From assembly GCF_003253995.1 (NCBI RefSeq), contig NZ_QKZL01000011.1, forward strand, positions 1-64,000: a DNA stretch of 64,000 nt, read 5' to 3'. A program made the position numbers and the translations under genes. This stretch comes from Palleronia aestuarii (GTDB taxonomy: Bacteria; Pseudomonadota; Alphaproteobacteria; Rhodobacterales; Rhodobacteraceae). Numbering within the stretch: position 1 is the first letter of the stretch; every line of letters starts with the position of its first letter. A model generated the notes under the pieces. It saw only the letters and a list, made by a program, of their open reading frames with translations. It did not search any database and was not told the DNA's origin. This document shows, piece after piece, positions 1 to 64,000 of the stretch.

Positions 1-37
1 GGTGACGTCCCGGGGGGTGGTGTAGCTGGCGGTGGCC
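1..37 (+). repeat. Left terminal inverted repeat of the IS256 element (partial)
   Basis: Pairs with 1327-1363 on the opposite strand. The core GTGGTGTAGCTGG at 17-29 is identical in both arms; outside it the match continues with scattered mismatches up to the first base of the window, so this arm is probably cut by the window edge. Confidence 0.75.
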
Positions 38-96
38 ATCGGGTTTCTCGGTAGGGTCGGGTTGCTGACACCAACCTGAACCGAGGGATGTTCCCG

Positions 97-1299
97 ATGA
101 CTAAACCGATGATGGACTTCCGCGCGCTCGTGGAGAAGAGCGGCGACGCGGACCTGCTCCGCGAGATGATCGGCTTCGCCGCCGAGCGGCTGATGGAGCT
201 GGAGGTCGGCACGAAGACCGGTGCCGACTACGGAGAGAAAAGCGGAGAGCGCCTTGCACAGCGCAACGGCTACCGCGATCGGGACTGGCAGACCCGAGCA
301 GGGAACGTCGAGCTGCGCATTCCGAAGCTGCGCACGGGGAGCTATTTCCCGTCCTTCCTCGAACCGCGACGCTCGGTGGAGAAGGCGCTGACGGCCGTCA
401 TTCAGGAGGCCTACGTCCATGGCGTCTCGACACGGTCCATGGACGACCTCGTGCAGGCCATGGGGGGCACCGGCATTTCGAAAAGCCAGGTCAGCCGGTT
501 GTGCGAGGAGATCGACGAGCGGGTGGACGCGTTCCTGACGCGGCCCATCGAGGGCGAATGGCCCTACCTCTGGATCGACGCGACTTATCTCAAGGTTCGT
601 CAGGGCGGGCGCATCGTCTCCGCGGCCGTGACCATCGCAGTGGGCGTGAACACCGACGGGCGGCGCGAGGTCCTGGGCATGGCGATCGGAGCGTCCGAGG
701 CCGAACCCTTCTGGACCGAGTTCCTGCGCAATCTCGTGCGCCGCGGGCTGGGCGGCGTGAAGCTGGTGGTCAGCGACGCCCATGAGGGGATCAAGGCCGC
801 CACGGCCCGGGTGCTTTCCACTACCTGGCAGCGCTGCCGTGTCCATTTCCAGCGCAATGCGCTTGCCCATGCCGGAAAGAGCAGCCGTAGGGTGGTTTCC
901 GCCTTCATCGCCACCGCCTTCGCCCAGCCGGACCACGCCACGGCCAAGGCTCAGTGGCGGCTGGTGGCCGATCAGATGCGCTCGAAGCTGCCGAAGCTCG
1001 CCAAGCTCATTGACACGGCGGAAGAGGATGTGCTCGCCTACATGACCTTCCCCGCCCAGCATCGCGCCAAGCTTCACAGCACGAACCCGATCGAGCGCCT
1101 GAACGGCGAGATCAAGCGGCGCACCGATGTCGTCGGCATCTTCCCGAACGAGAGCTCGATACGCAGGCTCGTCGGCGCGATCCTGATGGAGCAGACCGAG
1201 GAATGGACCGTTCAACGTGGCCGCTACCTCACGCTGGAAACGCTCGCACCGGTCTGCGATGATGCCATAGTCAGCCTGCCTGCTGCGCAGCGCGACTGA
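97..1299 (+). CDS. IS256-family (Mutator-type) transposase
   Basis: DDE transposase of about 400 residues, the normal full length for the IS256 family, that would cut and integrate the element. The three acidic residues fit the family pattern: D in [11 protein letters not shown] in VVSDAHEGI, and E in the signature [16 protein letters not shown]. An ATG at 88 is also open, but its GAGG motif abuts it, whereas the ATG at 97 gives better spacing and the MTKPMMD start that I recall for relatives. The frame is intact, so the element may still be mobile. Identification is firm; activity is inferred only from the intact frame. Confidence 0.93.
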
Positions 1300-2590
1300 C
1301 CAGCTCGGCCCGCCTCTGAGCGCGAGGCCCGCCACCAGCTACACCACGAGCTGGGACATCATCGCCGCGTGCGGGACCGTCCTCCGTCCAGGGGATCGGA
1401 ACGCGGGGCCCCTCGCGGCCCGGCGGATCGGGCCAGTAGAGTCGGTCGAACGGGTCGGTGTTCTCCTCGTAGGAAAGTTTCGGCTGTGACAGCCCCAGCT
1501 CCTCCCCCTGGTAGATGAGGACGGGCCCCGGCAGTGGCGCGAGTAGCAGCGCGAAGAACCTGGCGCTTTCGGGCGTGCCGTCGCCGAGTTTCGAATTGTG
1601 CCGCGGCTGGTCGTGGCAGGAAAACCACCAGGGCAGTCGCCAGCGCCCGTCGAGGTCGCGCAGCACGTCGGCCATGAGCTGCGGGCCCTGTGCTCCGTGG
1701 ATCGCGTCGTGGGTGTAGCAAAAGTCGAGCCGACCGGGCTCCGAGAAATCCATGGCGAGCTTGATCGACTGATTGCCCGATGTGCTCTCGCCGAGGAGGA
1801 AAACATCGCCGCCGACCCAGGAGCGGACCGTCTCCGCGAAAGCCGCACCGTCTCCGGGCAGCATGTCGTAGACATGGTCCTGGTAGGTATAGGGATTGTA
1901 GTTCGGCCCCGACACCTGGTCCTGGACGACGGGGCGCGCGGGCGGATTGTCCGCGAGCGATTCGTCGTAGAGGTAGGACGTGACGGCATCGAGCCGGAAC
2001 CCGTCGACGCCACGGTCGAGCCAGAAGTTGATCGTTTCGCAATGCATCTCCCGCACACGCGGATTGCGCAGGTTGAGGCTCGGCTGGCACGGAAGGAATT
2101 GGTGGAGGTAATATTGCCGCCGTCGATGGTTCCAGGTCCATGCCGGCTGCCCGAACTGCGAGATCCAGTTGTTGGGCGCCGTCCCGTCGGGCTTCGGATC
2201 GCGCCAGAGATAGCAGGCCGCCTCGTCCTCGTCGCCCGCGATCGCCGCCTCGAACTTCGGATGATCGCAGGAGGTGTGGTTGAACACCTGGTCGATCAGC
2301 ACCTTCAGCCCGAGTTCGTGCGCGCGGGCGACGAGCGCGTCGAAATCTTCGATCGTGCCGTGCCGCTCCGCCACCTCGCGGTGATTGACGATGTCGTAGC
2401 CGCCATCGTCGAGCGGGGAGACGAAGAACGGGCAGAGCCAGATCGCATCCACTCCGAGCGCGGCGACATGCTCGAGACGCTCGGTGACCCCTCTGAGGTC
2501 ACCGATGCCCGACCCGGTGGAGTCCGCGAAGGAGCGGACATAGATCTCGTATATGACGGGGGCCTTCCGCCAATCGCCGGTCTTCGACAT
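1271..2590 (-). pseudogene. GH13 alpha-glucosidase/oligo-1,6-glucosidase, 3' end removed by IS insertion
   Basis: Family 13 glycoside hydrolase that would hydrolyse alpha-glucosides in the cytoplasm; no signal peptide is seen. The (beta/alpha)8 barrel motifs are readable: DQVFNH near residues 100-105, GFRLDAV with the nucleophile D201, LLGES with the acid E268, and SCHDQPR at 324-330 with D327. The usual NHD triplet of the fourth motif reads CHD here. Authentic sequence stops after PWTEDGP at about 1373; the rest of the frame down to 1271 is IS DNA. Relatives are about 530-550 residues, so roughly a quarter (end of barrel and C-terminal beta domain) is lost. It is the last gene of an operon with two SDR genes. 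Confidence 0.82.
1327..1363 (-). repeat. Right terminal inverted repeat of the IS256 element
   Basis: Reverse complement of 1-37 with about nine mismatches in 37. It lies 27 bases after the transposase stop codon, as expected for an IS256 right end. The exact outer boundary cannot be fixed because the partner arm leaves the window. Confidence 0.75.
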
Positions 2591-2620
2591 GGGTACTCTC
2601 TGAACTCGTTACGTGTCGGC

Positions 2621-3475
2621 TCAGGCGCCGACGCGCATCCCGCCATTCGGATGCAGCGTCTGCCCGGTGTAGAAACTGCCGTCGCTCGAACAGAGGAAGA
2701 GATACGCGGTCGCGATCTCCCAGGGCTGTCCGGCCCGGCCCATCGGAGAGCCGGATCCGAAGCCCTCTACCATCTCGTCGGGCATGGAGCCCGGGATGAA
2801 CGGCGTCCAGACAGGGCCCGGCGCAACGGCATTCACCCGGATGCCCTTGTCGACGAGGTTCGCGGCCATCGAGCGCGAGAAGGCGAGGCTCGCCCCGCGC
2901 GACGTCGAGTACGAGATGAGCGTGTCGTTGCCCTTGAACGCGTTGACGGAGGTCGTGTTGACGATCGACGCCCCCTCCTTCAGGTGCGGCAGCGCGGCCT
3001 GCGTGCAGAAGAAATAGGCCATCACGTTGCTGTCCATGACCCGGCGCAGGCGCTCTTCGGACAATTCCGTCAGATCTTCGTCGATCCATTGCTGGGCCGC
3101 GTTGTTGATCAGGATGTCAAGCTTGCCGAAATGCGCCACGGCTTCCTCGACGGCCTTCGTCGCGTGGTCCTTCACACCGAGATCGCCACGAATGAGGAGT
3201 GCTTCGGAGCCCTCCTCCTCGACAAGCCGCTTTGTTTCCTCGGCGTCCTTGTCCTCGTCGAGATAGGCGATGGCGACCTTCGCGCCCTCGCGCGCGAAGA
3301 GGACGGACACAGCGCGGCCTATGCCGCTGTCGCCGCCGGTGATGAAGGCCACCTTATCCTTGAGCTTGCCCACGCCGGGATGGCGCGGGGTGTAGTCGGG
3401 GGCCGGATCCATCTTGTACTCGTCGGCCGGCATCTTGTCCTGGTGCTGGCCCGGAATGTCGGGGGCATCGGTCAT
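2621..3475 (-). CDS. SDR family oxidoreductase (YghA/glucose-dehydrogenase-like), YxxxR variant
   Basis: Short-chain dehydrogenase of 284 residues with an N-terminal extension of about 40 residues rich in P, D and K, typical of the YghA-like general-stress SDR group. Seen: nucleotide-binding TGGDSGIG at about 47-54, NNAA at about 125-128, catalytic serine near 176 and tyrosine 189. The expected YxxxK lysine is arginine (YSTSR, codon CGC). A GGAG motif precedes the ATG. Its start is 12 bp from the stop of the upstream SDR and its stop is 31 bp from the start of the GH13 gene, suggesting one transcript. The substrate is unknown; a sugar or sugar-alcohol would fit the glycosidase neighbour. Confidence 0.88.
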   Translation of the reverse strand: MTDAPDIPGQHQDKMPADEYKMDPAPDYTPRHPGVGKLKDKVAFITGGDSGIGRAVSVLFAREGAKVAIAYLDEDKDAEETKRLVEEEGSEALLIRGDLGVKDHATKAVEEAVAHFGKLDILINNAAQQWIDEDLTELSEERLRRVMDSNVMAYFFCTQAALPHLKEGASIVNTTSVNAFKGNDTLISYSTSRGASLAFSRSMAANLVDKGIRVNAVAPGPVWTPFIPGSMPDEMVEGFGSGSPMGRAGQPWEIATAYLFLCSSDGSFYTGQTLHPNGGMRVGA

Positions 3476-3486
3476 TGTGATCTCCT

Positions 3487-4281
3487 TCAGGTATTCATGG
3501 CGCCGACGGCGCCGCCATCCACGCGCCAGGCGGATCCGGAGGTGAAGCTTGCGATCGACGAGCAGAGGAGCGCGATGGCGGGCGCCACCTCGTCCGCACG
3601 GCCGCGGCGGCCGATCTTGAGGAACGGACGTTCCTCCTTGAGGAAGCTCTCGATCGCCTCGTCGCGGCTGACGCCCAGCTGCTCGGCGCGCTTCTCCATC
3701 ATTCCGTCCGTCATCGGCGTCTCGATGAAGGCCGGGGAGACGGTGTTGATGAGCACGCCCTTCCCTGCATAGGCTTGGGCCAAACCCTTGGTGAAATTGA
3801 GAAGCGCGGCCTTCGCGGTGTTGTAGACCGCCTCCTCGACATAGGGCTGCACGGCGTTCTCGGAGGTCACGCAGACCATCCGGCCCCAGCCCTTCTCCGC
3901 CATCTGCGGCACCATCGCGCGCGCGAGCCTGACGGCGGACAGGAAGTTCGTTTCCCAGACGCGGTGATATTCCTCGTCCGTCATCTCGAGCGGATCGCCC
4001 TTTTCGCCGGTGACACCCGCCGCGTGGACGAGGATGTCGCAGCCGCCCGCTTCGCGCAGCTTGTCGGCAAGGGCCCCGATTTGCGCCGTATCGGTAAGGT
4101 CGGCGGCATGGGTGGCGACGTCGTCGCCAAGTTCCGAGGCCGCCCGCTCGAGCGCATCCGCGTCGAGATCGGTGAGGGTCAGCGAAACGCCCTCGGCGTG
4201 GAGAAGACGCGCCGCGGCAAAGCCGAGACCGCCGCTGCCGCCGGTGATGAGGGCAGTCTTGCCCTTTATCTGAAGGTCCAT
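3487..4281 (-). CDS. SDR family NAD(P)-dependent oxidoreductase
   Basis: Classical short-chain dehydrogenase of 264 residues. The cofactor loop TGGSGGLG lies near residue 13, HAAG occupies the place of the usual NNAG, and the active-site YNTAK has the normal lysine, unlike the downstream SDR. The ATG at 4281 is preferred over an upstream in-frame start at 4326 because an AGGG motif lies about 8 nt before it and the Rossmann fold begins immediately. First gene of the minus-strand operon with the second SDR and the truncated glycosidase. The substrate cannot be told from sequence. Confidence 0.88.
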   Translation of the reverse strand: MDLQIKGKTALITGGSGGLGFAAARLLHAEGVSLTLTDLDADALERAASELGDDVATHAADLTDTAQIGALADKLREAGGCDILVHAAGVTGEKGDPLEMTDEEYHRVWETNFLSAVRLARAMVPQMAEKGWGRMVCVTSENAVQPYVEEAVYNTAKAALLNFTKGLAQAYAGKGVLINTVSPAFIETPMTDGMMEKRAEQLGVSRDEAIESFLKEERPFLKIGRRGRADEVAPAIALLCSSIASFTSGSAWRVDGGAVGAMNT

Positions 4282-4536
4282 GTGATACCCTGTATCGGTT
4301 CTGGTTCGCCGCTTAACGGCATCCACCTCGGAACGTTCCGCGTCGAAGCGTCGCGACGTCCGGAGCGTGGAGGGCGGATAAGCCTCGGCAGGCCCGTCCC
4401 GGCCGATCCCGAATACTCTGCGTGAAATGGACCGGCTCCGGGCTAGAATTTAACCTCGTGAACGTGCGATGTGAGATAGATTGCGGTTCGAGACAGTGGA
4501 TCAACCGCAGCATCCTGCGGATGCGAGTGATTTGAC
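4282..4536. other. Divergent promoter region, SDR operon / TPR regulator
   Basis: About 255 bp between divergently transcribed genes. It must hold promoters for both directions, and the transcription-factor gene on the right could act on the SDR operon from here. I see no convincing -35/-10 pair, operator palindrome or small gene. Confidence 0.4.
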
Positions 4537-6177
4537 ATGGGAAGCGAACCGAAACTCGAACTGCAACTCTACGGGTCCTTTTCGTGCCGATGGAGTGACG
4601 GAACACGGGTTCAGATTCCCGGCGCGAAGCATCGGGCGCTCCTCGCCATGCTCGCGATCGGCCGCAACGGCACGCAATCGCGCACCTGGCTGCAATCGCG
4701 CCTCTGGAGCCGGTCGGGAGAGGAACTCGGACGGCAGAGCCTGCGCCGCGCCATCTCCGATTTGAAGCGCATCTTCGGCGAGACGGCCTACGGCCGGCTC
4801 TTCGACGTCTCGAACATCGACCTGCGCCTGAGGCCGGAGGAGGTCCGCATCTGCGGCGGCGAGCGTGACGGGCCGTTCCTCGACGGGCTGACCATTCGCG
4901 AGCCTGCCTTCGAGGAATGGCTCGCCCATGAACGCGACCGAGGGCGCGCGGACCGCGAACGCCCCCGGCCGCGCATCGCGATCTCGCCCACCCTGGCCGT
5001 CGTTCCGTTCCAGGCCATCGACGGCGAACCGGGGACGCGGGATTTCGCCGACCTCTTCGCGGCGGAGACGACGCGGGCGATATCGCGATCCCGCATGATC
5101 GACGTGATCTCGCATCTCTCCTGCCGCTCGTTCTCCGGCGGATCGCTGCAATTGCAGGACGTGCGAAGCCAGCTCGATGCGGATTACCTGATCCACGGCG
5201 CGCTGCGGAGCGACGGGCGCGATTTCCGCCTCGATGCCGATTTCATCGAAGCGGCGACCGGCCACATCGTCTGGACCCATACCTTTACCGGCGCGATCCG
5301 GGACGTGCTGATGGGTGACAGCGTTATCGTGCGCCAGATCGCCGAACAGGCGGGGCAGACCATCCTGCGTAGCTCCGTCGATCTCGCCCGCTCCCGCCCC
5401 CTGCCCGAGGTCGAGAGTCATGCGCTCTTCATGGCGTCGATTGCGCAGATGCACCAGCACCGGCAGACCTCCTTCATACAGGCGCGGCGGCAGCTCGAGG
5501 AACTGATCCAGCGCAATCCGGAACGCTCCGAACTCTACGCATGGCTTGCGAAGTGGTACATCCTTGCGATCTCCCAGGGGTGGAGCGACGACCCGCAAGC
5601 CGATATGCAGCGTGCCGCCCAAAGCGCTGCGCGCGGGCTCGACGTCGATCCGGTCTGCTCGATCTCGCTTACCGTCGACGGAATGATCCAGGGATCGAGC
5701 CTCGGCGACCCCGATCTGGCACATTCTCGCTTCACCGAGGCGACCCGGATCAATCCCAACCAGGCATTGGCCTGGCTGATGTTCGGCCGGATGCACGCCT
5801 TTCTCGGTAACGGCGAAGAGGCGGTGCAATTCACCAGCCGCGCCCGCGCGCTCTCGCCACTTGATCCGCTCGGGTATTTTTACGACGCCATCGCCGCGAC
5901 CGCCCATCAGGTGGCGGATGACAATGAGACGGCGCGCGTGCTCGCGGAGCGGTCGATCGCGTCCAACCCGCGGCACACCTCCTCCTACCGCACACTCGCC
6001 ATCGCGCAGGAACTGCTCGACGACCACGCCGCCGCCGCGCAGACGATCGCGACGCTCAAGCGTCTCGAGCCCGACCTGACCGTCTCGCGCTATCAGGCGC
6101 GCCACCCCGCGGGCCTGATGGCGCAGGGACAGCGATGGGCGGAGGCGCTCCGCCGCGCGGGTCTTCCCGAACGTTAG
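4537..6177 (+). CDS. Winged-helix transcriptional regulator with TPR repeats (CadC/AfsR-like)
   Basis: Protein of 546 residues. Residues about 1-125 resemble an OmpR/SARP-type winged helix, with a beta-strand start (LELQLYGSF), a recognition-helix region (SLRRAISDLKRIF) and a BTAD-like tail. About 150-285 match the TolB-like segment common in such regulators (TLAVVPFQ, DYLIHGALR, IVWTHTF). The rest is helical with TPR-like repeats (for example FTEATRINPNQALAWLMFG). No phosphorylation domain and no clear membrane helix are seen. Such proteins are one-component regulators or adenylate-cyclase relatives without the cyclase. The divergent SDR/glycosidase operon is a plausible target. Its stop overlaps the stop of the convergent gene by 3 nt. 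Confidence 0.75.
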   Translation: MGSEPKLELQLYGSFSCRWSDGTRVQIPGAKHRALLAMLAIGRNGTQSRTWLQSRLWSRSGEELGRQSLRRAISDLKRIFGETAYGRLFDVSNIDLRLRPEEVRICGGERDGPFLDGLTIREPAFEEWLAHERDRGRADRERPRPRIAISPTLAVVPFQAIDGEPGTRDFADLFAAETTRAISRSRMIDVISHLSCRSFSGGSLQLQDVRSQLDADYLIHGALRSDGRDFRLDADFIEAATGHIVWTHTFTGAIRDVLMGDSVIVRQIAEQAGQTILRSSVDLARSRPLPEVESHALFMASIAQMHQHRQTSFIQARRQLEELIQRNPERSELYAWLAKWYILAISQGWSDDPQADMQRAAQSAARGLDVDPVCSISLTVDGMIQGSSLGDPDLAHSRFTEATRINPNQALAWLMFGRMHAFLGNGEEAVQFTSRARALSPLDPLGYFYDAIAATAHQVADDNETARVLAERSIASNPRHTSSYRTLAIAQELLDDHAAAAQTIATLKRLEPDLTVSRYQARHPAGLMAQGQRWAEALRRAGLPER

Positions 6178-7076
6178 GTCAGGCTGTCGAGGATGTGGCG
6201 TGCCGTCATCAGGTCGAGATGCGCGCCGCCGCCGTTCTTGAAGAGCGTGATCTCCTCCGCCGTCCCGCGCACGAAGCTGCCGGAGTCAAGGTCGTAATAG
6301 TCGGCGATCATCGCCTCCGGCCCGATCGTGCCCGCCTCGAGCGGGATCTTCAGCTCGCCGATATGGCCCATCACCGTGTCACGGCTGTCGCAGAAGAGCC
6401 GGGCGCGATGGAGCGCGGCATCGTCGGCCTCCCGCATGTCGGCGCGGTAGGCGCCGATGAGGTCGACGTGCTGGCCCGGACGCAGCCAGTCGCCCTCGAG
6501 AAACGGTGTCTCGGCCATCGTCGCCAAGGTCACGATATCGGCACGCTCGACCGCCTCCCGCAGCCCCTCCACCGCCTCCGTCCGTTCGAAGCCTTGCGCG
6601 AGCCGGCGGGCTCGGTCGGCGGTCCGGTTCCAGACCAAGAATTCCGCATCCGGAAAGAGCGCGCCGTAGGCCTCTCGCAATGCGACGGCCACGGTTCCCG
6701 CTCCGCAGATGAGGATCGTGCGGCTGTCGGGACGGGCGAGGCGCCGGGCAGCGAGCAGGCTGTCGCCGGCAGTCTTCCACTTCGTCACCAGATGAAAGTC
6801 GATCACCGCCTCAAGCGTCCCGTCCGCATCGGAATAGACGCACATGCCGCCGTTGACCGATGGCCGGTCGCGGTTGCCCGGAAAGATCGTCGCCGATTTC
6901 ACCCCGATCCCGAGCCCGTCGATCCAGGCCGCGCGGTTGAGGAGCGTGTCGGCCCCGCGGCGCAGGAACCCGTCCGTCACCTCCGCGCGGGGAAGCGTGT
7001 GCCCCTCGGCCAGTGCATCGGTGAGCGCGATCCAGTCGAGGGCGGCCTCGCCTTCGTCGAAGCCCACCATCCTCAT
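6174..7076 (-). CDS. Ornithine cyclodeaminase / mu-crystallin family protein
   Basis: NAD(P)-binding enzyme of 300 residues. Seen: the N-terminal substrate domain with KSATIFPGN, the Rossmann motif ILICGAGTVA near residue 120, and ADIVTLAT followed by GQHVDLIGAYR. Members of the family are ornithine cyclodeaminases, alanine dehydrogenases or ketimine reductases, and sequence alone does not choose among them. The ATG at 7076 overlaps the stop of the HAD gene (ATGA), so translation is probably coupled. Last gene of a four-gene operon led by S-formylglutathione hydrolase. Confidence 0.87.
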   Translation of the reverse strand: MRMVGFDEGEAALDWIALTDALAEGHTLPRAEVTDGFLRRGADTLLNRAAWIDGLGIGVKSATIFPGNRDRPSVNGGMCVYSDADGTLEAVIDFHLVTKWKTAGDSLLAARRLARPDSRTILICGAGTVAVALREAYGALFPDAEFLVWNRTADRARRLAQGFERTEAVEGLREAVERADIVTLATMAETPFLEGDWLRPGQHVDLIGAYRADMREADDAALHRARLFCDSRDTVMGHIGELKIPLEAGTIGPEAMIADYYDLDSGSFVRGTAEEITLFKNGGGAHLDLMTARHILDSLT

Positions 7077-7696
7077 GGCGCGGCTTCCCGCGCGCTCAGC
7101 AATCCCTCCGAGACCAGCCGCTCGGCCAGGCCCCCGGCCCCCTCGAAGAGATGGACCTGCCAGCCCCGCGCGGCGGCCGCCTCGATATTCTCGGCGCGGT
7201 CGTCGGTGAAGAGCAGCGTCTCCGGGGCGAGCCGAGTCGTCGCTTCCACCATCTCGTAGATGCGCGGATCGGGCTTGGTCACCCCCATGTGCCCCGAGAC
7301 GAAAGCCGTATCGAACTCGTTCAGGAACGGATAATGCGTCTTGGCGAGCGCGAAGCTCTCGACGCCGAAATTCGTGAGCGCGTGGACCGGCACGCCCTTC
7401 GAGCGCAGCGCGCGCAGGAGCGACAGGGAATGCGGGATGACCGGCTCCGCGAGCTCGATCCAGCAATCGTGCCAGTCGCGGATCTCGGCCTGCCATCCCG
7501 GCGTGGCCGCCGCGACCGCATAGACCACGTCCCGGAAGTTCTCGCCGCGGTCGATGCGCTCGTTCATGCCGTGGAGGTCCACCGCGTCGAACATCGCCCG
7601 CCGTTTCTCCCGGCCGATCGTGCGGTCGTAGTACCGCTCCGGCTGCCATTCGATCAGCACGTTGCCGATGTCGAAGATCACCGCTTCCACGCTCAT
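7073..7696 (-). CDS. HAD superfamily hydrolase (haloacid dehalogenase/phosphatase-like)
   Basis: Protein of 207 residues with HAD motif I as IFDIGNVLIEW (nucleophile D, second acid replaced by G-N as in the YihX/YfnB-like group), motif II in HALTNFG, the lysine in GVTKPDPRIYE, and motif IV LLFTDDRAENI. A small helical cap lies between motifs I and II. Probably a phosphatase for a small metabolite. The ATG at 7696 overlaps the DUF188 stop (ATGA) and its own stop overlaps the next start, giving a fully overlapping operon. The substrate is unknown. Confidence 0.88.
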   Translation of the reverse strand: MSVEAVIFDIGNVLIEWQPERYYDRTIGREKRRAMFDAVDLHGMNERIDRGENFRDVVYAVAAATPGWQAEIRDWHDCWIELAEPVIPHSLSLLRALRSKGVPVHALTNFGVESFALAKTHYPFLNEFDTAFVSGHMGVTKPDPRIYEMVEATTRLAPETLLFTDDRAENIEAAAARGWQVHLFEGAGGLAERLVSEGLLSAREAAP

Positions 7697-8148
7697 GTCC
7701 GTCGCTCCCGTTCCGCCTTTTGTACCGCACGGTCGAGCGCGGAGGCGAAACGCGACCGGTCCGCCTTCGCGAAGGGCCGCCCGCCGCCCTGCCGGAACGG
7801 ATCGGCCGCACGCAGGTCGGCCATCAGATCCCGCGTGGCCAGCGCCTGACCCACATTCGCGGATGTCAGCGCCTCCCCGTTGGGCTTGAGGACCACCGCC
7901 CCCGCCTCCACGCAGCGCGCGGCAAGGGGGATGTCGTTCGTCACCACCACGTCGCCTGCCCCCGCCCTTTCCGCGATCCACATGTCGGCCACATCGGGCC
8001 CCGCATCGACGAAGATACTCTCGATCAGCGGATTGGGCGAGGGCCGGATGCCGCCGTTCGAGACCATGAAGGTATGGACCTTCAGCCGCGTCGCGACCGT
8101 CTCGACCTCCGCCTTCACCGGGCAGGCATCCGCGTCGACATAGATCAC
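7693..8148 (-). CDS. YaiI/YqxD family protein (DUF188, PIN-like)
   Basis: Protein of 151 residues beginning with the hallmark IYVDADACPVKAEV and continuing with DMWIAERAGAGDVVVTNDIPLA, both characteristic of the UPF0178/YaiI family, which has a PIN-like nuclease fold with conserved aspartates. No activity is established for the family as far as I know. Translation must start at the GTG at 8148, which overlaps the stop of the upstream hydrolase (GTGA), so coupling is likely. The C-terminal tail is rich in R and K (GRPFAKADRSRFA), conserved in the family. Confidence 0.88.
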   Translation of the reverse strand: MIYVDADACPVKAEVETVATRLKVHTFMVSNGGIRPSPNPLIESIFVDAGPDVADMWIAERAGAGDVVVTNDIPLAARCVEAGAVVLKPNGEALTSANVGQALATRDLMADLRAADPFRQGGGRPFAKADRSRFASALDRAVQKAERERRT

Positions 8149-8975
8149 GACCAGAGCGCGTCCGCGTGGAAGTCGACATGATCCTCGATGAAGGTCGAGA
8201 CGAAGAAATAGCTGTGATCGTAACCCGGCTGCATCCGGAACGTGGCCTCCTGCCGCCGCGTGGCGATGGCTGTCGCCAGCGCCTCGGGCTTGAGCTTGTC
8301 GAGGAACTGGTCCGAGGTCCCCTGGTCGATCAGCATCGGCCCCGGAAAGCCCCGCTCCGCCACGAGGCGGGAGGCGTCGTGGCGCGCATGGGCCTCCGCG
8401 TCGTCGCCGAGATAGGCGCGGAGTTGCGGGCGCCCCCAATCGCTGTCCGTCGTATTGGCCATCGGCGCGAAGGCTGAGACGGCGCGGTAGGTCTCGGGCA
8501 TGTGCATCGCGATGGTGAGCGCGCCGTGGCCGCCCATCGAATGGCCGGTAATCGATTGCCGCGAAAGATCGACGGCGAAGTGCTCGCCCAGGAGCGCGGG
8601 AAGCTCCCCCGTCACGTAATCCCACATCCGGAAGTTCGCCTTCCACGGCGCCTCCGTCGCGTTGACGTAGAAGCCCGCGCCCTGCCCCATCGCAAAATCG
8701 TCGTCGTCGGCCACGTCCTCGCCCCGCGGAGAGGTGTCGGGGAAAACGAGGCCGATCCCGTGCGCGGCGGCATGGGACTGCGCACCGGCCTTCGTCATCG
8801 CGTTCTCGTGCGTGCAGGTGAGCCCCGAGAGGAACCACAGGAGCGGCACCGGCCCGTCCTTCGCCTCCACGGGCAGGAAGAGGCCGAAGGTCATGTCGCA
8901 GGCGCAGACCTCCGAGCGGTGGGAATAGACGCCCTGCGTTCCACCGAAGCAGGCATTCTCGGCCTTCGTCTCCAT
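8145..8975 (-). CDS. fghA: S-formylglutathione hydrolase
   Basis: Esterase D-type serine hydrolase of 276 residues that cleaves S-formylglutathione to glutathione and formate, the second step of glutathione-dependent formaldehyde oxidation. The nucleophile is S146 in GHSMGGHGAL; the acid lies in DQGTSDQFL and the histidine in GYDHSYFF. The oxyanion region LSGLTCTHEN is typical. The partner dehydrogenase (AdhI) is encoded near 14-15 kb, not next door. First gene of the overlapping operon with DUF188, HAD and ornithine-cyclodeaminase-like genes, 68 bp after the AEC transporter gene on the same strand. Confidence 0.95.
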   Translation of the reverse strand: METKAENACFGGTQGVYSHRSEVCACDMTFGLFLPVEAKDGPVPLLWFLSGLTCTHENAMTKAGAQSHAAAHGIGLVFPDTSPRGEDVADDDDFAMGQGAGFYVNATEAPWKANFRMWDYVTGELPALLGEHFAVDLSRQSITGHSMGGHGALTIAMHMPETYRAVSAFAPMANTTDSDWGRPQLRAYLGDDAEAHARHDASRLVAERGFPGPMLIDQGTSDQFLDKLKPEALATAIATRRQEATFRMQPGYDHSYFFVSTFIEDHVDFHADALWS

Positions 8976-9042
8976 CGTCCGTTCTCCCTCGACCGGTTCG
9001 TCCCTTGGCTAACGCGGGAGGGGTCGGGCGGCAAGGCAGCGC

Positions 9043-9966
9043 TCAGGCGAGCCGGGCGAGCACCCAGGTGACGCTCACGACGCTCAGCACCGTGGAGACC
9101 AGGATCGCCGAGGATGCCCGCTGCGGCGCCACGCCGTAGCTCTGCGCGATGATGTAGACGTTGCCCGCCACGGGAAGCGAGGCCGCCGCGATCATCACCC
9201 CCGCCGCGTAAGGCTCCACGTCGAAGACGAAGAGCGCCGCGATCGCGACCGCACCCGGATGCAGGACAAGCTTGGCTGCGGAGAGCCAGATCGCGACGGA
9301 GAGCCGCTCCGCGCTCTTCGAGGCCAGCGAGGCGCCGATGGCGAAGAGCGCACCGGGCGTCGCCGCGGCGCCGAGGATCTCGAGAAACCGGTCCACCGGG
9401 CCGGGGATCGGAAGGGCGAACCCCGACCAGACGAGGCCCGCGGCCGTCGCCACGATCATCGGGTTTCGCGCGAGGCCCGACGCCACGGTCGCGATCAGCG
9501 CCGGTCCGGCCCGCCCGCCCCGCCCCACGGTCAGGAGGATCACGACGAGCCCGCCGAAGAAGATCAGGTCGATGGAGAGGACCTGGATGATCGGCCCCAC
9601 CGACGCCTCGCCGAGCAAGAGCGCCAGCATCGGGATGCCGAGAAAGCCCACGTTGCCGATCACCGCGCATTGCGCCTCGATCGCGGCTTCCATCGTACCG
9701 CGCCGCCTCAGGAACGCGACCATGGTCGCGAGGAGATAGACCGCGAGCGTCGCGGTGAAATAGGCGCCGAGGAAGGCCGGATCGATCGCCGCGGCAAGGT
9801 CGAGATCGGCGGCGAAACGAAACAGCATGGCGGAAAGCGCGAAGTAGAACACGAACACGGTGAGCGCGGCAACGGCCTCCGCCCCGAACATCCCCCGCCG
9901 TGCCGCGCCGTAACCGAGTGCGATCAGAGCGAAAAAGGGCAAGGTCTGCGACAGCACGGCGAACAT
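9043..9966 (-). CDS. AEC family transporter (auxin efflux carrier type)
   Basis: Integral membrane protein of 307 residues with about ten hydrophobic segments in two halves, starting MFAVLSQTLPFFALIALGYG, the usual first helix of AEC carriers, and ending in LPVAGNVYIIAQSYG, a conserved segment with the glycine/asparagine hinge. Bacterial members export or exchange small carboxylates such as malate; the substrate here cannot be told. Same strand as, and just upstream of, the fghA operon. Confidence 0.88.
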   Translation of the reverse strand: MFAVLSQTLPFFALIALGYGAARRGMFGAEAVAALTVFVFYFALSAMLFRFAADLDLAAAIDPAFLGAYFTATLAVYLLATMVAFLRRRGTMEAAIEAQCAVIGNVGFLGIPMLALLLGEASVGPIIQVLSIDLIFFGGLVVILLTVGRGGRAGPALIATVASGLARNPMIVATAAGLVWSGFALPIPGPVDRFLEILGAAATPGALFAIGASLASKSAERLSVAIWLSAAKLVLHPGAVAIAALFVFDVEPYAAGVMIAAASLPVAGNVYIIAQSYGVAPQRASSAILVSTVLSVVSVTWVLARLA

Positions 9967-10099
9967 GCCCCGCGCGTAGCCCGCGCCACCCCCGCCGTCC
10001 AGCCCCGCCGCCGGCGGGGTCGCAGCCCCGAATATGCCGAGCGCATGGATCCGATGCGGCTTCCGTTACGTTAAACTGTCCTCACGAGGAGGATGACCC

Positions 10100-10282
10100 A
10101 TGCGACAGATGCGAAACGCCATGCTCATGCTCGCCGCGGCGCTCGGAATATCGGGATGTGCCGGCATGATGCCCGATGACGATTGCACGCAGCTCGAGCA
10201 CTCGCTCGGATATTCCGGGGAGGATTGCGGATCGAACTCGACCGCCGATCTCTCCAGCGAGTATATCGGCCGTTACAACTGA
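10100..10282 (+). CDS. Small putative lipoprotein
   Basis: Sixty-residue protein with a positive N-terminus, a hydrophobic stretch and a lipobox GISGC with the cysteine near residue 20, leaving a mature peptide of about 40 residues rich in D, S and Y and with two further cysteines. A strong GAGGAGG motif sits about 8 nt before the ATG. It would be anchored in a membrane after processing by Lgt and LspA. I recognise no family; function unknown. Convergent with the MbfA gene. Confidence 0.7.
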   Translation: MRQMRNAMLMLAAALGISGCAGMMPDDDCTQLEHSLGYSGEDCGSNSTADLSSEYIGRYN

Positions 10283-10306
10283 GCCGCGGGCCTTAGCCTC
10301 CCTAGC

Positions 10307-11284
10307 TCAGCCTGACCCGATCAGCACCCCGGCGGCAAGCACGAGACTGCCGCCTGCCACGACCTGCAACGCGGCGCGCCAGAACGGGGTCTGCATGTAG
10401 CGCTTCTGGATCCATGCGATGGCCCAGAGCTCCATGAAGACGACGACGAACGCGATCGCGGTCGCGGTCCAGAAATCGGGGATCAGGTAGGGCAGCGCGT
10501 GGCCGAGCCCGCCCAGCGTCGTCATCACGCCGGAGGCGAGGCCGCGTTTCAACGGCGCACCGCGCCCCGAGATCGCGCCATCGTCCGACGCGGCTTCGGT
10601 GAAGCCCATCGAGATCCCCGCGCCGACGCTCGCCGCGAGGCCGACGAGGAACGTGTTCCAGGTATCGCCGGTGGCGAAGGCCGCCGCGAAGATCGGCGCA
10701 AGCGTGGAGACGGACCCGTCCATCAGGCCCGCGAGCCCCGGCTGGACCCAGGTGAGGACGAATTGCCGATGCGCCGTGCGCGCCTCGGCATCGCGGGTCT
10801 CCTCGCCCAAATGCTCGTCGGCGAGGCTCCGCGCCAGTTCGGAATGACCCGCCTCCGCCGCGGCGAGATCGCCGAGAAGCGCGCGCGTGCGTGCGTCGCC
10901 GACCCGCGTCTGCGCTGCCTCGTAGAAGGCCTGCGCGTCACGCTCCATCGCCTCCGCCTCGTCCCGGATCCGCTCGATCCCCAGCGATTCGATCAGCCAG
11001 ACCGGCCGCCGCCCGTAGTAATCGGCCACGTGTTCGCGGCGGATCAGCGGGATCGTCTCGCCGAACCGCTCCCGGTGCAGCTCGATCAGGCGCCGGCGAT
11101 GGTCGTCCTCCTCGACCGCCATGCCGTCGAACACCTTGGCCGATGCGGGGAAATCGGCGCGGATCCGGTCGGCGTAACCGCGATAGATGCGGGCATCGTC
11201 CTCCTCGGACGAGATCGCGAGGGCGACGATCTCCCGTTCGCTGAGGTCGGTGAAACGGCGGCGATCCTGGAAGAAGGGGAGCAT
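10307..11284 (-). CDS. mbfA: Membrane-bound ferritin-like iron exporter (ferritin-VIT1 fusion)
   Basis: Protein of 325 residues. Residues about 1-165 are a ferritin-like/rubrerythrin domain with acidic metal ligands (EEDDARIY near 27, EEDDHRR near 57 and a later E-x2-H). About 170-325 is a VIT1/CCC1 membrane domain with several helices (GLMDGSVSTLAPIFAAAF, GISMGFTEAASDDG). This two-domain architecture is that of MbfA, an iron exporter that protects from iron and peroxide stress in Bradyrhizobium and Agrobacterium, where it is repressed by Irr. A near-perfect Irr-type palindrome lies 24 bp before the ATG, supporting both name and control. Confidence 0.92.
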   Translation of the reverse strand: MLPFFQDRRRFTDLSEREIVALAISSEEDDARIYRGYADRIRADFPASAKVFDGMAVEEDDHRRRLIELHRERFGETIPLIRREHVADYYGRRPVWLIESLGIERIRDEAEAMERDAQAFYEAAQTRVGDARTRALLGDLAAAEAGHSELARSLADEHLGEETRDAEARTAHRQFVLTWVQPGLAGLMDGSVSTLAPIFAAAFATGDTWNTFLVGLAASVGAGISMGFTEAASDDGAISGRGAPLKRGLASGVMTTLGGLGHALPYLIPDFWTATAIAFVVVFMELWAIAWIQKRYMQTPFWRAALQVVAGGSLVLAAGVLIGSG

Positions 11285-11307
11285 GGCAGGCCTCGACGAG
11301 AGAGTTT

Positions 11308-11322
11308 TTAGAATTGTTCTAA
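11308..11322. promoter_or_regulatory. Irr-type iron control element upstream of mbfA
   Basis: Perfect palindrome TTAGAA-TTG-TTCTAA, 24 bp upstream of the mbfA start. It matches the iron control element bound by Irr in Rhizobiales and Rhodobacterales (TTTAGAA-N3-TTCTAAA type). The position next to the start suggests repression when iron is low. Confidence 0.8.
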
Positions 11323-11543
11323 TCTAGTGAAGCTTGGCCGGATGCCAAGTGGCGACGGTCTCTGTTCCGGATCGACCGCCATGGGCATGTCCTTCGCTCG
11401 CTACACCGCACCGATGCGCGGGAGACCGGCGATCGGGTTCCCGCGCGCATCGCGTTCTGGACAAGCGTGCCCCCCGTCCCCACTTCTAGACAAGAGGCCG
11501 ATTGCGCCGGATGGTGACGGCTGCCCGTGCCTTGGGGGTGGGA

Positions 11544-12161
11544 ATGAACGACGAGAGCGGCATACGTCGCGGGCGGAAGTACCAGCAGGTCTTGGCCGGG
11601 GCCCGCGACGTCTTCATGGCGGACGGGTTCGAAGGGGCGAGCGTCGACACGATCGCCAAGCGCGCGGGCGTCTCCAAGGCCACGCTCTATTCCTACTTCG
11701 CCGACAAGCGGCTCCTCTTCATGGAAGTCGCGACCTGCGAATGCGGCAAGCAGGCCGCCGCCGCCTTCGACGATCTCGACATGGATGCGCCGCCCGCCGA
11801 GGCCTTGCGCTTTGCCGGGACCCATCTCCTGGGTTTCCTGCTGTCGGAATTCGGGCAGAAGGTCTTTCGCATCTGCGTGGCGGAGACGGACCGCTTTCCG
11901 GAACTGGGTGCGCGGTTCTGGGAAAGCGGTCCGGGCCTCGTGGAACGGACGCTCTGCCGCTATTTCTCCCGCGCCAAGGCGCGTGGCGAGCTTGCCATCG
12001 ACGACCATTGCCTCGCCGCCCACCAGTTCGCGGAGCTGTGCAAGGCGGAGCTCTTCCCGCGCCTCGTCTTCGGCATGCAGACGGAATTCACCGAGGCGGA
12101 ACGCGCCCGCGTCATCGACGGCGCGGTGGAGATGTTTCTCGCCCGCTACGCCACCCGGTAG
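11544..12161 (+). CDS. TetR/AcrR family transcriptional regulator
   Basis: Protein of 205 residues. The N-terminal helix-turn-helix reads VLAGARDVFMADGFEG followed by SVDTIAKRAGVSKATLYSYF, typical of TetR. The C-terminal part contains a TetR_C/AcrR-like ligand domain (FLLSEFGQKVFRICVAE). An earlier in-frame ATG at 11502 is possible, but 11544 has a G-rich ribosome site and places the HTH at the normal distance. It is divergent from mbfA, with 221 bp between them. No membrane pump lies beside it, so its target is not evident. Confidence 0.88.
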   Translation: MNDESGIRRGRKYQQVLAGARDVFMADGFEGASVDTIAKRAGVSKATLYSYFADKRLLFMEVATCECGKQAAAAFDDLDMDAPPAEALRFAGTHLLGFLLSEFGQKVFRICVAETDRFPELGARFWESGPGLVERTLCRYFSRAKARGELAIDDHCLAAHQFAELCKAELFPRLVFGMQTEFTEAERARVIDGAVEMFLARYATR

Positions 12162-12553
12162 AGCGCACCCACCTGCGCGGCCACCGCGGCCCTGTCGATG
12201 ATCGACCGGACGTCCGCGATGCGACTCTCGTCGATCCGGTAGAAGACGTTCTCGTGGAAGCGGACCCTCCGCCCGTCGACCGGCAGGCCGAAGAGGTCGC
12301 CCAACGGCGTGCAATCGAAGGCGAGCCGCGCCGCGACGAGGGGCGGCTCGCAGGCCAGCCATTCGACGCGGAACGAAAGGTCTGGGATGTCGAGGACGTC
12401 GCGCTCGAGCATGGCGCGATAGCCCGCGAGCCCGACCTCCTCCTCATTGTAACGCACCGCCTCGTGCACGAAATCGCCGAGGGCGGTCCAGTCCCGCGCG
12501 TTCAGGCAGGCGATGTAGCCGTCGTAGAAATCCCGGAGAGCCCCCGGCGTCAC
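12146..12553 (-). CDS. NTF2-like / SnoaL-like (ester cyclase-type) protein
   Basis: About 135 residues with the alpha+beta-barrel pattern of SnoaL-like proteins: FYDGYIACLNARDWTALGDF at the start and a terminal beta-rich stretch (RVRFHENVFYRIDESRIADV). There is no ATG at the natural beginning; the best starts are GTG at 12553 or TTG at 12562, the latter overlapping the NYN gene stop. Translation is therefore probably coupled to the NYN gene. Members bind or isomerise small molecules; no substrate can be named. Its 3' end overlaps the convergent tetR gene by 16 bp. Confidence 0.7.
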   Translation of the reverse strand: MTPGALRDFYDGYIACLNARDWTALGDFVHEAVRYNEEEVGLAGYRAMLERDVLDIPDLSFRVEWLACEPPLVAARLAFDCTPLGDLFGLPVDGRRVRFHENVFYRIDESRIADVRSIIDRAAVAAQVGALYRVA

Positions 12554-12558
12554 CGGCG

Positions 12559-13278
12559 TCAATCCACGCGGCGGAGATGCAGCTGGTTGCCGATTTTCTT
12601 CGTCTCGAAGCGCTTGAGCTCCTGCACGAGGTCGGAGAGCTTGCGCCGGCCATAGGTCCGCGTGTCGAAATCCGGGTTCTCGGCGGTGATGTATTGTCCG
12701 AGCTGGCCCAGCGCGTACCACTCGTCGTCCTGCTCGATCTTGTCCATCGCGCGCAGGATGAGCGGCACCGCCTCGACGGGCGCGACCTTGCCCGAGGGGG
12801 CGCGACCCGAATCCTCGCTCTTCGGCTGCACCGGCTCGTCGACGATGTTCTCGATCAGGATGAAGCGGTTGCAGACGTTGCGGAGCGCCTCCGGCGCCTT
12901 GCCCTCACCGATCCCGATCACGTCGAGCCCGTTCTCCCTGACCCGGTTGGCGAGCGCGGTGAAATCGGAATCCGACGAGACGAGGACGAAGCCGTCGAAC
13001 CGGCCGGTATGCAGGATGTCCATCGCGTCGATGACGAGCCCGATGTCGGAGGCGTTCTTGCCCACCGTGTTGGCCGTCTCCTGATGCGCGACGAGACCGA
13101 GGTCGCGCACCGTCTTCGACCAGTTGGCGAGCCGTCCCGAGGACCAGTCGCCATAGACGCGGCGCAGCGCCGGCTCCCCGAAGGAGGTGATCTCCTGCAG
13201 GATCGGTCCGGCATACTTGGCCGGGATGTTGTCGGCGTCGATCAGGACGGCGTAGAGCGGGCGGTCGCGGGAGGGCAT
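12559..13278 (-). CDS. NYN domain protein with C-terminal LOTUS/OST-HTH domain
   Basis: Protein of 239 residues. About 8-150 form a NYN (PIN-like) RNase domain with the acidic residues VLIDADN, KNASDIGLVIDAMDIL and LVSSDSDFTALANRVRE. About 165-239 match an OST-HTH/LOTUS domain (VEAVPLILRAMDKI, TYGRRKLSDLVQELKRFE). The LabA/DUF88 family is thought to act on RNA; the combination with LOTUS suggests binding of G-rich or structured RNA. The gene overlaps or abuts the NTF2-like gene and follows the GNAT gene by 9 bp on the same strand. Confidence 0.9.
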   Translation of the reverse strand: MPSRDRPLYAVLIDADNIPAKYAGPILQEITSFGEPALRRVYGDWSSGRLANWSKTVRDLGLVAHQETANTVGKNASDIGLVIDAMDILHTGRFDGFVLVSSDSDFTALANRVRENGLDVIGIGEGKAPEALRNVCNRFILIENIVDEPVQPKSEDSGRAPSGKVAPVEAVPLILRAMDKIEQDDEWYALGQLGQYITAENPDFDTRTYGRRKLSDLVQELKRFETKKIGNQLHLRRVD

Positions 13279-13287
13279 CGGCGCCTC

Positions 13288-13794
13288 TCAGAGAAAACGG
13301 TGCAGGACGAGGGCGTCGACGAAGCCCTCTTCGGGGTGGCGGAAGGCCTGCGGCACGCGGCCCACGATGTCAAACCCGTAATCCGACCAGATCGCCAGGG
13401 CGCGGACGTTCCGAGAGACGACGAAGTTGAACTGCATCGCCCGAAAGCCCCGGTCGCGGCCCCGATCGAGCGCGTGCTCGAGCATTCCGCGCGCCGTCCC
13501 GCGGCCCCGCGCCGCCTGCGACGTCGCGAAGCCCGCATTGCAGACATGGTCGCCGTTCCCGCCCTGGTTGGCCCGCAGATAGTAGCTTCCCGTCCCGTCC
13601 TCGGTGAGCCAGGTCTCGTGGGCGGGCCCGCACCAGTAGGCGAGCGCGTCGTCCTCCGCGATCCCGGGATCGATCGCGTAGGTATCGCCCGCACGGAAGA
13701 TCGGCCCGAGGATCGCCCAGAGACGGGCATCGTCACCGGGCCGCGTCACGCGGCGCAACGTCAACTTGCCGTTAACCACTTGATTGGCTTTCAC
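13288..13794 (-). CDS. GNAT family N-acetyltransferase
   Basis: Protein of 168 residues with the acetyl-CoA loop RGRGTARGMLEHAL preceded by HVCNAGFATSQAA, and the later beta-strand MQFNFVVSRN followed by ALAIWSDYGFDIVG, the usual order of GNAT motifs A and B. The residues around NQGGNGDHVCN place it with the YhhY/RimI-like general group. The start is a GTG at 13794; other GTG or TTG starts within 15 codons are possible. First gene of a short minus-strand cluster with the NYN and NTF2-like genes. Substrate unknown. Confidence 0.83.
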   Translation of the reverse strand: MKANQVVNGKLTLRRVTRPGDDARLWAILGPIFRAGDTYAIDPGIAEDDALAYWCGPAHETWLTEDGTGSYYLRANQGGNGDHVCNAGFATSQAARGRGTARGMLEHALDRGRDRGFRAMQFNFVVSRNVRALAIWSDYGFDIVGRVPQAFRHPEEGFVDALVLHRFL

Positions 13795-13829
13795 TTCGCT
13801 GAACCGCGTCCGTTTGGTAGTCAGGGACG

Positions 13830-13858
13830 ACGCGGATCGGTGTTCGTTTGATCCGCGT
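13830..13858. terminator. Hairpin downstream of adhI (first of two)
   Basis: Perfect 9-bp inverted repeat ACGCGGATC / GATCCGCGT with an 11-nt loop, in the 3' flank of the minus-strand adhI gene. No T-tract follows, so it could stabilise the mRNA end or assist Rho rather than be an intrinsic terminator. Confidence 0.5.
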
Positions 13859-13868
13859 GCGTCTGTAG

Positions 13869-13896
13869 GGGAGGATGGCGGCTCCGCTATCCTCCC
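13869..13896. terminator. Hairpin downstream of adhI (second of two)
   Basis: Inverted repeat GGGAGGAT / ATCCTCCC with further inner pairing GCGG / CCGC, a stem of about 12-13 pairs around a tiny loop. It starts 28 bp after the adhI stop on the transcribed strand. Very stable, without a clear T-tract. Confidence 0.55.
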
Positions 13897-13923
13897 TCCG
13901 GACCGCCCGACGGGACTCGAGTC

Positions 13924-15036
13924 TCAAAATTCGACCACCGCGCGGATCGACTTGCCCTCGTGCATGAGCTCGAAGCCGTGATTGATCTCGTCGAGCGTGA
14001 GCTTGTGGGTGATCATCGGGTCGATGTCGATCTTGCCCTCCATGTACCAGTCGACGATCTTGGGCACGTCCGTCCGTCCCCGCGCGCCGCCGAAGGCCGA
14101 CCCGCGCCAGGACCGCCCGGTGACGAGCTGGAACGGACGGGTGGAGATCTCCTGCCCCGCGCCCGCGACGCCGATGATGATCGATTCGCCCCAGCCCTTG
14201 TGCGCGCATTCGAGCGCCTGGCGCATGACGTTGACGTTGCCGATGCATTCGAAGGAGTAATCCGCCCCGCCGCCCGTCAGCTCCACGAGATGCGCGACCA
14301 GATCGCCCTCGACCTCCTTTGGGTTGACGAAATGGGTCATGCCGAACTGCTTCGCGAATTCCGCCTTCTCGGGGTTCAGGTCGACGCCGACAATCATCCC
14401 CGCGCCCACGAGCCTCAGCCCCTGGATCACGTTGAGCCCGATCCCGCCGAGCCCGAAGACAACGCAGTTCGATCCCGGCTCCACCTTGGCGGTGTTGATC
14501 ACCGCGCCCACGCCCGTCGTCACGCCGCAGCCGATGTAGCACACCTTGTCGAACGGCGCGTCCTTGCGGATCTTGGCAAGGCTGATCTCCGGCAGGACCG
14601 TGTGGTTGGCGAAGGTCGAACAGCCCATGTAGTGATGAATCATCGTGCCGTCGGGCATCGAGAACCGGCTCGTCCCGTCGGGCATCACGCCCTGGCCCTG
14701 CGTCGTCCGCACCTTCTGGCAGAGGTTGGTCTTGGGGTTGAGGCAGTACTCGCATTCGCGGCATTCGGCGGTGTAGAGCGGGATCACGTGGTCGCCGGGC
14801 TTGAGCGAAGTCACGCCCTCGCCAACCTCCTGCACAACGCCCGCGCCCTCGTGGCCGAGGATCGCCGGAAAGAGCCCCTCGGGATCGTCGCCCGAGCGGG
14901 TGAACTCGTCGGTATGGCAGAGCCCCGTCGCATGGATCTCGACCAGCACCTCGCCGGCCTTCGGGCCGTCGAGGTTCACCTCCATGATCTCCAGCGGCTT
15001 GCCGGCCTCGAGGGCCACGGCGGCACGGGTCTTCAT
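13924..15036 (-). CDS. adhI: S-(hydroxymethyl)glutathione dehydrogenase / class III alcohol dehydrogenase
   Basis: Zinc-dependent dehydrogenase of 370 residues that oxidises the glutathione adduct of formaldehyde with NAD. Seen: catalytic-zinc residues in [14 protein letters not shown] and the YIGCGVTTG region; the structural-zinc loop [15 protein letters not shown]; and the nucleotide fold [12 protein letters not shown]. The ATG at 15036 follows a GGGAG motif at 9 nt, better than the TTG at 15051. FghA, the next step, is encoded at 8145-8975. Two strong hairpins follow the stop codon. Confidence 0.95.
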
Positions 15037-15164
15037 GATGCGCACTCCCAATCTTTTCCGCCCCGAACCTCCTCCGAAATCCCGCCCGATTGCAACCCGA
15101 CAGCACTCTGGCCGAACCCGCGCGACTGGGCTACGTCCCGGTGACCCCTCGTGGAGCGCGTCCG

Positions 15165-15818
15165 ATGAAGCTTTTCCTCGCCATGGCCCTTGCCGCGCTC
15201 GGCACGGCGGCCGACGCCGCCTCCGCCGAGTTCGACGTGACGCTCGCAGGGCTCACTCTCGGCCGCATCTCGATCGAGGCGGCGAGTGCCGACGTCACCC
15301 TGCGCTCGACGCTCGACAACACGCCTCTGGGCGTCGGCGACGGGCAATTCGTGGCCACCTCCACGGGCGGGAAATATTATCGCGGCGTGGAGACCTCCCC
15401 GGGCGAAACGCGCGCCATCGAGATCGAATACGACGGCCCGCGCGTCGCCCGCGTCGCCGTCTCCCCGGAAAGCGAGGCGACCGACGCCTCCGATCCCGCC
15501 GCCGTGCCGCCGGGCACCTCGGACCCGGCACGCGGTTTCGCGAGGATCGCGCTCGCCCGCGACTGCGTGGATCCTTACCGGATCTACGACGGGCGGCGGG
15601 TGGTGACGATCTCTCCCACGACGCGAACGCTGACCGCCGACGGGCTCGTATGCGAATATGCCTATACCGTGACCGTCGGGCCGGGGCATCTTTCGCCCCT
15701 GCGCTTCCGTCGTGTCGCCGTGAGCGCCATCTATGCCGTCTCGAACGGTGCCGTCTCCGGCATCCGCGAGATCGGCCTCGGCGCGGGCCCCTTCACCGTG
15801 CGCCTTCTGCAACGCTGA
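15165..15818 (+). CDS. Periplasmic DUF3108/DUF6134-like protein
   Basis: Protein of 217 residues starting with a signal peptide ([21 protein letters not shown]). The mature part is beta-rich: [18 protein letters not shown], then strands ending in [23 protein letters not shown], with two cysteines near the middle ([24 protein letters not shown]) that could form a disulfide. The pattern resembles the DUF3108/DUF6134 proteins of alphaproteobacteria, whose role is unknown. An upstream in-frame ATG at 15090 would bury the signal peptide and is rejected. Divergent from adhI. Confidence 0.72.
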
Positions 15819-15904
15819 CGAGAAGCCCTGCCGTAACCCTTTCGCGAAAGGCCTCGATGGCGCCGTCGCCCGTCAGCCCTTGCGGCCGTCCCGTCCGACC
15901 CGGA

Positions 15905-16699
15905 TCAGAACGCCCCGATCAGCGTGTCGAAGAGCCGCTCGCGCCGCGTGCTCGTATCGCCGCCGAAGAGTACGGCGATATTGATGCCGAAGCGTACATC
16001 GCCCTCGTCGAAATCGCCGTCCTCGATCTGCGCATGCGCGACCGACGTCGAAAGCCGGAGCGGCGCGTTCGGCAGGTCGACGTAATAGTCGATGCCGAGC
16101 GACAGCGCGGCGAACCGCGTGTCGGCGTCGTCAAAACCGTCGACGGACGAGTCGAGGACATCGTAGCGCGCGGCGAGCGCGACGTTGCTCGTGAGATCGT
16201 AGGACGCGCCGAGACCGTAGATCACGGTATCGACGTCCGATACGTCCTCGATTTCGCCGATCCCGGCATAGGCGCTCAGCGTGGTGGCGCCGATCCGGCT
16301 CTGCCCCTCCAGACCGTAGGTGCTGATCTTGGTATCGAGGTCCAGCGCCCCGAAGCCGTCGATCTCGATCTCGTCGAGATTGCTCACGGACGCGAAGGCG
16401 CCGACCTTGGAGGTACCGAAATCGCCGTAGATGTGCAGATCGCCCGTGAACGTCTCGAGATCGGCGCCATCGCCGATTCCGAGGTCGAGATAGCTGCCGC
16501 CGATCTGTATCCCGAGGCCCGCCGCCGACACGAACGCCCCGGAGGCGTGGATCGTGCGGGCGTCGAGATCCCCCGCATCGCCCAAATCCGTATGCGTGAA
16601 CGACAATCCCGCTTCGCCGAACACCTTCGGCTGGGCAAGCGCCGGGGACGCGGTGGCGATTGCCGTTACCGCGAGGATGATCTTGATCGAGTGTGCCAT
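15905..16699 (-). CDS. Outer-membrane beta-barrel protein (porin-like)
   Basis: Protein of 264 residues with signal peptide MAHSIKIILAVTAIATASPALA and alternating hydrophobic/polar strands throughout (for example AGLGIQIGGSYLDLGIG, VGAFASVSNLDEIEI, LRLSTSVAHAQIEDG), acidic turns and a C-terminal DTLIGAF ending in phenylalanine, the usual barrel-insertion signal. The calculated pattern would suit about 12-14 strands. No close family name is recognised. No strong Shine-Dalgarno motif is seen. Confidence 0.72.
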   Translation of the reverse strand: MAHSIKIILAVTAIATASPALAQPKVFGEAGLSFTHTDLGDAGDLDARTIHASGAFVSAAGLGIQIGGSYLDLGIGDGADLETFTGDLHIYGDFGTSKVGAFASVSNLDEIEIDGFGALDLDTKISTYGLEGQSRIGATTLSAYAGIGEIEDVSDVDTVIYGLGASYDLTSNVALAARYDVLDSSVDGFDDADTRFAALSLGIDYYVDLPNAPLRLSTSVAHAQIEDGDFDEGDVRFGINIAVLFGGDTSTRRERLFDTLIGAF

Positions 16700-16734
16700 G
16701 TCAAATTGCTTTCAGGAGAGCGATGCCCACCTGT

Positions 16735-16751
16735 TGCACGTTCCCCGTGCA
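16735..16751. promoter_or_regulatory. Stem-loop in the leader of the beta-barrel gene
   Basis: Perfect TGCACG / CGTGCA inverted repeat with a 5-nt loop, 36 bp before the ATG of the minus-strand beta-barrel gene. It could be an mRNA leader hairpin or an operator; nothing else supports either. Confidence 0.3.
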
Positions 16752-16817
16752 CGTGGATAGGCGCGCCGTCGGGGCGGGGCGCACCCTGTGTCGCGTCGGA
16801 CACATGCACCGGACGGA

Positions 16818-17450
16818 TCACCCCAGATCCGGCTCCGTCCGCGTGAAATCCGGCTCCTCACTCAACTGATCGTACCAGTCCCGCGTTCGGCCGATGTCGA
16901 GCAGTTCGTCCTTGTGCGGCGTCAGATTGGTGTAGAACACGATCGGGCCGAGGTAGAAATCGGCAAGCGTCGGGGTTCCGCCCACGAGGAACGGATCGCC
17001 CGCGCGGATCTCGTCCACCAGCCCCAGGAACGTCCTGGCCTTCTCCAGCGTCTCCCGATGCGCCGCCTCGCTCGGGTTGCCGATGAAGTCGGGCTTGATG
17101 TGATAGAAGGCCACGCCCACCAGCGCGTCGTAGCCGTAGGCATGGACCAGCGAGACGATCTCGGCCACCCGCGCCCGGTCCCAGGCGCTTTCGGGCAGGG
17201 CCGACGGTCCCTCGCGGGAGGCCTCCAGATAGGCCACGATCGCATCGGTCTCACGGATGCGGTGGCCGTCGATGTCGAGCACGGGCACCTTGCCGAACGG
17301 ATGCCGCGCCAGGTGCTCGGGCTGCTTCGGCTCGCCCTCGAGCACGTTCACCTGCACCTGGTCGTAGGCCACGTCCTTGCGGTTCAGGAGGATCTTCGCG
17401 GTCCGCACATAGGTCGACCCGTCGAAGCCATAGAGTGTCGCGTCTGCCAT
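16818..17450 (-). CDS. Glutathione S-transferase family protein
   Basis: Protein of 210 residues. The N-terminal thioredoxin-like domain runs to about 80 with cis-proline in FGKVPVLDID and the glutathione-binding ETDAIVAYLE. The helical C-domain has GGTPTLADFYLGP, the N-capping-box region of GSTs. The first residues (LYGFDGSTYVRTAKILL) put S or T near the catalytic place of theta/beta-like classes. The ATG at 17450 follows GAGGGG at about 6 nt. Divergent from the SOS-boxed imuB. Confidence 0.9.
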   Translation of the reverse strand: MADATLYGFDGSTYVRTAKILLNRKDVAYDQVQVNVLEGEPKQPEHLARHPFGKVPVLDIDGHRIRETDAIVAYLEASREGPSALPESAWDRARVAEIVSLVHAYGYDALVGVAFYHIKPDFIGNPSEAAHRETLEKARTFLGLVDEIRAGDPFLVGGTPTLADFYLGPIVFYTNLTPHKDELLDIGRTRDWYDQLSEEPDFTRTEPDLG

Positions 17451-17551
17451 TTCCGTCCCCTCGTTAACCGATGAGGAAGCAACGTCAGGCGGTGCCGTCC
17501 GGTTCGATCGCCCTTCCCGGACTCGACAGGGGGCGGAGCCGGAGCTAGCAA

Positions 17552-17566
17552 GAACGTATAGGGAAC
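17552..17566. promoter_or_regulatory. LexA (SOS) box upstream of imuB
   Basis: Exact GAAC-N7-GAAC (reverse GTTC-N7-GTTC), the LexA operator of alphaproteobacteria, ending 25 bp before the imuB start codon. It predicts repression by LexA and induction by DNA damage. Confidence 0.85.
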
Positions 17567-17591
17567 ATCCTGCTGCCACAGGGGCCCCCGC

Positions 17592-19250
17592 ATGATAAAC
17601 CGCCGCATACTCTCCCTCTGGTTTCCCCGGATGGGGGCCGAACGGCTGATGCGCAGGATCGGGTTCGAGCCCGACCTGCCCTTCGCCGTCATCGCCGAGG
17701 AGGCGAACACGCAGACGCTCTCCGCGCTCAGTCCCGGCGCGGAGGCGCTGGGACTGCATGTGGGCCTCGGCCTGCGCGACGCGCTGGCACGCTGTCCGAA
17801 CCTCGTCACCCGCACGCGCAACGACCGCGCGGAGATGGCCTTCCTCGCGGTGCTGCGCCGCTGGGCGGGCAAGTTCTCCCCCTGGGTGGCGGAGGAGCCG
17901 CCCGACGCGCTCGTCGTCGATCTCACCGGCTGCGCGCATCTCTTCGGGGGGGAGGCCGCGCTGATGGAGCAGGTGGCCGCCGATTGCGCGGAGCACGGCC
18001 TCACCGTGCGGATGGGCATCGCCGACACGGTGGGCGCGGCCTGGGGGATCGCGCGCTATGCCGGGCTCGGCGCGGCGGCGGTGCGCAACGGCGACGCCAT
18101 CGACCAGGAGGCGCCCGCCACCCGCTCCCGCGCGGCCAAGCGGCGGCACTGGGAACGCGGCGGCGCCCGCCCCGGCGACACCGCGCCGGAAGGCCCCGCG
18201 GCGCGGATCGCGCCCCCGGGCCGCACCCGCGCGGCCATCGCCGCCCTGCCCCTCCCCGCCCTGCGCCTCGATCCGCAAATCGTGGCGGAGCTGACCCGGC
18301 TGGGGCTCCGGCGCATCGACGATCTCGCGGACCAGCCGCGCGCGGCGCTCGCCCGGCGCTACGGGCGCCAGCTCGTGCTGCGCCTCGACCAAGCGATCGG
18401 CGCCGTGCCCGAGCCCGTCTCTCCCGTCGCGGCGAAGGTGCGGTTCTCCGTCAGGCTCACCCTGCCCGACCCGATCGGGCTCGAGGCGGACATGCTGGCC
18501 GCGCTCGACCGGCTGCTGCCGCCGCTCTGCGACCGGCTCGCGAAGAAGGGACAGGGCGCGCGGCGGGTGCGGATGGAATGCTACCGCGCGGATCATTCGA
18601 TGGTCTCCATCGACGTGGGCCTCGCGCGGCCCGCCCACGACCCCGACCGGCTGCGCCCCCTCCTCGCCATGAAGCTCGAGGAGATCGACGCGGGCTACGG
18701 CATCGACATCATCCGCCTCGTGGCGCATGTGACCGAACCTGTCCAGGCCCAGCAGCTGCGCGGCCAGGCCGCCGTGACGGAGGCCGCACTCGCTCGGACC
18801 GGCCCTGCCGCCCCCACCCTCGACGACCTCGTCGGACGGCTCGGGGCGCGAATCGGGCTCGACCGGATCATCCGCCATCATCCCGGCGACAGTCATATTC
18901 CGGAAAAGGGATTCGTGACGCTCGCCGTCGCCTGGTCGGAGCCCGCGGGGGAGTGGCCGCCCTCGCCCACGCCACGCCCGGCCTTCCTCTGGCCGCCGGA
19001 ACTCGTCGACGCGCCGCTCCATCCCCGCCTGCCGCCGGTCTTCCGCTGGCGCGGCCGCAGGCTCGGGCTCGTGGAGGCGACGGGACCGGAGCGGATCGCG
19101 CCCGAATGGTGGCTCGACGATCCGAACTGGCGCAGCGGCGTGCGGGATTACTGGCGCGTGATCTGCGAGAGCGGCGATTGCCTCTGGCTCTTCTACGCCC
19201 ATGGGGGCGCGATGTCGCCGGGCTGGTTCTGCCATGGCAGCTTCGCCTGA
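17592..19250 (+). CDS. imuB: ImuB-type Y-family DNA polymerase-like protein
   Basis: Protein of 552 residues. The N-terminal two thirds follow the Y-family fold (LGLHVGLGLRDALARCP, DALVVDLTGCAHLFGGE, VRMGIADTVGAAWGIARYA), but the first catalytic acids of DinB are missing (ILSLWFPRMGAE), as in ImuB, a catalytically dead adaptor that links DnaE2 to the beta clamp. The C-terminal half carries helix-hairpin-helix and little-finger-like regions (LTRLGLRRIDDLAD). SOS box immediately upstream. Normally preceded by imuA and followed by dnaE2; neither is here: a GST gene lies upstream and a DUF2794 gene downstream. Confidence 0.88.
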   Translation: MINRRILSLWFPRMGAERLMRRIGFEPDLPFAVIAEEANTQTLSALSPGAEALGLHVGLGLRDALARCPNLVTRTRNDRAEMAFLAVLRRWAGKFSPWVAEEPPDALVVDLTGCAHLFGGEAALMEQVAADCAEHGLTVRMGIADTVGAAWGIARYAGLGAAAVRNGDAIDQEAPATRSRAAKRRHWERGGARPGDTAPEGPAARIAPPGRTRAAIAALPLPALRLDPQIVAELTRLGLRRIDDLADQPRAALARRYGRQLVLRLDQAIGAVPEPVSPVAAKVRFSVRLTLPDPIGLEADMLAALDRLLPPLCDRLAKKGQGARRVRMECYRADHSMVSIDVGLARPAHDPDRLRPLLAMKLEEIDAGYGIDIIRLVAHVTEPVQAQQLRGQAAVTEAALARTGPAAPTLDDLVGRLGARIGLDRIIRHHPGDSHIPEKGFVTLAVAWSEPAGEWPPSPTPRPAFLWPPELVDAPLHPRLPPVFRWRGRRLGLVEATGPERIAPEWWLDDPNWRSGVRDYWRVICESGDCLWLFYAHGGAMSPGWFCHGSFA

Positions 19251-19448
19251 GGCGAAAGGTCCCGGTGCCGCGACTAGTCGGGGGGCAATGTCGTCGCGAC
19301 ACCGGGCGTGGCGCCTGATCGCGCCAGTGCCGTCTGACTACCGAGCGATGATGGCGCCGCGATGACGCGGCCGGGACGATTTGAGGGCATCGCACGCCGG
19401 GTCTCGCGGCGACTTGCCAAGCGCCGCGCGGTCCACCACCTTGGAGGC
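19251..19448. other. Intergenic region with a long hairpin after imuB
   Basis: About 200 bp between imuB and the DUF2794 gene. CCCGGTG at 19261-19267 pairs with CACCGGG at 19300-19306, and inside it GCGAC at 19270-19274 pairs with GTCGC at 19293-19297, separated by a 2x2 internal loop. No T-tract, so a Rho-type end or mRNA stabiliser is more likely than an intrinsic terminator. No gene seen. Confidence 0.45.
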
Positions 19449-19796
19449 ATGACGATGCAGACGCCCACGCCCTTCCCCGGTCGCCCCGACCCGCATGCGC
19501 GCACCGCCTTCGACCGCATCGAGCTCGGCCTGATCCTCGGTCTCTACGGCCGCATGGTCGCCGCGGGCGAATGGCGCGACTACGGCATGTCCTTTCTCAA
19601 GGACGTCGCCGTCTTCTCCGTCTTCCGGCGCACCGCGGAACACCCGATCTACCGCATCGAGAAGCGCCCGAAGCTGCGCGGGCGGCAGGGCCAGTACGCC
19701 GTCATCGCGATGGACGGCCAGATCCTCAAGCGCGGCGGCGACCTGAAGGCCGTGCTGCGCGTGCTCGACCGCAAGCTCATCCGCCCCGTCGAGTAG
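19449..19796 (+). CDS. DUF2794 domain-containing protein
   Basis: Protein of about 115 residues, small and basic, carrying the core FDRIELGLILGLYGRMVAAGE and HPIYRIEKRPKLRGRQGQY of the DUF2794 family, which is widespread in alphaproteobacteria and of unknown function. Two in-frame ATGs (19449 and 19455) follow a GGAGG motif; the second has the better spacing. Transcribed in the same direction as imuB but separated by 200 bp with a hairpin, so probably its own unit. Confidence 0.85.
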   Translation: MTMQTPTPFPGRPDPHARTAFDRIELGLILGLYGRMVAAGEWRDYGMSFLKDVAVFSVFRRTAEHPIYRIEKRPKLRGRQGQYAVIAMDGQILKRGGDLKAVLRVLDRKLIRPVE

Positions 19797-19946
19797 TCCG
19801 CCGCGGCGTTTCCGCCCAACCGAACTTTCCGCAGCGGCATCGGGCCTTGGCGTGCTACCATCCAAACGTGTCAAGAATGGTAAATTTCGCCTTGCACGCG
19901 ACCCCCACCCCTGCCCATCCTGATGGCGATCCGGAGGATTGGCATT

Positions 19947-20150
19947 ATGGAGCACGATGACTCCGAGAACGGCGAAGGGATGCAGGGTGACGAACGCTAC
20001 CGGGACATCGTCTCGGAACTCTTCACGATCACCAACATCCTGCTGACCATGCCGCCCGACATCCGGTCCAAGAGCCTGCGCCGGCGGCATGCCGAATTGC
20101 TGGCACAGCTCGCCGCGAGGCCGCGGGGGGGCGACAACGACGAGGAATGA
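19947..20150 (+). CDS. Conserved small hypothetical protein
   Basis: Protein of 67 residues with an acidic start (MEHDDSENGEG), a predicted central helix (DIVSELFTITNILLTMPPDIR) and a basic end region. An SD motif GGAGG sits about 10 nt before the ATG, better than the longer frame from 19923. It follows the DUF2794 gene on the same strand after about 150 bp. I recognise no domain. The tail ends 12 bp from the stop of the convergent peptidase gene. Confidence 0.6.
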   Translation: MEHDDSENGEGMQGDERYRDIVSELFTITNILLTMPPDIRSKSLRRRHAELLAQLAARPRGGDNDEE

Positions 20151-20162
20151 GGCCCGAGCCGT

Positions 20163-21005
20163 TCAGTCCGCGCGGAGCGGACGCCGCCTCGCGAGCACCG
20201 GCCCGTCGCCTTGCCCCTCGATCCGGCTCACCGCCGCCTCCACCGGCTCGTAGGCCACCGCCATGTGATGCGCGTTGGCGTGGATCAGCACTTCCGCATC
20301 GACCGCCATCGCGACATGGCCCTTCCAGAACAGCAGATCGCCCCGTTCGAGCGCCGCATCCTCGGCGAGCCGCGCGCCCACCGCGCCCTGCTGCAGGTCG
20401 CTGTCGCCCGGACAGGGATGGCCGATCGCGAGGAGTGCCGCCTGCACGAGGCCGGAGCAGTCGATCCCGTCGATCGAGTTCCCGCCCCAGAGATAGGGCA
20501 CGCCGAAGAAAAGCTGCGCCACGCTCGCCGCGTCGGTGAAGGGCCGGTTCGCGGGTCTCAGATGCACCCGCGGGACATGCAGCCCGGCCGTCGTCTCGAA
20601 GAACCGCTCGGTCGCCGCCACCACCCGGAGCCGCGCCCCGAAGCTCAGCCGCGCCGCGGCCGGGCGCTTGAAATCCGGCTCGGGATAAAGATGCGTGGCC
20701 GGCACCCCCACGACATGCGTGGCCTGGACCGGCGGCCCGAGATCGCCCTCCGCGACATAGCCGACATAGCCGTCGCGATCGGCACGCACGAAGGCCATGC
20801 CCTCCGCCCGCTCGAACACCGTCACCCCTTCCCCGAGGAGAAGCTGCCGGTCGCGCGACCGCGCCCCGGGATCGGGCCAGAGATCGCAGACGGGCACCGC
20901 GACCGCCGCGGCCTCGCCCTCCACGAAGGACGCGGCCTCGACGAGCCCTCTCAGATGCGCGGCCGCCACGCGGCCATTGGCGGGCGTGAGCCGTCGGTCG
21001 CTCAC
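20163..21005 (-). CDS. NlpC/P60 family peptidase with SH3-like region
   Basis: Protein of 280 residues. The first part holds bacterial SH3-like strands (VFERAEGMAFVRADRDGYVGYV), and the C-terminal part is an NlpC/P60 domain with catalytic cysteine in GIDCSGLVQ, histidine in WKGHVAMAV, and third residue H in LIHANAHHM. Such enzymes cleave gamma-D-glutamyl-diaminopimelate bonds in peptidoglycan peptides; with no signal peptide and an aminopeptidase partner it may recycle cell-wall peptides in the cytoplasm. The start is a GTG at 21005 overlapping the pepA stop (GTGA), so translation is coupled. Confidence 0.9.
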   Translation of the reverse strand: MSDRRLTPANGRVAAAHLRGLVEAASFVEGEAAAVAVPVCDLWPDPGARSRDRQLLLGEGVTVFERAEGMAFVRADRDGYVGYVAEGDLGPPVQATHVVGVPATHLYPEPDFKRPAAARLSFGARLRVVAATERFFETTAGLHVPRVHLRPANRPFTDAASVAQLFFGVPYLWGGNSIDGIDCSGLVQAALLAIGHPCPGDSDLQQGAVGARLAEDAALERGDLLFWKGHVAMAVDAEVLIHANAHHMAVAYEPVEAAVSRIEGQGDGPVLARRRPLRAD

Positions 21006-22390
21006 GCGCCGATCCCCGGCAGGACCTCCAGAAGCGCCCGGCCCCCCTGCCCCACGCCGCCCTTCGGTCGGCCCGGCGCCGCGCTGGGCGTCCAGCCATA
21101 GATGTCGAAATGCGCGTAGGTCGCAGCACCCCCCGCGAAGCGGCGCAGGAACAGCGCCGCGGTGATGGAGCCCGCGAAACCGCCCGAGGGCGCGTTGTCG
21201 AGATCGGCGATCCCCGGCTCGATCATCGCCTCGTACGGATCCCAGAACGGCATCCGCCAGAGCGGGTCGCGCACGCGGCGGCCCGCCTCCATGAGCCCCG
21301 ACGCAAGCCCCTCGTCGTCGGTGTAGAACGGCGCGAGGTCGGGCCCGACGGCGACCCGCGCGGCCCCCGTGAGCGTCGCCATCGACACCATCACGTCGGG
21401 CGCGTCCTCCCCCCCGAGCGTCAGCGCGTCGGCGAGGACGAGGCGTCCCTCGGCATCGGTGTTGTTGATCTCGATCGTCTTGCCGCTCCGCGCCGTCAGA
21501 ATGTCGCCCGGCCGGAACGACGCGGCGGAGACGGAATTCTCGACCGCCGGGACGAGCACGCGGAGCCGCATCTCCAGGCCCAGCGCCATGATCGTCCGCG
21601 CGAGGCCCAGCACCGTCGCCGCGCCGCCCATGTCCTTCTTCATGATCCCCATCGAGGCGCCCGGCTTGAGGTTGAGCCCGCCCGTGTCGAAGCACACGCC
21701 CTTGCCGACGAGCGTGACCTTCGGCCCGGCCTCGCCCCAGCGCAGGTCGATGAGCCGCGGGCCGCGCGCATCGGTGGCCGCCCGCCCGACGGCGTGGATC
21801 AGCGGCAGGTTCTCCGCGAGGAGGTCGTCGCCCGCGACGACGGCGATCGCCGCGCCGAAGGCCCCGGCGAGCTTGCGCGCCTCCGCCTCGAGCGTGTCGG
21901 GCCCCATGTCGTTCGCGGGGGTGTTGATGAGATCGCGGGTGAACGCCTCGCCCGCCGCGATGGCCTCGATCCGGGCCGCGTCCACCCCGTCGGGCGCGAC
22001 GAGCATGGCCTTCGGCGCGGCGGCATCGGCATAGCGGTCGAAGACGTACCCGGCGAGGAGCCAGCCCAGCGCCGCCTCGTCGCGCGCCTCGGGATCGAGC
22101 GGGGTGGCGATCCGCCACGTCCCCTCCGGCAGCTCCCGGCGCAGCGCGGCGAGCGCGAACCGGCCGCGCCGTCTCTGGCCCTCGTCCCCGATGCCCAGAA
22201 GCGCCAGCGCCGCCCGCCCGTCTGGCCCTGCGACGACGAGGCTCCGGCCCGCCTGCCCCTCGAACCCCGCCTCCGACACGCGGGCGCGTACGGCGTCGGG
22301 CTGGTCGGACAGCCAGTCCGTCACCTCCCCCGGTGCGAGGACATGGATCGGGCGCGCCGCGGGATCGGGCGAAGCGAAGGTCAGGCTCAT
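21002..22390 (-). CDS. pepA: Leucyl aminopeptidase family protein (M17)
   Basis: Di-zinc M17 aminopeptidase of 462 residues, cytosolic, releasing N-terminal amino acids. The signature NTDAEGRLVL is present; metal ligands lie in LVGKGVCFDTGGLNLKP, and the catalytic lysine of MGIMKKDMGGAA is seen. The length is slightly short of PepA (about 500), and the C-terminal part (YAHFDIYGW) is typical of the alphaproteobacterial branch. The 3' end overlaps the NlpC/P60 gene, a pairing that suggests a joint role in peptide or murein-peptide degradation. Confidence 0.92.
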   Translation of the reverse strand: MSLTFASPDPAARPIHVLAPGEVTDWLSDQPDAVRARVSEAGFEGQAGRSLVVAGPDGRAALALLGIGDEGQRRRGRFALAALRRELPEGTWRIATPLDPEARDEAALGWLLAGYVFDRYADAAAPKAMLVAPDGVDAARIEAIAAGEAFTRDLINTPANDMGPDTLEAEARKLAGAFGAAIAVVAGDDLLAENLPLIHAVGRAATDARGPRLIDLRWGEAGPKVTLVGKGVCFDTGGLNLKPGASMGIMKKDMGGAATVLGLARTIMALGLEMRLRVLVPAVENSVSAASFRPGDILTARSGKTIEINNTDAEGRLVLADALTLGGEDAPDVMVSMATLTGAARVAVGPDLAPFYTDDEGLASGLMEAGRRVRDPLWRMPFWDPYEAMIEPGIADLDNAPSGGFAGSITAALFLRRFAGGAATYAHFDIYGWTPSAAPGRPKGGVGQGGRALLEVLPGIGA

Positions 22391-22474
22391 GGTGGGGATC
22401 CGGTCAGGCTTTATGACACCGCCACCCTAATCCCTACGAAGCGAGGCGCAAGCGCGCGTCCCGCGGAGCGCCCG

Positions 22475-22849
22475 TCAGTAATGCGCGTCGTGCAGCGCCC
22501 AGAGCGTGTGTAGCGCGTCGTCGCCGAGCCGCAGGAGACGCGCGACATTCGCCCCGAGCGCGGCCGGGTCCCGGCCCGATGCGAGACCGTCGAGCGCGGC
22601 GGCGACCCGGGAGATCTGCAACAGCCCCAGGGACTGGGACATGCCGGCCACCTCCCGCGCGAGACGGCCGATCTCGGCGTTGCGCCCGTCGCGGTAAAGT
22701 CGCGAGATGATGCTCAGGCGCTCGGCCAGTCCTTCGAGATCCGGCCCGATCCGCTCGGCGAGATCGGCCGTCTGCGGACCGTTCGTTCCCACCATTCGAT
22801 GGACATCGGCCGCCGCGTTCTCGCGCAGCGGCAATCTGGATATTTGCAC
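22475..22849 (-). CDS. Hypothetical helical protein, Hpt-like without phosphohistidine
   Basis: Protein of 124 residues, almost entirely helical. The segment LAREVAGMSQSLGLLQISRV resembles the phosphotransfer helix of Hpt domains (HxLKGxAxxLG), but R stands where the histidine should be. Starts at a GTG with GAGGG at about 10 nt. It lies upstream of pepA on the same strand with an 84-bp gap, divergent from the carbonic anhydrase gene. The Hpt resemblance is my inference from pattern only; function unknown. Confidence 0.6.
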   Translation of the reverse strand: MQISRLPLRENAAADVHRMVGTNGPQTADLAERIGPDLEGLAERLSIISRLYRDGRNAEIGRLAREVAGMSQSLGLLQISRVAAALDGLASGRDPAALGANVARLLRLGDDALHTLWALHDAHY

Positions 22850-22971
22850 GATTGTCTTCCCTCTCTGCCCCGAAGCCGGACCCTAACCGGGCGAGGCTAA
22901 CAAACGATGGCCGCACTCTGGGATTGGCCGTGGAAACTTGCTAAAGATCGAGGCAATCGCGCAGAGAACGG

Positions 22972-23637
22972 ATGACCGCCGTGACCGACATGAGCTTCAC
23001 GAAACCGATCCCCGCTTATCTGGCGCAACGCTACATGGGCTGGCGCGCCACGACCTTCCAGGAGAACCGCGGCTGGTACCGCCGCCTCGCCGAGGAGGGG
23101 CAGAGGCCCCGCGCGATGGTGATCTCCTGCTGCGACAGCCGCGTCCACGTCATCTCAATCTTCGGCGCGGACCAGGGCGAGTTCTTCATCCACCGCAACA
23201 TCGCCAACCTCGTGCCGCCCTACGAGCCCGACGGCGACCGGCACGGCACCTCGGCGACGGTCGAGTACGCCGTCACCGCGCTGCGCGTCGCGCATGTGAT
23301 CGTCCTCGGCCATTCGCGCTGCGGCGGCGTGCAGGGTTGCTACAGCATGTGTTCGGGCGACGCGCCGGAGCTCGAGGAGAAGACGAGTTTCGTCGGGCGG
23401 TGGATGGATATCCTGCGCCCCGCCTACGAGACGCTCCCCGATGCCGACGAGGCGACACGGCTCACGGCGCTCGAACACGAGGCGGTCCGGGTCTCGCTGA
23501 GAAACCTGATGACCTTCCCCTTCGTGCGGGAGGCGGTGGAGGCAGGGACGCTGACGCTCCACGGTCTCTTTAACGACATCGCGGAAGGCAGTCTCTGGAC
23601 CCTCGACCCGCCGACCGGCGCCTTCCAGCCCGTCTGA
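22972..23637 (+). CDS. Beta-class carbonic anhydrase
   Basis: Zinc enzyme of 221 residues interconverting CO2 and bicarbonate. Zinc ligands: C54 (in CCDSR), H114 and C117 (in GHSRCGGV); the dyad D55-R57 is intact. The regions DQGEFFIHRNIANLVPP and STATVEYAV-like text (SATVEYAVTALRV) are typical of plant/type-A beta enzymes. Two later ATG codons within the first 20 residues are possible starts. It stands alone between divergent and convergent neighbours. Confidence 0.94.
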   Translation: MTAVTDMSFTKPIPAYLAQRYMGWRATTFQENRGWYRRLAEEGQRPRAMVISCCDSRVHVISIFGADQGEFFIHRNIANLVPPYEPDGDRHGTSATVEYAVTALRVAHVIVLGHSRCGGVQGCYSMCSGDAPELEEKTSFVGRWMDILRPAYETLPDADEATRLTALEHEAVRVSLRNLMTFPFVREAVEAGTLTLHGLFNDIAEGSLWTLDPPTGAFQPV

Positions 23638-23812
23638 CGCATCCCCGAACGACGACGGGCGCGGCCCCCCTCACGAAGGCCACGCCCGCCGCTTCGTATG
23701 CGCCCCGACCGTCACCCCTGGCGGTCGAGACACCTGCCGTCCGCCCCATCCCGCCCGCGCAGCGCCTCTCCCGGTTTCGGGCGGGCGCGCGGGCGAAACG
23801 GATGCGGCCGGA
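23638..23812. other. Intergenic region after carbonic anhydrase
   Basis: About 175 bp, very GC rich, between convergent genes. Some short self-complementary stretches (for example CGGGCG / CGCCCG near 23656-23692) could form a 3' hairpin, but no T-tract and no gene is seen. Confidence 0.3.
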
Positions 23813-23971
23813 TCACTCCGCCAGGGGCGGCAGCGATCCCAATTCCCTGTCGAGAAGCGCCTTGATGTCGACGCGGGACACCCGCTTCTCGCGACCGCGG
23901 GGCGCGGCCGGCGCGGGCTTCGGCGCGACCGAAGCCACGACGAGTTTCGCGATCTCCTTCAATCCCATCAT
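23813..23971 (-). CDS. Small basic hypothetical protein
   Basis: Candidate gene of 52 codons starting MMGLKEIAKLVVASVAPKP and continuing with a proline/arginine-rich linker and the helical end VDIKALLDRELG. A clear SD motif GGGGAGGA lies about 8-10 nt before the ATG codons at 23971 and 23968 (a GTG at 23974 is also possible). Codon choice looks like its neighbours. No family recognised. A folded inverted-repeat structure lies in its upstream region, and asd is the next gene upstream on the same strand. Confidence 0.5.
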   Translation of the reverse strand: MMGLKEIAKLVVASVAPKPAPAAPRGREKRVSRVDIKALLDRELGSLPPLAE

Positions 23972-24034
23972 CACGGCGTCCTCCCCTCTATTCCAAGGAC
24001 CGTTTGACCAGATCGAGGTTGCCATCGCCTTTCG

Positions 24035-24123
24035 GGATTGCAGGCAATTTAAATCACCTTGGGAACACGTCCCAATGTGTTGATCCGGATAGGGATTTTT
24101 CCCGATCCGGATGCCTGCAATTT
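24035..24123. other. Nested inverted-repeat element able to form a three-way junction
   Basis: Outer arms ATTGCAGGCA (24037-24046) and TGCCTGCAAT (24112-24121) are perfectly complementary. Between them are two independent hairpins: CAC-c-TTGGGA / TCCCAA-t-GTG at 24055-24079 with a 5-nt loop, and a 12-bp stem with one mismatch at 24084-24111 closed by TTTT. Together they could fold as a three-way junction in RNA or a cruciform-prone DNA site. It sits 37 bp after the asd stop codon and about 65 bp before the small gene start, both on the minus strand. No known motif name is recognised. Confidence 0.6.
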
Positions 24124-24159
24124 GGCGCGAATTGTGCGGGACCCGAGGACGCGCGCGCC

Positions 24160-25182
24160 TCAGCCCTTCTTCAGCACCTCGCGCCCGAGCAGTTCGGCGA
24201 TCTGCACCGCATTGAGCGCCGCGCCCTTGCGGAGGTTGTCGCTCACGCACCAGAGGTTCAGCCCGTTCTCGATCGTCCCGTCGGTGCGGATGCGGCTGAT
24301 GAAGGTGGCGAAGTCGCCCACGCATTCGATCGGCGTGACGTAGCCACCGTCCTCGCGCTTGTCGACGACCATCACGCCGGGCGCCTCGCGCAGGATGTCG
24401 CGCGCCTCGTCCTCGTCGAGGAAGTCCTCGAACTCGATGTTGATCGCCTCGGCATGGCCCACGAAGGTCGGGACCCGCACGCAGGTCGCCGTCACCTTGA
24501 TCTTCGGATCGACGATCTTCTTCGTCTCCACGACCATCTTCCACTCCTCGCGGGTGGAGCCGTCCTCCATGAACGAATCGATATGCGGGATCACGTTGAA
24601 GGCGATCTGCTTGGTGAACTTCTTCGCGGGCTTGTCGTCGACGGGATTGTAGATCGACTTCGTCTGGTCCCAGAGCTCGTCGATCCCCTCCTTCCCGGCG
24701 CCGGAGACGGATTGGTAGGTCGAGACCACCACCCGCTTGATTCGCGCGCGGTCATGCAACGGCTTCAGCGCCACCACCATCTGCGCGGTGGAGCAGTTCG
24801 GATTGGCGATGATGTTCTTCTTCGCGTAGCCGTGGACCGCCTCGGGGTTCACCTCCGGCACGATCAGCGGCACCTCGCTGTCGTAGCGGTAGAGCGAGGA
24901 ATTGTCGATCACCACGCAGCCGGCCTTCGCCGCGCGCGGCGCATGCGCCTTCGTGGCCTCGGAGCCGACGGCGAAGAGCGCCATGTCCCAGCCCGCGAAG
25001 TCGAATTGCTCGAGATCCTTCGTCTTCAGCGTCTGCTCGCCGAAGCTGACCTCCGTACCAAGCGATTTTCGCGAGGCGAGCACCGCGATCTCGTCCACCG
25101 GAAACTGCCGTTCGGCCAGGATGTTCAGCATTTCGCGGCCCACGTTGCCCGTGGCGCCCGCGACGACGATGCGATAGCCCAT
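24160..25182 (-). CDS. asd: Aspartate-semialdehyde dehydrogenase
   Basis: Enzyme of 340 residues that reduces aspartyl phosphate to aspartate semialdehyde, feeding lysine/diaminopimelate, threonine and methionine synthesis. N-terminal NADP fold VAGATGNVGREML, catalytic cysteine in ANPNCSTAQM, and the later active-site histidine region (VPTFVGHAEAINIEFE) are all present, as in the Gram-negative Asd class. Single gene flanked downstream by the folded inverted-repeat element; divergent from a small membrane peptide gene. Confidence 0.96.
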   Translation of the reverse strand: MGYRIVVAGATGNVGREMLNILAERQFPVDEIAVLASRKSLGTEVSFGEQTLKTKDLEQFDFAGWDMALFAVGSEATKAHAPRAAKAGCVVIDNSSLYRYDSEVPLIVPEVNPEAVHGYAKKNIIANPNCSTAQMVVALKPLHDRARIKRVVVSTYQSVSGAGKEGIDELWDQTKSIYNPVDDKPAKKFTKQIAFNVIPHIDSFMEDGSTREEWKMVVETKKIVDPKIKVTATCVRVPTFVGHAEAINIEFEDFLDEDEARDILREAPGVMVVDKREDGGYVTPIECVGDFATFISRIRTDGTIENGLNLWCVSDNLRKGAALNAVQIAELLGREVLKKG

Positions 25183-25305
25183 GACGGCCCCTCTCGATAC
25201 CCGGAAACGCCGCCCCTCTATCCTATCGGGCCGCGCCCCGAAAGGGGGTCAACGATGGACATACGCGCAGGCGCGGCTATCATCGAGGAGGAAGGAGAAC
25301 CGCAC

Positions 25306-25383
25306 ATGTACATACTCGTCCTCTTGATCCTGCTCGGCCTGCTCGGTGTGACCGTCGTGGGGTACCTGTCGTCCGGGCGATAG
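25306..25383 (+). CDS. Putative single-helix membrane microprotein
   Basis: Frame of 25 codons (MYILVLLILLGLLGVTVVGY plus LSSGR) that encodes almost exactly one membrane helix with a short polar tail. A strong extended SD motif (GAGGAGGAAGGAG) ends about 7 nt before the ATG. A longer frame from 25255 lacks such a site. Placed between divergent asd and the convergent phosphatase gene. Too short for family assignment; the strong ribosome site is the main support. Confidence 0.45.
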   Translation: MYILVLLILLGLLGVTVVGYLSSGR

Positions 25384-25400
25384 CACGGCGCGCGGGCCGG

Positions 25401-26198
25401 TCACGGCACGAGCCGCACCCGGCCCGCCTCCGTCAGGATCGCGCTCTCGCGCCCCTCGAAGCAGACGGGGACGAGCGGCCGACCATATCCCGCGCCACCG
25501 TCTAGGTTGACGCGGTTGCCGTAATGCGTGGGCGTATCGAGCGCGGTATGGCCATGCACGACTAGCACGCCGTGGTCGCGCGTATCCTCGAGCCAGCCGT
25601 CGCGGATCCATAGAAGGTCGTCCTCCTCCTGCGCGTCGAGCGGCACGCCGGGTCGGATGCCCGCATGGACGAAGACGAGCTCCCCCTCGCGGTGCAGGAT
25701 GGGCCGCGTGGCGAGGAATTCGCGATGCCCCTCGGGCACCGTCTCCCGCGCGCGCATTACGAGTTCCTGCAGCGAAAGCTCGTCCCCCCCGAGATCGTAG
25801 GAGCTGAGCGTCTCTAGGCCGCCGTTCTGCGCCATCAGGAACGCGCCCCCCTCGCCCTGCGGCAACCCGTAGGAGGCGAGCGTGGACGGCCCGCCAAGGC
25901 GACGGTTCATCCAAGACAGCCCACTCTTGATGTTGCCGTCATGCTCCGCCCCCTCGGTGAGGAACCTGAGGAACATGCGGTCGTGATTGCCCATAAGGCA
26001 GACCCAGTTCCGCCCCGCGGCGAGACCGTCGATCAGCCGGTCGAGCACGCCGCGGCTGTCCGGCCCGCGATCGGTGTAATCGCCGAGGAAGATCACCCGC
26101 GCATCCGGCCCGCCATCGGCCTCGATCAGGCCCAGGGCGCGATCGAGTTCACTCGCGTAACCGTGGATGTCGCCGACCGCATAGATCCTGTCGGTCAT
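25401..26198 (-). CDS. Metallophosphoesterase (PrpA/ApaH-like serine/threonine phosphatase family)
   Basis: Protein of 265 residues with the full phosphoesterase motif set: GDIHG near residue 8, GDYTDRGPDS near 39, GNHD near 70, and histidines in VFVHAGIRPG and VVHGHTALD. These coordinate two metals. The length and the IRPGVPLD region resemble bacterial protein phosphatases such as PrpA or the YunD/ApaH-like group; the physiological substrate (phosphoprotein or dinucleotide) is not determined by sequence. The upstream region (26199-26443) separates it from serA on the same strand. Confidence 0.9.
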   Translation of the reverse strand: MTDRIYAVGDIHGYASELDRALGLIEADGGPDARVIFLGDYTDRGPDSRGVLDRLIDGLAAGRNWVCLMGNHDRMFLRFLTEGAEHDGNIKSGLSWMNRRLGGPSTLASYGLPQGEGGAFLMAQNGGLETLSSYDLGGDELSLQELVMRARETVPEGHREFLATRPILHREGELVFVHAGIRPGVPLDAQEEDDLLWIRDGWLEDTRDHGVLVVHGHTALDTPTHYGNRVNLDGGAGYGRPLVPVCFEGRESAILTEAGRVRLVP

Positions 26199-26443
26199 GT
26201 TCTTCCTCCCTGTCCATGCCCACCATCGGACGGCCCATACCTGTCCCGCGCGGCGTCACGAGATCCAGCGTTTCCTTGACGGAACCTTAATGTTTCTTAA
26301 CGCCGCTCTTGATTCGATGCCGAGCGGTCGGCACCGTGGTCACGGTCGCGTGACGGTCCCTATTTTTCGGCACCCGCTCGCGCGACCATCGGGGAAAGGG
26401 GGCCATATTTCGGCCCGCCTTTCTCTCTGTCCGGGATCGCGCC
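26199..26443. other. Intergenic region between serA and the phosphatase gene
   Basis: About 245 bp. It contains a GGGCC / GGCCC inverted repeat with a 7-nt loop at 26400-26416, just after the serA stop on the transcribed strand, followed by a weak pyrimidine run: a possible serA terminator. AT-rich bases near 26280-26300 (TTAATGTTTCTTAAC) may be part of the promoter of the phosphatase gene. No gene seen. Confidence 0.35.
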
Positions 26444-28039
26444 TCAGGCGACGGCGAATTGCAGCGGCCGGACCGCGTTGAACAGGCCCGTGTCCTTCAG
26501 CTTCTGGAGCACGTCCTGCGGCGGCTGCTCGTCGAGATAGAGCAGCGCGATCGCCTCGCGCCCCCGCTCCGACCGGCCGAGGGTGAAGTTCGCGATGTTC
26601 ACCCCGTTCTGGCCCAGCGTCTGGCCGAGCGTGCCGATGACGCCCGCCTTGTCCTCGTTCGTGGTGTAGAGCATGTGCTGCCCGATCTCCGCGTCGAGGT
26701 TGATGCCCTTGATCTGGATGAAGCGCGGTTTGCCGTCGGAGAAGACGGTGCCCGCGATCGAGCGCACCCGCTCGGGCGTCGTTACCGTGATCTTGATATA
26801 GGCCTCGAAGACGCCCGTCTGACCTTGCGTCGTGGTGGAGATGTCGATCCCGCGATCCTTCGCGAGCACCGGCGCGGACACCATGTTCACATCGGGATTG
26901 ACCGACCGCATCAGCCCCGCGATGGCCGAGGTGTTGAGCGCGGCGGTGTTCATCTCCGCCACCGACCCGTCGTAGAGGATGTTGATCTCCGTCACCCCCT
27001 CCTCGGTCATCTGCCCGCAGAAGGCGCCGAGATGCTCGGCAAGCTTCAGCCACGGGCCCATCACGCGCGCCTCCTCGGCGGTGACCGACGGCATGTTGAG
27101 CGCGTTCGTGACCGCCCCCGTCAGCAGGTAATCCGACATCTGCTCGGCCACCTGCAGCGCCACGTTCTCCTGCGCCTCCGTGGTCGCCGCGCCGAGATGG
27201 GGCGTGACGACGACGTTCTCGAGATTGAAGAGCGGCGAGGCGGTGGCCGGCTCCTCGGCGAAGACGTCGAAGCCCGCGCCCGCGACCCGGCCCTCCTTCA
27301 ACGCATCCGCGAGCGCCGCCTCGTCGACGAGACCGCCGCGGGCGCAGTTCACGATCCGAACCCCCGGCTTGAGCTTTGCGATCGCCTCCTTCGACAGGAT
27401 GTTGCGGGTCTTGTCGGTCAGCGGCACGTGCAGCGTGATGAAGTCAGACGCCGCGAGCAGCTCGTCGAGCTCCACCTTCCGCACGCCGAGCTGGTCGGCA
27501 CGCTCCTCGTTCAGGAACGGATCGTAGGCGATGACCTTCATCCTGAGGCCCCGCGCCCGGTCGATGACGATGGAGCCGATATTGCCCGCGCCGATCACGC
27601 CGAGCGTCTTGCCGGTAAGCTCGACCCCCATGAAGCGCGACTTCTCCCACTTGCCCGCATGGGTCGAGGCGTTGGCCTCGGGGATCTGGCGCGCCACCGC
27701 CATCATCAGCGAGATCGCATGTTCGGCCGTGGTGATCGAGTTGCCGAAGGGCGTGTTCATCACGATCACGCCCTTCTGGCTCGCGGCCGGGATGTCGACG
27801 TTGTCGACCCCGATCCCGGCCCGGCCGATGACCTTGAGGTTGCCCGCCTGCTCGAGAAGCTTGGCGGTGACCTTGGTGGCCGAACGGATGGCGAGACCGT
27901 CATATTCGCCGATCGCCTGGGCGAGCTTTTCCTTGTCCTTCCCGATCGACGGGTCGAACGTTACGTCGATGCCGCGATCGCGGAAGATCTGCACGGCGGT
28001 TTCCGAAAGCTTGTCGGAGACGAGAACCTTGGGGGCCAT
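26444..28039 (-). CDS. serA: D-3-phosphoglycerate dehydrogenase
   Basis: First enzyme of serine synthesis, oxidising 3-phosphoglycerate with NAD. Long form of 531 residues: catalytic/NAD domain (IGRAGIGVDNVDIPAA, VIGAGNIGSIVIDRA, catalytic histidine in VVTPHLGAATTEAQ), then an intervening ASB domain and a C-terminal ACT domain (GVIGTLGQTLGQNGVNIANF) for feedback by serine. The ATG at 28039 with GAGGAG at 8 nt is preferred to the GTG at 28048. SerC is encoded upstream on the same strand; the gap holds two palindromes and an unusual 11-bp array. Confidence 0.96.
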   Translation of the reverse strand: MAPKVLVSDKLSETAVQIFRDRGIDVTFDPSIGKDKEKLAQAIGEYDGLAIRSATKVTAKLLEQAGNLKVIGRAGIGVDNVDIPAASQKGVIVMNTPFGNSITTAEHAISLMMAVARQIPEANASTHAGKWEKSRFMGVELTGKTLGVIGAGNIGSIVIDRARGLRMKVIAYDPFLNEERADQLGVRKVELDELLAASDFITLHVPLTDKTRNILSKEAIAKLKPGVRIVNCARGGLVDEAALADALKEGRVAGAGFDVFAEEPATASPLFNLENVVVTPHLGAATTEAQENVALQVAEQMSDYLLTGAVTNALNMPSVTAEEARVMGPWLKLAEHLGAFCGQMTEEGVTEINILYDGSVAEMNTAALNTSAIAGLMRSVNPDVNMVSAPVLAKDRGIDISTTTQGQTGVFEAYIKITVTTPERVRSIAGTVFSDGKPRFIQIKGINLDAEIGQHMLYTTNEDKAGVIGTLGQTLGQNGVNIANFTLGRSERGREAIALLYLDEQPPQDVLQKLKDTGLFNAVRPLQFAVA

Positions 28040-28074
28040 GTCTGGCACTCCTCTATGTCATCTGGAGATGTCGT

Positions 28075-28133
28075 GCCCCGGGTCAGGCCCGGAGCCGCTG
28101 TGGACGGGGGAGGCCCCGGGTCAGGCCCGGGGC
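28075..28133. repeat. Pair of GC-rich palindromes (REP-like) in the serA leader
   Basis: Two copies of CCCCGGGTCAGGCCCGG at 28076-28092 and 28114-28130. The second copy forms a perfect 8-bp stem GCCCCGGG / CCCGGGGC (28113-28120 with 28126-28133); the first keeps a 5-bp stem. Similar GC palindromes are dispersed in alphaproteobacterial genomes, so these may be REP-like units. Confidence 0.65.
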
Positions 28134-28154
28134 ATGTCGGTCATGGGGGAGGCG

Positions 28155-28286
28155 GTGCACACCTGCTGCACATCGTATGTACGCGCGGTGTACGCCGTCG
28201 GCACACGGGAGGTACGTGCGCTGTACCGGTGCTGCACATCCCGTGTACGTCCGGTGCACGCGCGGTGTACGTTCCGTGTACGCCTC
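28155..28286. repeat. Twelve-unit 11-bp array with invariant GYAC core
   Basis: From 28155 to 28286 the tetramer GYAC (GTAC seven times, GCAC five times) recurs with exact 11-bp spacing, twelve times without a gap. The commonest unit starts GTGTAC or GTGCAC; the five bases after the hexamer vary. It begins at the serC stop codon, which overlaps the last unit, and ends about 115 bp before serA. Since 11 is not a multiple of 3 and no stop codons arise, all frames read through, so apparent coding potential here is uninformative. It is not a CRISPR array. Confidence 0.9.
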
Positions 28287-29439
28287 AGGCGGCCTCCCGC
28301 TTCGCGTTGAGCTCGGCGTGGTAGGCCCAGTCGATCCAGGGCATCAACGCCTCGAGATCGGAGGTCTCCACCGTCGCGCCGCACCAGATCCGAAGGCCCG
28401 GAGGTGCATCGCGATAGGACCCGACATCGAGCGCCACCCCCTCCGCCTCGAGCCGCTTCGTCACCGCCTTGGCGAAGGCCGCGTCGCCCGCGACGGCCGG
28501 ATCGGTGAACTTGAGACAGACGGAAGTGTTTGATTTCGTTGCGGGATCTTCGGCGAGATTGGCGATCCAGCCCTGCGCGTCGCAGAAGTCCCAGACCACC
28601 TTCGCGTTGCGGTCGGCCCGGTCCATCAGGCCCCGGAGCCCGCCCACGGACCGCCCCCAGGCCAGCGCCTGGAGGTAATCCTCGACCACCAGCATCGACG
28701 GCGTGTTGATCGTCTCGCCGCGGAAGATCCCCTCGATGAGCTTGCCGCCCTTGGTTAGCCGGAACACCTTCGGCAGCGGCCAGGAAGGCGTATAGTTTTC
28801 AAGACGTTCCACCGCTCTCGGGCTCAGGATCAGCATCCCGTGCGCCGCTTCGCCGCCCATCACCTTCTGCCAGGAGAAGGTCGCGACATCGAGCTTGTCC
28901 CACGGCAAATCCTGCGCGAACGCCGCGCTCGTCGCATCGCAGATCGTGAGCCCGCCCCGCTCCGCCGGGATCGCATCACCGTCCGGCACTCGCACGCCGG
29001 ACGTCGTGCCGTTCCAGGTGAAGCAGACGTCGCGGTCGTAATCGAGCGCGCCCATGTCGACGATGCGCCCGTACTCGGCCTCATGGACATTGGCGTTGAG
29101 TTTCAACTGCTTGACCGCGTCCGTGACCCAGCCCGCGCCGAAGCTTTCCCAGGCGACCATCTCGACGGGGCGCTCGCCCAAAAGCGTCCACATGGCCATC
29201 TCGAACGCGCCCGTATCGGAGGCGGGCACGATGCCGATGCGGTAATCTTCCGGCACGCCCAGAAGCGCGCGCGTCTCGTCGATCGCCTGCGCGAGCTTAG
29301 CCTTGCCGACCGCGGCCCGGTGCGAGCGGCCGAGCGGCGCGCCGGCGAGCGCCTCGAGCGAGAATGTCGGGGGTTTGGCGCAAGGCCCTGAGGAGAAACG
29401 CGGATTAGCCGGCCGCGTGGCCGGTTGCGAGGTCGCCAT
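28285..29439 (-). CDS. serC: Phosphoserine aminotransferase
   Basis: PLP enzyme of 384 residues making 3-phosphoserine from 3-phosphohydroxypyruvate and glutamate. Starts [13 protein letters not shown] as in the alphaproteobacterial SerC branch; PLP lysine in [19 protein letters not shown] at 29439 follows AGGA at about 9 nt; a longer frame to 29523 has no good site. Upstream of serA on the same strand with a 245-bp gap, so serC-serA may be one transcript or two. The stop codon overlaps the last unit of the 11-bp array. Confidence 0.95.
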
Positions 29440-29540
29440 CACTGGTATCCTTCCAGATATGTGCCCTTCGTTGGGGAAGGGTGTCCCGCCTTGCGATCTA
29501 TCCCTCTCCGACCCGCCTGGCAAGATGGCTCGTCACGGCA

Positions 29541-30245
29541 TCAGGCATCGCCGATCACGCGCCTGAGCGAGGCCTCGATCTGCCCCCCGCACCAGGCATC
29601 GCCGAACCGTGCATCCGTATCAGCCCGCATGGCGCTAAGGCGCGGCGTCTCCATCACCCGCGCGGACAGCGCCGCGACGCACGGAGCGTGGTCGCGCAGG
29701 CGCGGCCCGAGGGACGGCAACTTCTCCGTCATCGTGAACCAAAGCACGGCGGTGACGAGGTCCGCGAGGTCGGTCCGATCTCCGCCGAGCAGGTGCCCCT
29801 CCTCCCCGGAGAGCCCGTGGCGGCGTCCCGTCTCCTCCCAGATCGTCATCCAGCGCTCGAGGCGGGGGAGATACGCGTTCCAGCTTTCCGTGTCCCACAT
29901 ACTCCGCCCGCCGTTGCGGGTCATCTCGTCGAGCACGTCGTTCGCATCGCCGACAATCTTCCCGGTCAGGCCGCGCCGATGCGCATCGTCGGGCATGAGG
30001 TCCAGCGTTTCGCCCAAATAGAGCAGGATCGCCGGCATCTGCGCGAGGGCCAGGTTCTCGGCGTGATCGACCAGCATAGGCGGCGCCATGAAGGGGACCG
30101 ACTGATCGTGGGGGGCCGCTTCCATGACGCCCAGGATCGCCTCCGGGTCGGGCTCCTCCCAACTCCGGTCGGCATGGGCGAGGACCGCCCTGACGAATTG
30201 TCCGCGGAACGGCACCGGCCAATAATAGAGCGCATAATCGGGCAT
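29541..30245 (-). CDS. Glutathione S-transferase family protein
   Basis: Protein of 234 residues with an N-terminal thioredoxin-like part (ALYYWPVPFRGQFVRAVLAH; cis-proline in FMAPPMLVDH) and a helical C-domain with GGDRTDLADLVTAVLWF. The catalytic residue is uncertain: the tyrosine pair YYW could serve as in the alpha/mu-like classes. Lies between serC and serB; a link with serine synthesis is not evident. Divergent from serB. Confidence 0.82.
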   Translation of the reverse strand: MPDYALYYWPVPFRGQFVRAVLAHADRSWEEPDPEAILGVMEAAPHDQSVPFMAPPMLVDHAENLALAQMPAILLYLGETLDLMPDDAHRRGLTGKIVGDANDVLDEMTRNGGRSMWDTESWNAYLPRLERWMTIWEETGRRHGLSGEEGHLLGGDRTDLADLVTAVLWFTMTEKLPSLGPRLRDHAPCVAALSARVMETPRLSAMRADTDARFGDAWCGGQIEASLRRVIGDA

Positions 30246-30357
30246 CTTCCCCTCCCTCGCTGGCTAACAAGCGCTGCGACCCCATGACGTGTTCCGCTGG
30301 AATGCGCGCCGGTGATGTGATCTTCAGCCGCGAAAGGACGAAGAACGGAGACCCGAA

Positions 30358-31230
30358 ATGCAGGTGGCCACCTTGACGAGCGGCGCGTCGGGCCTCGATC
30401 CGGCGCTGGCCGAAAGCCTCCGGAACGCTTGGGGCGGGGGAGACGTGGTCTGGCTTTCGCCGGACCGCGCGGCGGAATTCACCCTCGCCGTCCCGCCCGG
30501 CGACCTCGCCGCGATCCGCCGCGACATCGCGGGTTTCGGCGTCGACGTGAACGTCCAGCGCCGCGAGGGACGACGGAAGACGGTGCTCCTGGCCGACATG
30601 GACAGCACCATGATCGGGCAGGAATGCATTGACGAGCTTGCTGACATTGCAGGGGTCGGTGCCGAAGTCTCCGCCATCACTGCGCGCGCGATGAACGGAG
30701 AGCTCGATTTCGAGGACGCGCTCCGCGCACGGGTCGCGCTGCTCGAGGGGTTGGAGGAAAGCGTGATCGACCGGGTCTGGACCGAGCGTATCACGATGAC
30801 GCCCGGCGGCGCCGCGCTCGTCGCCACGATGCGGGGCAACGGCGCCTATTGCGCGCTCGTCTCGGGCGGCTTCACGGCGTTCACCTCTCGCGTCGCGGCA
30901 CGTCTCGGCTTCGACGAACACCGCGCCAACGCCCTCCCCGCAGCCGCCGGACGACTGACCGGGGAGGTGGCGGAGCCGATCCTCGGCAGGGACGCCAAGG
31001 TCGCGGCCCTGCGGGAGATCTGCGCCCGGCGCGGGGTCGAGCTCGCGGACGCGATGGCGGTCGGAGACGGGGCCAACGACCTGGGGATGCTGGAAGTCGC
31101 CGGGTCCGGGGTCGCGCTGCACGCCAAGCCGGCGGTGGCCGAACGGGCGCGGCTCAGGATCGACCATGGCGACCTGACCGCGCTTCTCTACCTGCAGGGC
31201 TATTCGGACGACGAGTTCACCCTGCCGTGA
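30358..31230 (+). CDS. serB: Phosphoserine phosphatase
   Basis: HAD-type phosphatase of 290 residues for the last step of serine synthesis. Motif I DMDSTMIGQE (nucleophile D), motif II in ALVSGGFTAF, motif III/IV AVGDGANDLGML. The first about 75 residues form an ACT-like regulatory segment as in Escherichia coli SerB. ATG with GGAG at about 9 nt. SerA and SerC are encoded within 4 kb on the other strand, so the whole pathway is local. Confidence 0.95.
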   Translation: MQVATLTSGASGLDPALAESLRNAWGGGDVVWLSPDRAAEFTLAVPPGDLAAIRRDIAGFGVDVNVQRREGRRKTVLLADMDSTMIGQECIDELADIAGVGAEVSAITARAMNGELDFEDALRARVALLEGLEESVIDRVWTERITMTPGGAALVATMRGNGAYCALVSGGFTAFTSRVAARLGFDEHRANALPAAAGRLTGEVAEPILGRDAKVAALREICARRGVELADAMAVGDGANDLGMLEVAGSGVALHAKPAVAERARLRIDHGDLTALLYLQGYSDDEFTLP

Positions 31231-31234
31231 CGGA

Positions 31235-32218
31235 TCAGGCGAAGCCCTCCGCCTTGCGGATCCGCCCGACCTCCAGCCCCGCGCGGTTGCGGATCTTCGC
31301 ATCGAGGCGCGCCAGCGTTTCCGGGTGGGCGGGGTCGAGGACACCGAGGCGCACGAGAAGCGCGGCGATCGCCGCCTCGGAAGCCCGGGTCGCACCGTCC
31401 GAAATCTTGAGCGCCACGCCCAGCTTCTGTTCGGGCAGGATCGCGACGAAGACCGCCTCTGCCCCCGTCTTGATCGCGACGCGTCCCTCCATCGCCCGCA
31501 TGAGACCGGTGCAGGCGCGCCCTTCGCCGGCGACAAGGTCGGGATGGGCGCGCATGGCGGAGACGAGACGCGCCATCGCATCCTGCCGCGCCCCCGCCCC
31601 CTCGCGCGCCGCGGCGAAGGCCGCCATGGCCCGTGCGAGCCCGTGGACGCTCGTCGCGAAGTTCGGCGCGGAGCAACCGTCGATCCCGTAGGTCGGGGAC
31701 GTCATTCCCGTCACCTCGTCGAAGCTCGCGCGGACCGCGCGCTGCACGGGATGGTCGAGCTCCACGTAATCCGGCCCGGCGCCGAGATGCTTCGCGAAGG
31801 TGAGAAACCCCGCATGCTTGCCGGAGCAGTTGTTATGCACCTGGCACGGCGGCTCGCCCGCACGGATCATCGCCTCGCGCGTCTCCTTGTCGCGCGAAAC
31901 CTCCGTTCCGCAGAGCAGATCACCGTCGGACAGGCCAAGATCGCTCAACCAGGACGCGACACGCTCGACATGCATTGGCGCACCCTGATGCGACGCGCAG
32001 GCAAGTGCCAGGCGCTCCGGGGGCAGGTCGAGGCCCGCTTCGACCATCGGCAACGCCTGCATCATCTTGCACGACGAGCGCGGATAGATCACGGCATCGG
32101 GATCGCCCCAGGCATCGACGATCTCGCCAGAGGCATCGCAGATCACGGCATGGCCGGAATGGGCCGATTCCACGAGGTCTCCGCGGGTAACCTCAATCAT
32201 CGGGACGGGTTCGGGCAT
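31235..32218 (-). CDS. Asparaginase-II-type protein
   Basis: Protein of 327 residues of the L-asparaginase II (Rhizobium etli AnsA-like) family: RGDLVESAHSGHAVICD at the start, the serine pair in YPRSSCKMMQALP, CASHQGAPMHVERV, and CSGKHAGFLTFAKHLG. This family is unrelated to the E. coli enzymes and carries two Ser-Lys tandems and a Zn/Cys site. ATG at 32218 with a GGCGAG site; a frame from 32266 is possible but unsupported. Convergent with serB. Confidence 0.88.
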   Translation of the reverse strand: MPEPVPMIEVTRGDLVESAHSGHAVICDASGEIVDAWGDPDAVIYPRSSCKMMQALPMVEAGLDLPPERLALACASHQGAPMHVERVASWLSDLGLSDGDLLCGTEVSRDKETREAMIRAGEPPCQVHNNCSGKHAGFLTFAKHLGAGPDYVELDHPVQRAVRASFDEVTGMTSPTYGIDGCSAPNFATSVHGLARAMAAFAAAREGAGARQDAMARLVSAMRAHPDLVAGEGRACTGLMRAMEGRVAIKTGAEAVFVAILPEQKLGVALKISDGATRASEAAIAALLVRLGVLDPAHPETLARLDAKIRNRAGLEVGRIRKAEGFA

Positions 32219-32392
32219 CTTCTCGCCTTTCACGGCTTGGCGATTTTTCACGCCGGGGGCTTCCAAAAATCTCGAATTTGCTCTTATGGTCGCACCGCTC
32301 GAAATGGAATGGAACCGGCGATCCGTAGCGGCCCCGACAGACGGTCCGGCGGGCGGGTTCCGAGGCAGACGGCATTCGGAGGCGGCAGAGAC

Positions 32393-32914
32393 ATGAAAGC
32401 AATCCTTGCAGGAACCGCGGCGCTGGCCGTGATGACCGCAGCAGCATTCGCGCAGGAGGAGAGTACGAACCGCGTCGCGGTCGAGACTGCCTGGAGCGTC
32501 TTCGTCGAGGACGATCCGCAGGAATGCTGGAGCGTGTCGAGCCCCACGCGCACCGTCAACACGCAGGACGGTGAGACCGTTTCCGTCCGGCGCGGCGACA
32601 TCCTCCTGTTCGTCACCTTCCGTCCCGGGTCCGGCGTGGAGAGCGAGGTTTCCTTCACGGGCGGTTATCCCTTCGCGGACGGCTCAACCGTCGATCTGAA
32701 CATCGGCGGGACGGAGTTCGACCTCTTCACCGAAGGCGAATATGCCTGGCCCGCATCGGCGGAGGACGACGCGCGGATCGTCGAGGCGATGCAGCGCGGC
32801 TCTGATGCGACGCTTGTCGCGCGCTCCTCTCGCGGAACCCGCACGGAGGACACGTTCTCGCTCATGGGCTTCACCGCGGCGCTCGATGCCGCGCGGGCGC
32901 GCTGCACGGGCTGA
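32393..32914 (+). CDS. IalB-like (invasion associated locus B family) periplasmic protein
   Basis: Protein of 173 residues with a signal peptide (MKAILAGTAALAVMTAAAFAQ) and the IalB pattern: ETAWSVFVEDDPQECWSVS, a beta-sandwich core and a terminal SLMGFTAALDAARARC. The two cysteines (ECW and the C-terminal ARC) could form a disulfide. Family members are periplasmic; the name comes from Bartonella invasion, but most relatives are in non-pathogens with unknown role. Divergent from the asparaginase gene, 79 bp before rlmN. Confidence 0.85.
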   Translation: MKAILAGTAALAVMTAAAFAQEESTNRVAVETAWSVFVEDDPQECWSVSSPTRTVNTQDGETVSVRRGDILLFVTFRPGSGVESEVSFTGGYPFADGSTVDLNIGGTEFDLFTEGEYAWPASAEDDARIVEAMQRGSDATLVARSSRGTRTEDTFSLMGFTAALDAARARCTG

Positions 32915-32993
32915 TCCGTCCCGACCGCCACCCTTTGCAGGCGCGGCGCGATCCTCTATATCGTTTCTCTGACCCCGATCCGAGGACGATGAG

Positions 32994-34163
32994 ATGACCG
33001 CGCCCGCCGTGCCGATCACGCAGGACATGCTGACCCTGCCCCGCAAGCCCGTCGAAGGGTCGCGCACCAATCTGATCGGATTGACCCGTGACGGCCTTCG
33101 CGACGCCCTGATCGCCGCAGGGACGCCGGAGCGGCAGGCGAAGATGCGCGCGGGCCAGGTCTGGCAGTGGATCTACCAGAAGGGCGTGCGCGATTTCGAG
33201 GCGATGACGAACCTCGCCAAGCCCTACCGCGCGCTCCTCGCGGACCATTTCGAAGTCAGTGTGCCGGAGGTGGTCCGGCGCGAGGTCTCGTCCGACGGCA
33301 CGCGGAAATACCTTCTCCGGATCGCCGGTGGCCATGAGGTCGAGGCCGTTTACATCCCCGAGGAGGGTCGCGGAACGCTCTGCATTTCCTCCCAGGTCGG
33401 CTGCACGCTCACCTGCTCCTTCTGCCATACGGGCACGCAGCGGCTGGTGCGCAACCTCACGCCCGGGGAAATCGTGGGCCAGATCATGGTCGCCCGCGAC
33501 GATCTCGGCGAATGGCCCGCGCCAGGTCGCAATCCGAAGGACGAGACCCGGCTCCTGTCGAACATCGTGCTCATGGGCATGGGAGAGCCGCTCTACAATT
33601 TCGAGGCGGTCCGGGACGCGATGAAGATAGCGATGGATCCCGAGGGGATTTCGCTCTCGCGCCGCCGCATCACGCTGAGCACGTCCGGCGTCGTGCCGGA
33701 GATCGCCCGGACGGCGGCCGAGATCGGGTGCCTGCTCGCGGTGTCGTTCCACGCGACGACGGACGAGGTGCGCGATCGGCTCGTTCCGATCAACAAGCGC
33801 TGGAACATCGCTACGCTCCTCGACGCGCTCCGCACTTATCCGAAGGTCTCCAACTCGGAGCGGATCACGTTCGAATACGTGATGCTGAAGGACGTCAACG
33901 ACAGCGACGAGGATGCGCGGCGGCTGGTAAAGCTGATCGAGGGGATTCCGGCGAAGATCAACCTCATCCCCTTCAACGAATGGCCGGGCGCACCTTACGA
34001 ACGGTCGTCGAACAATCGCATCCGCGCCTTCGCCGACATCGTGCACAAGGCGGGATACGCCTCCCCTATTCGTACGCCGCGCGGGGAGGACATCATGGCC
34101 GCCTGCGGTCAGCTCAAGTCCGAGACTGAACGGGTGCGGAAGTCGAAGCGCGCCGCCGTCTGA
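32994..34163 (+). CDS. rlmN: 23S rRNA (adenine(2503)-C(2))-methyltransferase RlmN
   Basis: Radical-SAM methyltransferase of 389 residues acting on A2503 of 23S rRNA and A37 of some tRNAs. The cluster-binding [11 protein letters not shown] (CxxxCxxC) is present, followed by [10 protein letters not shown] and the C-terminal catalytic cysteine region [14 protein letters not shown]; the second, methylated cysteine is in AACG. The N-terminal helical bundle ([20 protein letters not shown]) is typical. ATG at 32994 has weak but adequate spacing from GAGG. Confidence 0.96.
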
Positions 34164-34266
34164 GGCCTTACGCTTCTTGGGTCGGCAGGCCTATGGTTCG
34201 GGGCAGCCGGCGCAATCGAGTATCGACCGGCTGGCGTCCCCTTACAAGCGAAGCGGGCTAGATCGA

Positions 34267-34530
34267 TCAGTTCTGCGCGTCGGTGCCCGAGGCTTCTCCG
34301 CCCCCGGATGACCCGGCCGATCCGCCGGCATCGCTGCCTCCGGCGTCGACGTTCGTATCGCCACCGCCGCCGCCCATCTCCGCGCCGCCACCCATGCCGA
34401 AGACGACATAGGCCAGAATGGCGACGACGACGACCAGACCGCCGAGAATGAAGGCCATTCCCTTGCCTCCCGAGGAGCGCTCGACACGGGTCTCCCGCGT
34501 GACATGGGTATCGCGATCTCTGTCGGTCAT
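34267..34530 (-). CDS. Small single-pass membrane protein, Gly/Ser/Asp-rich tail
   Basis: Protein of 87 residues: charged N-terminus (MTDRDRDTHVTRETRVERSS), one strong helix (MAFILGGLVVVVAILAYVVF), then a low-complexity tail of G, D, S, A. GGAGG lies about 9 nt before the ATG at 34530; a longer frame from 34596 is not supported. Many roseobacters have such small proteins near housekeeping genes; no function known. Convergent with rlmN, upstream of nothing obvious on its strand. Confidence 0.7.
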   Translation of the reverse strand: MTDRDRDTHVTRETRVERSSGGKGMAFILGGLVVVVAILAYVVFGMGGGAEMGGGGGDTNVDAGGSDAGGSAGSSGGGEASGTDAQN

Positions 34531-34708
34531 CTGATCCTGCCTCCGGATTATCTCCCTAGGGTTGTGCTGCGAACGGCTCGTCGCGTCAATATCCATCCGA
34601 CACGGCCGGCGCGGCCCGGATCATGCCAAAGCGCGACGGTCACGTTGACCGACGGCCGCATGCGGCGCACCGTCGGACACGCATGCCCCGCCACGGAGCA
34701 TGGAGGGT

Positions 34709-37135
<2,427 letters not shown>

Positions 37136-37204
37136 TCATCTCGATTGCTGCGCATTTCTACTTGCTTTCGTTGGACTTGTCACGCAGCCCCACAAGATTT
37201 GGTG

Positions 37205-37825
37205 TCAGAGAAAGGGAATTACGAGCCCGACGACGATCAGCAGGATGCCGGCCGCGGTATTCGTGCGCCGCACCGCCCGGGGCGAGGCCAGTAGCCGGCG
37301 GATCCGCCCCACGCTCGCCGCGAGGATCAGGTTGCCCGTGAACGGAACGAGCGCGGAAATCGCGCATATGGCGAAGATGTCGGTCGGGGTCAGCCGTCGG
37401 AGATCGAAGAAACCAGGCAGCATTCCGGCATAGAAGAGGATCGCCTTGGGATTGCCGAGGATCACGGCGAGTCCCGCGACGAAGCCCGCGATCCGCCCCG
37501 GGCGGGTCAGCCGCGCGTTCCGCCCGATCTCCGCATCCCGGTGGCGCAGGATCGCGGCGCCCATGACGAGAAAGACGAGGCAGGCGATCCAGCGCATCAC
37601 GTCGAGGACGCCTGCATGGGCGGAGACGATCCAGGAAAGGCCCAAGATGGCCACGAGCGGCCACAGAACGTCGCCGATCACCACGCCCATCGCGAGCGGC
37701 CAGGCGGCACCGAATCCCCCCGAGAGCGTACGCGCGAGAAGCGCGACCCAGACCGGTCCGGGCGTGAGGAAGAGGGCGAAAAGGCCGGCCGCGTAGAGGC
37801 CGAGATCGAGGGGCGAGAGCGTCAT
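37205..37825 (-). CDS. LysE family translocator
   Basis: Membrane protein of 206 residues with about six helices: LYAAGLFALFLTPGPVWVAL carries the FLTPGP start motif of the family, and GNPKAILFYAGMLPGFFD the second conserved motif. LysE/RhtB members export basic amino acids, homoserine, threonine or related compounds; which one cannot be told. It is inserted between recF and gyrB, where many relatives have them adjacent; 37 bp from the recF stop and 78 bp to the gyrB start. Confidence 0.9.
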   Translation of the reverse strand: MTLSPLDLGLYAAGLFALFLTPGPVWVALLARTLSGGFGAAWPLAMGVVIGDVLWPLVAILGLSWIVSAHAGVLDVMRWIACLVFLVMGAAILRHRDAEIGRNARLTRPGRIAGFVAGLAVILGNPKAILFYAGMLPGFFDLRRLTPTDIFAICAISALVPFTGNLILAASVGRIRRLLASPRAVRRTNTAAGILLIVVGLVIPFL

Positions 37826-37862
37826 GCACGACCCAAGGGACGGACCGCGGAAAATGGCAAGC

Positions 37863-38945
37863 CTAAACCGTAGCGACGCGGCTCTCGCCCGCCGTCTCCG
37901 TCACCGCGAATCGCTGCGCGCGTTGGCCGAGGTCGTCGAAGAGCTCCGCCCCCGTGCCGGTCATCCAGGCCTGCGAGCCGAGAAGCTCGATCTCGTCGTA
38001 GAGCGCAGCGCGGCGGTCGGCGTCGAGATGCGCGGCCACCTCGTCGAGAAGGAGGATCGGCGGCGCGCCCACCTCCGCCGCGAGCGCGCGGGCATTGGCG
38101 AGGATCAGCGATATGAGAAGCGCCTTCTGCTCGCCCGTGGAGCAGAGGGCGGCGGCCACGCCCTTCTCGCGGTACGTGGCGGAGAGATCGGCCCGGTGCG
38201 GTCCAATGAGCGTGCGGCCCGCCGCCATGTCGCGGCCCCGCCCGTCCGCGAGCGCCTTGGCATCGAACGTGGGCATGTCGGGCGGATCGACAATGGCGAG
38301 ATCGGACACGGGAAAGGCCGTGGCCGAGGCATCCTGCGCGTCGACCACCCGTTCCACAGCCTGCGCGCGTCCGGCGATCATCCGCGCGCCGCTCGCCGCC
38401 ATCTGCCGCTCGAGCGCGCCGTACCAGGCCGGGTCGCGGATGCCGTCGCGCAGCAGGCGATTGCGTTCCCGCATTGCCTTCTCGTAGCCAAGCGCCGCCT
38501 CGCCATGCTCGGGATCGAAACCGAGCGCCATGCGGTCGAGGAACCGCCTGCGCCCCTCGGCCCCCTCGATCCAGAGCCGGTCCATCGACGGCACGAGCCA
38601 GAGCACGCGAAGGAGCGCCCCGAGCGCGGCCTGTGATTGGGCCTTGCCGTTGATGCGAACGGTACGGGGCTGTCCGGCCTCGGCGCGGATGTCGATCTCG
38701 TGCGCACCCTCTCGACCCTCGATTGCGGCCCCGATGCGCCAGCCGAGCGATTGCGGCCGGCGACCGAGCTCGTCGGCCGCCGCACGACGCAGTCCGCGGC
38801 CGGGAGAAAGCAGCGAGATCGCCTCGATCAGATTGGTCTTGCCCGCCCCGTTCGGCCCGTAGATCGCAACGGGGCGCGCGTCCACGGCGATCTCGGTACG
38901 CAGATGCGAGCGAAAATGCGAAAGTGAGAGCGACGAGACATGCAT
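37863..38945 (-). CDS. recF: DNA replication and repair protein RecF
   Basis: SMC-like ATPase of 360 residues that loads RecA at gaps. Walker A YGPNGAGKTNLIEAIS, signature/LLSPGRGLR, Walker B ILLLDEVAAHLDADRR and the Q-loop STGEQKALLISL are all visible. It starts 24 bp after the dnaN stop, in the standard dnaN-recF order. Confidence 0.95.
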   Translation of the reverse strand: MHVSSLSLSHFRSHLRTEIAVDARPVAIYGPNGAGKTNLIEAISLLSPGRGLRRAAADELGRRPQSLGWRIGAAIEGREGAHEIDIRAEAGQPRTVRINGKAQSQAALGALLRVLWLVPSMDRLWIEGAEGRRRFLDRMALGFDPEHGEAALGYEKAMRERNRLLRDGIRDPAWYGALERQMAASGARMIAGRAQAVERVVDAQDASATAFPVSDLAIVDPPDMPTFDAKALADGRGRDMAAGRTLIGPHRADLSATYREKGVAAALCSTGEQKALLISLILANARALAAEVGAPPILLLDEVAAHLDADRRAALYDEIELLGSQAWMTGTGAELFDDLGQRAQRFAVTETAGESRVATV

Positions 38946-38968
38946 GTCTCAGCCGGGAAGACGGTCCG

Positions 38969-40087
38969 TCACACCCGCATCGGCATGACCACGTAGACGG
39001 CCGAGGTGTCGTCACCTTCCCGCATCAGGGTCGGGTCGCCGGAGGAATTGAAGAGAAAGACGGCATTCTCCCGATCGACTTGCGAGGCGATCTCGAGCAG
39101 GTACTTCGCGTTGAACCCGATCTCGAGCTTCTCGTCGGCATAGGCGACGACGAGCTCCTCCTCCGCATTGCCCGCATCGGGCGCGTTCACCGAGAGGATC
39201 AGCCGGTCCTCGTCGAGCTGCATCTTCACCGCCCGCGACCGCTCGCTCGAGACGGTGGCGACCCGATCGACCGCACGGGCGAAATCGCTGGCGTCGACCT
39301 CGAGCTTGCGGGAATTGCCTTGCGGTATGACGCGTGAATAGTCGGGGAACGTGCCGTCGATCACTTTGGAGGTCAGCGTGATCTCCGGCGTGGCGAAGCG
39401 GATCTTCGTCTCCGACACGGAGACCTCGATCTTCATCTCGTCGTCCTCGAGTAGCTTGCGAAGCTCGCCCACCGCCTTGCGCGGCACGATCACGCCGGGC
39501 ATGCCCTCTGCCCCTTCGGGCAGTTCAGCGTCGATCCGCGCAAGACGATGGCCATCCGTGGCTACGCAGCGCAGGACCTGGCGTCCCTCGGCATCGGCAA
39601 CGTGCATGTAGACGCCGTTGAGATAGTAGCGGGTCTCCTCCGTGGAGATCGCGAATTTCGACTTGTCGAAGAGCCGCCGCAGAACGGGCGCCGGCGCGGT
39701 GAAGGTCGAGTCGTATTCGCTCGTCGCCATCACCGGAAAATCCTGCCGCGGCAGCGTAGCGAGCGCGAAGCTCGACCGCCCGGCCTCCACGTTCAGGCGT
39801 CCGGACGCGCCGTCATCGGTGAGCGAAACGAGCGCCCCGTCGGGCAGCTTGCGCACGATCTCGTGGAAGGTGACGGCGTTCACGGTGCTCGATCCCGCGC
39901 GCTCAACCTTCGCGGGTGCGTTGTCGACCACCTCGATGTCAAGATCGGTGGCGCGGAACTTGATCTCGTCGCCCTCCGCCTCGATCAGGACGTTGGCGAG
40001 GATCGGGATCGTGTTGCGCCGCTCGACGACGGATTGCGCCCGCGCCACCGCCCGAAGAAGCGCCGCGCGTTCGATACTCAGTTTCAT
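38969..40087 (-). CDS. dnaN: DNA polymerase III subunit beta (sliding clamp)
   Basis: Clamp protein of 372 residues with three repeated clamp folds. MKLSIERAALLRAVARAQSVVERRNT is the usual start, LPRQDFPVM and GFNAKYLLEIASQV mark the first and third folds, and the C-terminal VYVVMPMRV is typical. The ATG at 40087 is chosen because the preceding frame to 40138 does not match clamps. Downstream of dnaA by about 100 bp on the same strand. Confidence 0.97.
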   Translation of the reverse strand: MKLSIERAALLRAVARAQSVVERRNTIPILANVLIEAEGDEIKFRATDLDIEVVDNAPAKVERAGSSTVNAVTFHEIVRKLPDGALVSLTDDGASGRLNVEAGRSSFALATLPRQDFPVMATSEYDSTFTAPAPVLRRLFDKSKFAISTEETRYYLNGVYMHVADAEGRQVLRCVATDGHRLARIDAELPEGAEGMPGVIVPRKAVGELRKLLEDDEMKIEVSVSETKIRFATPEITLTSKVIDGTFPDYSRVIPQGNSRKLEVDASDFARAVDRVATVSSERSRAVKMQLDEDRLILSVNAPDAGNAEEELVVAYADEKLEIGFNAKYLLEIASQVDRENAVFLFNSSGDPTLMREGDDTSAVYVVMPMRV

Positions 40088-40189
40088 GTCCCACTCCAAG
40101 CCCTGCCACGGGTCGGCGAAGCTATCTGCTTTTTGCACCTACGCAACCGGTTTCGTCGCCCGACCGCCGATCGCCGGGCAGCGGCGCGA

Positions 40190-41569
40190 TCAGATCGGCC
40201 GCAGCGAACGGCGCAGCATGTCGATGTCCTCGGCGATCTGCGGATCGGAGAGCCGCAACTCCTCGATTCGCTTGATCCCGTGCATGATCGTCGTGTGGTC
40301 GCGGTTGCCGAAACGCCGCGCGATCTCGGGCAGGGAGCGATCGGTCATCTCTTTGGCGAGGTACATCGCCACCTGCCGCGGACGCGCGAAGACCCGGCTG
40401 CGGCGCGGACCGAGAAGTTCGCTCAGGCGAATGTTGTAATGGTCCGCGGTGGAGCGCTGGATCTGGTCGATCGTCGTCTTGCGGTCGTTGATGCGCAGGA
40501 TGTCGCGGAGACATTCCTCCGCCGCGGCGAGATCGACCTCGCGCCCGATGAGCGAGCCGAAGGCGTAAAGGCGCTTCAGCGCGCCCTCCATCTCGCGCAC
40601 GTTCTTCGTCACTCGGTGCGCGAGCAGCTCGAGCACGCCGTCACCGATCACCACGTCGCCATAGATCGGAGCGTAGACTTCCACCTTGCGTTGCAGAATG
40701 CCGAGACGGAGCTCGTAGGAGGTCGGGTGCACGTCCACCACGAGGCCGGAATTGAGGCGGCTAACGATTCGGCTCTCCAGCCCCTGGATTTCGCCCGGTG
40801 CGCAATCGGCGGAGATGATGATCTGCTTCTTCTGCTCCACGAGGGCGTTGAACGTGTGGAAAAACTCCTCCTGCGTGCTGTCCTTGCCGGCGATGAACTG
40901 AACGTCGTCGACCATCAGCACGTCGACGGAACGGAAGAGATGCTTGAAGTCGATCATCTGCCGGTCGCGGAGCGCCTGAATGAAGCGGTACATGAATTGC
41001 TCGGCGGAGAGGTAGAGCACGCGCGCATCCGGCTCCCGCGCCTGCAGCTCCCACGCGATGGCGTGCATCAGGTGCGTCTTGCCGAGGCCCGTCCCGCCAT
41101 AGAGGAAGAGCGGGTTGAACGCGATCGCCATCCCCTCCGCCACGCGGCGGGCGGCGGCGTGGGCCAACTCGTTGGGCTTGCCAACGACGAAAGTGTCGAA
41201 GGTGCAGAACTCGTCCAGATCGCAGCCGCCCAGCGGTTCCCGTTGGGCATCGGGGGCCGTCTCGGACACCGCGGCCCGTGCCGGCGGAGGGACCACGTCC
41301 GCCGGGGCCGTGTCGTTGGCGGCCGCACCCCGGTCGACCACGAAAGCGAGGCGCCGCACGGTCGCGCCGCCCGACGTCACCTCCGTCAGGATGTGATCGC
41401 CGTAATAGCGCTCGACCCAATCACCCATGAAGCTCGAATGGACGCGAAAGGTCAGGATGCCGTCGCGCAGATCGGCGAATTCGAGCGGCTCGATCCAGGT
41501 GACGAAGTTGTTGTGCCCGACCTTCAGCTTCAGTCGCTGCTGGGCAGCCCGCCAGGAATCCCGTGTCAT
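40190..41569 (-). CDS. dnaA: Chromosomal replication initiator protein DnaA
   Basis: Initiator ATPase of 459 residues. Domain I about 1-75 (RLKLKVGHNNFVTWIEPLEF), a proline-rich linker, AAA+ domain with Walker A YGGTGLGKTHL and Walker B VDDVQFIAGK, and the C-terminal HTH with the DnaA signature GNRDHTTIMHGIKRIEEL. The ATG at 41569 matches the family start; the long preceding frame is not real. Upstream 543 bp separate it from rpsT. Confidence 0.98.
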   Translation of the reverse strand: MTRDSWRAAQQRLKLKVGHNNFVTWIEPLEFADLRDGILTFRVHSSFMGDWVERYYGDHILTEVTSGGATVRRLAFVVDRGAAANDTAPADVVPPPARAAVSETAPDAQREPLGGCDLDEFCTFDTFVVGKPNELAHAAARRVAEGMAIAFNPLFLYGGTGLGKTHLMHAIAWELQAREPDARVLYLSAEQFMYRFIQALRDRQMIDFKHLFRSVDVLMVDDVQFIAGKDSTQEEFFHTFNALVEQKKQIIISADCAPGEIQGLESRIVSRLNSGLVVDVHPTSYELRLGILQRKVEVYAPIYGDVVIGDGVLELLAHRVTKNVREMEGALKRLYAFGSLIGREVDLAAAEECLRDILRINDRKTTIDQIQRSTADHYNIRLSELLGPRRSRVFARPRQVAMYLAKEMTDRSLPEIARRFGNRDHTTIMHGIKRIEELRLSDPQIAEDIDMLRRSLRPI

Positions 41570-42112
41570 TCGCCTCTCGCCTCTCGTCCATACTGCCCCG
41601 GGCGTCTGCCGACGCGCCTCGATACGATCAGGACGTGGGAGGTCCGGACAAACAGCTACCGGTCTCCCGATCGGAATCGGAAGGCGGCGCCGGGCCGGCG
41701 CATCGGGCAAGACGTCGCAATCCAACCCGAGTGGCAGCCGGGCTGAGCGGATCGCGGATCTCGCAAGATGAATCGGACATGCCCGGAAGCCGGGTCGGAT
41801 CTCGATACGGATGTTGCCGTATGTGATCCAGGCTGAAAGTCGGTCTATCTCGTCGCGCTTTTTCTTGCTGTTGCGCGCCGGGTCGCCGCTCTCGATCGCC
41901 TCATGCCCCCCCAGGTCGTGAATCGCAACGCCAAGGTAGCAAGGGGTTTCGGAGCCGCGCAACCGATCAATCGCGTTGACACTGGCGATTTCGACCGTCG
42001 AATCTCGTAAGCCTCTGGAACTGCGACAAACCCCCATCGACGGTTTCAGAAACAGAAAAGAGCACGACCTTTGGGCGTGCTCTTCAAGTCGCAGTTCGCG
42101 CGATAGTGGCGC
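41570..42112. other. Long dnaA-rpsT intergenic region
   Basis: 543 bp with no gene. It must contain the dnaA promoter and leader and the rpsT terminator (42056-42084). In alphaproteobacteria the replication origin is sometimes near dnaA, but I find no cluster of DnaA boxes (TTATCCACA or close) here; a TGATCCA occurs once near 41825. CCGG-rich inverted stretches occur near 41781-41792. Origin status is therefore undecided. Confidence 0.4.
42056..42084 (-). terminator. Intrinsic terminator of rpsT
   Basis: On the minus strand, a 9-bp stem (AAGAGCACG / CGTGCTCTT, loop 9 nt) followed by a T-rich run (TTTTCTGTTT), 29 bp after the rpsT stop codon. Fits a Rho-independent terminator well. Confidence 0.8.
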
Positions 42113-42376
42113 TCAGCCGAGCGCGTTCACACGGCTCGCAAGCCGGGAAATTTTCCGCGAAGCGGTGTTCTTGTGAAAGACGCCCTTCGAGACGCCACGC
42201 ATCAGTTCGGGCTGAGCGGCTTTCAGCGCATCGCCGGCAGCGGACTTGTCGCCGGACGCGATCGCTTCCTCGACACGGCGCAGGAAGGTGCGGATGCGGG
42301 ACCGGCGCGCCTTGTTGATCTGGAAACGCCGTTCGTTCTGACGGGCGCGCTTTTTGGATTGCGGCGTATTGGCCAT
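42113..42376 (-). CDS. rpsT: 30S ribosomal protein S20
   Basis: Basic helical protein of 87 residues binding the 5' domain of 16S rRNA. Starts [17 protein letters not shown] and contains [14 protein letters not shown], and [16 protein letters not shown], the usual S20 pattern. An in-frame extension to 42430 is not homologous. It lies just upstream of dnaA on the same strand, a common alphaproteobacterial order. Confidence 0.97.
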
Positions 42377-42543
42377 GGGTCGAGCCTTTCTCGGTACGTT
42401 GACAGCAATATCGGGTCGCACGCGGACCACCGCCCCCAGACCGAATCCAGGATCATCCGGCCGAAGCGGGCCTCACGCGCATGTAGGCCGCGCCAATATC
42501 GCGCGCGGCGCCGAATGTGAAGGAAAATCTGCTTCCGGCATCC

Positions 42544-43320
42544 TCACCGGTCGCGGAACTGCGCCTCGCGTTTGTCGACGAACGCGCCCATCCCTTCCGC
42601 CTGGTCCTCCGTGGCGAACATCGCCTGGAAGAGCCGACGCTCGTGCAGGACGCCTTCGGAAAGCGTGGTCTCGTAGCTGCGATTGACCGATTCCTTGACC
42701 GCCATCACCGCGACCGCCGATTTCTCGGTGATCTTCTGTGCAGCGGTCATGACCTCCTCCATCAGCTTCTTGGCGGGAACGACGCGGCTGACGAGGCCCG
42801 ACCGCTCCGCCTCCTCGGCATCCATGAACCGCCCGGTGAGATGCATCTCCATGGCCTTCGACTTGCCGACGAAACGGGTGAGCCGCTGCGTACCGCCAAG
42901 GCCCGCCACGACACCGAGATTGATCTCGGGTTGCCCGAACTTGGCGGTATCGGCGGCGATGATGAAGTCGCACATCATGGCAAGTTCGCAGCCACCGCCG
43001 AGCGCGTAGCCCGCGACGGCGGCGATGATCGGCTTGCGACAGCGCTCGAGCGCGTGCGCCTCCCGGCCGAAGAGGTCCTCCGTGAAGACGTCGACGAAGC
43101 TTTTCTCCGACATCTCCTTGACGTCGGCCCCGGCAGCGAACGCCTTCTCGGAGCCCGCGAGGACGAGACAGCGGACACGCTCGTTGCGCTCCGCCTCGTC
43201 CACCGCCTGCGCGAGTTCCCGCAGCATCGCCGTGTTGAGGGCGTTGAGGGCATCCGGGCGGTTCAGCCGGATCAGGCAAACGTGGTCGTCCACGTCGACT
43301 GTGATGGTCTTGAAAGCCAT
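42544..43320 (-). CDS. Enoyl-CoA hydratase
   Basis: Crotonase-fold enzyme of 258 residues. Oxyanion-hole segments AGSEKAFAAGADVKEMS and GYALGGGCELAMMCDFIIAA; catalytic glutamates expected at NLGVVAGLGGTQRL, where the segment reads E-I-N-L-G-V-V-A-G-L-G-G, so one of the two canonical E residues may be replaced by A and the classic pair should be checked. Length is standard for short-chain enoyl-CoA hydratases in fatty-acid degradation. Between mutM and rpsT, same strand. Confidence 0.88.
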   Translation of the reverse strand: MAFKTITVDVDDHVCLIRLNRPDALNALNTAMLRELAQAVDEAERNERVRCLVLAGSEKAFAAGADVKEMSEKSFVDVFTEDLFGREAHALERCRKPIIAAVAGYALGGGCELAMMCDFIIAADTAKFGQPEINLGVVAGLGGTQRLTRFVGKSKAMEMHLTGRFMDAEEAERSGLVSRVVPAKKLMEEVMTAAQKITEKSAVAVMAVKESVNRSYETTLSEGVLHERRLFQAMFATEDQAEGMGAFVDKREAQFRDR

Positions 43321-43383
43321 GTAATCCGCTTTCGCTGTTGGCGACAGAACCGAAGCCTTAACAGCGTTGGATGGGCATTTGAA

Positions 43384-44235
43384 CTATCTTTGACAGACCG
43401 GGCAGTGGAAGGTCGATCGTCCCGATTGAACGATCCGCCGCACAGTCCCGGCGCAACCTTCGGTCGGACAATCCGCTCCCTCCCGGTCGTAAACGCGGAA
43501 CGTATGCTGGAAGTATCCCATCGCGCCGTCGGCCTGGCGGTAATCCCTCAGCGACGAGCCGCCGGCCGCGATCGCGTCCTCGAGCGTCTTGCGGATCACG
43601 GGGACGAGCGCCGCGACCCGTGGCGCAGCGATCCGTCCGGCCTGCCGGCGCGGAGAAATCCGCGCCCGGTGGAGCGCCTCGCAGACGTAGATGTTGCCGA
43701 GGCCCGCGACGATCCGCTGGTCAAGGAGCGCCGCCTTCACCGGACTGCGTCGCCCGCGGAACGCCGCGACGAGATAGGATTCGTCGAACGCGTTGCCGAG
43801 CGGCTCCGGCCCGAGTTTTGCGAGGAGCCAGTGATCGTCGAGCGCGGCGGTCGCCACTAGATCCATCGCGCCGAAGCGGCGGGGATCGTTGAAGGTGATG
43901 CGCGCGCCCGCATCGGTCCAGAGGACGACGTGGTCGTGCTTCGCCGTCGGCTCGGGGTCGCGGTGGAAGGTCGCGGTAGGCACGTGGTCGACCTGCATCC
44001 GTCCCGACATGCCGAGATGGACGATGAGCGTCTCCCCGGTATCGAGCGTGGCGAGCAGGTATTTCGACCGCCGCCCGAGATGGATCACCCCCGCTCCGGT
44101 CAGCCGTTCGCCCATCCGCGCGGGAAAGGGCCAGCGCAGGTCAGGCCGGTTCACCTCGGCGCGAACGATGCGACGGCTATCGAGAACCGGCGCCAATCCG
44201 CGACGAACCGTCTCGACCTCCGGCAATTCGGGCAT
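43384..44235 (-). CDS. mutM: Formamidopyrimidine-DNA glycosylase (MutM/Fpg)
   Basis: DNA repair enzyme of 283 residues removing 8-oxoguanine and ring-opened purines. The N-terminal proline of [13 protein letters not shown] acts as nucleophile after removal of Met; the helix-two-turn-helix ([18 protein letters not shown]) and the C-terminal zinc finger (CPTEGC ... CPVC with two C-x2-5-C pairs) are present. Divergent from ubiE with an 87-bp gap. Confidence 0.96.
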
Positions 44236-44322
44236 TTCTGATTGCTCCTTCACGGGGCCGCGCATTGTATCGCCCGGCCCGAACCCTATAAGGAAGGGCG
44301 AGCGAAGAGGACCGCAAGCCCA

Positions 44323-45075
44323 ATGGCAGACCGCGACGATCTCACCACGCATTTCGGCTACGAGACCGTCCCCGAGGCGGAGAAGGCGGGGCGCGTCCAC
44401 GGCGTCTTCTCCTCCGTGGCCTCGCGCTACGACATCATGAACGACGTGATGTCGGGCGGTATCCACCGCCTCTGGAAGGACGCGATGATGGACTGGCTGG
44501 CGCCGCGTCCGGGCCAGCGCCTCCTCGATGTCGCGGGCGGGACGGGCGATATCGCGTTCCGCTTCCTCAAGCGCGCGCCCACGGCCCAGGCGACCGTCCT
44601 CGATCTGACGGAGCCGATGCTCGTAGCGGGACGCAAGCGCGCGGAGGCCGAGCGTCTCGCGGGACAGCTCGACTGGATCGTCGGCGACGCGATGGCCCTG
44701 CCCTTCGCCGATCGCAGCTTCGACACGTACACAATCAGCTTCGGAATTCGGAACGTTACCCGGATCGGCGACGCGCTTTCGGAAGCCTACCGCGTGCTGA
44801 AGCCCGGCGGGCGGCTGATGGTCCTCGAATTCTCCCAGATCCCCAACGATCTGATGCAGCGGATGTACGATCTCTACTCCTTCAACGTGATCCCCCGCAT
44901 GGGACAGGTGATCGCGAAGGATCGCGCGTCCTACCAGTATCTCGTCGAATCGATCCGGCGTTTCCCCGACCAGGAAAGTTTCGCGGGTATGATTGCGGAT
45001 GCGGGGTTCGACCAGGTCCGGTACCGCAATCTCTCGATGGGAATCGCCGCGCTGCATTCCGGCTGGAAGCTCTGA
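44323..45075 (+). CDS. ubiE: Ubiquinone/menaquinone biosynthesis C-methyltransferase UbiE
   Basis: SAM-dependent methyltransferase of 250 residues acting on the benzoquinol ring. Motif [16 protein letters not shown], then LDLTEPML, and the UbiE signatures [23 protein letters not shown] and [12 protein letters not shown] at 44323, preceded by AAGAGGA. UbiB follows after 6 bp on the same strand, so the two are an operon. Confidence 0.96.
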
Positions 45076-45081
45076 CGGGAG

Positions 45082-46611
45082 ATGCGCGGACCGCACAACA
45101 TCTGGCGGCTGGTGCGGACGGGTGCGACGCTCGAGCGGACGGGTGCCATGACGCTCGTGCTCGACGCGTTCGATGCGCCGCCGTCGCTGAGGCTCGCCGC
45201 CCGCGCTCTCGGTTGGCCCTTCAAGTGGCTGGGCTACAAGGGCGACGAGAGCCAGCCGCCAGCGACACGGGCGCTCTCGGCATTGGGTCCTGCCTACATC
45301 AAGTTCGGGCAGGTCCTGTCGACACGTCCCGACGTCGTGGGAGACGAGCTCGCCGCGCAATTGAGCGTGCTGCAGGACAAGCTTCCGCCCTTCTCACGCG
45401 AGGTGGCGATCGCCACGATCAAGAAAGAGCTTGAGATCGACGTGGACGACGTCTTCTCCAGCTTCTCCGAGCCCGTCGCCGCGGCCTCCATCGCGCAGGT
45501 CCACCGCGCGACGCTGCGCCAGACCGGGGGCGATGTCGCGGTCAAGGTCCTCCGGCCCGGGATCGAGCGGGCCTTCCGCAAGGATGTCGACGCCTTCTAT
45601 CTCGCCGCGCGGCTCATCGACATGCTGCATCCCGCGGCGCGGCGGCTACGCCCGCTCGAGGTCATCAAACATTTCGAGGGCGTCGTGCTGGGCGAGCTCG
45701 ATCTCAGGATGGAAACCTCTTCGAGTGCGGAATTCGCGGCCAATACGGAGCGGGACGAGGGGTTCCGCGTTCCCCGCTCCGAATGGTTCCTCTCCTCGCG
45801 CCGGGTGATGACGCTCGATTGGGCCGAGGGGATCCCGGCCAACGACATTCCCGCGATCGAGGCCGCCGGGCACGACAGGAAGGCGCTGGGAGAGAGGGTG
45901 CTGACGCTCTTCCTGCGCCATGCGCTCCGCGACGGGTTCTTCCACGCCGACATGCATCAGGGAAACCTGAAGATCGCGCGCAACGGCGACGTGATCGCGC
46001 TCGATTTCGGGATCATGGGGCGGCTCGACGAATATACGCGCCGGGTCTACGCGGAGATCCTCTTCGGCTTCATCCGCAAGGATTATCGCCGCGTGGCCGA
46101 AGTCCATTTCGAGGCCGGCTACGTGCCCGCAGACCGCGACGTGGACGAGTTCGCCCGGGCGCTCAGGGCCGTAGGCGAGCCGATCTTCGGGATGGACGCC
46201 ACGCATATCTCCATGGGGCGGCTGCTGAATTACCTCTTCGAGGTGACGGAGCGGTTCGGGATGGAGACGCGAACGGAGCTCATCCTGCTGCAGCGCACGA
46301 TGGTCGTCGTCGAGGGCGTGTCGCGGTCGCTCCACCCGCAGATCAACATCTGGAGCGTTGCGCAGCCGATCGTGGAAGATTACATCAAGGAGAATATCGG
46401 TCCGAAGGCGCTCATTCGCGACATGACCCGCACCGCGCGGGTGCTCTCCCGTTTTGGCCCGAAACTGCCGCATCTGGCCGAGGCCGCGCTCATGCGCGAA
46501 TCGGAACCGAGGAATGCGAAATTGCCGCCGCTCTGGCCGCTTCTGGCGCTTTCCGGCTGGGCCGGCGCAGTGAGCGCCGCCCTCATCATCCTCGTCGCAA
46601 GCAGCTTTTAG
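45082..46611 (+). CDS. ubiB: Ubiquinone biosynthesis protein UbiB (atypical kinase)
   Basis: ABC1/ADCK-type protein of 509 residues supporting ubiquinone synthesis. The KxGQ motif is [21 protein letters not shown] carries the A-rich loop of the family; the kinase-like core continues with [15 protein letters not shown], and LDFGIMGRL the DFG-like metal site. Two helices near the C-terminus ([20 protein letters not shown]) anchor it to the membrane. Six bases after ubiE. Confidence 0.96.
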
Positions 46612-47288
46612 CCCGCCGAAGCCTCGCGCACGGCGCTGACGTCGGTTGCGGGGATCTCCACCCCGCCCGCGAAGACCAGTGTCGCGCCGTCGGGCGACGA
46701 ACGCACCTCGGAAACGCGGGCATAGGTCTTGACCGGCTCGGTCGCGACGAGGTTCTGTCCCTCGAAGCTCTCGACGCTAAAATCGTAGACGCCGGACTGT
46801 GCGAGCTTGCCGCCCTTCACCATGCCGGTCCATGTCACGGGCTCGCCGTTCGCGGAGATCGACTGGCGGTGAATCTCCGTCCCCGCGCGGTCCCGAACCA
46901 CCAGATGATGCGTGCTGCCCGCGATCGGGCTCTCCGGATCGAGGGTGATGGGAGCGCCGGAGAACATGGCCGGCATCGTGGCCCGCGCCTCGCGACCGAT
47001 CCAGCCCGAGAGGCTGCTCAGATCGCCGCCACCCGATTGCGCGACCATCTGCTCGAGCAGCTGGTTTCCGCGAACCTGTTGCTCGACATTGGAGAAAGTC
47101 GCGAGCTGGACCGCGAATTCCTCTGCGTTCATCGGCTTTAGCGGGTCCTGGTTCTGGATCTGAGTCGTGAGCATCGTCAGGAACGTATTGAAATCGGAAC
47201 TGATCTTCGTCGAGGCCGTCGCGGCATCGTCGGCGGCGGTCGTGGAGGGCGTCTTGACGGTGGGCGTGGTAACGCTCGGCATGTCCAT
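46608..47288 (-). CDS. flgD: Flagellar hook assembly protein FlgD
   Basis: Hook-cap scaffold of 226 residues. N-terminal FNTFLTMLTTQIQNQDPLKPMN is the FlgD consensus, followed by FAVQLATFSNVEQQVRGNQLLEQ; the C-terminal part carries the beta-domain (GAPITLDPESPIAGSTHHLV). Its stop overlaps the ubiB stop by 4 bp (convergent). It lies 9 bp after fliK. Confidence 0.93.
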   Translation of the reverse strand: MDMPSVTTPTVKTPSTTAADDAATASTKISSDFNTFLTMLTTQIQNQDPLKPMNAEEFAVQLATFSNVEQQVRGNQLLEQMVAQSGGGDLSSLSGWIGREARATMPAMFSGAPITLDPESPIAGSTHHLVVRDRAGTEIHRQSISANGEPVTWTGMVKGGKLAQSGVYDFSVESFEGQNLVATEPVKTYARVSEVRSSPDGATLVFAGGVEIPATDVSAVREASAG

Positions 47289-47297
47289 GCGGCAGTC

Positions 47298-48848
47298 CTA
47301 CAATCTGAGGTCGAGGCGATCTTTGACGAGGTTCATCGGCCTGGCGTCCGGACGGCGGTCCGCCTCCGGCAGGTCCGAGGTCGGGGCGAATCCGGGGTCC
47401 TGCGACGTCTCGGAGGACGCTCCGCGGCCGTCGCGCCCGCCGAAGGAAATGTCGAGCGTGCCGAGATCCATCTGCCGGAACGCTTCCTGCAATTCGGCGG
47501 CGTGACGGCGCAGCAGGTTGAGCGTCTCGTCCCGCTCGACCTGGAGGACGATCGCGTGGCCCGTCTCCGTCGGAGACAGCGTCATGCGCACGGTTCCGAG
47601 CTCACGGGGCGAAAGTGTGATCTCGAGCGACCCCTCCTTCAGGCTGCGCGCGGCCTCGGCGATCTGCCGGGACGGCGGCGGTGGGGCGAATGCCTGTGTC
47701 AGGACAGTCGTGGCGGTGGCGCTCGGCGCGGGACCGGGCACGACGGACGCCGCCGCGGCGATCTGTTCACCGAAGCTTCGCCCCGCACCGCTCTCGATCT
47801 TCTCGGCGGGCCCGAAGGCAGTGAATGCACTCGGCATCGGCATAAAGGAAGCGCCGCCGGGGAATGTCTGCGCGACTGCACCTTTCGGCATGTCGGGAGC
47901 GGCAGGCTGGATTCGCGCAGGATCGTCCGCGCCCTTCCCCTCTTCACGTGCGGCGATGGCGCGGAAGACGATCTCTTCCCTGACCGGTTTTTCCGGGTTT
48001 TGCGGCATCGCCGGCCGGGCGAAGGCAGCGGCAAGGGTCTGCTCGGCAGGGGCGCGTCCCGATGTCGCCCGAACGCCTTCCGCCTGGCCGGGGATCGGAT
48101 CCCCGCTTCGCTCGGATGGACGGCTCTCCGCACCCCGAAAATCCAATCGCAGTTCGTCTGGATCGCCCGGAACGAGCTCCGCACCTTCTGATTCGGATAT
48201 GGGCGTGGCAGAGCCTATGGCCTCTCGATCGCGTCGCATCGCGATCTCCTCCGCGACGGCCGCGGTCGCGTCGCCCTCGTCGGTTTCGAGAGTATCGGAC
48301 CCATTGGCCATGATTGCCTGTATGGCCATGTCGTCCGCGTCGTTCGCGACGCCCGTGCCGACGGCTTCGATCTCGAGGGCGTCTGCCTCCTCCGAGCGCT
48401 CATGGCCGGCGATCTCCGCCGCCTCCTCCGATTCGCCCTCGTCGATCGCGGCCGTCGGATTTGCTGCGTCGTCCGCACTTTCCTTATCAGTTGCTTCACC
48501 CTGATCGACTGTCTCGTCCGAGGTGTTCGCCGCACTGATTTCGCGTTCGACGTCTTCGTAAGCCTCAAGTTCGGCCGCGAATTCGAGCGACACGGCCTCC
48601 TCGGTCTCAAGGTCGGTTTCAGAGATATTTTCGGCCGGCGCAGTCGCTTCGGCTTCGTCTGCCTCTATCTCCGCGACATCGGTCGCCTCGGCCGGTGCTT
48701 CCTCGTGCGTCTCGTCGCGCCCTGCACGGGCGTCGAGACGATCGAGCGCACGGGCGAAACCGCCCGGATCTGCCGGCGTGCGCGGTCCATCCTGCGGGAC
48801 TTGACGGCTCGGCCCCAAGGGGCGGCTCAGTATCTCGACGGGCTGCAT
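47298..48848 (-). CDS. fliK: Flagellar hook-length control protein FliK
   Basis: Secreted ruler protein of 516 residues. The N-terminal 300 residues are acidic and of low complexity (E, A, D and T); the C-terminal about 90 residues form the conserved Flg_hook domain (LEITLSPRELGTVRMTLSPT and LNLLRRHAAELQEAFRQMDL). Divergent from the FlgJ-like gene; a candidate CtrA site lies between them. Confidence 0.88.
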   Translation of the reverse strand: MQPVEILSRPLGPSRQVPQDGPRTPADPGGFARALDRLDARAGRDETHEEAPAEATDVAEIEADEAEATAPAENISETDLETEEAVSLEFAAELEAYEDVEREISAANTSDETVDQGEATDKESADDAANPTAAIDEGESEEAAEIAGHERSEEADALEIEAVGTGVANDADDMAIQAIMANGSDTLETDEGDATAAVAEEIAMRRDREAIGSATPISESEGAELVPGDPDELRLDFRGAESRPSERSGDPIPGQAEGVRATSGRAPAEQTLAAAFARPAMPQNPEKPVREEIVFRAIAAREEGKGADDPARIQPAAPDMPKGAVAQTFPGGASFMPMPSAFTAFGPAEKIESGAGRSFGEQIAAAASVVPGPAPSATATTVLTQAFAPPPPSRQIAEAARSLKEGSLEITLSPRELGTVRMTLSPTETGHAIVLQVERDETLNLLRRHAAELQEAFRQMDLGTLDISFGGRDGRGASSETSQDPGFAPTSDLPEADRRPDARPMNLVKDRLDLRL

Positions 48849-48892
48849 GGCAATGCCTCTCTTCGCAACGCGGTCAAGATGACGGGATTTGG

Positions 48893-48907
48893 TTACCGTT
48901 CCTTTAC
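48893..48907. promoter_or_regulatory. Candidate CtrA site, fliK / flgJ-like divergent promoter
   Basis: TTAC-N7-TTAC, the spacing of the CtrA consensus TTAA-N7-TTAA with one change per half. It sits 44-58 bp upstream of both genes. CtrA controls flagellar genes in Rhodobacterales; the match is weak alone. Confidence 0.35.
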
Positions 48908-48950
48908 CCGGGACCCGTTTATTTCACGTGTCCTCGAAACGGAGCACGCC

Positions 48951-49238
48951 ATGATTCCCGATCCGATCGCGAAGCCGCTTACTCCCAATTCCGCGAAGAA
49001 GCCCGACCTCGAGGGCCTCCGCGCGGCGGCGGAAGCGCTCGAGACGCAATTCCTGTCGGAGATGCTGAAGGGTGCGGGACTTGAGGCGCGCGAAGGTGCC
49101 TTCTCGGGCGGTGCCGGGGAGGATCAGTTCGCGTCGATGCTGCGCGAGCGGCAGGCCGAGAGCATGGTCGCCGCCGGTGGAATCGGGCTTGCCGAGCAAA
49201 TTTTCTCCGCCCTCGAAAGGTCCGCCCGTGCCGAATGA
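48951..49238 (+). CDS. flgJ: Rod-binding protein (FlgJ N-terminal domain)
   Basis: Protein of 95 residues covering only the rod-binding domain: LRAAAEALETQFLSEMLKG is the FlgJ/CheL consensus and FASMLRERQAESMVAAGGIG the second helix. The muramidase half of enterobacterial FlgJ is absent, as usual in alphaproteobacteria. GGAG 7 nt before the ATG. The next gene starts inside its last codons. Confidence 0.85.
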   Translation: MIPDPIAKPLTPNSAKKPDLEGLRAAAEALETQFLSEMLKGAGLEAREGAFSGGAGEDQFASMLRERQAESMVAAGGIGLAEQIFSALERSARAE

Positions 49239-49569
49239 TCCCATACTGAAGCGTTTCCTTGCGCTCCTCGAGGCCGAACGCGCAGCGCTCAGGCGTGGCG
49301 ATCTCGACATGCTGAACCGGTTGGGCCCGAAGAAGGATTCGCTTGCCGGAAAGCTCGACATCGAAGGGCTCGACCGGAGCGACCTCGCGGCATTGGATCA
49401 CGCGACGCGGCGCAACCAGGCGCTCCTCGAATCAGCGAAGACCGGTCTCGCCGCGGCACGGGATCGAATCGCGCGCATCAAGGCGGGTGCGCCGATGCGT
49501 ACCTATTCGGCGCAGGGCGCGCGCGAGGATATCACCACGGGACGCTCGACGGTCCAGCGCCGGGCCTGA
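49228..49569 (+). CDS. FlgN-like flagellar chaperone, probable
   Basis: Protein of about 113 residues, helical, with coiled-coil-like text (KRFLALLEAERAALRRGDLDML, NQALLESAKTGLAAARDRIARI), similar in size and placement to FlgN chaperones that guard FlgK and FlgL. Starts at a GTG at 49228, overlapping the flgJ-like gene by 11 bp, so translation is probably coupled. Assignment rests on context and shape, not on a diagnostic motif. Confidence 0.6.
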   Translation: MPNDPILKRFLALLEAERAALRRGDLDMLNRLGPKKDSLAGKLDIEGLDRSDLAALDHATRRNQALLESAKTGLAAARDRIARIKAGAPMRTYSAQGAREDITTGRSTVQRRA

Positions 49570-49661
49570 CTGCGCGAAATGCCGCAATCCGTCACAAAAA
49601 GAAGAGCCGGATTGCGCCCCACCGTCCCATCGCGGAGAACGTCTTCGGAACGGAGACGCTC

Positions 49662-50279
49662 GTGCTGGATTCCACGGCCCGCAAACTCATCGACCCGCCG
49701 CTCGACCGCATCGGACGCGGCCTGGCGGAGCGCGGGATCGCCCCCGACCTGATCACGCTCGCGGGACTCGGTCTCGGGCTGCTCGCCGCCGTTTCCGTCG
49801 CGGCCGGGCATCCGTGGCTCGCGCTCCTCCCGCTGCTCGCGTCCCGGCTGGCGGACGGGCTCGATGGCGCCGTCGCGCGCGCCTCGCAGGCGACGGATTT
49901 CGGCGGCTACCTCGATATCACCGCCGATTACCTCTTCTACGGCGCGATCCCGCTGGCGTTCGTCATCGCCGATCCAGCCACGAACGCGATTTCCGGCGCG
50001 TTCCTCCTCACGAGCTTCTACGTCAACGGCGCGAGCTTTCTCGGCTACGCGATCCTCGCGGAGAAGCGTGGGCTCGAAACGAGCGCCCAGGGAAAAAAGT
50101 CGCTCTATTTCTCCAACGGGATCCTCGAGGGAACGGAGACGATCGTCTTCTTCGTCCTCATCTGCGCCATCCCCTCGATCTTCGCGCCCGCGGCCTGGAT
50201 CTTCGGGCTGCTCTGCTTTGCCACCGCCACGCTGCGCGTGATGGCCGCGCGGCGCATCTTCTCCGCCCGAAAGGACTGA
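49662..50279 (+). CDS. CDP-alcohol phosphatidyltransferase (YnjF-like)
   Basis: Membrane enzyme of 205 residues. The CDP-alcohol motif D-x2-D-G-x2-A-R is read as SRLADGLDGAVARASQATDFGGYLD (split by loops), with the two late aspartates in place; six or so helices follow. It transfers a phosphatidyl group from CDP-diacylglycerol to an alcohol, or the reverse type. Starts at GTG 49662. It is 1 bp from the following ABC binding-protein gene and resembles E. coli YnjF in length and place next to ynjBCD-like genes. Confidence 0.85.
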   Translation: MLDSTARKLIDPPLDRIGRGLAERGIAPDLITLAGLGLGLLAAVSVAAGHPWLALLPLLASRLADGLDGAVARASQATDFGGYLDITADYLFYGAIPLAFVIADPATNAISGAFLLTSFYVNGASFLGYAILAEKRGLETSAQGKKSLYFSNGILEGTETIVFFVLICAIPSIFAPAAWIFGLLCFATATLRVMAARRIFSARKD

Positions 50280-50280
50280 C

Positions 50281-51474
50281 ATGAAGGCCCAACTTCTCGC
50301 CGCCGCCCTGCTCTGGCCCGCAACGGTGCTCGCCGCCCCCGATCCCGCGGATTGGGAAGCCGTGCTCGACGAGGCGGAGGGGCAGACCGTCTACTGGTAC
50401 GCCTGGGGCGGATCGACGGCCACGAACGATTTCCTCGCCTGGCTCGGCGATCGGGTGGAGGCGGAATATGGCGTCACCCTCGAACACGTGAAGCTTACCG
50501 ACACGGCCGACGCCGTGACCCGTGTGCTGAGCGAGCGCGAAGCGGGCCGGGACACGGACGGCGCCGTGGATCTGATCTGGATCAACGGGGAGAACTTCGT
50601 CGCGATGAAGCAGGCGGAGCTTCTGTTCGGACCTTTCGCCACGGCGTTGCCGAACTACGATCTCGTTGTCGACGAGCAGATCGTGACCACCGACTTCGCC
50701 GAGCCGACCGAAGGCTTCGAAAGCCCCTGGGCGATCGCGCAATTCGTCTTCATGTACGATGCCGACGATGCGGAGCCGCAGGCGGACATGCAGGCGCTTC
50801 TCGACTGGGCGGAGGCCAATCCAGGACGTTTCACCTATCCCCAACCGCCCGATTTTCTCGGCACCACGTTCCTGAAGCAGGTGCTCACCTCGCTCGCGGA
50901 TGATCCGTCGGTGCTGCAGGAACCGATGGCGGAGGGGCAGTTCGAGGAGGTGACCGCGCCCCTCTGGGACTATCTCGATGCGCTGACACCGAATCTCTGG
51001 CGTCAGGGTCGCGCCTATCCCGCCTCCGGCCCCGGGCAGTTCCAGCTTCTGAGCGACGACGAGATCGACATCGCCCCGAGCCTCTCGCCGAGCGAAGCCT
51101 CGACCGCGATCGCGAATTTCCAGCTACCCGACACGATTCGCACCTTCGCCCCCGAGGGAGGCACGATCGGCAATGCGAGCTTCCTCGCCATTCCGTACAA
51201 TTCCGGCTCGATCGCCGGGGCGATGGTGGTGACGAACGAAATCCTCGACCCCGAAGTGCAGTTGCGCGCGCAGGATCCGGACGTCCTCGGCTACGGCACC
51301 GTGCTCGACATGGAGGCGCTGAGCGACGAGGAGGCGCAGGCATTCGAGGATCTCGACCAGGGGATCGCGACCCTTTCTCCCGCGGAACTCGGGACCGCCC
51401 TGCCGGAGCCGCATGCGAGCTGGGCCGACGCGATCGAGGCGGAGTGGGTCCGCCGATACGGCGTGACGCCCTGA
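50281..51474 (+). CDS. ABC transporter substrate-binding protein (YnjB-like)
   Basis: Periplasmic binding protein of 397 residues with signal peptide MKAQLLAAALLWPATVLA. The mature part has the ferric/polyamine/thiamine-type II fold (DLIWINGENFVAMKQAELLFG, SPWAIAQFVFMYDAD, FTYPQPPDFLGTTFLKQVL). It closely fits the YnjB family, whose ligand is unknown (thiamine-like ligands have been suggested for relatives). Begins 2 bp after the phosphatidyltransferase stop; operon with permease and ATPase. Confidence 0.85.
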   Translation: MKAQLLAAALLWPATVLAAPDPADWEAVLDEAEGQTVYWYAWGGSTATNDFLAWLGDRVEAEYGVTLEHVKLTDTADAVTRVLSEREAGRDTDGAVDLIWINGENFVAMKQAELLFGPFATALPNYDLVVDEQIVTTDFAEPTEGFESPWAIAQFVFMYDADDAEPQADMQALLDWAEANPGRFTYPQPPDFLGTTFLKQVLTSLADDPSVLQEPMAEGQFEEVTAPLWDYLDALTPNLWRQGRAYPASGPGQFQLLSDDEIDIAPSLSPSEASTAIANFQLPDTIRTFAPEGGTIGNASFLAIPYNSGSIAGAMVVTNEILDPEVQLRAQDPDVLGYGTVLDMEALSDEEAQAFEDLDQGIATLSPAELGTALPEPHASWADAIEAEWVRRYGVTP

Positions 51475-51478
51475 TCGC

Positions 51479-53164
51479 GTGAGCCCCGTCCTGCGGCTCC
51501 TGCCGGCGATCACCATCCTCGCGATGCTAGGCCCGGTGGCCGCCGGGCTCTGGGGGACGATCCTGCCCGCCTTCGGGCACCTGCCCGCGGTGGGGCTCGA
51601 CGGGCCGTCCAGGGTCGCTCTCGACGGACTTCTCGACTGGCCCGGGCTCGCGGCGGCCGTCCGGCTCCCCGTGACGACGGGTCTCGCCGCGACATCGATC
51701 TCGCTCGTGATCGTGACGCTGATCGTTGCCGGCTGGTCGGGAACACGGGTCTTTGCGTGGTTCCTGCGGCTCCTCTCGCCGCTCCTTTCGGTGCCGCACG
51801 CCGCGGCTGCCTTCGGCCTGGCCTTTCTCGTGGCGCCGTCGGGGCTCGTTGCGCGCGCCGCGTCGCCGTGGCTCACGGGATGGGAACGACCGCCCGACAT
51901 CCTCGTCGTGGGCGATCCCTGGGGGCTCACGATGGTGGCGGGGCTCGTCGCGAAGGAGGTGCCGTTCCTCCTCCTCATGACACTGGCCGCGCTGGGACAG
52001 AGCGCCGAGCGACAGAGCCTGCGGGTCGCGGGCGCGCTGGGATACGGCCGTGTCACGGGGTGGCTCAAGGCGGTCTTCCCGCGGGTCTATGCCCAGATCC
52101 GGCTTCCGGTCTATGTCGTGCTGGCCTATTCGATGTCGGTGGTCGACGTGGCGCTGATCCTCGGCCCGTCGACGCCGCCCACCCTGTCGGTCCAGATCGT
52201 CGCGTGGATGAGCGATCCGGACCTCGCGATGCGGGCCGTGGCCGCCGCCGGGGCGCTTCTGCAACTCGCGCTCGTCGTGGCGGCGCTCGGCCTCTGGCGG
52301 CTGGGCGAGGCGGCGGTCGCGCGGTGGGGCACGGCCTGGGCGGGCGGCGGAGGCCGCCGTCATCTCGACGAACCCGTCCGGCTCGTCGGCCTGGGCGCGG
52401 CCTCCGTCTCCGCGCTGTCGATCATGGCGGGGCTCGCGGTCCTCGCACTCTGGTCCGTCGCGGCGATCTGGCAGTTTCCCGACCTGCTGCCCGACGGCCT
52501 CTCCGCGCGGAGCTGGAGCCGTCAGGCGGGCGCGCTCGCGGCCACGACGGGCGAAACGGTGCTCATCGCGCTCGCCGCGGCCGGGATCGCCCTCGCCCTG
52601 AGCGTCGGCTGCCTCGAAGCGGAACATCGCCGCGGCCGGCCGATCTCCACGGCGGCACTATGGCTGCTCTACCTCCCGCTTCTCGTGCCGCAGACCGCGT
52701 TCCTGCCCGGATTGCAGACCCTCCTCCTGACCCTCGGAGCCGATATCGGTCGCGGGCCGGTGATCGTCGCGCATCTGGTCTTCGTGCTTCCCTATGTCTT
52801 CCTCTCGCTCGGCGATCCGTGGCGCGCCTGGGATCCGCGACAGGCGACCGTCGCGGCACTCCTCGGCGCCTCGCCGCTGCGCGTCCTCGTCGCGGTACGG
52901 TTGCCGATGCTCCTGCGCCCGCTACTGACCGCCTTCGCGGTCGGGCTCGCGGTGAGCGTGGGACAGTACCTCCCCTCGCTTCTCATCGGCGGCGGACGGG
53001 TGGCCACGCTGACGACGGAAGCCGTCGCTCTCGCCTCGGGGGGCGACAGGCGGACGATCGGGGTCTTTGCCATCGCCCAGACGCTTGCGGCCCTTTTGCC
53101 CTTCGCCGCCGCGATCGGCCTCCCCGCCCTTCTGTGGCGCAACCGAAGGGGGCTTCATGGCTGA
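51479..53164 (+). CDS. ABC transporter permease, two fused domains (YnjC-like)
   Basis: Membrane protein of 561 residues holding two homologous permease domains; EAA-like loops occur near QSLRVAGALGYGRVTGWLKAV in the first half and RQATVAALLGASPLRVLVAV in the second. About 12 helices. The fused arrangement matches YnjC and other ThiP/YnjC-type permeases. Starts with a GTG at 51479; its stop overlaps the ATPase start by 8 bp, so translation is coupled. Confidence 0.87.
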   Translation: MSPVLRLLPAITILAMLGPVAAGLWGTILPAFGHLPAVGLDGPSRVALDGLLDWPGLAAAVRLPVTTGLAATSISLVIVTLIVAGWSGTRVFAWFLRLLSPLLSVPHAAAAFGLAFLVAPSGLVARAASPWLTGWERPPDILVVGDPWGLTMVAGLVAKEVPFLLLMTLAALGQSAERQSLRVAGALGYGRVTGWLKAVFPRVYAQIRLPVYVVLAYSMSVVDVALILGPSTPPTLSVQIVAWMSDPDLAMRAVAAAGALLQLALVVAALGLWRLGEAAVARWGTAWAGGGGRRHLDEPVRLVGLGAASVSALSIMAGLAVLALWSVAAIWQFPDLLPDGLSARSWSRQAGALAATTGETVLIALAAAGIALALSVGCLEAEHRRGRPISTAALWLLYLPLLVPQTAFLPGLQTLLLTLGADIGRGPVIVAHLVFVLPYVFLSLGDPWRAWDPRQATVAALLGASPLRVLVAVRLPMLLRPLLTAFAVGLAVSVGQYLPSLLIGGGRVATLTTEAVALASGGDRRTIGVFAIAQTLAALLPFAAAIGLPALLWRNRRGLHG

Positions 53165-53786
53165 CGGCTTGCGGCTCGACGGAATCGCGATCGACCTCGC
53201 GGGAGAGCCTCTCCTGCGCATCGACGCCGAAGTGGGCCCGGGCGAAGTGCTGACCGTCATGGGCCGCTCGGGCGCGGGCAAGTCGACGCTTCTGGCCTAT
53301 CTCACCGGAACGCTCGCGCCCACTTTCGAGGCGCGAGGCCGAATCCTGCTTGGCGGACGTGACATCACATGTCTTTCACCCGATCGGCGCCGGATCGGCA
53401 TCCTCTTCCAGGACGCGCTTCTCTTTCCGCATCTGAGCGTCGGCGGCAATCTGGGCTTCGGGCTCAGGGGGGGAAGCCGTCGGACACGGCGCGACCGGAT
53501 CGACGCGGCACTCGCCGAAGTGGGGCTCGAGGGTTTCGCGGAGCGGGACCCGGCGACGCTCTCGGGCGGCCAGCGCGCGCGCGTGGCGCTTCAGCGGATG
53601 CTCCTGTCGGACCCGCACGCGCTGCTCCTCGACGAGGCGTTCTCCGGTCTCGACACGGACCGGCGGGACCGCACCCGGACGATGGTCTTCGAAACCGCTC
53701 GGCGCAGGGCGTTGCCGGTGATCATGGTCACCCATGACGAGGCCGACGCGAAGGCGGCCGGCGGCGCGCGCATCCAGCTCGGTTGA
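53157..53786 (+). CDS. ABC transporter ATP-binding protein (YnjD-like)
   Basis: ATPase of 209 residues. Walker A GRSGAGKSTLL, Q-loop in FQDALLF, signature LSGGQRARVALQRML, Walker B LLLDEAFSGLD, and the switch histidine in VTHDEADA. Short, without a regulatory C-terminal domain, as in YnjD. Start overlaps the permease gene. The four genes 49662-53786 appear to be one transcription unit in the midst of flagellar genes. Confidence 0.9.
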   Translation: MADGLRLDGIAIDLAGEPLLRIDAEVGPGEVLTVMGRSGAGKSTLLAYLTGTLAPTFEARGRILLGGRDITCLSPDRRRIGILFQDALLFPHLSVGGNLGFGLRGGSRRTRRDRIDAALAEVGLEGFAERDPATLSGGQRARVALQRMLLSDPHALLLDEAFSGLDTDRRDRTRTMVFETARRRALPVIMVTHDEADAKAAGGARIQLG

Positions 53787-53999
53787 TCCGTCGGGATTAC
53801 CTCAAATTCGACCGAATTCCCATTTCGCGATTAAAGCCTTCTTAGGGCTTCCAGGCGAGAAAGCAGGTGTTCAGAACGAACGGTGCACCGCAGCGCAAGG
53901 AACGCGGCGACACGGGTCAGGATGGCCATCATGGGACCGCACTCGGGGCGGTCCTGAATGGGCGCAAAAGCGTCTAACGGATATGTAAGGAATTTTACC
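53787..53999. promoter_or_regulatory. Leader and promoter region of flagellin gene with candidate CtrA site
   Basis: 213 bp upstream of fliC. At 53831-53845 it holds TTAA-N7-TTAG, the CtrA consensus with a single change. A short AAGCC / GGCTT stem-loop overlaps it and may mark the end of the ABC operon. The long leader is of interest because FlbT binds the flagellin leader in Caulobacter. Confidence 0.4.
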
Positions 54000-54827
54000 A
54001 TGACCAGCATCCTGACCAACAACGGCGCGATGGTCGCGCTTCAGACCCTCAAGTCGATCAACAACGATCTGTCCGACACCCAGAGTGCCATCTCCACCGG
54101 CAAGGACGTCGCGTCCGCCAAGGACAACGCTTCGGTCTGGGCCATCTCGAAAGTGATGGAATCCGACGTCAGCGGCTTCAAGTCCATCCAGGACTCGCTT
54201 TCCATGGGTGAATCGACGGTGGCCGTGGCCTCCGCCGGTGCCGAGCAGATCGTCGAAAAGCTGAAAGAGATGAAGGAAAAGATCGTCTCCGCCACCGGTG
54301 AGAATGTTGATAATGCCAAGATCGCGGATGACGTCACCGCGCTGAAGGACCAGATCACCGACATCATCGGTGCATCGCAGTTCAACGGTGCGAACCTTCT
54401 CAACACCGCCGGTAACGCCGGCATCAGCGTGACCTCGTCGCTCGACCGCGCTGCCGACGGCACCGTGACGGCAAAGACGATCGATGTCGCTTCCGTCGAC
54501 TTCGAAGCCAACCTCGACCTGACCACCATCGATGTGAGCACGCCTGCTGCGGCCGATACGTCGCTCGCCAACATCGAGACCCTGATCGATACCGCCGTCG
54601 CCGGGGCCGCCAAGCTCGGTGCCTCCCAGTCGCGGATCAGCGATCAGAACGAGTTCATGGGCAAGCTCACGGACGCGATGAAGACCGGCATCGGCAATCT
54701 CGTCGACGCCGACATGGAAGAAGCCTCCGCCCGGCTGAAGGCGCTGCAGACGCAGCAGCAGCTCGGCGTTCAGTCGCTGTCGATCGCCAACCAGGCGCCC
54801 GGCGCGATCATGGCCCTCTTCCGCTGA
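54000..54827 (+). CDS. fliC: Flagellin
   Basis: Filament protein of 275 residues. Conserved N-terminal D0/D1 (MTSILTNNGAMVALQTLKSIN; DTQSAISTGKDVASAKDN) and C-terminal D0 (LQTQQQLGVQSLSIANQAPGAIMALF) flank a short variable centre, as in compact roseobacter flagellins. ATG at 54000 with AAGGA at about 8 nt. It is followed by a strong terminator and flaF-flbT. Confidence 0.95.
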   Translation: MTSILTNNGAMVALQTLKSINNDLSDTQSAISTGKDVASAKDNASVWAISKVMESDVSGFKSIQDSLSMGESTVAVASAGAEQIVEKLKEMKEKIVSATGENVDNAKIADDVTALKDQITDIIGASQFNGANLLNTAGNAGISVTSSLDRAADGTVTAKTIDVASVDFEANLDLTTIDVSTPAAADTSLANIETLIDTAVAGAAKLGASQSRISDQNEFMGKLTDAMKTGIGNLVDADMEEASARLKALQTQQQLGVQSLSIANQAPGAIMALFR

Positions 54828-54840
54828 TCTTGAGAAAGCT

Positions 54841-54864
54841 CGGAGCGCCCTAGCGGGCGCTCCG
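54841..54864 (+). terminator. Terminator after flagellin gene
   Basis: Perfect 10-bp stem CGGAGCGCCC / GGGCGCTCCG with a 4-nt loop, 13 bp after the fliC stop. The T-tract after it is weak (GCATTT), so partial read-through into flaF is possible. Confidence 0.65.
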
Positions 54865-54928
54865 GCATTTCAGATCTCCGATTGAAAGCCGTGGCCCGAC
54901 CACGCCCGTCTCGAAAAGGACTCCCCCG

Positions 54929-55294
54929 GTGTACCGATCCCATCTCGCTCAATCGGCCTATGCGCCCAGCACCGCTACGTTCAAACCCGCCAAAGACGTC
55001 GAGTATGACGCTTTCGCCAAGATTACCGGCGCCATGAAGAGCGCCCAAACCATGCCGGAGAAGGTCGCGGCATTGCACCGGAACAAGCAGCTCTGGAATA
55101 TTCTGGCGATCGATGTCGCCGACCCGGAGAACGCGCTGCCGATGCAACTTCGTGCCGAGATCCTGTCCCTCGCGCAATTCACCGGTAAGCAAACCAGCAA
55201 GATCCTTGCCGGTAGCGACGGAATCGATGTTCTGGTCGAAATCAATACCTCGATCATGCGCGGATTGCGCCCACCGAAAAGAGTCGCGGCATGA
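54929..55294 (+). CDS. flaF: Flagellar biosynthesis regulator FlaF
   Basis: Protein of 121 residues, helical, with KITGAMKSAQTMPEKVAALHRN and NKQLWNILAIDVADPENALP, the FlaF consensus. It is thought to help flagellin synthesis or secretion. Starts at the GTG at 54929 (no ATG nearby). Its end overlaps flbT by an ATGA junction, in the classic fliC-flaF-flbT order. Confidence 0.92.
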   Translation: MYRSHLAQSAYAPSTATFKPAKDVEYDAFAKITGAMKSAQTMPEKVAALHRNKQLWNILAIDVADPENALPMQLRAEILSLAQFTGKQTSKILAGSDGIDVLVEINTSIMRGLRPPKRVAA

Positions 55295-55725
55295 CCGGCC
55301 TGGTTCTGAAACTCGCCCCGAACGAGCGCGTGCTCATCAACGGCGCCGTCATCGAGAACGGCAACCGCCGGGGTCGTCTCAACATCGTGACGCCGGGCGC
55401 CAACATTCTGCGCCTGCGCGACGCGATTCATCCCGGGGAAGCGAATACGCCCGTCAGACGGCTCTGCTATGCGGCGCAGCTCATCCTTTCGGGTGATATC
55501 AGCATGGCCGATGCGCGAGCCGAGCTCGGCGCCGGCATCCTGCAGCTCGGCGCGGCGATGAACGACCCAGAGAGCACGAAGATCGTGCGCGCCGCCTTCA
55601 AGGCGATCGAGGACAACCAGCCCTATTATGTCCTTAAGTCGCTTCGACAGCTCCTGCCGAGAGAGGAATATCTCCTCTCGATCGCCAAGCGTCCGCCTTC
55701 GCCGGACGCGATCGCAGCGCAATGA
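55291..55725 (+). CDS. flbT: Flagellar biosynthesis repressor FlbT
   Basis: Protein of 144 residues. In Caulobacter FlbT binds the flagellin mRNA leader and represses translation until the hook is done. Conserved LVLKLAPNERVLINGAVIEN and LYAAQLILSGDI-like text (LCYAAQLILSGDI) are visible. ATG overlaps the flaF stop; its own stop overlaps the DUF1217 start. Confidence 0.93.
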   Translation: MTGLVLKLAPNERVLINGAVIENGNRRGRLNIVTPGANILRLRDAIHPGEANTPVRRLCYAAQLILSGDISMADARAELGAGILQLGAAMNDPESTKIVRAAFKAIEDNQPYYVLKSLRQLLPREEYLLSIAKRPPSPDAIAAQ

Positions 55726-56522
55726 GCTTCCAACCCGTCGTTCCGTTCTCCGGCACGGCCGGCTACGCGTTCCTGCAGCGCACGCGGGAAAGCCAGCAGG
55801 CGGCGTTCGAACAGGCGCCGCTGATCAAGCGTAACGTGGAGGCGTTCCGGGACCGGATCGCCTCTATCACGTCGGCCGAGGAACTCGTTGCCGACCGTCA
55901 GCTCCTGGAGGTGGCGCTCGGTGCCTTCGGTCTCGACGAGGATATCAACAACAAGTACTTCATCGAGAAGATCCTGTCGTCCGACACCGAAGACCCCAAA
56001 TCGCTCGCGTCGAAGTTCTCTGACAAGCGCTATTCGGCGATGGCGAAGGCATTCGGCTTCGGTGACGCGAACGGCCCCTCGCTGGATGTCGCGGGCTTCG
56101 CGGATCGGATCACCGATGCCTATCAGGACCGTCAGTTCGAGATCGCGGTCGGCGAAAGCGACAGCAACATGCGCCTCGCGATGAGCTTCGAGCGGGAGCT
56201 CGCGACAATCAACGATCAAACCGAGCTCTCCGACAACGCGCGCTGGTACTCCGTGATGGCCTCACCGCCGCTTCGCAAGGTGTTCGAGACCGCTTTGGGT
56301 TTGCCGCAGAGCTTCGGCACGCTCGATCTCGATCGCCAGCTGACGGAGTTTCGCGATCGGGCGGAACGGGTTTTCGGCACCTCCGATGTCACGGATTTCG
56401 CCGATCCCGACATGCAGAAGGAGGCCTTGCGTCTCTTCCTCGTGCGCGGGCAGATCGCCGACGGCCAATCGCAGATGGGCAGCGGAGCCAGCATCGCGCT
56501 CACGCTCCTGCAGGGCGGCTAG
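55722..56522 (+). CDS. DUF1217 domain flagellar-cluster protein
   Basis: Protein of 266 residues. The repeated pattern (FRDRIASITSAEELVADRQLLEVALGAFG then FEIAVGESDSNMRLAMSFERELA) is that of DUF1217 proteins, which occur in alphaproteobacterial flagellar clusters and are probably involved in motility; role unknown. The start overlaps the flbT stop (ATGA), so it is part of the fliC-flaF-flbT unit. Convergent with fliI. Confidence 0.85.
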   Translation: MSFQPVVPFSGTAGYAFLQRTRESQQAAFEQAPLIKRNVEAFRDRIASITSAEELVADRQLLEVALGAFGLDEDINNKYFIEKILSSDTEDPKSLASKFSDKRYSAMAKAFGFGDANGPSLDVAGFADRITDAYQDRQFEIAVGESDSNMRLAMSFERELATINDQTELSDNARWYSVMASPPLRKVFETALGLPQSFGTLDLDRQLTEFRDRAERVFGTSDVTDFADPDMQKEALRLFLVRGQIADGQSQMGSGASIALTLLQGG

Positions 56523-56535
56523 GACGCCGCCCAGC

Positions 56536-57867
56536 TCATTCCGGCGTCTCGCCCCGGCGCGACAGGCACCTGGCGAGCGCCACGAAGCTCTCCCGCGTCG
56601 TGCGCGTCTCGGTCTGCGCGATGAACGCGTCGATCTTGGGCCACGCGGTGATCGCGGCGTCGACCGTCTTGTCGCTTCCCGCCGCGTAAAGTCCCGCCTG
56701 GATCATCATCTCGGCCCGCTCGTAGGCGCCGAGCAATCGCCGCGCCTCCCCGATCAGCACGTTCTCCTGAGTGGTCGCGGCCCCGGGCAGCGCGCGGGAG
56801 ACGGAGCGCAGAAGGTCGATCGCCGGGAACCTGCCCCGCTCCGCGATCGTGCGATCGAGGACCACGTGACCGTCGAGCACGCCCCTGAGCGTGTCGGCGA
56901 CCGGCCCCTCCATGTCCGATCCCGCGACGAGCACGGTGAAGATCGCGGTGATGTCGCCCGATCCCTCCGCGCCGGGCCCGGCCCGCTCGCAGAGCGCGGT
57001 AATCTGCGCCGACATCGAGGGCGGATAGCCTCTGAGGCTTGCGGGCTCGCCGCGCGCCAGCGCGATCTCCCGATGGGCGTCGGCGAACCGGGTGATCGAA
57101 TCGGCGAGGAGCAATACGTGTTTGCCCTGCTCGCGAAAATGCTCCGCGATCCCCATCGCGGCGGGCGCACAGCGGCGGCGGAGCGAGGCCGACTGGTCGG
57201 AGGTAGCCGCGACGATCACCGCGCGCGCCATGCCCTCGGGACCGAGCACATGGTCAACGAATTCGCGCACCTCGCGGCCACGCTCGCCCACCATCGCGAT
57301 TACGACGACATCTGCCTCCACCTTCCGCGCGAGGCCCGCGAGAAGCGTCGACTTGCCGACGCCCGAACCGGCGAAAAGCCCGATTCGCTGACCACGGACG
57401 AGAGGCAGGAGCGTGTTGAAGACGCAGAACCCTGTCTCGAGCCGCGCGCCGAGCGCACGCCTGCGCGTGGCATCGGGTGGGCGCGCCGAAAGGGGCGAGG
57501 GCGTGAGGCCCGGCAGCAGCGGCCGGCCATCGACGGGCTGGCCATAGGGGTCGACGACCCGCCCGATCCAGCTGTCGTCCGGCGCGAGCGTCGCGGCACC
57601 CAGATGGGCGACAGGAAGGCCGAGCTTCAGCCCGTCCGGGGTACCGTCGGGAACGACGACGGCGGCATCGTGCCTGAGCCCCACGATCTCGCCGCGCATC
57701 TGCGCGTCACCGCTTCCCATCCGCACCAGATCACCGACCGCCGCGGTCCCGGCGAGGCCCGTAACATGGACGACGCCTTCCTCGACGGCGCCGACGCGGC
57801 CCAGGGGGCGGCTCATGCGTGCGGCTTCGACCGCGGCTTCGACCTGGCGGTATCCGATCGGAGGCAT
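56536..57867 (-). CDS. fliI: Flagellum-specific ATPase FliI
   Basis: Export ATPase of 443 residues. Walker A GLFAGSGVGKSTLLAGL, Walker B LLLADSITRFADAHRE, and catalytic-site text MVGERGREVREFV are typical; resembles F1 beta. The ATG at 57867 is chosen over 57885 because AGGA lies about 9 nt before it. Divergent from flgB; a candidate CtrA site lies in the gap. Confidence 0.95.
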   Translation of the reverse strand: MPPIGYRQVEAAVEAARMSRPLGRVGAVEEGVVHVTGLAGTAAVGDLVRMGSGDAQMRGEIVGLRHDAAVVVPDGTPDGLKLGLPVAHLGAATLAPDDSWIGRVVDPYGQPVDGRPLLPGLTPSPLSARPPDATRRRALGARLETGFCVFNTLLPLVRGQRIGLFAGSGVGKSTLLAGLARKVEADVVVIAMVGERGREVREFVDHVLGPEGMARAVIVAATSDQSASLRRRCAPAAMGIAEHFREQGKHVLLLADSITRFADAHREIALARGEPASLRGYPPSMSAQITALCERAGPGAEGSGDITAIFTVLVAGSDMEGPVADTLRGVLDGHVVLDRTIAERGRFPAIDLLRSVSRALPGAATTQENVLIGEARRLLGAYERAEMMIQAGLYAAGSDKTVDAAITAWPKIDAFIAQTETRTTRESFVALARCLSRRGETPE

Positions 57868-57914
57868 CGTTCTGATCCTTTGCATTGTCGAAACCGTTTC
57901 TAAACGAATGACCC

Positions 57915-57929
57915 TTAAACCTTCGTTGA
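57915..57929. promoter_or_regulatory. Candidate CtrA site, fliI / flgB divergent promoter
   Basis: TTAA-N7-TTGA, the CtrA consensus with one change. It is 23 bp from the flgB start and about 48 bp from the fliI start, the right place for a shared regulator of both directions. Confidence 0.4.
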
Positions 57930-57951
57930 ACAGCAGCGAAGGATTCGCTTG

Positions 57952-58335
57952 ATGATCGAGAACATGGGGATTTTCCGCCTAGCCGGCGATCTGGCCCGTC
58001 ATGCGACGGATCGCCAGAACCATATCGCGCGCAACGTCGCCAATGCCGACACGCCGGGCTACCATGCCACCGACCTCGCAGATTTTGCGTCGACGCTCGA
58101 TCGCGGCGGCGTCGAGCTGCGTGCGACGCGGCCCGGCCATTTCACGGAAGGCGGGGACAGCGCATCGTCGGCCCATGCGATCAAGCGCGACAGCGAAGCC
58201 TCTCCCAACGGCAATACCGTCTCTCTCGAGGACGAGATGCTGCAGGCCGCCGACGTGCGGCGCCAGCACGACATGGCACTCACCATCTACGCCAATGCCC
58301 GCGACGTGCTGCGCACCTCGCTCGGCCGCGGTTGA
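57952..58335 (+). CDS. flgB: Flagellar basal-body rod protein FlgB
   Basis: Proximal rod protein of 127 residues. N-terminal helix then NVANADTPGYHATDLADF, the rod/hook consensus ANxxTPGY, and the C-terminal QHDMALTIYANARDVL. ATG at 57952 has AAGGA 9 nt before it. First gene of a long plus-strand operon to 62617. Confidence 0.93.
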   Translation: MIENMGIFRLAGDLARHATDRQNHIARNVANADTPGYHATDLADFASTLDRGGVELRATRPGHFTEGGDSASSAHAIKRDSEASPNGNTVSLEDEMLQAADVRRQHDMALTIYANARDVLRTSLGRG

Positions 58336-58346
58336 GGGAGGCGATC

Positions 58347-58727
58347 ATGTCCGATTTCACCGGTACCTTCTCGATCGCCACGAGCGGGATGAAGGCCCAG
58401 GCGGAGCGTTTGCGCCACGTCTCCGAGAACATCGCCAACGTCGATACGCCCGGCTATCGCCGCAAGACGATACCCTTCAAGGAGGCGATGGAGACGGGCG
58501 GCGTCGAAAGCGGCCGCGTGCGGCTCGACCGCCGCGACCTGCCGCAGGTCTACGACCCCTCCCATCCGATGGCCGACGACATGGGCTATTACGCCGGCTC
58601 GAACGTCGACATGGTCATGGAGATCGCCGACGCCCGCGAGGCGCAGCGCAGCTATGAAGCCAACCTCAAGCTCTTCGATCAGGCCCGTCAGATGAGCCAG
58701 GGCCTGCTCGATCTTCTCAAACGCTGA
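58347..58727 (+). CDS. flgC: Flagellar basal-body rod protein FlgC
   Basis: Rod protein of 126 residues. NIANVDTPGYRRKTIPF near the N-terminus and SYEANLKLFDQARQMSQGLLDLL at the C-terminus are diagnostic. Starts 11 bp after flgB. Confidence 0.95.
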   Translation: MSDFTGTFSIATSGMKAQAERLRHVSENIANVDTPGYRRKTIPFKEAMETGGVESGRVRLDRRDLPQVYDPSHPMADDMGYYAGSNVDMVMEIADAREAQRSYEANLKLFDQARQMSQGLLDLLKR

Positions 58728-58770
58728 TACCGCAACAAACGCCGACACTTCTTTTACATGGAGGTCCAGA

Positions 58771-59049
58771 ATGGACATCAACGCCGCTCTCGCCGCCCAG
58801 AGATACACTGCCACGCGTCCCGCGACCGCACCCGATCCGACGATCGAGAGCGCAGGCCAGGCCGCCTCGGACTTCCTGTCGACCCTTCAGAAGGGCGAGG
58901 AGACCGCAAAGGCCGCGATGACGGGCCAGGCCGATCCGCAAGCCCTCGTCCAGGCCCTGTCGGAAACGAAGCTCGCCGTCGAAACCGCCGTGACCGTCCG
59001 TGACAAGGTGGTCGAGGCGTACCAGGAAATCCTGCGCATGCCGGTCTGA
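58771..59049 (+). CDS. fliE: Flagellar hook-basal body complex protein FliE
   Basis: Protein of 92 residues linking MS ring and rod. The C-terminal TKLAVETAVTVRDKVVEAYQEILRMPV is the FliE consensus (VRNKVVEAYQEIMRMQV). GGAGG about 8 nt before the ATG; 43 bp after flgC. Confidence 0.93.
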   Translation: MDINAALAAQRYTATRPATAPDPTIESAGQAASDFLSTLQKGEETAKAAMTGQADPQALVQALSETKLAVETAVTVRDKVVEAYQEILRMPV

Positions 59050-59052
59050 GAC

Positions 59053-59319
59053 ATGACCGAGATCGTCTTCTACGACACGCTTCGCCAGGGGCTCTGGATC
59101 GCCGTCATCACATCGACACCGATCCTCGCCGTGGCGCTTGTCGCGGGCCTCGTCGTGGGCCTCTTCCAGGCGCTGACCTCGGTGCAGGAGATGACGCTCA
59201 CCTTCGTGCCGAAGCTCATCGCCATCGTCGGCGTGTTCTGGATGACGATGGGGTTCATGACCGACACGCTGACCTCGTACTTCACCACCGAAATCGTCCC
59301 GCTGATCGCAGGAGGCTGA
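59053..59319 (+). CDS. fliQ: Flagellar export gate protein FliQ
   Basis: Inner-membrane export gate subunit of 88 residues with two helices (VITSTPILAVALVAGLVVGLFQALTSVQE; FMTDTLTSYFT). Follows fliE by 3 bp. Confidence 0.93.
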   Translation: MTEIVFYDTLRQGLWIAVITSTPILAVALVAGLVVGLFQALTSVQEMTLTFVPKLIAIVGVFWMTMGFMTDTLTSYFTTEIVPLIAGG

Positions 59320-59320
59320 A

Positions 59321-60037
59321 ATGGACAATGCAGGCTACACGACCCTTGCCCGCCAGTCGGGCCTGATGCGCGAGATGCAGGTGGTGGCCAACAACATCGC
59401 CAACATGGCGACGGGCGGCTTCCGCAAGGAAGGCTTGATCTTCTCCGAATACGTCCAGGATCTCGACGGCACCGCGCCGTCTCTGTCGATGGCCACCTCC
59501 AACGCGCGCATGACCTCGCAGATGCAGGGCGCCGTCGAGCAGACCGGCGCCACCTTCGATCTCGCGATCGAGGGGCGGGGCTTCTTCCTCATCGAGACAC
59601 CCGACGGCGAGGCGCTGACGCGCGCCGGCAATTTCACCCCGAACGCCGAGGGCGATCTCGTCACCGCAGACGGCTTCCGCCTGCTCGACGCGGGCGGCGC
59701 GCCGGTCTTCGTACCGCCCGATGCGGAGGCGATCTCGATCGCCGCGGACGGAACCCTGTCCGCAGACGGCCAGCCGCTCAATCAGATCGGCCTCTGGGAG
59801 CCGGAGACGGTATCCGACACCACCCGCCGCGACGGTGTCCTCTTCACGCTCGATGCCCCTCCCGTGCCCGTCGAGAACGGCGTGGTGCTGCAGGGCTTTC
59901 TCGAAGCGTCGAACGTCAATCCCGTTGCCGAGATCTCGCGGATGATCGACGTCCAGCGCGCCTACGAACTCGGCCAAGGCTTTCTCGACAAGGAGGACGA
60001 GCGAATTCGCGGCGTCCTCAAAACCCTGGGTAGCTAG
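59321..60037 (+). CDS. flgF: Flagellar basal-body rod protein FlgF
   Basis: Proximal rod protein of 238 residues. MREMQVVANNIANMATGGFRKE near the start, the central FDLAIEGRGFFLIETPDGE, and the C-terminal EISRMIDVQRAYELGQ are typical. Starts 1 bp after fliQ with AGGAGG upstream. Confidence 0.95.
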   Translation: MDNAGYTTLARQSGLMREMQVVANNIANMATGGFRKEGLIFSEYVQDLDGTAPSLSMATSNARMTSQMQGAVEQTGATFDLAIEGRGFFLIETPDGEALTRAGNFTPNAEGDLVTADGFRLLDAGGAPVFVPPDAEAISIAADGTLSADGQPLNQIGLWEPETVSDTTRRDGVLFTLDAPPVPVENGVVLQGFLEASNVNPVAEISRMIDVQRAYELGQGFLDKEDERIRGVLKTLGS

Positions 60038-60051
60038 AAGGAAACCCTGAC

Positions 60052-60837
60052 ATGCGTGCCCTCTCCATTGCCGCGACCGGCATGAGCGCCCAGCAGATGC
60101 GGGTCGAGGTGATCTCCAACAACCTCGCGAACATGAACACCACGGGCTACAACGCCCGCCGCGCGGAATTCGCCGACCTGCATTACCAGCAGGTCACCCG
60201 CCCGGGCACGATCTCGTCGACGACCGGCACGCAGCTCCCGACGGGCGTACAGCTCGGCATGGGCGTGAGGCCCACGGCGGTCTCGATGATCGTGTCACAG
60301 GGCGCGTCGATCGAGACCGGCGGCGATCTCGACGTCGCGATCGAGGGCAACGGCTATCTCGAGGTGACGCTGCCCGACGGCAACCCCGCCTATACCCGCG
60401 ACGGCGCGCTGAAGCGGACGGCCGACGGGCTCATTGTCACGTCCGACGGCTATCCGGTCGCACCCGACATCGTCATCCCCGAGGACGCGAACTCGATCTC
60501 GATCTCCCCCGCCGGCGAGGTCTACGGCTATTTCCGCGATCAGGTGCAGCCGCAGCTCCTGGGGCAGTTGAACCTCGTGGGCTTCACCAACGTGAAGGGG
60601 CTCGAGGCGATCGGTTCGAACCTGTTTCTCGAATCACCCTCTTCCGGCCCTGCCTTCGTCGCCGATCCCGGCACGGACGGGCTCGGCACGTTCCGCCAGG
60701 GCTATCTCGAGGACAGCTCCGTCGATCCGGTCCGCCAGATCACCCAGCTGATCGAAGCGCAGCGCGGCTACGAGCTGAACTCGAAGGTCATCACCGCCGC
60801 CGACCAGATGCTCGGCACGACCTCGCAGTTGCGCTGA
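60052..60837 (+). CDS. flgG: Flagellar basal-body rod protein FlgG
   Basis: Distal rod protein of 261 residues. NNLANMNTTGYNARRAEF, DVAIEGNGYLEVTLPDG and the C-terminal ITQLIEAQRGYELNSKVITAADQM are the family marks. Overlaps flgA by one base (TGATG). Confidence 0.96.
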   Translation: MRALSIAATGMSAQQMRVEVISNNLANMNTTGYNARRAEFADLHYQQVTRPGTISSTTGTQLPTGVQLGMGVRPTAVSMIVSQGASIETGGDLDVAIEGNGYLEVTLPDGNPAYTRDGALKRTADGLIVTSDGYPVAPDIVIPEDANSISISPAGEVYGYFRDQVQPQLLGQLNLVGFTNVKGLEAIGSNLFLESPSSGPAFVADPGTDGLGTFRQGYLEDSSVDPVRQITQLIEAQRGYELNSKVITAADQMLGTTSQLR

Positions 60838-61265
60838 TGCGAACGGTTCTCACCCTCCTCGCAATCCTCGCGCCACTACCCGCCCTTTGCGACACCCTCG
60901 TCGCGAGCCAGACGATCCGCGCCAAGTCGATGCTCACCGCAGCGGACGGCCATCTCGTCGCGGGCGACACGCCCGGCGCGCTCGACGATCCCGCGGCGAT
61001 CGTGGGCAAGGAAGCGCTCGTCACGCTCTATGCCGGTCGGCCGATCCGGCCCGGCGATATCGGCCCGCCGGCCATCGTGGAGCGCAACCAAGTGGTCCCG
61101 CTCATCTATCGCAGCGCCGTGCTCAACATCACCGCGGAGGCCCGAGTGCTCGACCGCGCGGGGGTGGGTGACCGCGTCCGTGCAATGAACCTCGATTCGC
61201 GCACCACAGTCTTCGGCACCGTCACGCCCGACGGTTCCATCGTTGTTTCCGGAGGATTCCAATGA
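60837..61265 (+). CDS. flgA: Flagella basal body P-ring formation protein FlgA
   Basis: Periplasmic chaperone of 142 residues for P-ring assembly. Signal peptide (VLTLLAILAPLPALC), then a short SAF domain with GKEALVTLYAGRPIRPGDIG and VIYRSAVLNITAEARVL-like text. Short form as in other alphaproteobacteria. Stop overlaps flgH (ATGA). Confidence 0.92.
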   Translation: MRTVLTLLAILAPLPALCDTLVASQTIRAKSMLTAADGHLVAGDTPGALDDPAAIVGKEALVTLYAGRPIRPGDIGPPAIVERNQVVPLIYRSAVLNITAEARVLDRAGVGDRVRAMNLDSRTTVFGTVTPDGSIVVSGGFQ

Positions 61266-61993
61266 TCCGTACCGCCATTTTTGCCCTGATGGGCCTCGGC
61301 GCCGTCACCGCCTGCGGTCGGATGCAGGAGGTGGGCCGCGCGCCCGAACTCACTCCCGTGACCTCCGGGACGGAGATGCGCGCCATGGCCACCCCGGGCC
61401 TGCCACTCTACGCGGAACCCGATCGCCCCGTCGATCAGGCCTCGCTCTGGACCGGAGCCCGCGGCTCGCTCCTCGGCAACCGTCGCGCGGAGACCCGCGG
61501 CGACATCCTGACCGTGGTGATCGAGATCGACGACCGCGCGGAGTTCTCGAACTCCTCGGAGCGCTCCCGCTCCGGGTCGGAGGAGATGGGTGTTCCCTCG
61601 CTTTTCGGCATCCCGCAAAGGCTCAATCGCTCGATGCCCGACGGCGCGACGCTCGACAGCGCCGTGGGCCTCAGCTCAAACAGCCGCAGCTCGGGCGACG
61701 GGTCCGTGAGCCGCAACGAGCAGCTGACGCTGCGCGTGGCCGCGACCGTGACCGACGTGCTCCCGAACGGCTCGCTCGCCATCGAGGGCCGCCAGGAAGT
61801 GCGCGTGAACTACGAACTGCGCGAGCTTCTCGTCACCGGCTACGTCCGGCCCGAGGACATCTCCCGCCAGAACGAGATCACCTACGACAAGATTGCCGCG
61901 GCACGCATTTCCTACGGCGGACGCGGCCAGATCACCGATGTTCAGCAGCCCCGCTACGGCCAGCAGGTCGTGGACCGGATCCTGCCCTTCTAG
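61262..61993 (+). CDS. flgH: Flagellar L-ring protein FlgH
   Basis: Outer-membrane lipoprotein of 243 residues. Lipobox AVTAC near residue 19, then GARGSLLGNRRAETRGDILTVVIEI, and NEITYDKIAAARISYGGRGQITDVQQPRYGQQV, the L-ring signature. Start overlaps the flgA stop. Confidence 0.95.
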   Translation: MIRTAIFALMGLGAVTACGRMQEVGRAPELTPVTSGTEMRAMATPGLPLYAEPDRPVDQASLWTGARGSLLGNRRAETRGDILTVVIEIDDRAEFSNSSERSRSGSEEMGVPSLFGIPQRLNRSMPDGATLDSAVGLSSNSRSSGDGSVSRNEQLTLRVAATVTDVLPNGSLAIEGRQEVRVNYELRELLVTGYVRPEDISRQNEITYDKIAAARISYGGRGQITDVQQPRYGQQVVDRILPF

Positions 61994-62002
61994 GAGACCC
62001 CC

Positions 62003-62617
62003 ATGCTCGCGAAAGTCCTCCCCCTCGCGATCGGGCTGATCGGCCTCGGCGCCGGTGTCGGCGCCGGCATCGCGCTCCGCCCCGACCCCGCCCCGTCGGC
62101 CGATGCCGAACTGGCCGGCGGCGACCTGCCCGCAGGCGCCCTTGCCCCCTGCGGCGATCCGCATGCCGGAGAGGCCGGCGCGACGGACGCCCATGGCGCG
62201 CCCGCGGGGAAGGCCGACGCCCATGGCGGCGGGCACGGCGACGCCCCCAAGGGTGCCCCGGCGCATGGCGGCGCCGACGAGCATGGCGAGTCCGGCACGG
62301 AGTTCGTCGCGATGCCCAATCAGTTCGTCGTTCCGGTGATCGCCGACGATGCCGTGGGCGCGCTGGTGGTGGCCTCCCTCTCGCTCGAGGTGGACGCGCT
62401 CACCACGGACGAGGCCAACCGCCGGGAGCCTAAGCTGCGCGACGGCTTCCTTCGCATCCTTATGGACCATGCCAACAACGGCGGTTTCGACGGAGCCTTC
62501 ACCTCGAACGGCGCGATGGATAACATCCGCCGCGCGCTTGTCGAGAGCGGCCGCCAGGTTCTCGGTCCGAGCCTCAGGGACGTCCTGATCCTCGATCTCA
62601 ATCGTCAGGATCTTTAG
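62003..62617 (+). CDS. fliL: FliL-like flagellar basal body-associated protein
   Basis: Protein of 204 residues with an N-terminal helix (VLPLAIGLIGLGAGVGAGIAL), a low-complexity H/A/G/D linker, and a C-terminal FliL domain (QFVVPVIADDAVGALVVASLSLEV ... LVESGRQVLGPSLRDVLILDLNRQDL). The long His-rich linker is unusual. The last gene of the operon; its end overlaps the convergent FliJ-like gene by 20 bp. Confidence 0.85.
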   Translation: MLAKVLPLAIGLIGLGAGVGAGIALRPDPAPSADAELAGGDLPAGALAPCGDPHAGEAGATDAHGAPAGKADAHGGGHGDAPKGAPAHGGADEHGESGTEFVAMPNQFVVPVIADDAVGALVVASLSLEVDALTTDEANRREPKLRDGFLRILMDHANNGGFDGAFTSNGAMDNIRRALVESGRQVLGPSLRDVLILDLNRQDL

Positions 62618-62972
62618 GCCGCCGCGCTTTCGCGGCCGCGTCGTCCGACAACGTCCCGAGCACGTCCGACCTCCCGAACGCCCTGCGCGCCTCGCGCAGG
62701 GCGTTTTCGTGCGTCACCCGAAGCATGGCCATCTGGGCCTGTGCGCGGGTCAACTGCTCTTCGGTCGCTGCAAGCCAGGCCACGTCCGCGCCGAGAAGCC
62801 GCGCCGCGTCGAGCCCGGTGTCGCGGCTGCGCGCGTCGCGCGCCTCCTCGATCCGCGCGATATCGGCGCGCAGGCGATTCATGTGGGCGACGATCCCCTC
62901 GACCTTGGCGAGCTCGCGGTCGCGCATCATCCGCGCGATGGCGGAGAGGCGGGAGAGATCGTTCGTCTTCAT
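62598..62972 (-). CDS. FliJ-like coiled-coil protein
   Basis: Protein of 124 residues, helical and charged, with heptad-like text (RMMRDRELAKVEGIVAHMNRL, QLTRAQAQMAMLRVTHENAL). Size and position after flhB suggest a FliJ-type export chaperone, but no diagnostic motif is seen. Start overlaps the flhB stop (ATGA), so translation is coupled; the 3' end overlaps the fliL-like gene in antisense. Confidence 0.65.
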   Translation of the reverse strand: MKTNDLSRLSAIARMMRDRELAKVEGIVAHMNRLRADIARIEEARDARSRDTGLDAARLLGADVAWLAATEEQLTRAQAQMAMLRVTHENALREARRAFGRSDVLGTLSDDAAAKARRPKDPDD

Positions 62973-64000
62973 GCCCCGCGCGCCCGGCGTCGCATGTCCT
63001 CGGCGAAGCGGATGGAGACCGCGACGGCGGCGTAATGCTCCGGCCGCACCTCCTCGCCGATCTCGACGACGGCATGGAGTGCGCGGGCGGTGGGCGGATC
63101 GCTATGGATCGGCACGCCCGCCTCGGCCGCCTTCTCGCGGATCCGCGCGGCGACCTCGTCGACCCCCTTGGCCACGCAGAGCGGCGCGCCCGGCGAGGTG
63201 CGGCTCCATTTCAGCGCCACGGCGTAATGGGTCGGGTTGACGATGACGACGGTGGCCTCGGGCACGTCGGCGAGCATCTGGTTCATCGCGATTTCATAGC
63301 CGCGCTGCCTGCGCTTCTGCTTGAAATGCGGATCGCCCTCGCTTTCCTTGTGCTCGTCCTTCATCTCCTTGAAGGACATGCGGTTCTTGCGCATGTGCTC
63401 GGCCCGTTGCCACAGGAAATCGATCCCGCCGAGGCAGAGCGACACCGCCGTCACGAGCATCAGGAAGGTGAGCGCGAGCTCGAGGAAGGTGGCCGTGACA
63501 TGTCCTGGGGTCAGCGCCATGGCGGCCATGATCTGCGGCATGCGGGAGGCGATGAACCAGAAGAGAATGACGCCGTAGATGAGGAGCTTGACCGTGCTCT
63601 TGGCGAATTCGAAGAGACCGCCGCGGCCGAACTTGTTCTTGGCGTTCGAGAGGATCGAGATGCGGTTGAGCTTCGGCTGCAGCTTCGACCCCGTCACGGT
63701 GAGGGCCTGCTGCCCGATCACCGACAGGAGCGCGCAGACGGCAGGGATGAAGAGCCAGGGCGCAATCGCCATCCCGATCTCGAGCATCAGCCCGCCCGCG
63801 AAGGCGGTTCCGCCACCCGAGGCGATCTCCTGCGAGAGCGAGCCCGCGCGGGAGAGAATCCCCTCGAGAATCCCGCCCATGGAGGAAAGCGACGCGCTGC
63901 CCATCGCGAGGCCCGTCATCAGGAGCCCCGCATAGGCTCCGGTCGTGATGAGGTCGGTCGAGCGCGGGATCTCGCCTTTCTTGCGCGCGTCGTCGAGCTT
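62969..64000 (-). CDS. flhB: Flagellar export switch protein FlhB (5' end outside window)
   Basis: Export substrate-switch protein; the frame runs past the window edge, and the first visible residues read KLDDARKKGEIPRSTDLITT, the normal FlhB N-terminal text about 15-20 residues from the start. Four transmembrane helices follow, then the cytoplasmic domain with VIVNPTHYAVALKW, the NPTH site of self-cleavage between N and P. Overlaps the FliJ-like gene at its stop. Other fli/flh genes probably lie further upstream. Confidence 0.95.
   Translation of the reverse strand, partial: KLDDARKKGEIPRSTDLITTGAYAGLLMTGLAMGSASLSSMGGILEGILSRAGSLSQEIASGGGTAFAGGLMLEIGMAIAPWLFIPAVCALLSVIGQQALTVTGSKLQPKLNRISILSNAKNKFGRGGLFEFAKSTVKLLIYGVILFWFIASRMPQIMAAMALTPGHVTATFLELALTFLMLVTAVSLCLGGIDFLWQRAEHMRKNRMSFKEMKDEHKESEGDPHFKQKRRQRGYEIAMNQMLADVPEATVVIVNPTHYAVALKWSRTSPGAPLCVAKGVDEVAARIREKAAEAGVPIHSDPPTARALHAVVEIGEEVRPEHYAAVAVSIRFAEDMRRRARGA

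Follow-up and report, generated by a model that had tools for sequence, protein, structure and literature searches.

Between serC and serA on this contig, a short motif recurs at a constant pitch of one helical turn, raising the question of what such a strictly phased array is for. The earlier note on this DNA had counted the motif, had set aside a decaying minisatellite, and had offered a polymeric site for a protein stacking every 11 bp on one DNA face, a repeated RNA contact or a regulatory leader of serA. Here we followed the array through its own genome and through other Rhodobacteraceae, and we argue that a small ribbon-helix-helix protein encoded on the chromosome probably docks along it. 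The window is the whole stretch of 64,000 nucleotides that was analysed, and the features of the locus are as follows.

28157..28288, minus strand: twelve-unit 11-bp array, with canonical units GTACACNGGNC at the serC end, degenerate toward serA.
28285..29439, minus strand: serC (ORF 28285-29523); start inferred (MATSQ, directly after the serC leader), name from the earlier note and the protein sequence.
26444..28039, minus strand: serA (ORF 26444-28048), downstream of the array; start inferred (MAPKVL), name from the earlier note.
28074..28134, no strand: inverted repeat with 23-nt arms, 83% complementary, in the same gap between the array and serA, outside the array.
29440-29491, minus strand: serC leader RNA RF00517, 68.5 bits (Rfam), directly upstream of serC.

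A strictly phased array between serC and serA

Counting positions confirmed that a GYAC core (GTAC or GCAC) occurs 12 times across 28157-28288 at a spacing of 11 bp without slippage, with cores starting at 28157, 28168 and so on to 28278, the final core occupying 28278-28281 and the final unit ending at 28288. The G, A and C of the core are invariant in 12/12 units and its second position is T (7) or C (5), whereas the non-core positions are looser, apart from position 11 of the unit, which is T in 9/12. No other period between 7 and 16 gave a GYAC/GTRC run longer than 2 in the window, the maximum being 1 or 2 at each, and in 60 simulated windows (order-2 Markov) the longest run over periods 7-16 was 2 in 43 and 3 in 17. 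The AC run of 12 was also the sole period-11 dinucleotide run of at least 7 within the window.

The sense strand of the units is the minus strand, which is the coding strand of both serC and serA and on which the units read GTRC. The canonical unit GTACACNGGNC (GTACAC-NGGNC) sits beside the serC stop codon, which the final array unit overlaps (serC ORF end 28285, minus strand). Judged as one element among about 30, the array has a polarity, its canonical end adjoining serC and its units becoming more degenerate toward serA; from it to the likely serA start downstream (28039, MAPKVL), a start that we chose ourselves, the distance is about 118 bp. The inverted repeat at 28074-28134 is REP-like, with GCCCCGGGTCAGGCCCGG arms, and other palindromes were seen by eye after serC in some relatives. 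The SerC encoded here was closest, among the matches listed, to that of Palleronia caenipelagi (82%).

A search of Rfam over 26-31 kb (E <= 1) gave no match inside the array; what it gave was the serC leader and, across the inverted repeat, one miRNA match that fell well short of its gathering score. We rejected a structured RNA, as RNAalifold paired GUAC with GUAC and 0/16 predicted pairs were changed on both sides. With no covarying pairs, and with the arrays of some relatives standing just after terminator-like hairpins, the repeated RNA contact of the earlier note is unlikely.

Dispersed arrays in the same genome

BLAST of the window array against its own genome (G000) found 22 places, and a sequence-only model built from 20 of these brought the number of distinct arrays to about 30. 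In an ungapped alignment of 20 own-genome arrays, with L023 dropped, GT was invariant in all 8 units. The set that we measured comprised 27 of the 30 arrays (L023, L053 and L058 dropped) and held 330 units, with 9-15 units per array and a median of 12; T occupied core position 2 in 98% and C core position 4 in 87%. Linker-letter identity in these 27 arrays was 0.409 between neighbours within an array, against 0.467 between arrays in register and 0.454 one unit off. Neighbouring units are thus no more alike than units of different arrays, the opposite of what a decaying minisatellite would show, and on this point the earlier note was right.

The own-genome arrays stand in all kinds of gene gaps, with one in frame inside valS. 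In 19/28 of them the canonical end lay within 40 bp of a predicted gene end (simple gene calls); a terminator or 3'-UTR element was rejected, since these nearby gene ends are stop codons of plus-strand genes and start codons of minus-strand genes alike. A regulon with a common pathway was also rejected, as the genes flanking 20 own-genome arrays share no visible theme.

Arrays in other Rhodobacteraceae

The own-genome array model matched 7/60 genomes, G000 included. Working from draft genomes, with arrays called by autocorrelation and genes by a simple codon model, we found that relatives keep the 11-bp period and change the word and the length of the array. Arrays are of the GTACACACCCC type with 3-4 units in G024 and of the GTGCACGCCCG type with 4-5 units in G031, and in G009 arrays with GTCGGGC and GTGCAGC run to 11-12 units; in most of the other species examined an array has 3-4 units, against about 12 in the species studied here. 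The copies in G024 and G014 are rather uniform. In G031 a short array (L163, about 1151-1205) was seen by eye within the reading frame of an ABC-transporter ATPase, immediately following the Walker A motif, and in G008 and G013 (L150, L152, L183, L185) arrays begin, again by eye, directly 3' of terminator-like hairpins that end in a T run.

Across 712 kb around serC from 80 genomes, strong repeats (25/33) occurred three times at lag 11 and at most once at every other tested lag, and a looser list (19/24) over the same 712 kb held four at lag 11, one being a GTCCGATGAAA array that L121 has between serC and serA. When used as a query, the L121 array found 27 places in its own genome (G331) at E <= 0.01 and 33 at E <= 1, and nothing below E 0.13 in two other genomes; the G014 array found 18 and 22 places in its own genome at the same two thresholds. 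Five lineages have an array in the serC-serA gap, and the word differs from lineage to lineage: 12 units in G000, 11 in G009, 4 in G024, 4 in G331 and about 4 in G187 (by eye).

In the comparison of serC spacers from 80 relatives' loci, L133 was the only one with at least three GTRC cores in register after serC, and L121 carried its array of another word. The earlier note had held that relatives lacking the array would speak against a function, and taken to the letter this is what the spacers give. Our reading is that the scarcity of the array at relatives' serC reflects a dispersed, lineage-specific system and not a lack of function.

A ribbon-helix-helix gene downstream of the most shared array site

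The most shared array site (L014) stands upstream of a gene whose 140-residue product carries the BrnA_antitoxin domain (PF14384), a ribbon-helix-helix (RHH) family. The own-genome copy of this gene is at G000:C9:60644-61063, outside the window. In the five lineages scanned, the Pfam BrnA_antitoxin model scored 47-60 bits over the RHH domain against a cut-off of 26.1, and homologues were present in 25/41 genomes and in 112/295 genomes of the family. We examined 88 RHH loci, the sum of 27, 21 and 40 from successive homologue searches, with L283, L284, L287 and the weaker matches of the 295-genome search left out; 27 of the 88 came from genomes partly chosen for their arrays and the other 61 were chosen by the RHH gene alone.

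Of ten lags scored over the 460 bp preceding the RHH domain, lag 11 came out alone on top at 63/88 loci and shared the top score at 9; for the 61 loci selected solely through the RHH gene, the figures were 45 and 6. The corresponding single-best counts were 6/79 upstream of serC and 66/880 in random pieces. A lag-11 score of at least 17 was reached at 48/88 RHH loci, compared to 1/79 serC loci and 8/880 random pieces. Three arrays picked because they stand upstream of an RHH gene, those of G187, G113 and G211, were then dispersed at 22, 16 and 19 places in their genomes at E <= 0.01 and at 22, 17 and 31 places at E <= 1 (G211 on one contig); the other genomes included in these searches (three, three and two) gave no match below E 0.03. 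The prediction of dispersal thus held for 3/3 RHH-upstream arrays tried as queries. The position of the array upstream of its own RHH gene probably indicates autoregulation.

Some genomes have two or three RHH homologues. In G297 there are three (L334, L335 and L345), which differ from one another in the strand as well as in the word of the upstream array, apparently orthogonal codes side by side.

We observed no toxin family among the neighbours of the RHH gene in G000, G014, G331, G031 and G320, and in a few lineages scanned no ParA, ParM or SegA-type partner and no recurrent nuclease or transposase. Downstream of the G024 RHH gene come a PIN-domain gene and a small HicB-like gene (L265:1818-2446), the PIN protein having no match downstream at the other 87 RHH loci (the DNA being short for 40 of them); G222 has an AbiEii domain about 740 bp downstream of the RHH gene, and the gene after that of G031 is a weak IS200-like transposase match (18 bits against a cut-off of 23). 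Downstream of the RHH gene of G000 lies a 121-residue gene (L258:1993-2355) with no Pfam match, membrane-like by eye, and relatives of it follow the RHH gene in G008 and G013. A toxin-antitoxin or defence role was rejected as well: PADLOC gave no match for six RHH proteins, and there was no phage record for the RHH protein. Its plasmid relatives were all below 60% identity, several being annotated as BrnA antitoxin family protein, and of two PDB sequence searches with the RHH protein one was empty and one gave three weak ribosomal-protein matches.

Covariation of the array word with the RHH strand

RHH proteins contact DNA through alternate beta-strand residues. We compared strand and array word at the 70 RHH loci with a clear lag-11 array, dropping the 18/88 without one. 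An arginine at strand residue 1 was accompanied by T[AG]CA at least twice in register at 26/33 loci, compared to 0/37 for other residues (Fisher 4e-13, kinship ignored), and a lysine at this residue by [TC]GG without T[AG]CA at 27/32 loci, compared to 0/33 for arginine (kinship again ignored). Among the arginine loci with T[AG]CA, an arginine at residue 5 was accompanied by GT in 18/19, and other residues, mostly with AT, in 0/7.

The arginine rule dates from the first 27 loci, and the [TC]GG and residue-5 rules were formulated with the complete set of loci in view. For the 49 later loci that could be used, which were chosen by the RHH gene alone, the arginine rule gave 16/20 for arginine and 0/29 for other residues, the [TC]GG rule 23/28 for lysine, and the residue-5 rule 9/9 versus 0/7. 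Finer correspondences were read by eye: lysine with Y goes with GTCGGTA or GTCGGCA (6/6), lysine with L or M with [AG]TCGGAC (4/5), and W is mixed (1/2). Exceptions to the code number 7/33 for arginine and 5/32 for lysine, and some of them have a different residue 3, namely N in G113 and G157 and S in G332, G180 and G156.

On a 52-column tree from which the strand was left out, there are 15 changes of residue 1 and 13 of array type; well-supported branches underlie only 3 pairs, a number too small for a test, of which a mean of 2.4 agree and 0 disagree, and residue 5 provides one pair. Collectively, these sequence comparisons indicate that the array word and the putative DNA-reading residues of the RHH protein change together across the family.

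These results also bear on ordinary tandem duplication, in which the arrays would be minisatellites with no protein involved. Tandem single-period arrays do occur in gaps, but the invariant core, the similar length within a genome, the dissimilarity of neighbouring units, the covariation with the protein strand and the successful predictions of dispersal leave this explanation hardly credible.

Sites shared between genera and the valS loop

The flanks of the G000 arrays (72 kb, compared as proteins) were matched by 22/96 array loci of relatives, from nine relatives, against 6/96 for 105 kb of control DNA. All 6 control matches came from the outer flanking DNA of G000 array loci, and the 55 kb taken from elsewhere in the window gave none; L243 and L231 match by construction, their queries having come from serC and valS, and the fairer count of shared sites is 20/94. 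Sites are thus partly orthologous between genera, as at serC-serA and valS.

In valS, one same place carries quite different 11-bp words: AACTCTTTCAT in G014, TCATATGGAAT in G032 and TCCGACGGGAC in G002. The loop could be parsed in 21/30 cases and was plain in about a dozen, at 15-19 residues. Arrays in frame within this variable loop were noted in several genera, each with its own word (L186:1155-1308; L162; L367), and in G033 (L230) a hairpin-like palindrome was seen by eye in place of an 11-bp array. The loop and the RHH gene do not always go together: G032 has its TCATATGGAAT array (L220:1162), yet its draft, 91% complete, gave no RHH match; in G024 and G026 a plain loop occurs alongside the RHH gene; and the G005 loop is without the word found upstream of that genome's own RHH gene.

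Such sites might be permissive insertion points for a mobile or selfish repeat family, whose spread or persistence would be aided by the RHH protein or by an unseen enzyme. Lineage-specific dispersal and in-frame residence in the variable valS loop are in keeping with this, as are the rather uniform copies of G024 and G014 and the weak IS200-like match after the RHH gene of G031; however, in the few lineages whose RHH neighbours were scanned no nuclease or transposase came up repeatedly, and the own-genome arrays share only about 47% of their linker letters. The same sites also carry different words across genera, which would require either that arrays were inserted anew at one spot again and again or that the word changed where it stood. 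We consider a selfish repeat quite improbable.

Gene context of the arrays

In eight genomes, 88 arrays were placed in gaps, 49 tandem, 20 divergent and 19 convergent, and the other gaps of the same loci (n=86) were 50 tandem, 28 divergent and 8 convergent; a further 32 arrays were called coding, partly via spurious ORFs, and 5 were unplaced. In G211, which is a single contig, the array occurred at 21 places (E <= 0.02) all round the chromosome. Their spacing was not even, being not different from random (CV 0.80, P 0.22), and no strand bias by half-chromosome was seen by eye with the origin assumed at coordinate 1.

Like arrays stand after stop codons, between convergent genes and inside valS, so that the window array is not specifically the serA leader that the earlier note had offered as one possibility. 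A broader version of transcriptional control would be that the RHH protein is an ordinary global regulator, that the arrays are its operators and that the serC-serA array tunes serA. The arrays upstream of the RHH protein's own gene and of serA are as expected of operators, and the 49 tandem and 20 divergent gap arrays do stand upstream of genes. On the other hand, 19/88 gap arrays lie between convergent genes (8/86 in other gaps), some lie inside ORFs such as valS, the genes flanking 20 own arrays have no common pathway, and some relatives' arrays follow terminator-like hairpins. The convergent, valS and post-hairpin arrays argue against operators of single genes, and we regard the regulator as rather unlikely overall and only slightly less so if binding is granted.

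A model for the array

Computed directly from the genomes are the dispersal of the arrays and their similar length per genome, the sharing of sites among genera, the presence of an array in front of the RHH gene, and the covariation of residue and word. These observations point to the reading that we prefer and consider likely, in which an RHH protein of the BrnA_antitoxin type, small, chromosomally encoded and with no conserved toxin, docks on the array and stacks one dimer per turn, there as at its own gene and at dozens of other chromosomal sites. From these patterns we infer physical binding and stacking of the protein on the arrays. The RHH dimer would read the GTRCA core of each 11-bp unit through its beta-strand, by residues 1 and 5 of RITIRVD; dimers would stack side by side on one helix face, one per turn, about 12 of them here and 3-4 in most other species looked at; and the protein would coat dozens of further arrays around the chromosome. 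The polymeric site of the earlier note, with a protein stacking every 11 bp on one face, is thus strongly supported by the word-protein covariation, but the candidate is an RHH protein of the BrnA type and not of the OmpR/PhoB class that the earlier note had named.

If the protein binds, we would give roughly even chances to a chromosome-scale architectural or segregation role, by analogy with ParR-parC or archaeal SegB, over control of serA. This role is favoured by the contexts that speak against single-gene operators together with the RHH precedents, ParR and SegB. Counting against it are the random-like spacing and the lack of a visible strand bias in G211, and the absence of ParA or ParM from the RHH neighbours scanned. 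A more specific version is tentative and, to us, somewhat short of even: a free-standing RHH protein would polymerise on 3-12 turns at dozens of addresses, as an undescribed chromosome-organising or segregation system whose addresses have been repeatedly recoded in place together with the DNA-reading residues, in a centromere-like co-evolution that would show as a natural protein-DNA code. We found no paper on this system in the literature searched, which did not cover subscription journals and preprints.

Should binding hold, dozens of genera would represent natural experiments in which one scaffold and tens of targets switch specificity jointly, and the RHH recognition code would be readable and testable. 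Many Rhodobacteraceae would then possess a chromosome-wide protein that has gone unrecognised, and there would be an explanation for the seemingly meaningless 11-bp repeats peculiar to single species, stretches within valS among them.

Comparison with known systems

Direct repeats with 11-bp geometry are familiar from the alphaproteobacterial LexA box, GTTC-N7-GTTC, and from the CtrA site, TTAA-N7-TTAA. The arrays described here share this geometry and differ in having another core, many units and lineage-specific words. The protein matches the Pfam BrnA_antitoxin family, as in BrnT-BrnA type II toxin-antitoxin systems, but there is no conserved adjacent toxin gene in the neighbours scanned and there are dozens of remote arrays. 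Orphan antitoxins are the subject of PMC12654330, going by the part of that paper available.

SegB of Sulfolobales is, according to an excerpt of PMC12284271, an RHH protein with a segregation role and with sites upstream of its own operon and scattered, predominantly intragenic. Scattered chromosomal sites are likewise found here, whereas the 13-bp palindrome and ParA-type partner (SegA) of SegB contrast with our 11-bp direct arrays and with the neighbours scanned, in which no such partner was seen. The RHH protein ParR of plasmid R1 needs at least two 11-bp direct repeats, and the ParR-parC repeat words differ between plasmid systems, as far as the sections available of PMC9426499 describe them. 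The present case resembles ParR-parC in pairing an RHH protein with direct repeats whose length is close to one helical turn, which here stand upstream of the RHH gene. It differs in that no actin-like ParM occurs among the RHH neighbours scanned here and in that our arrays are chromosomal, with dozens of sites per genome and one family recoded across a bacterial family.
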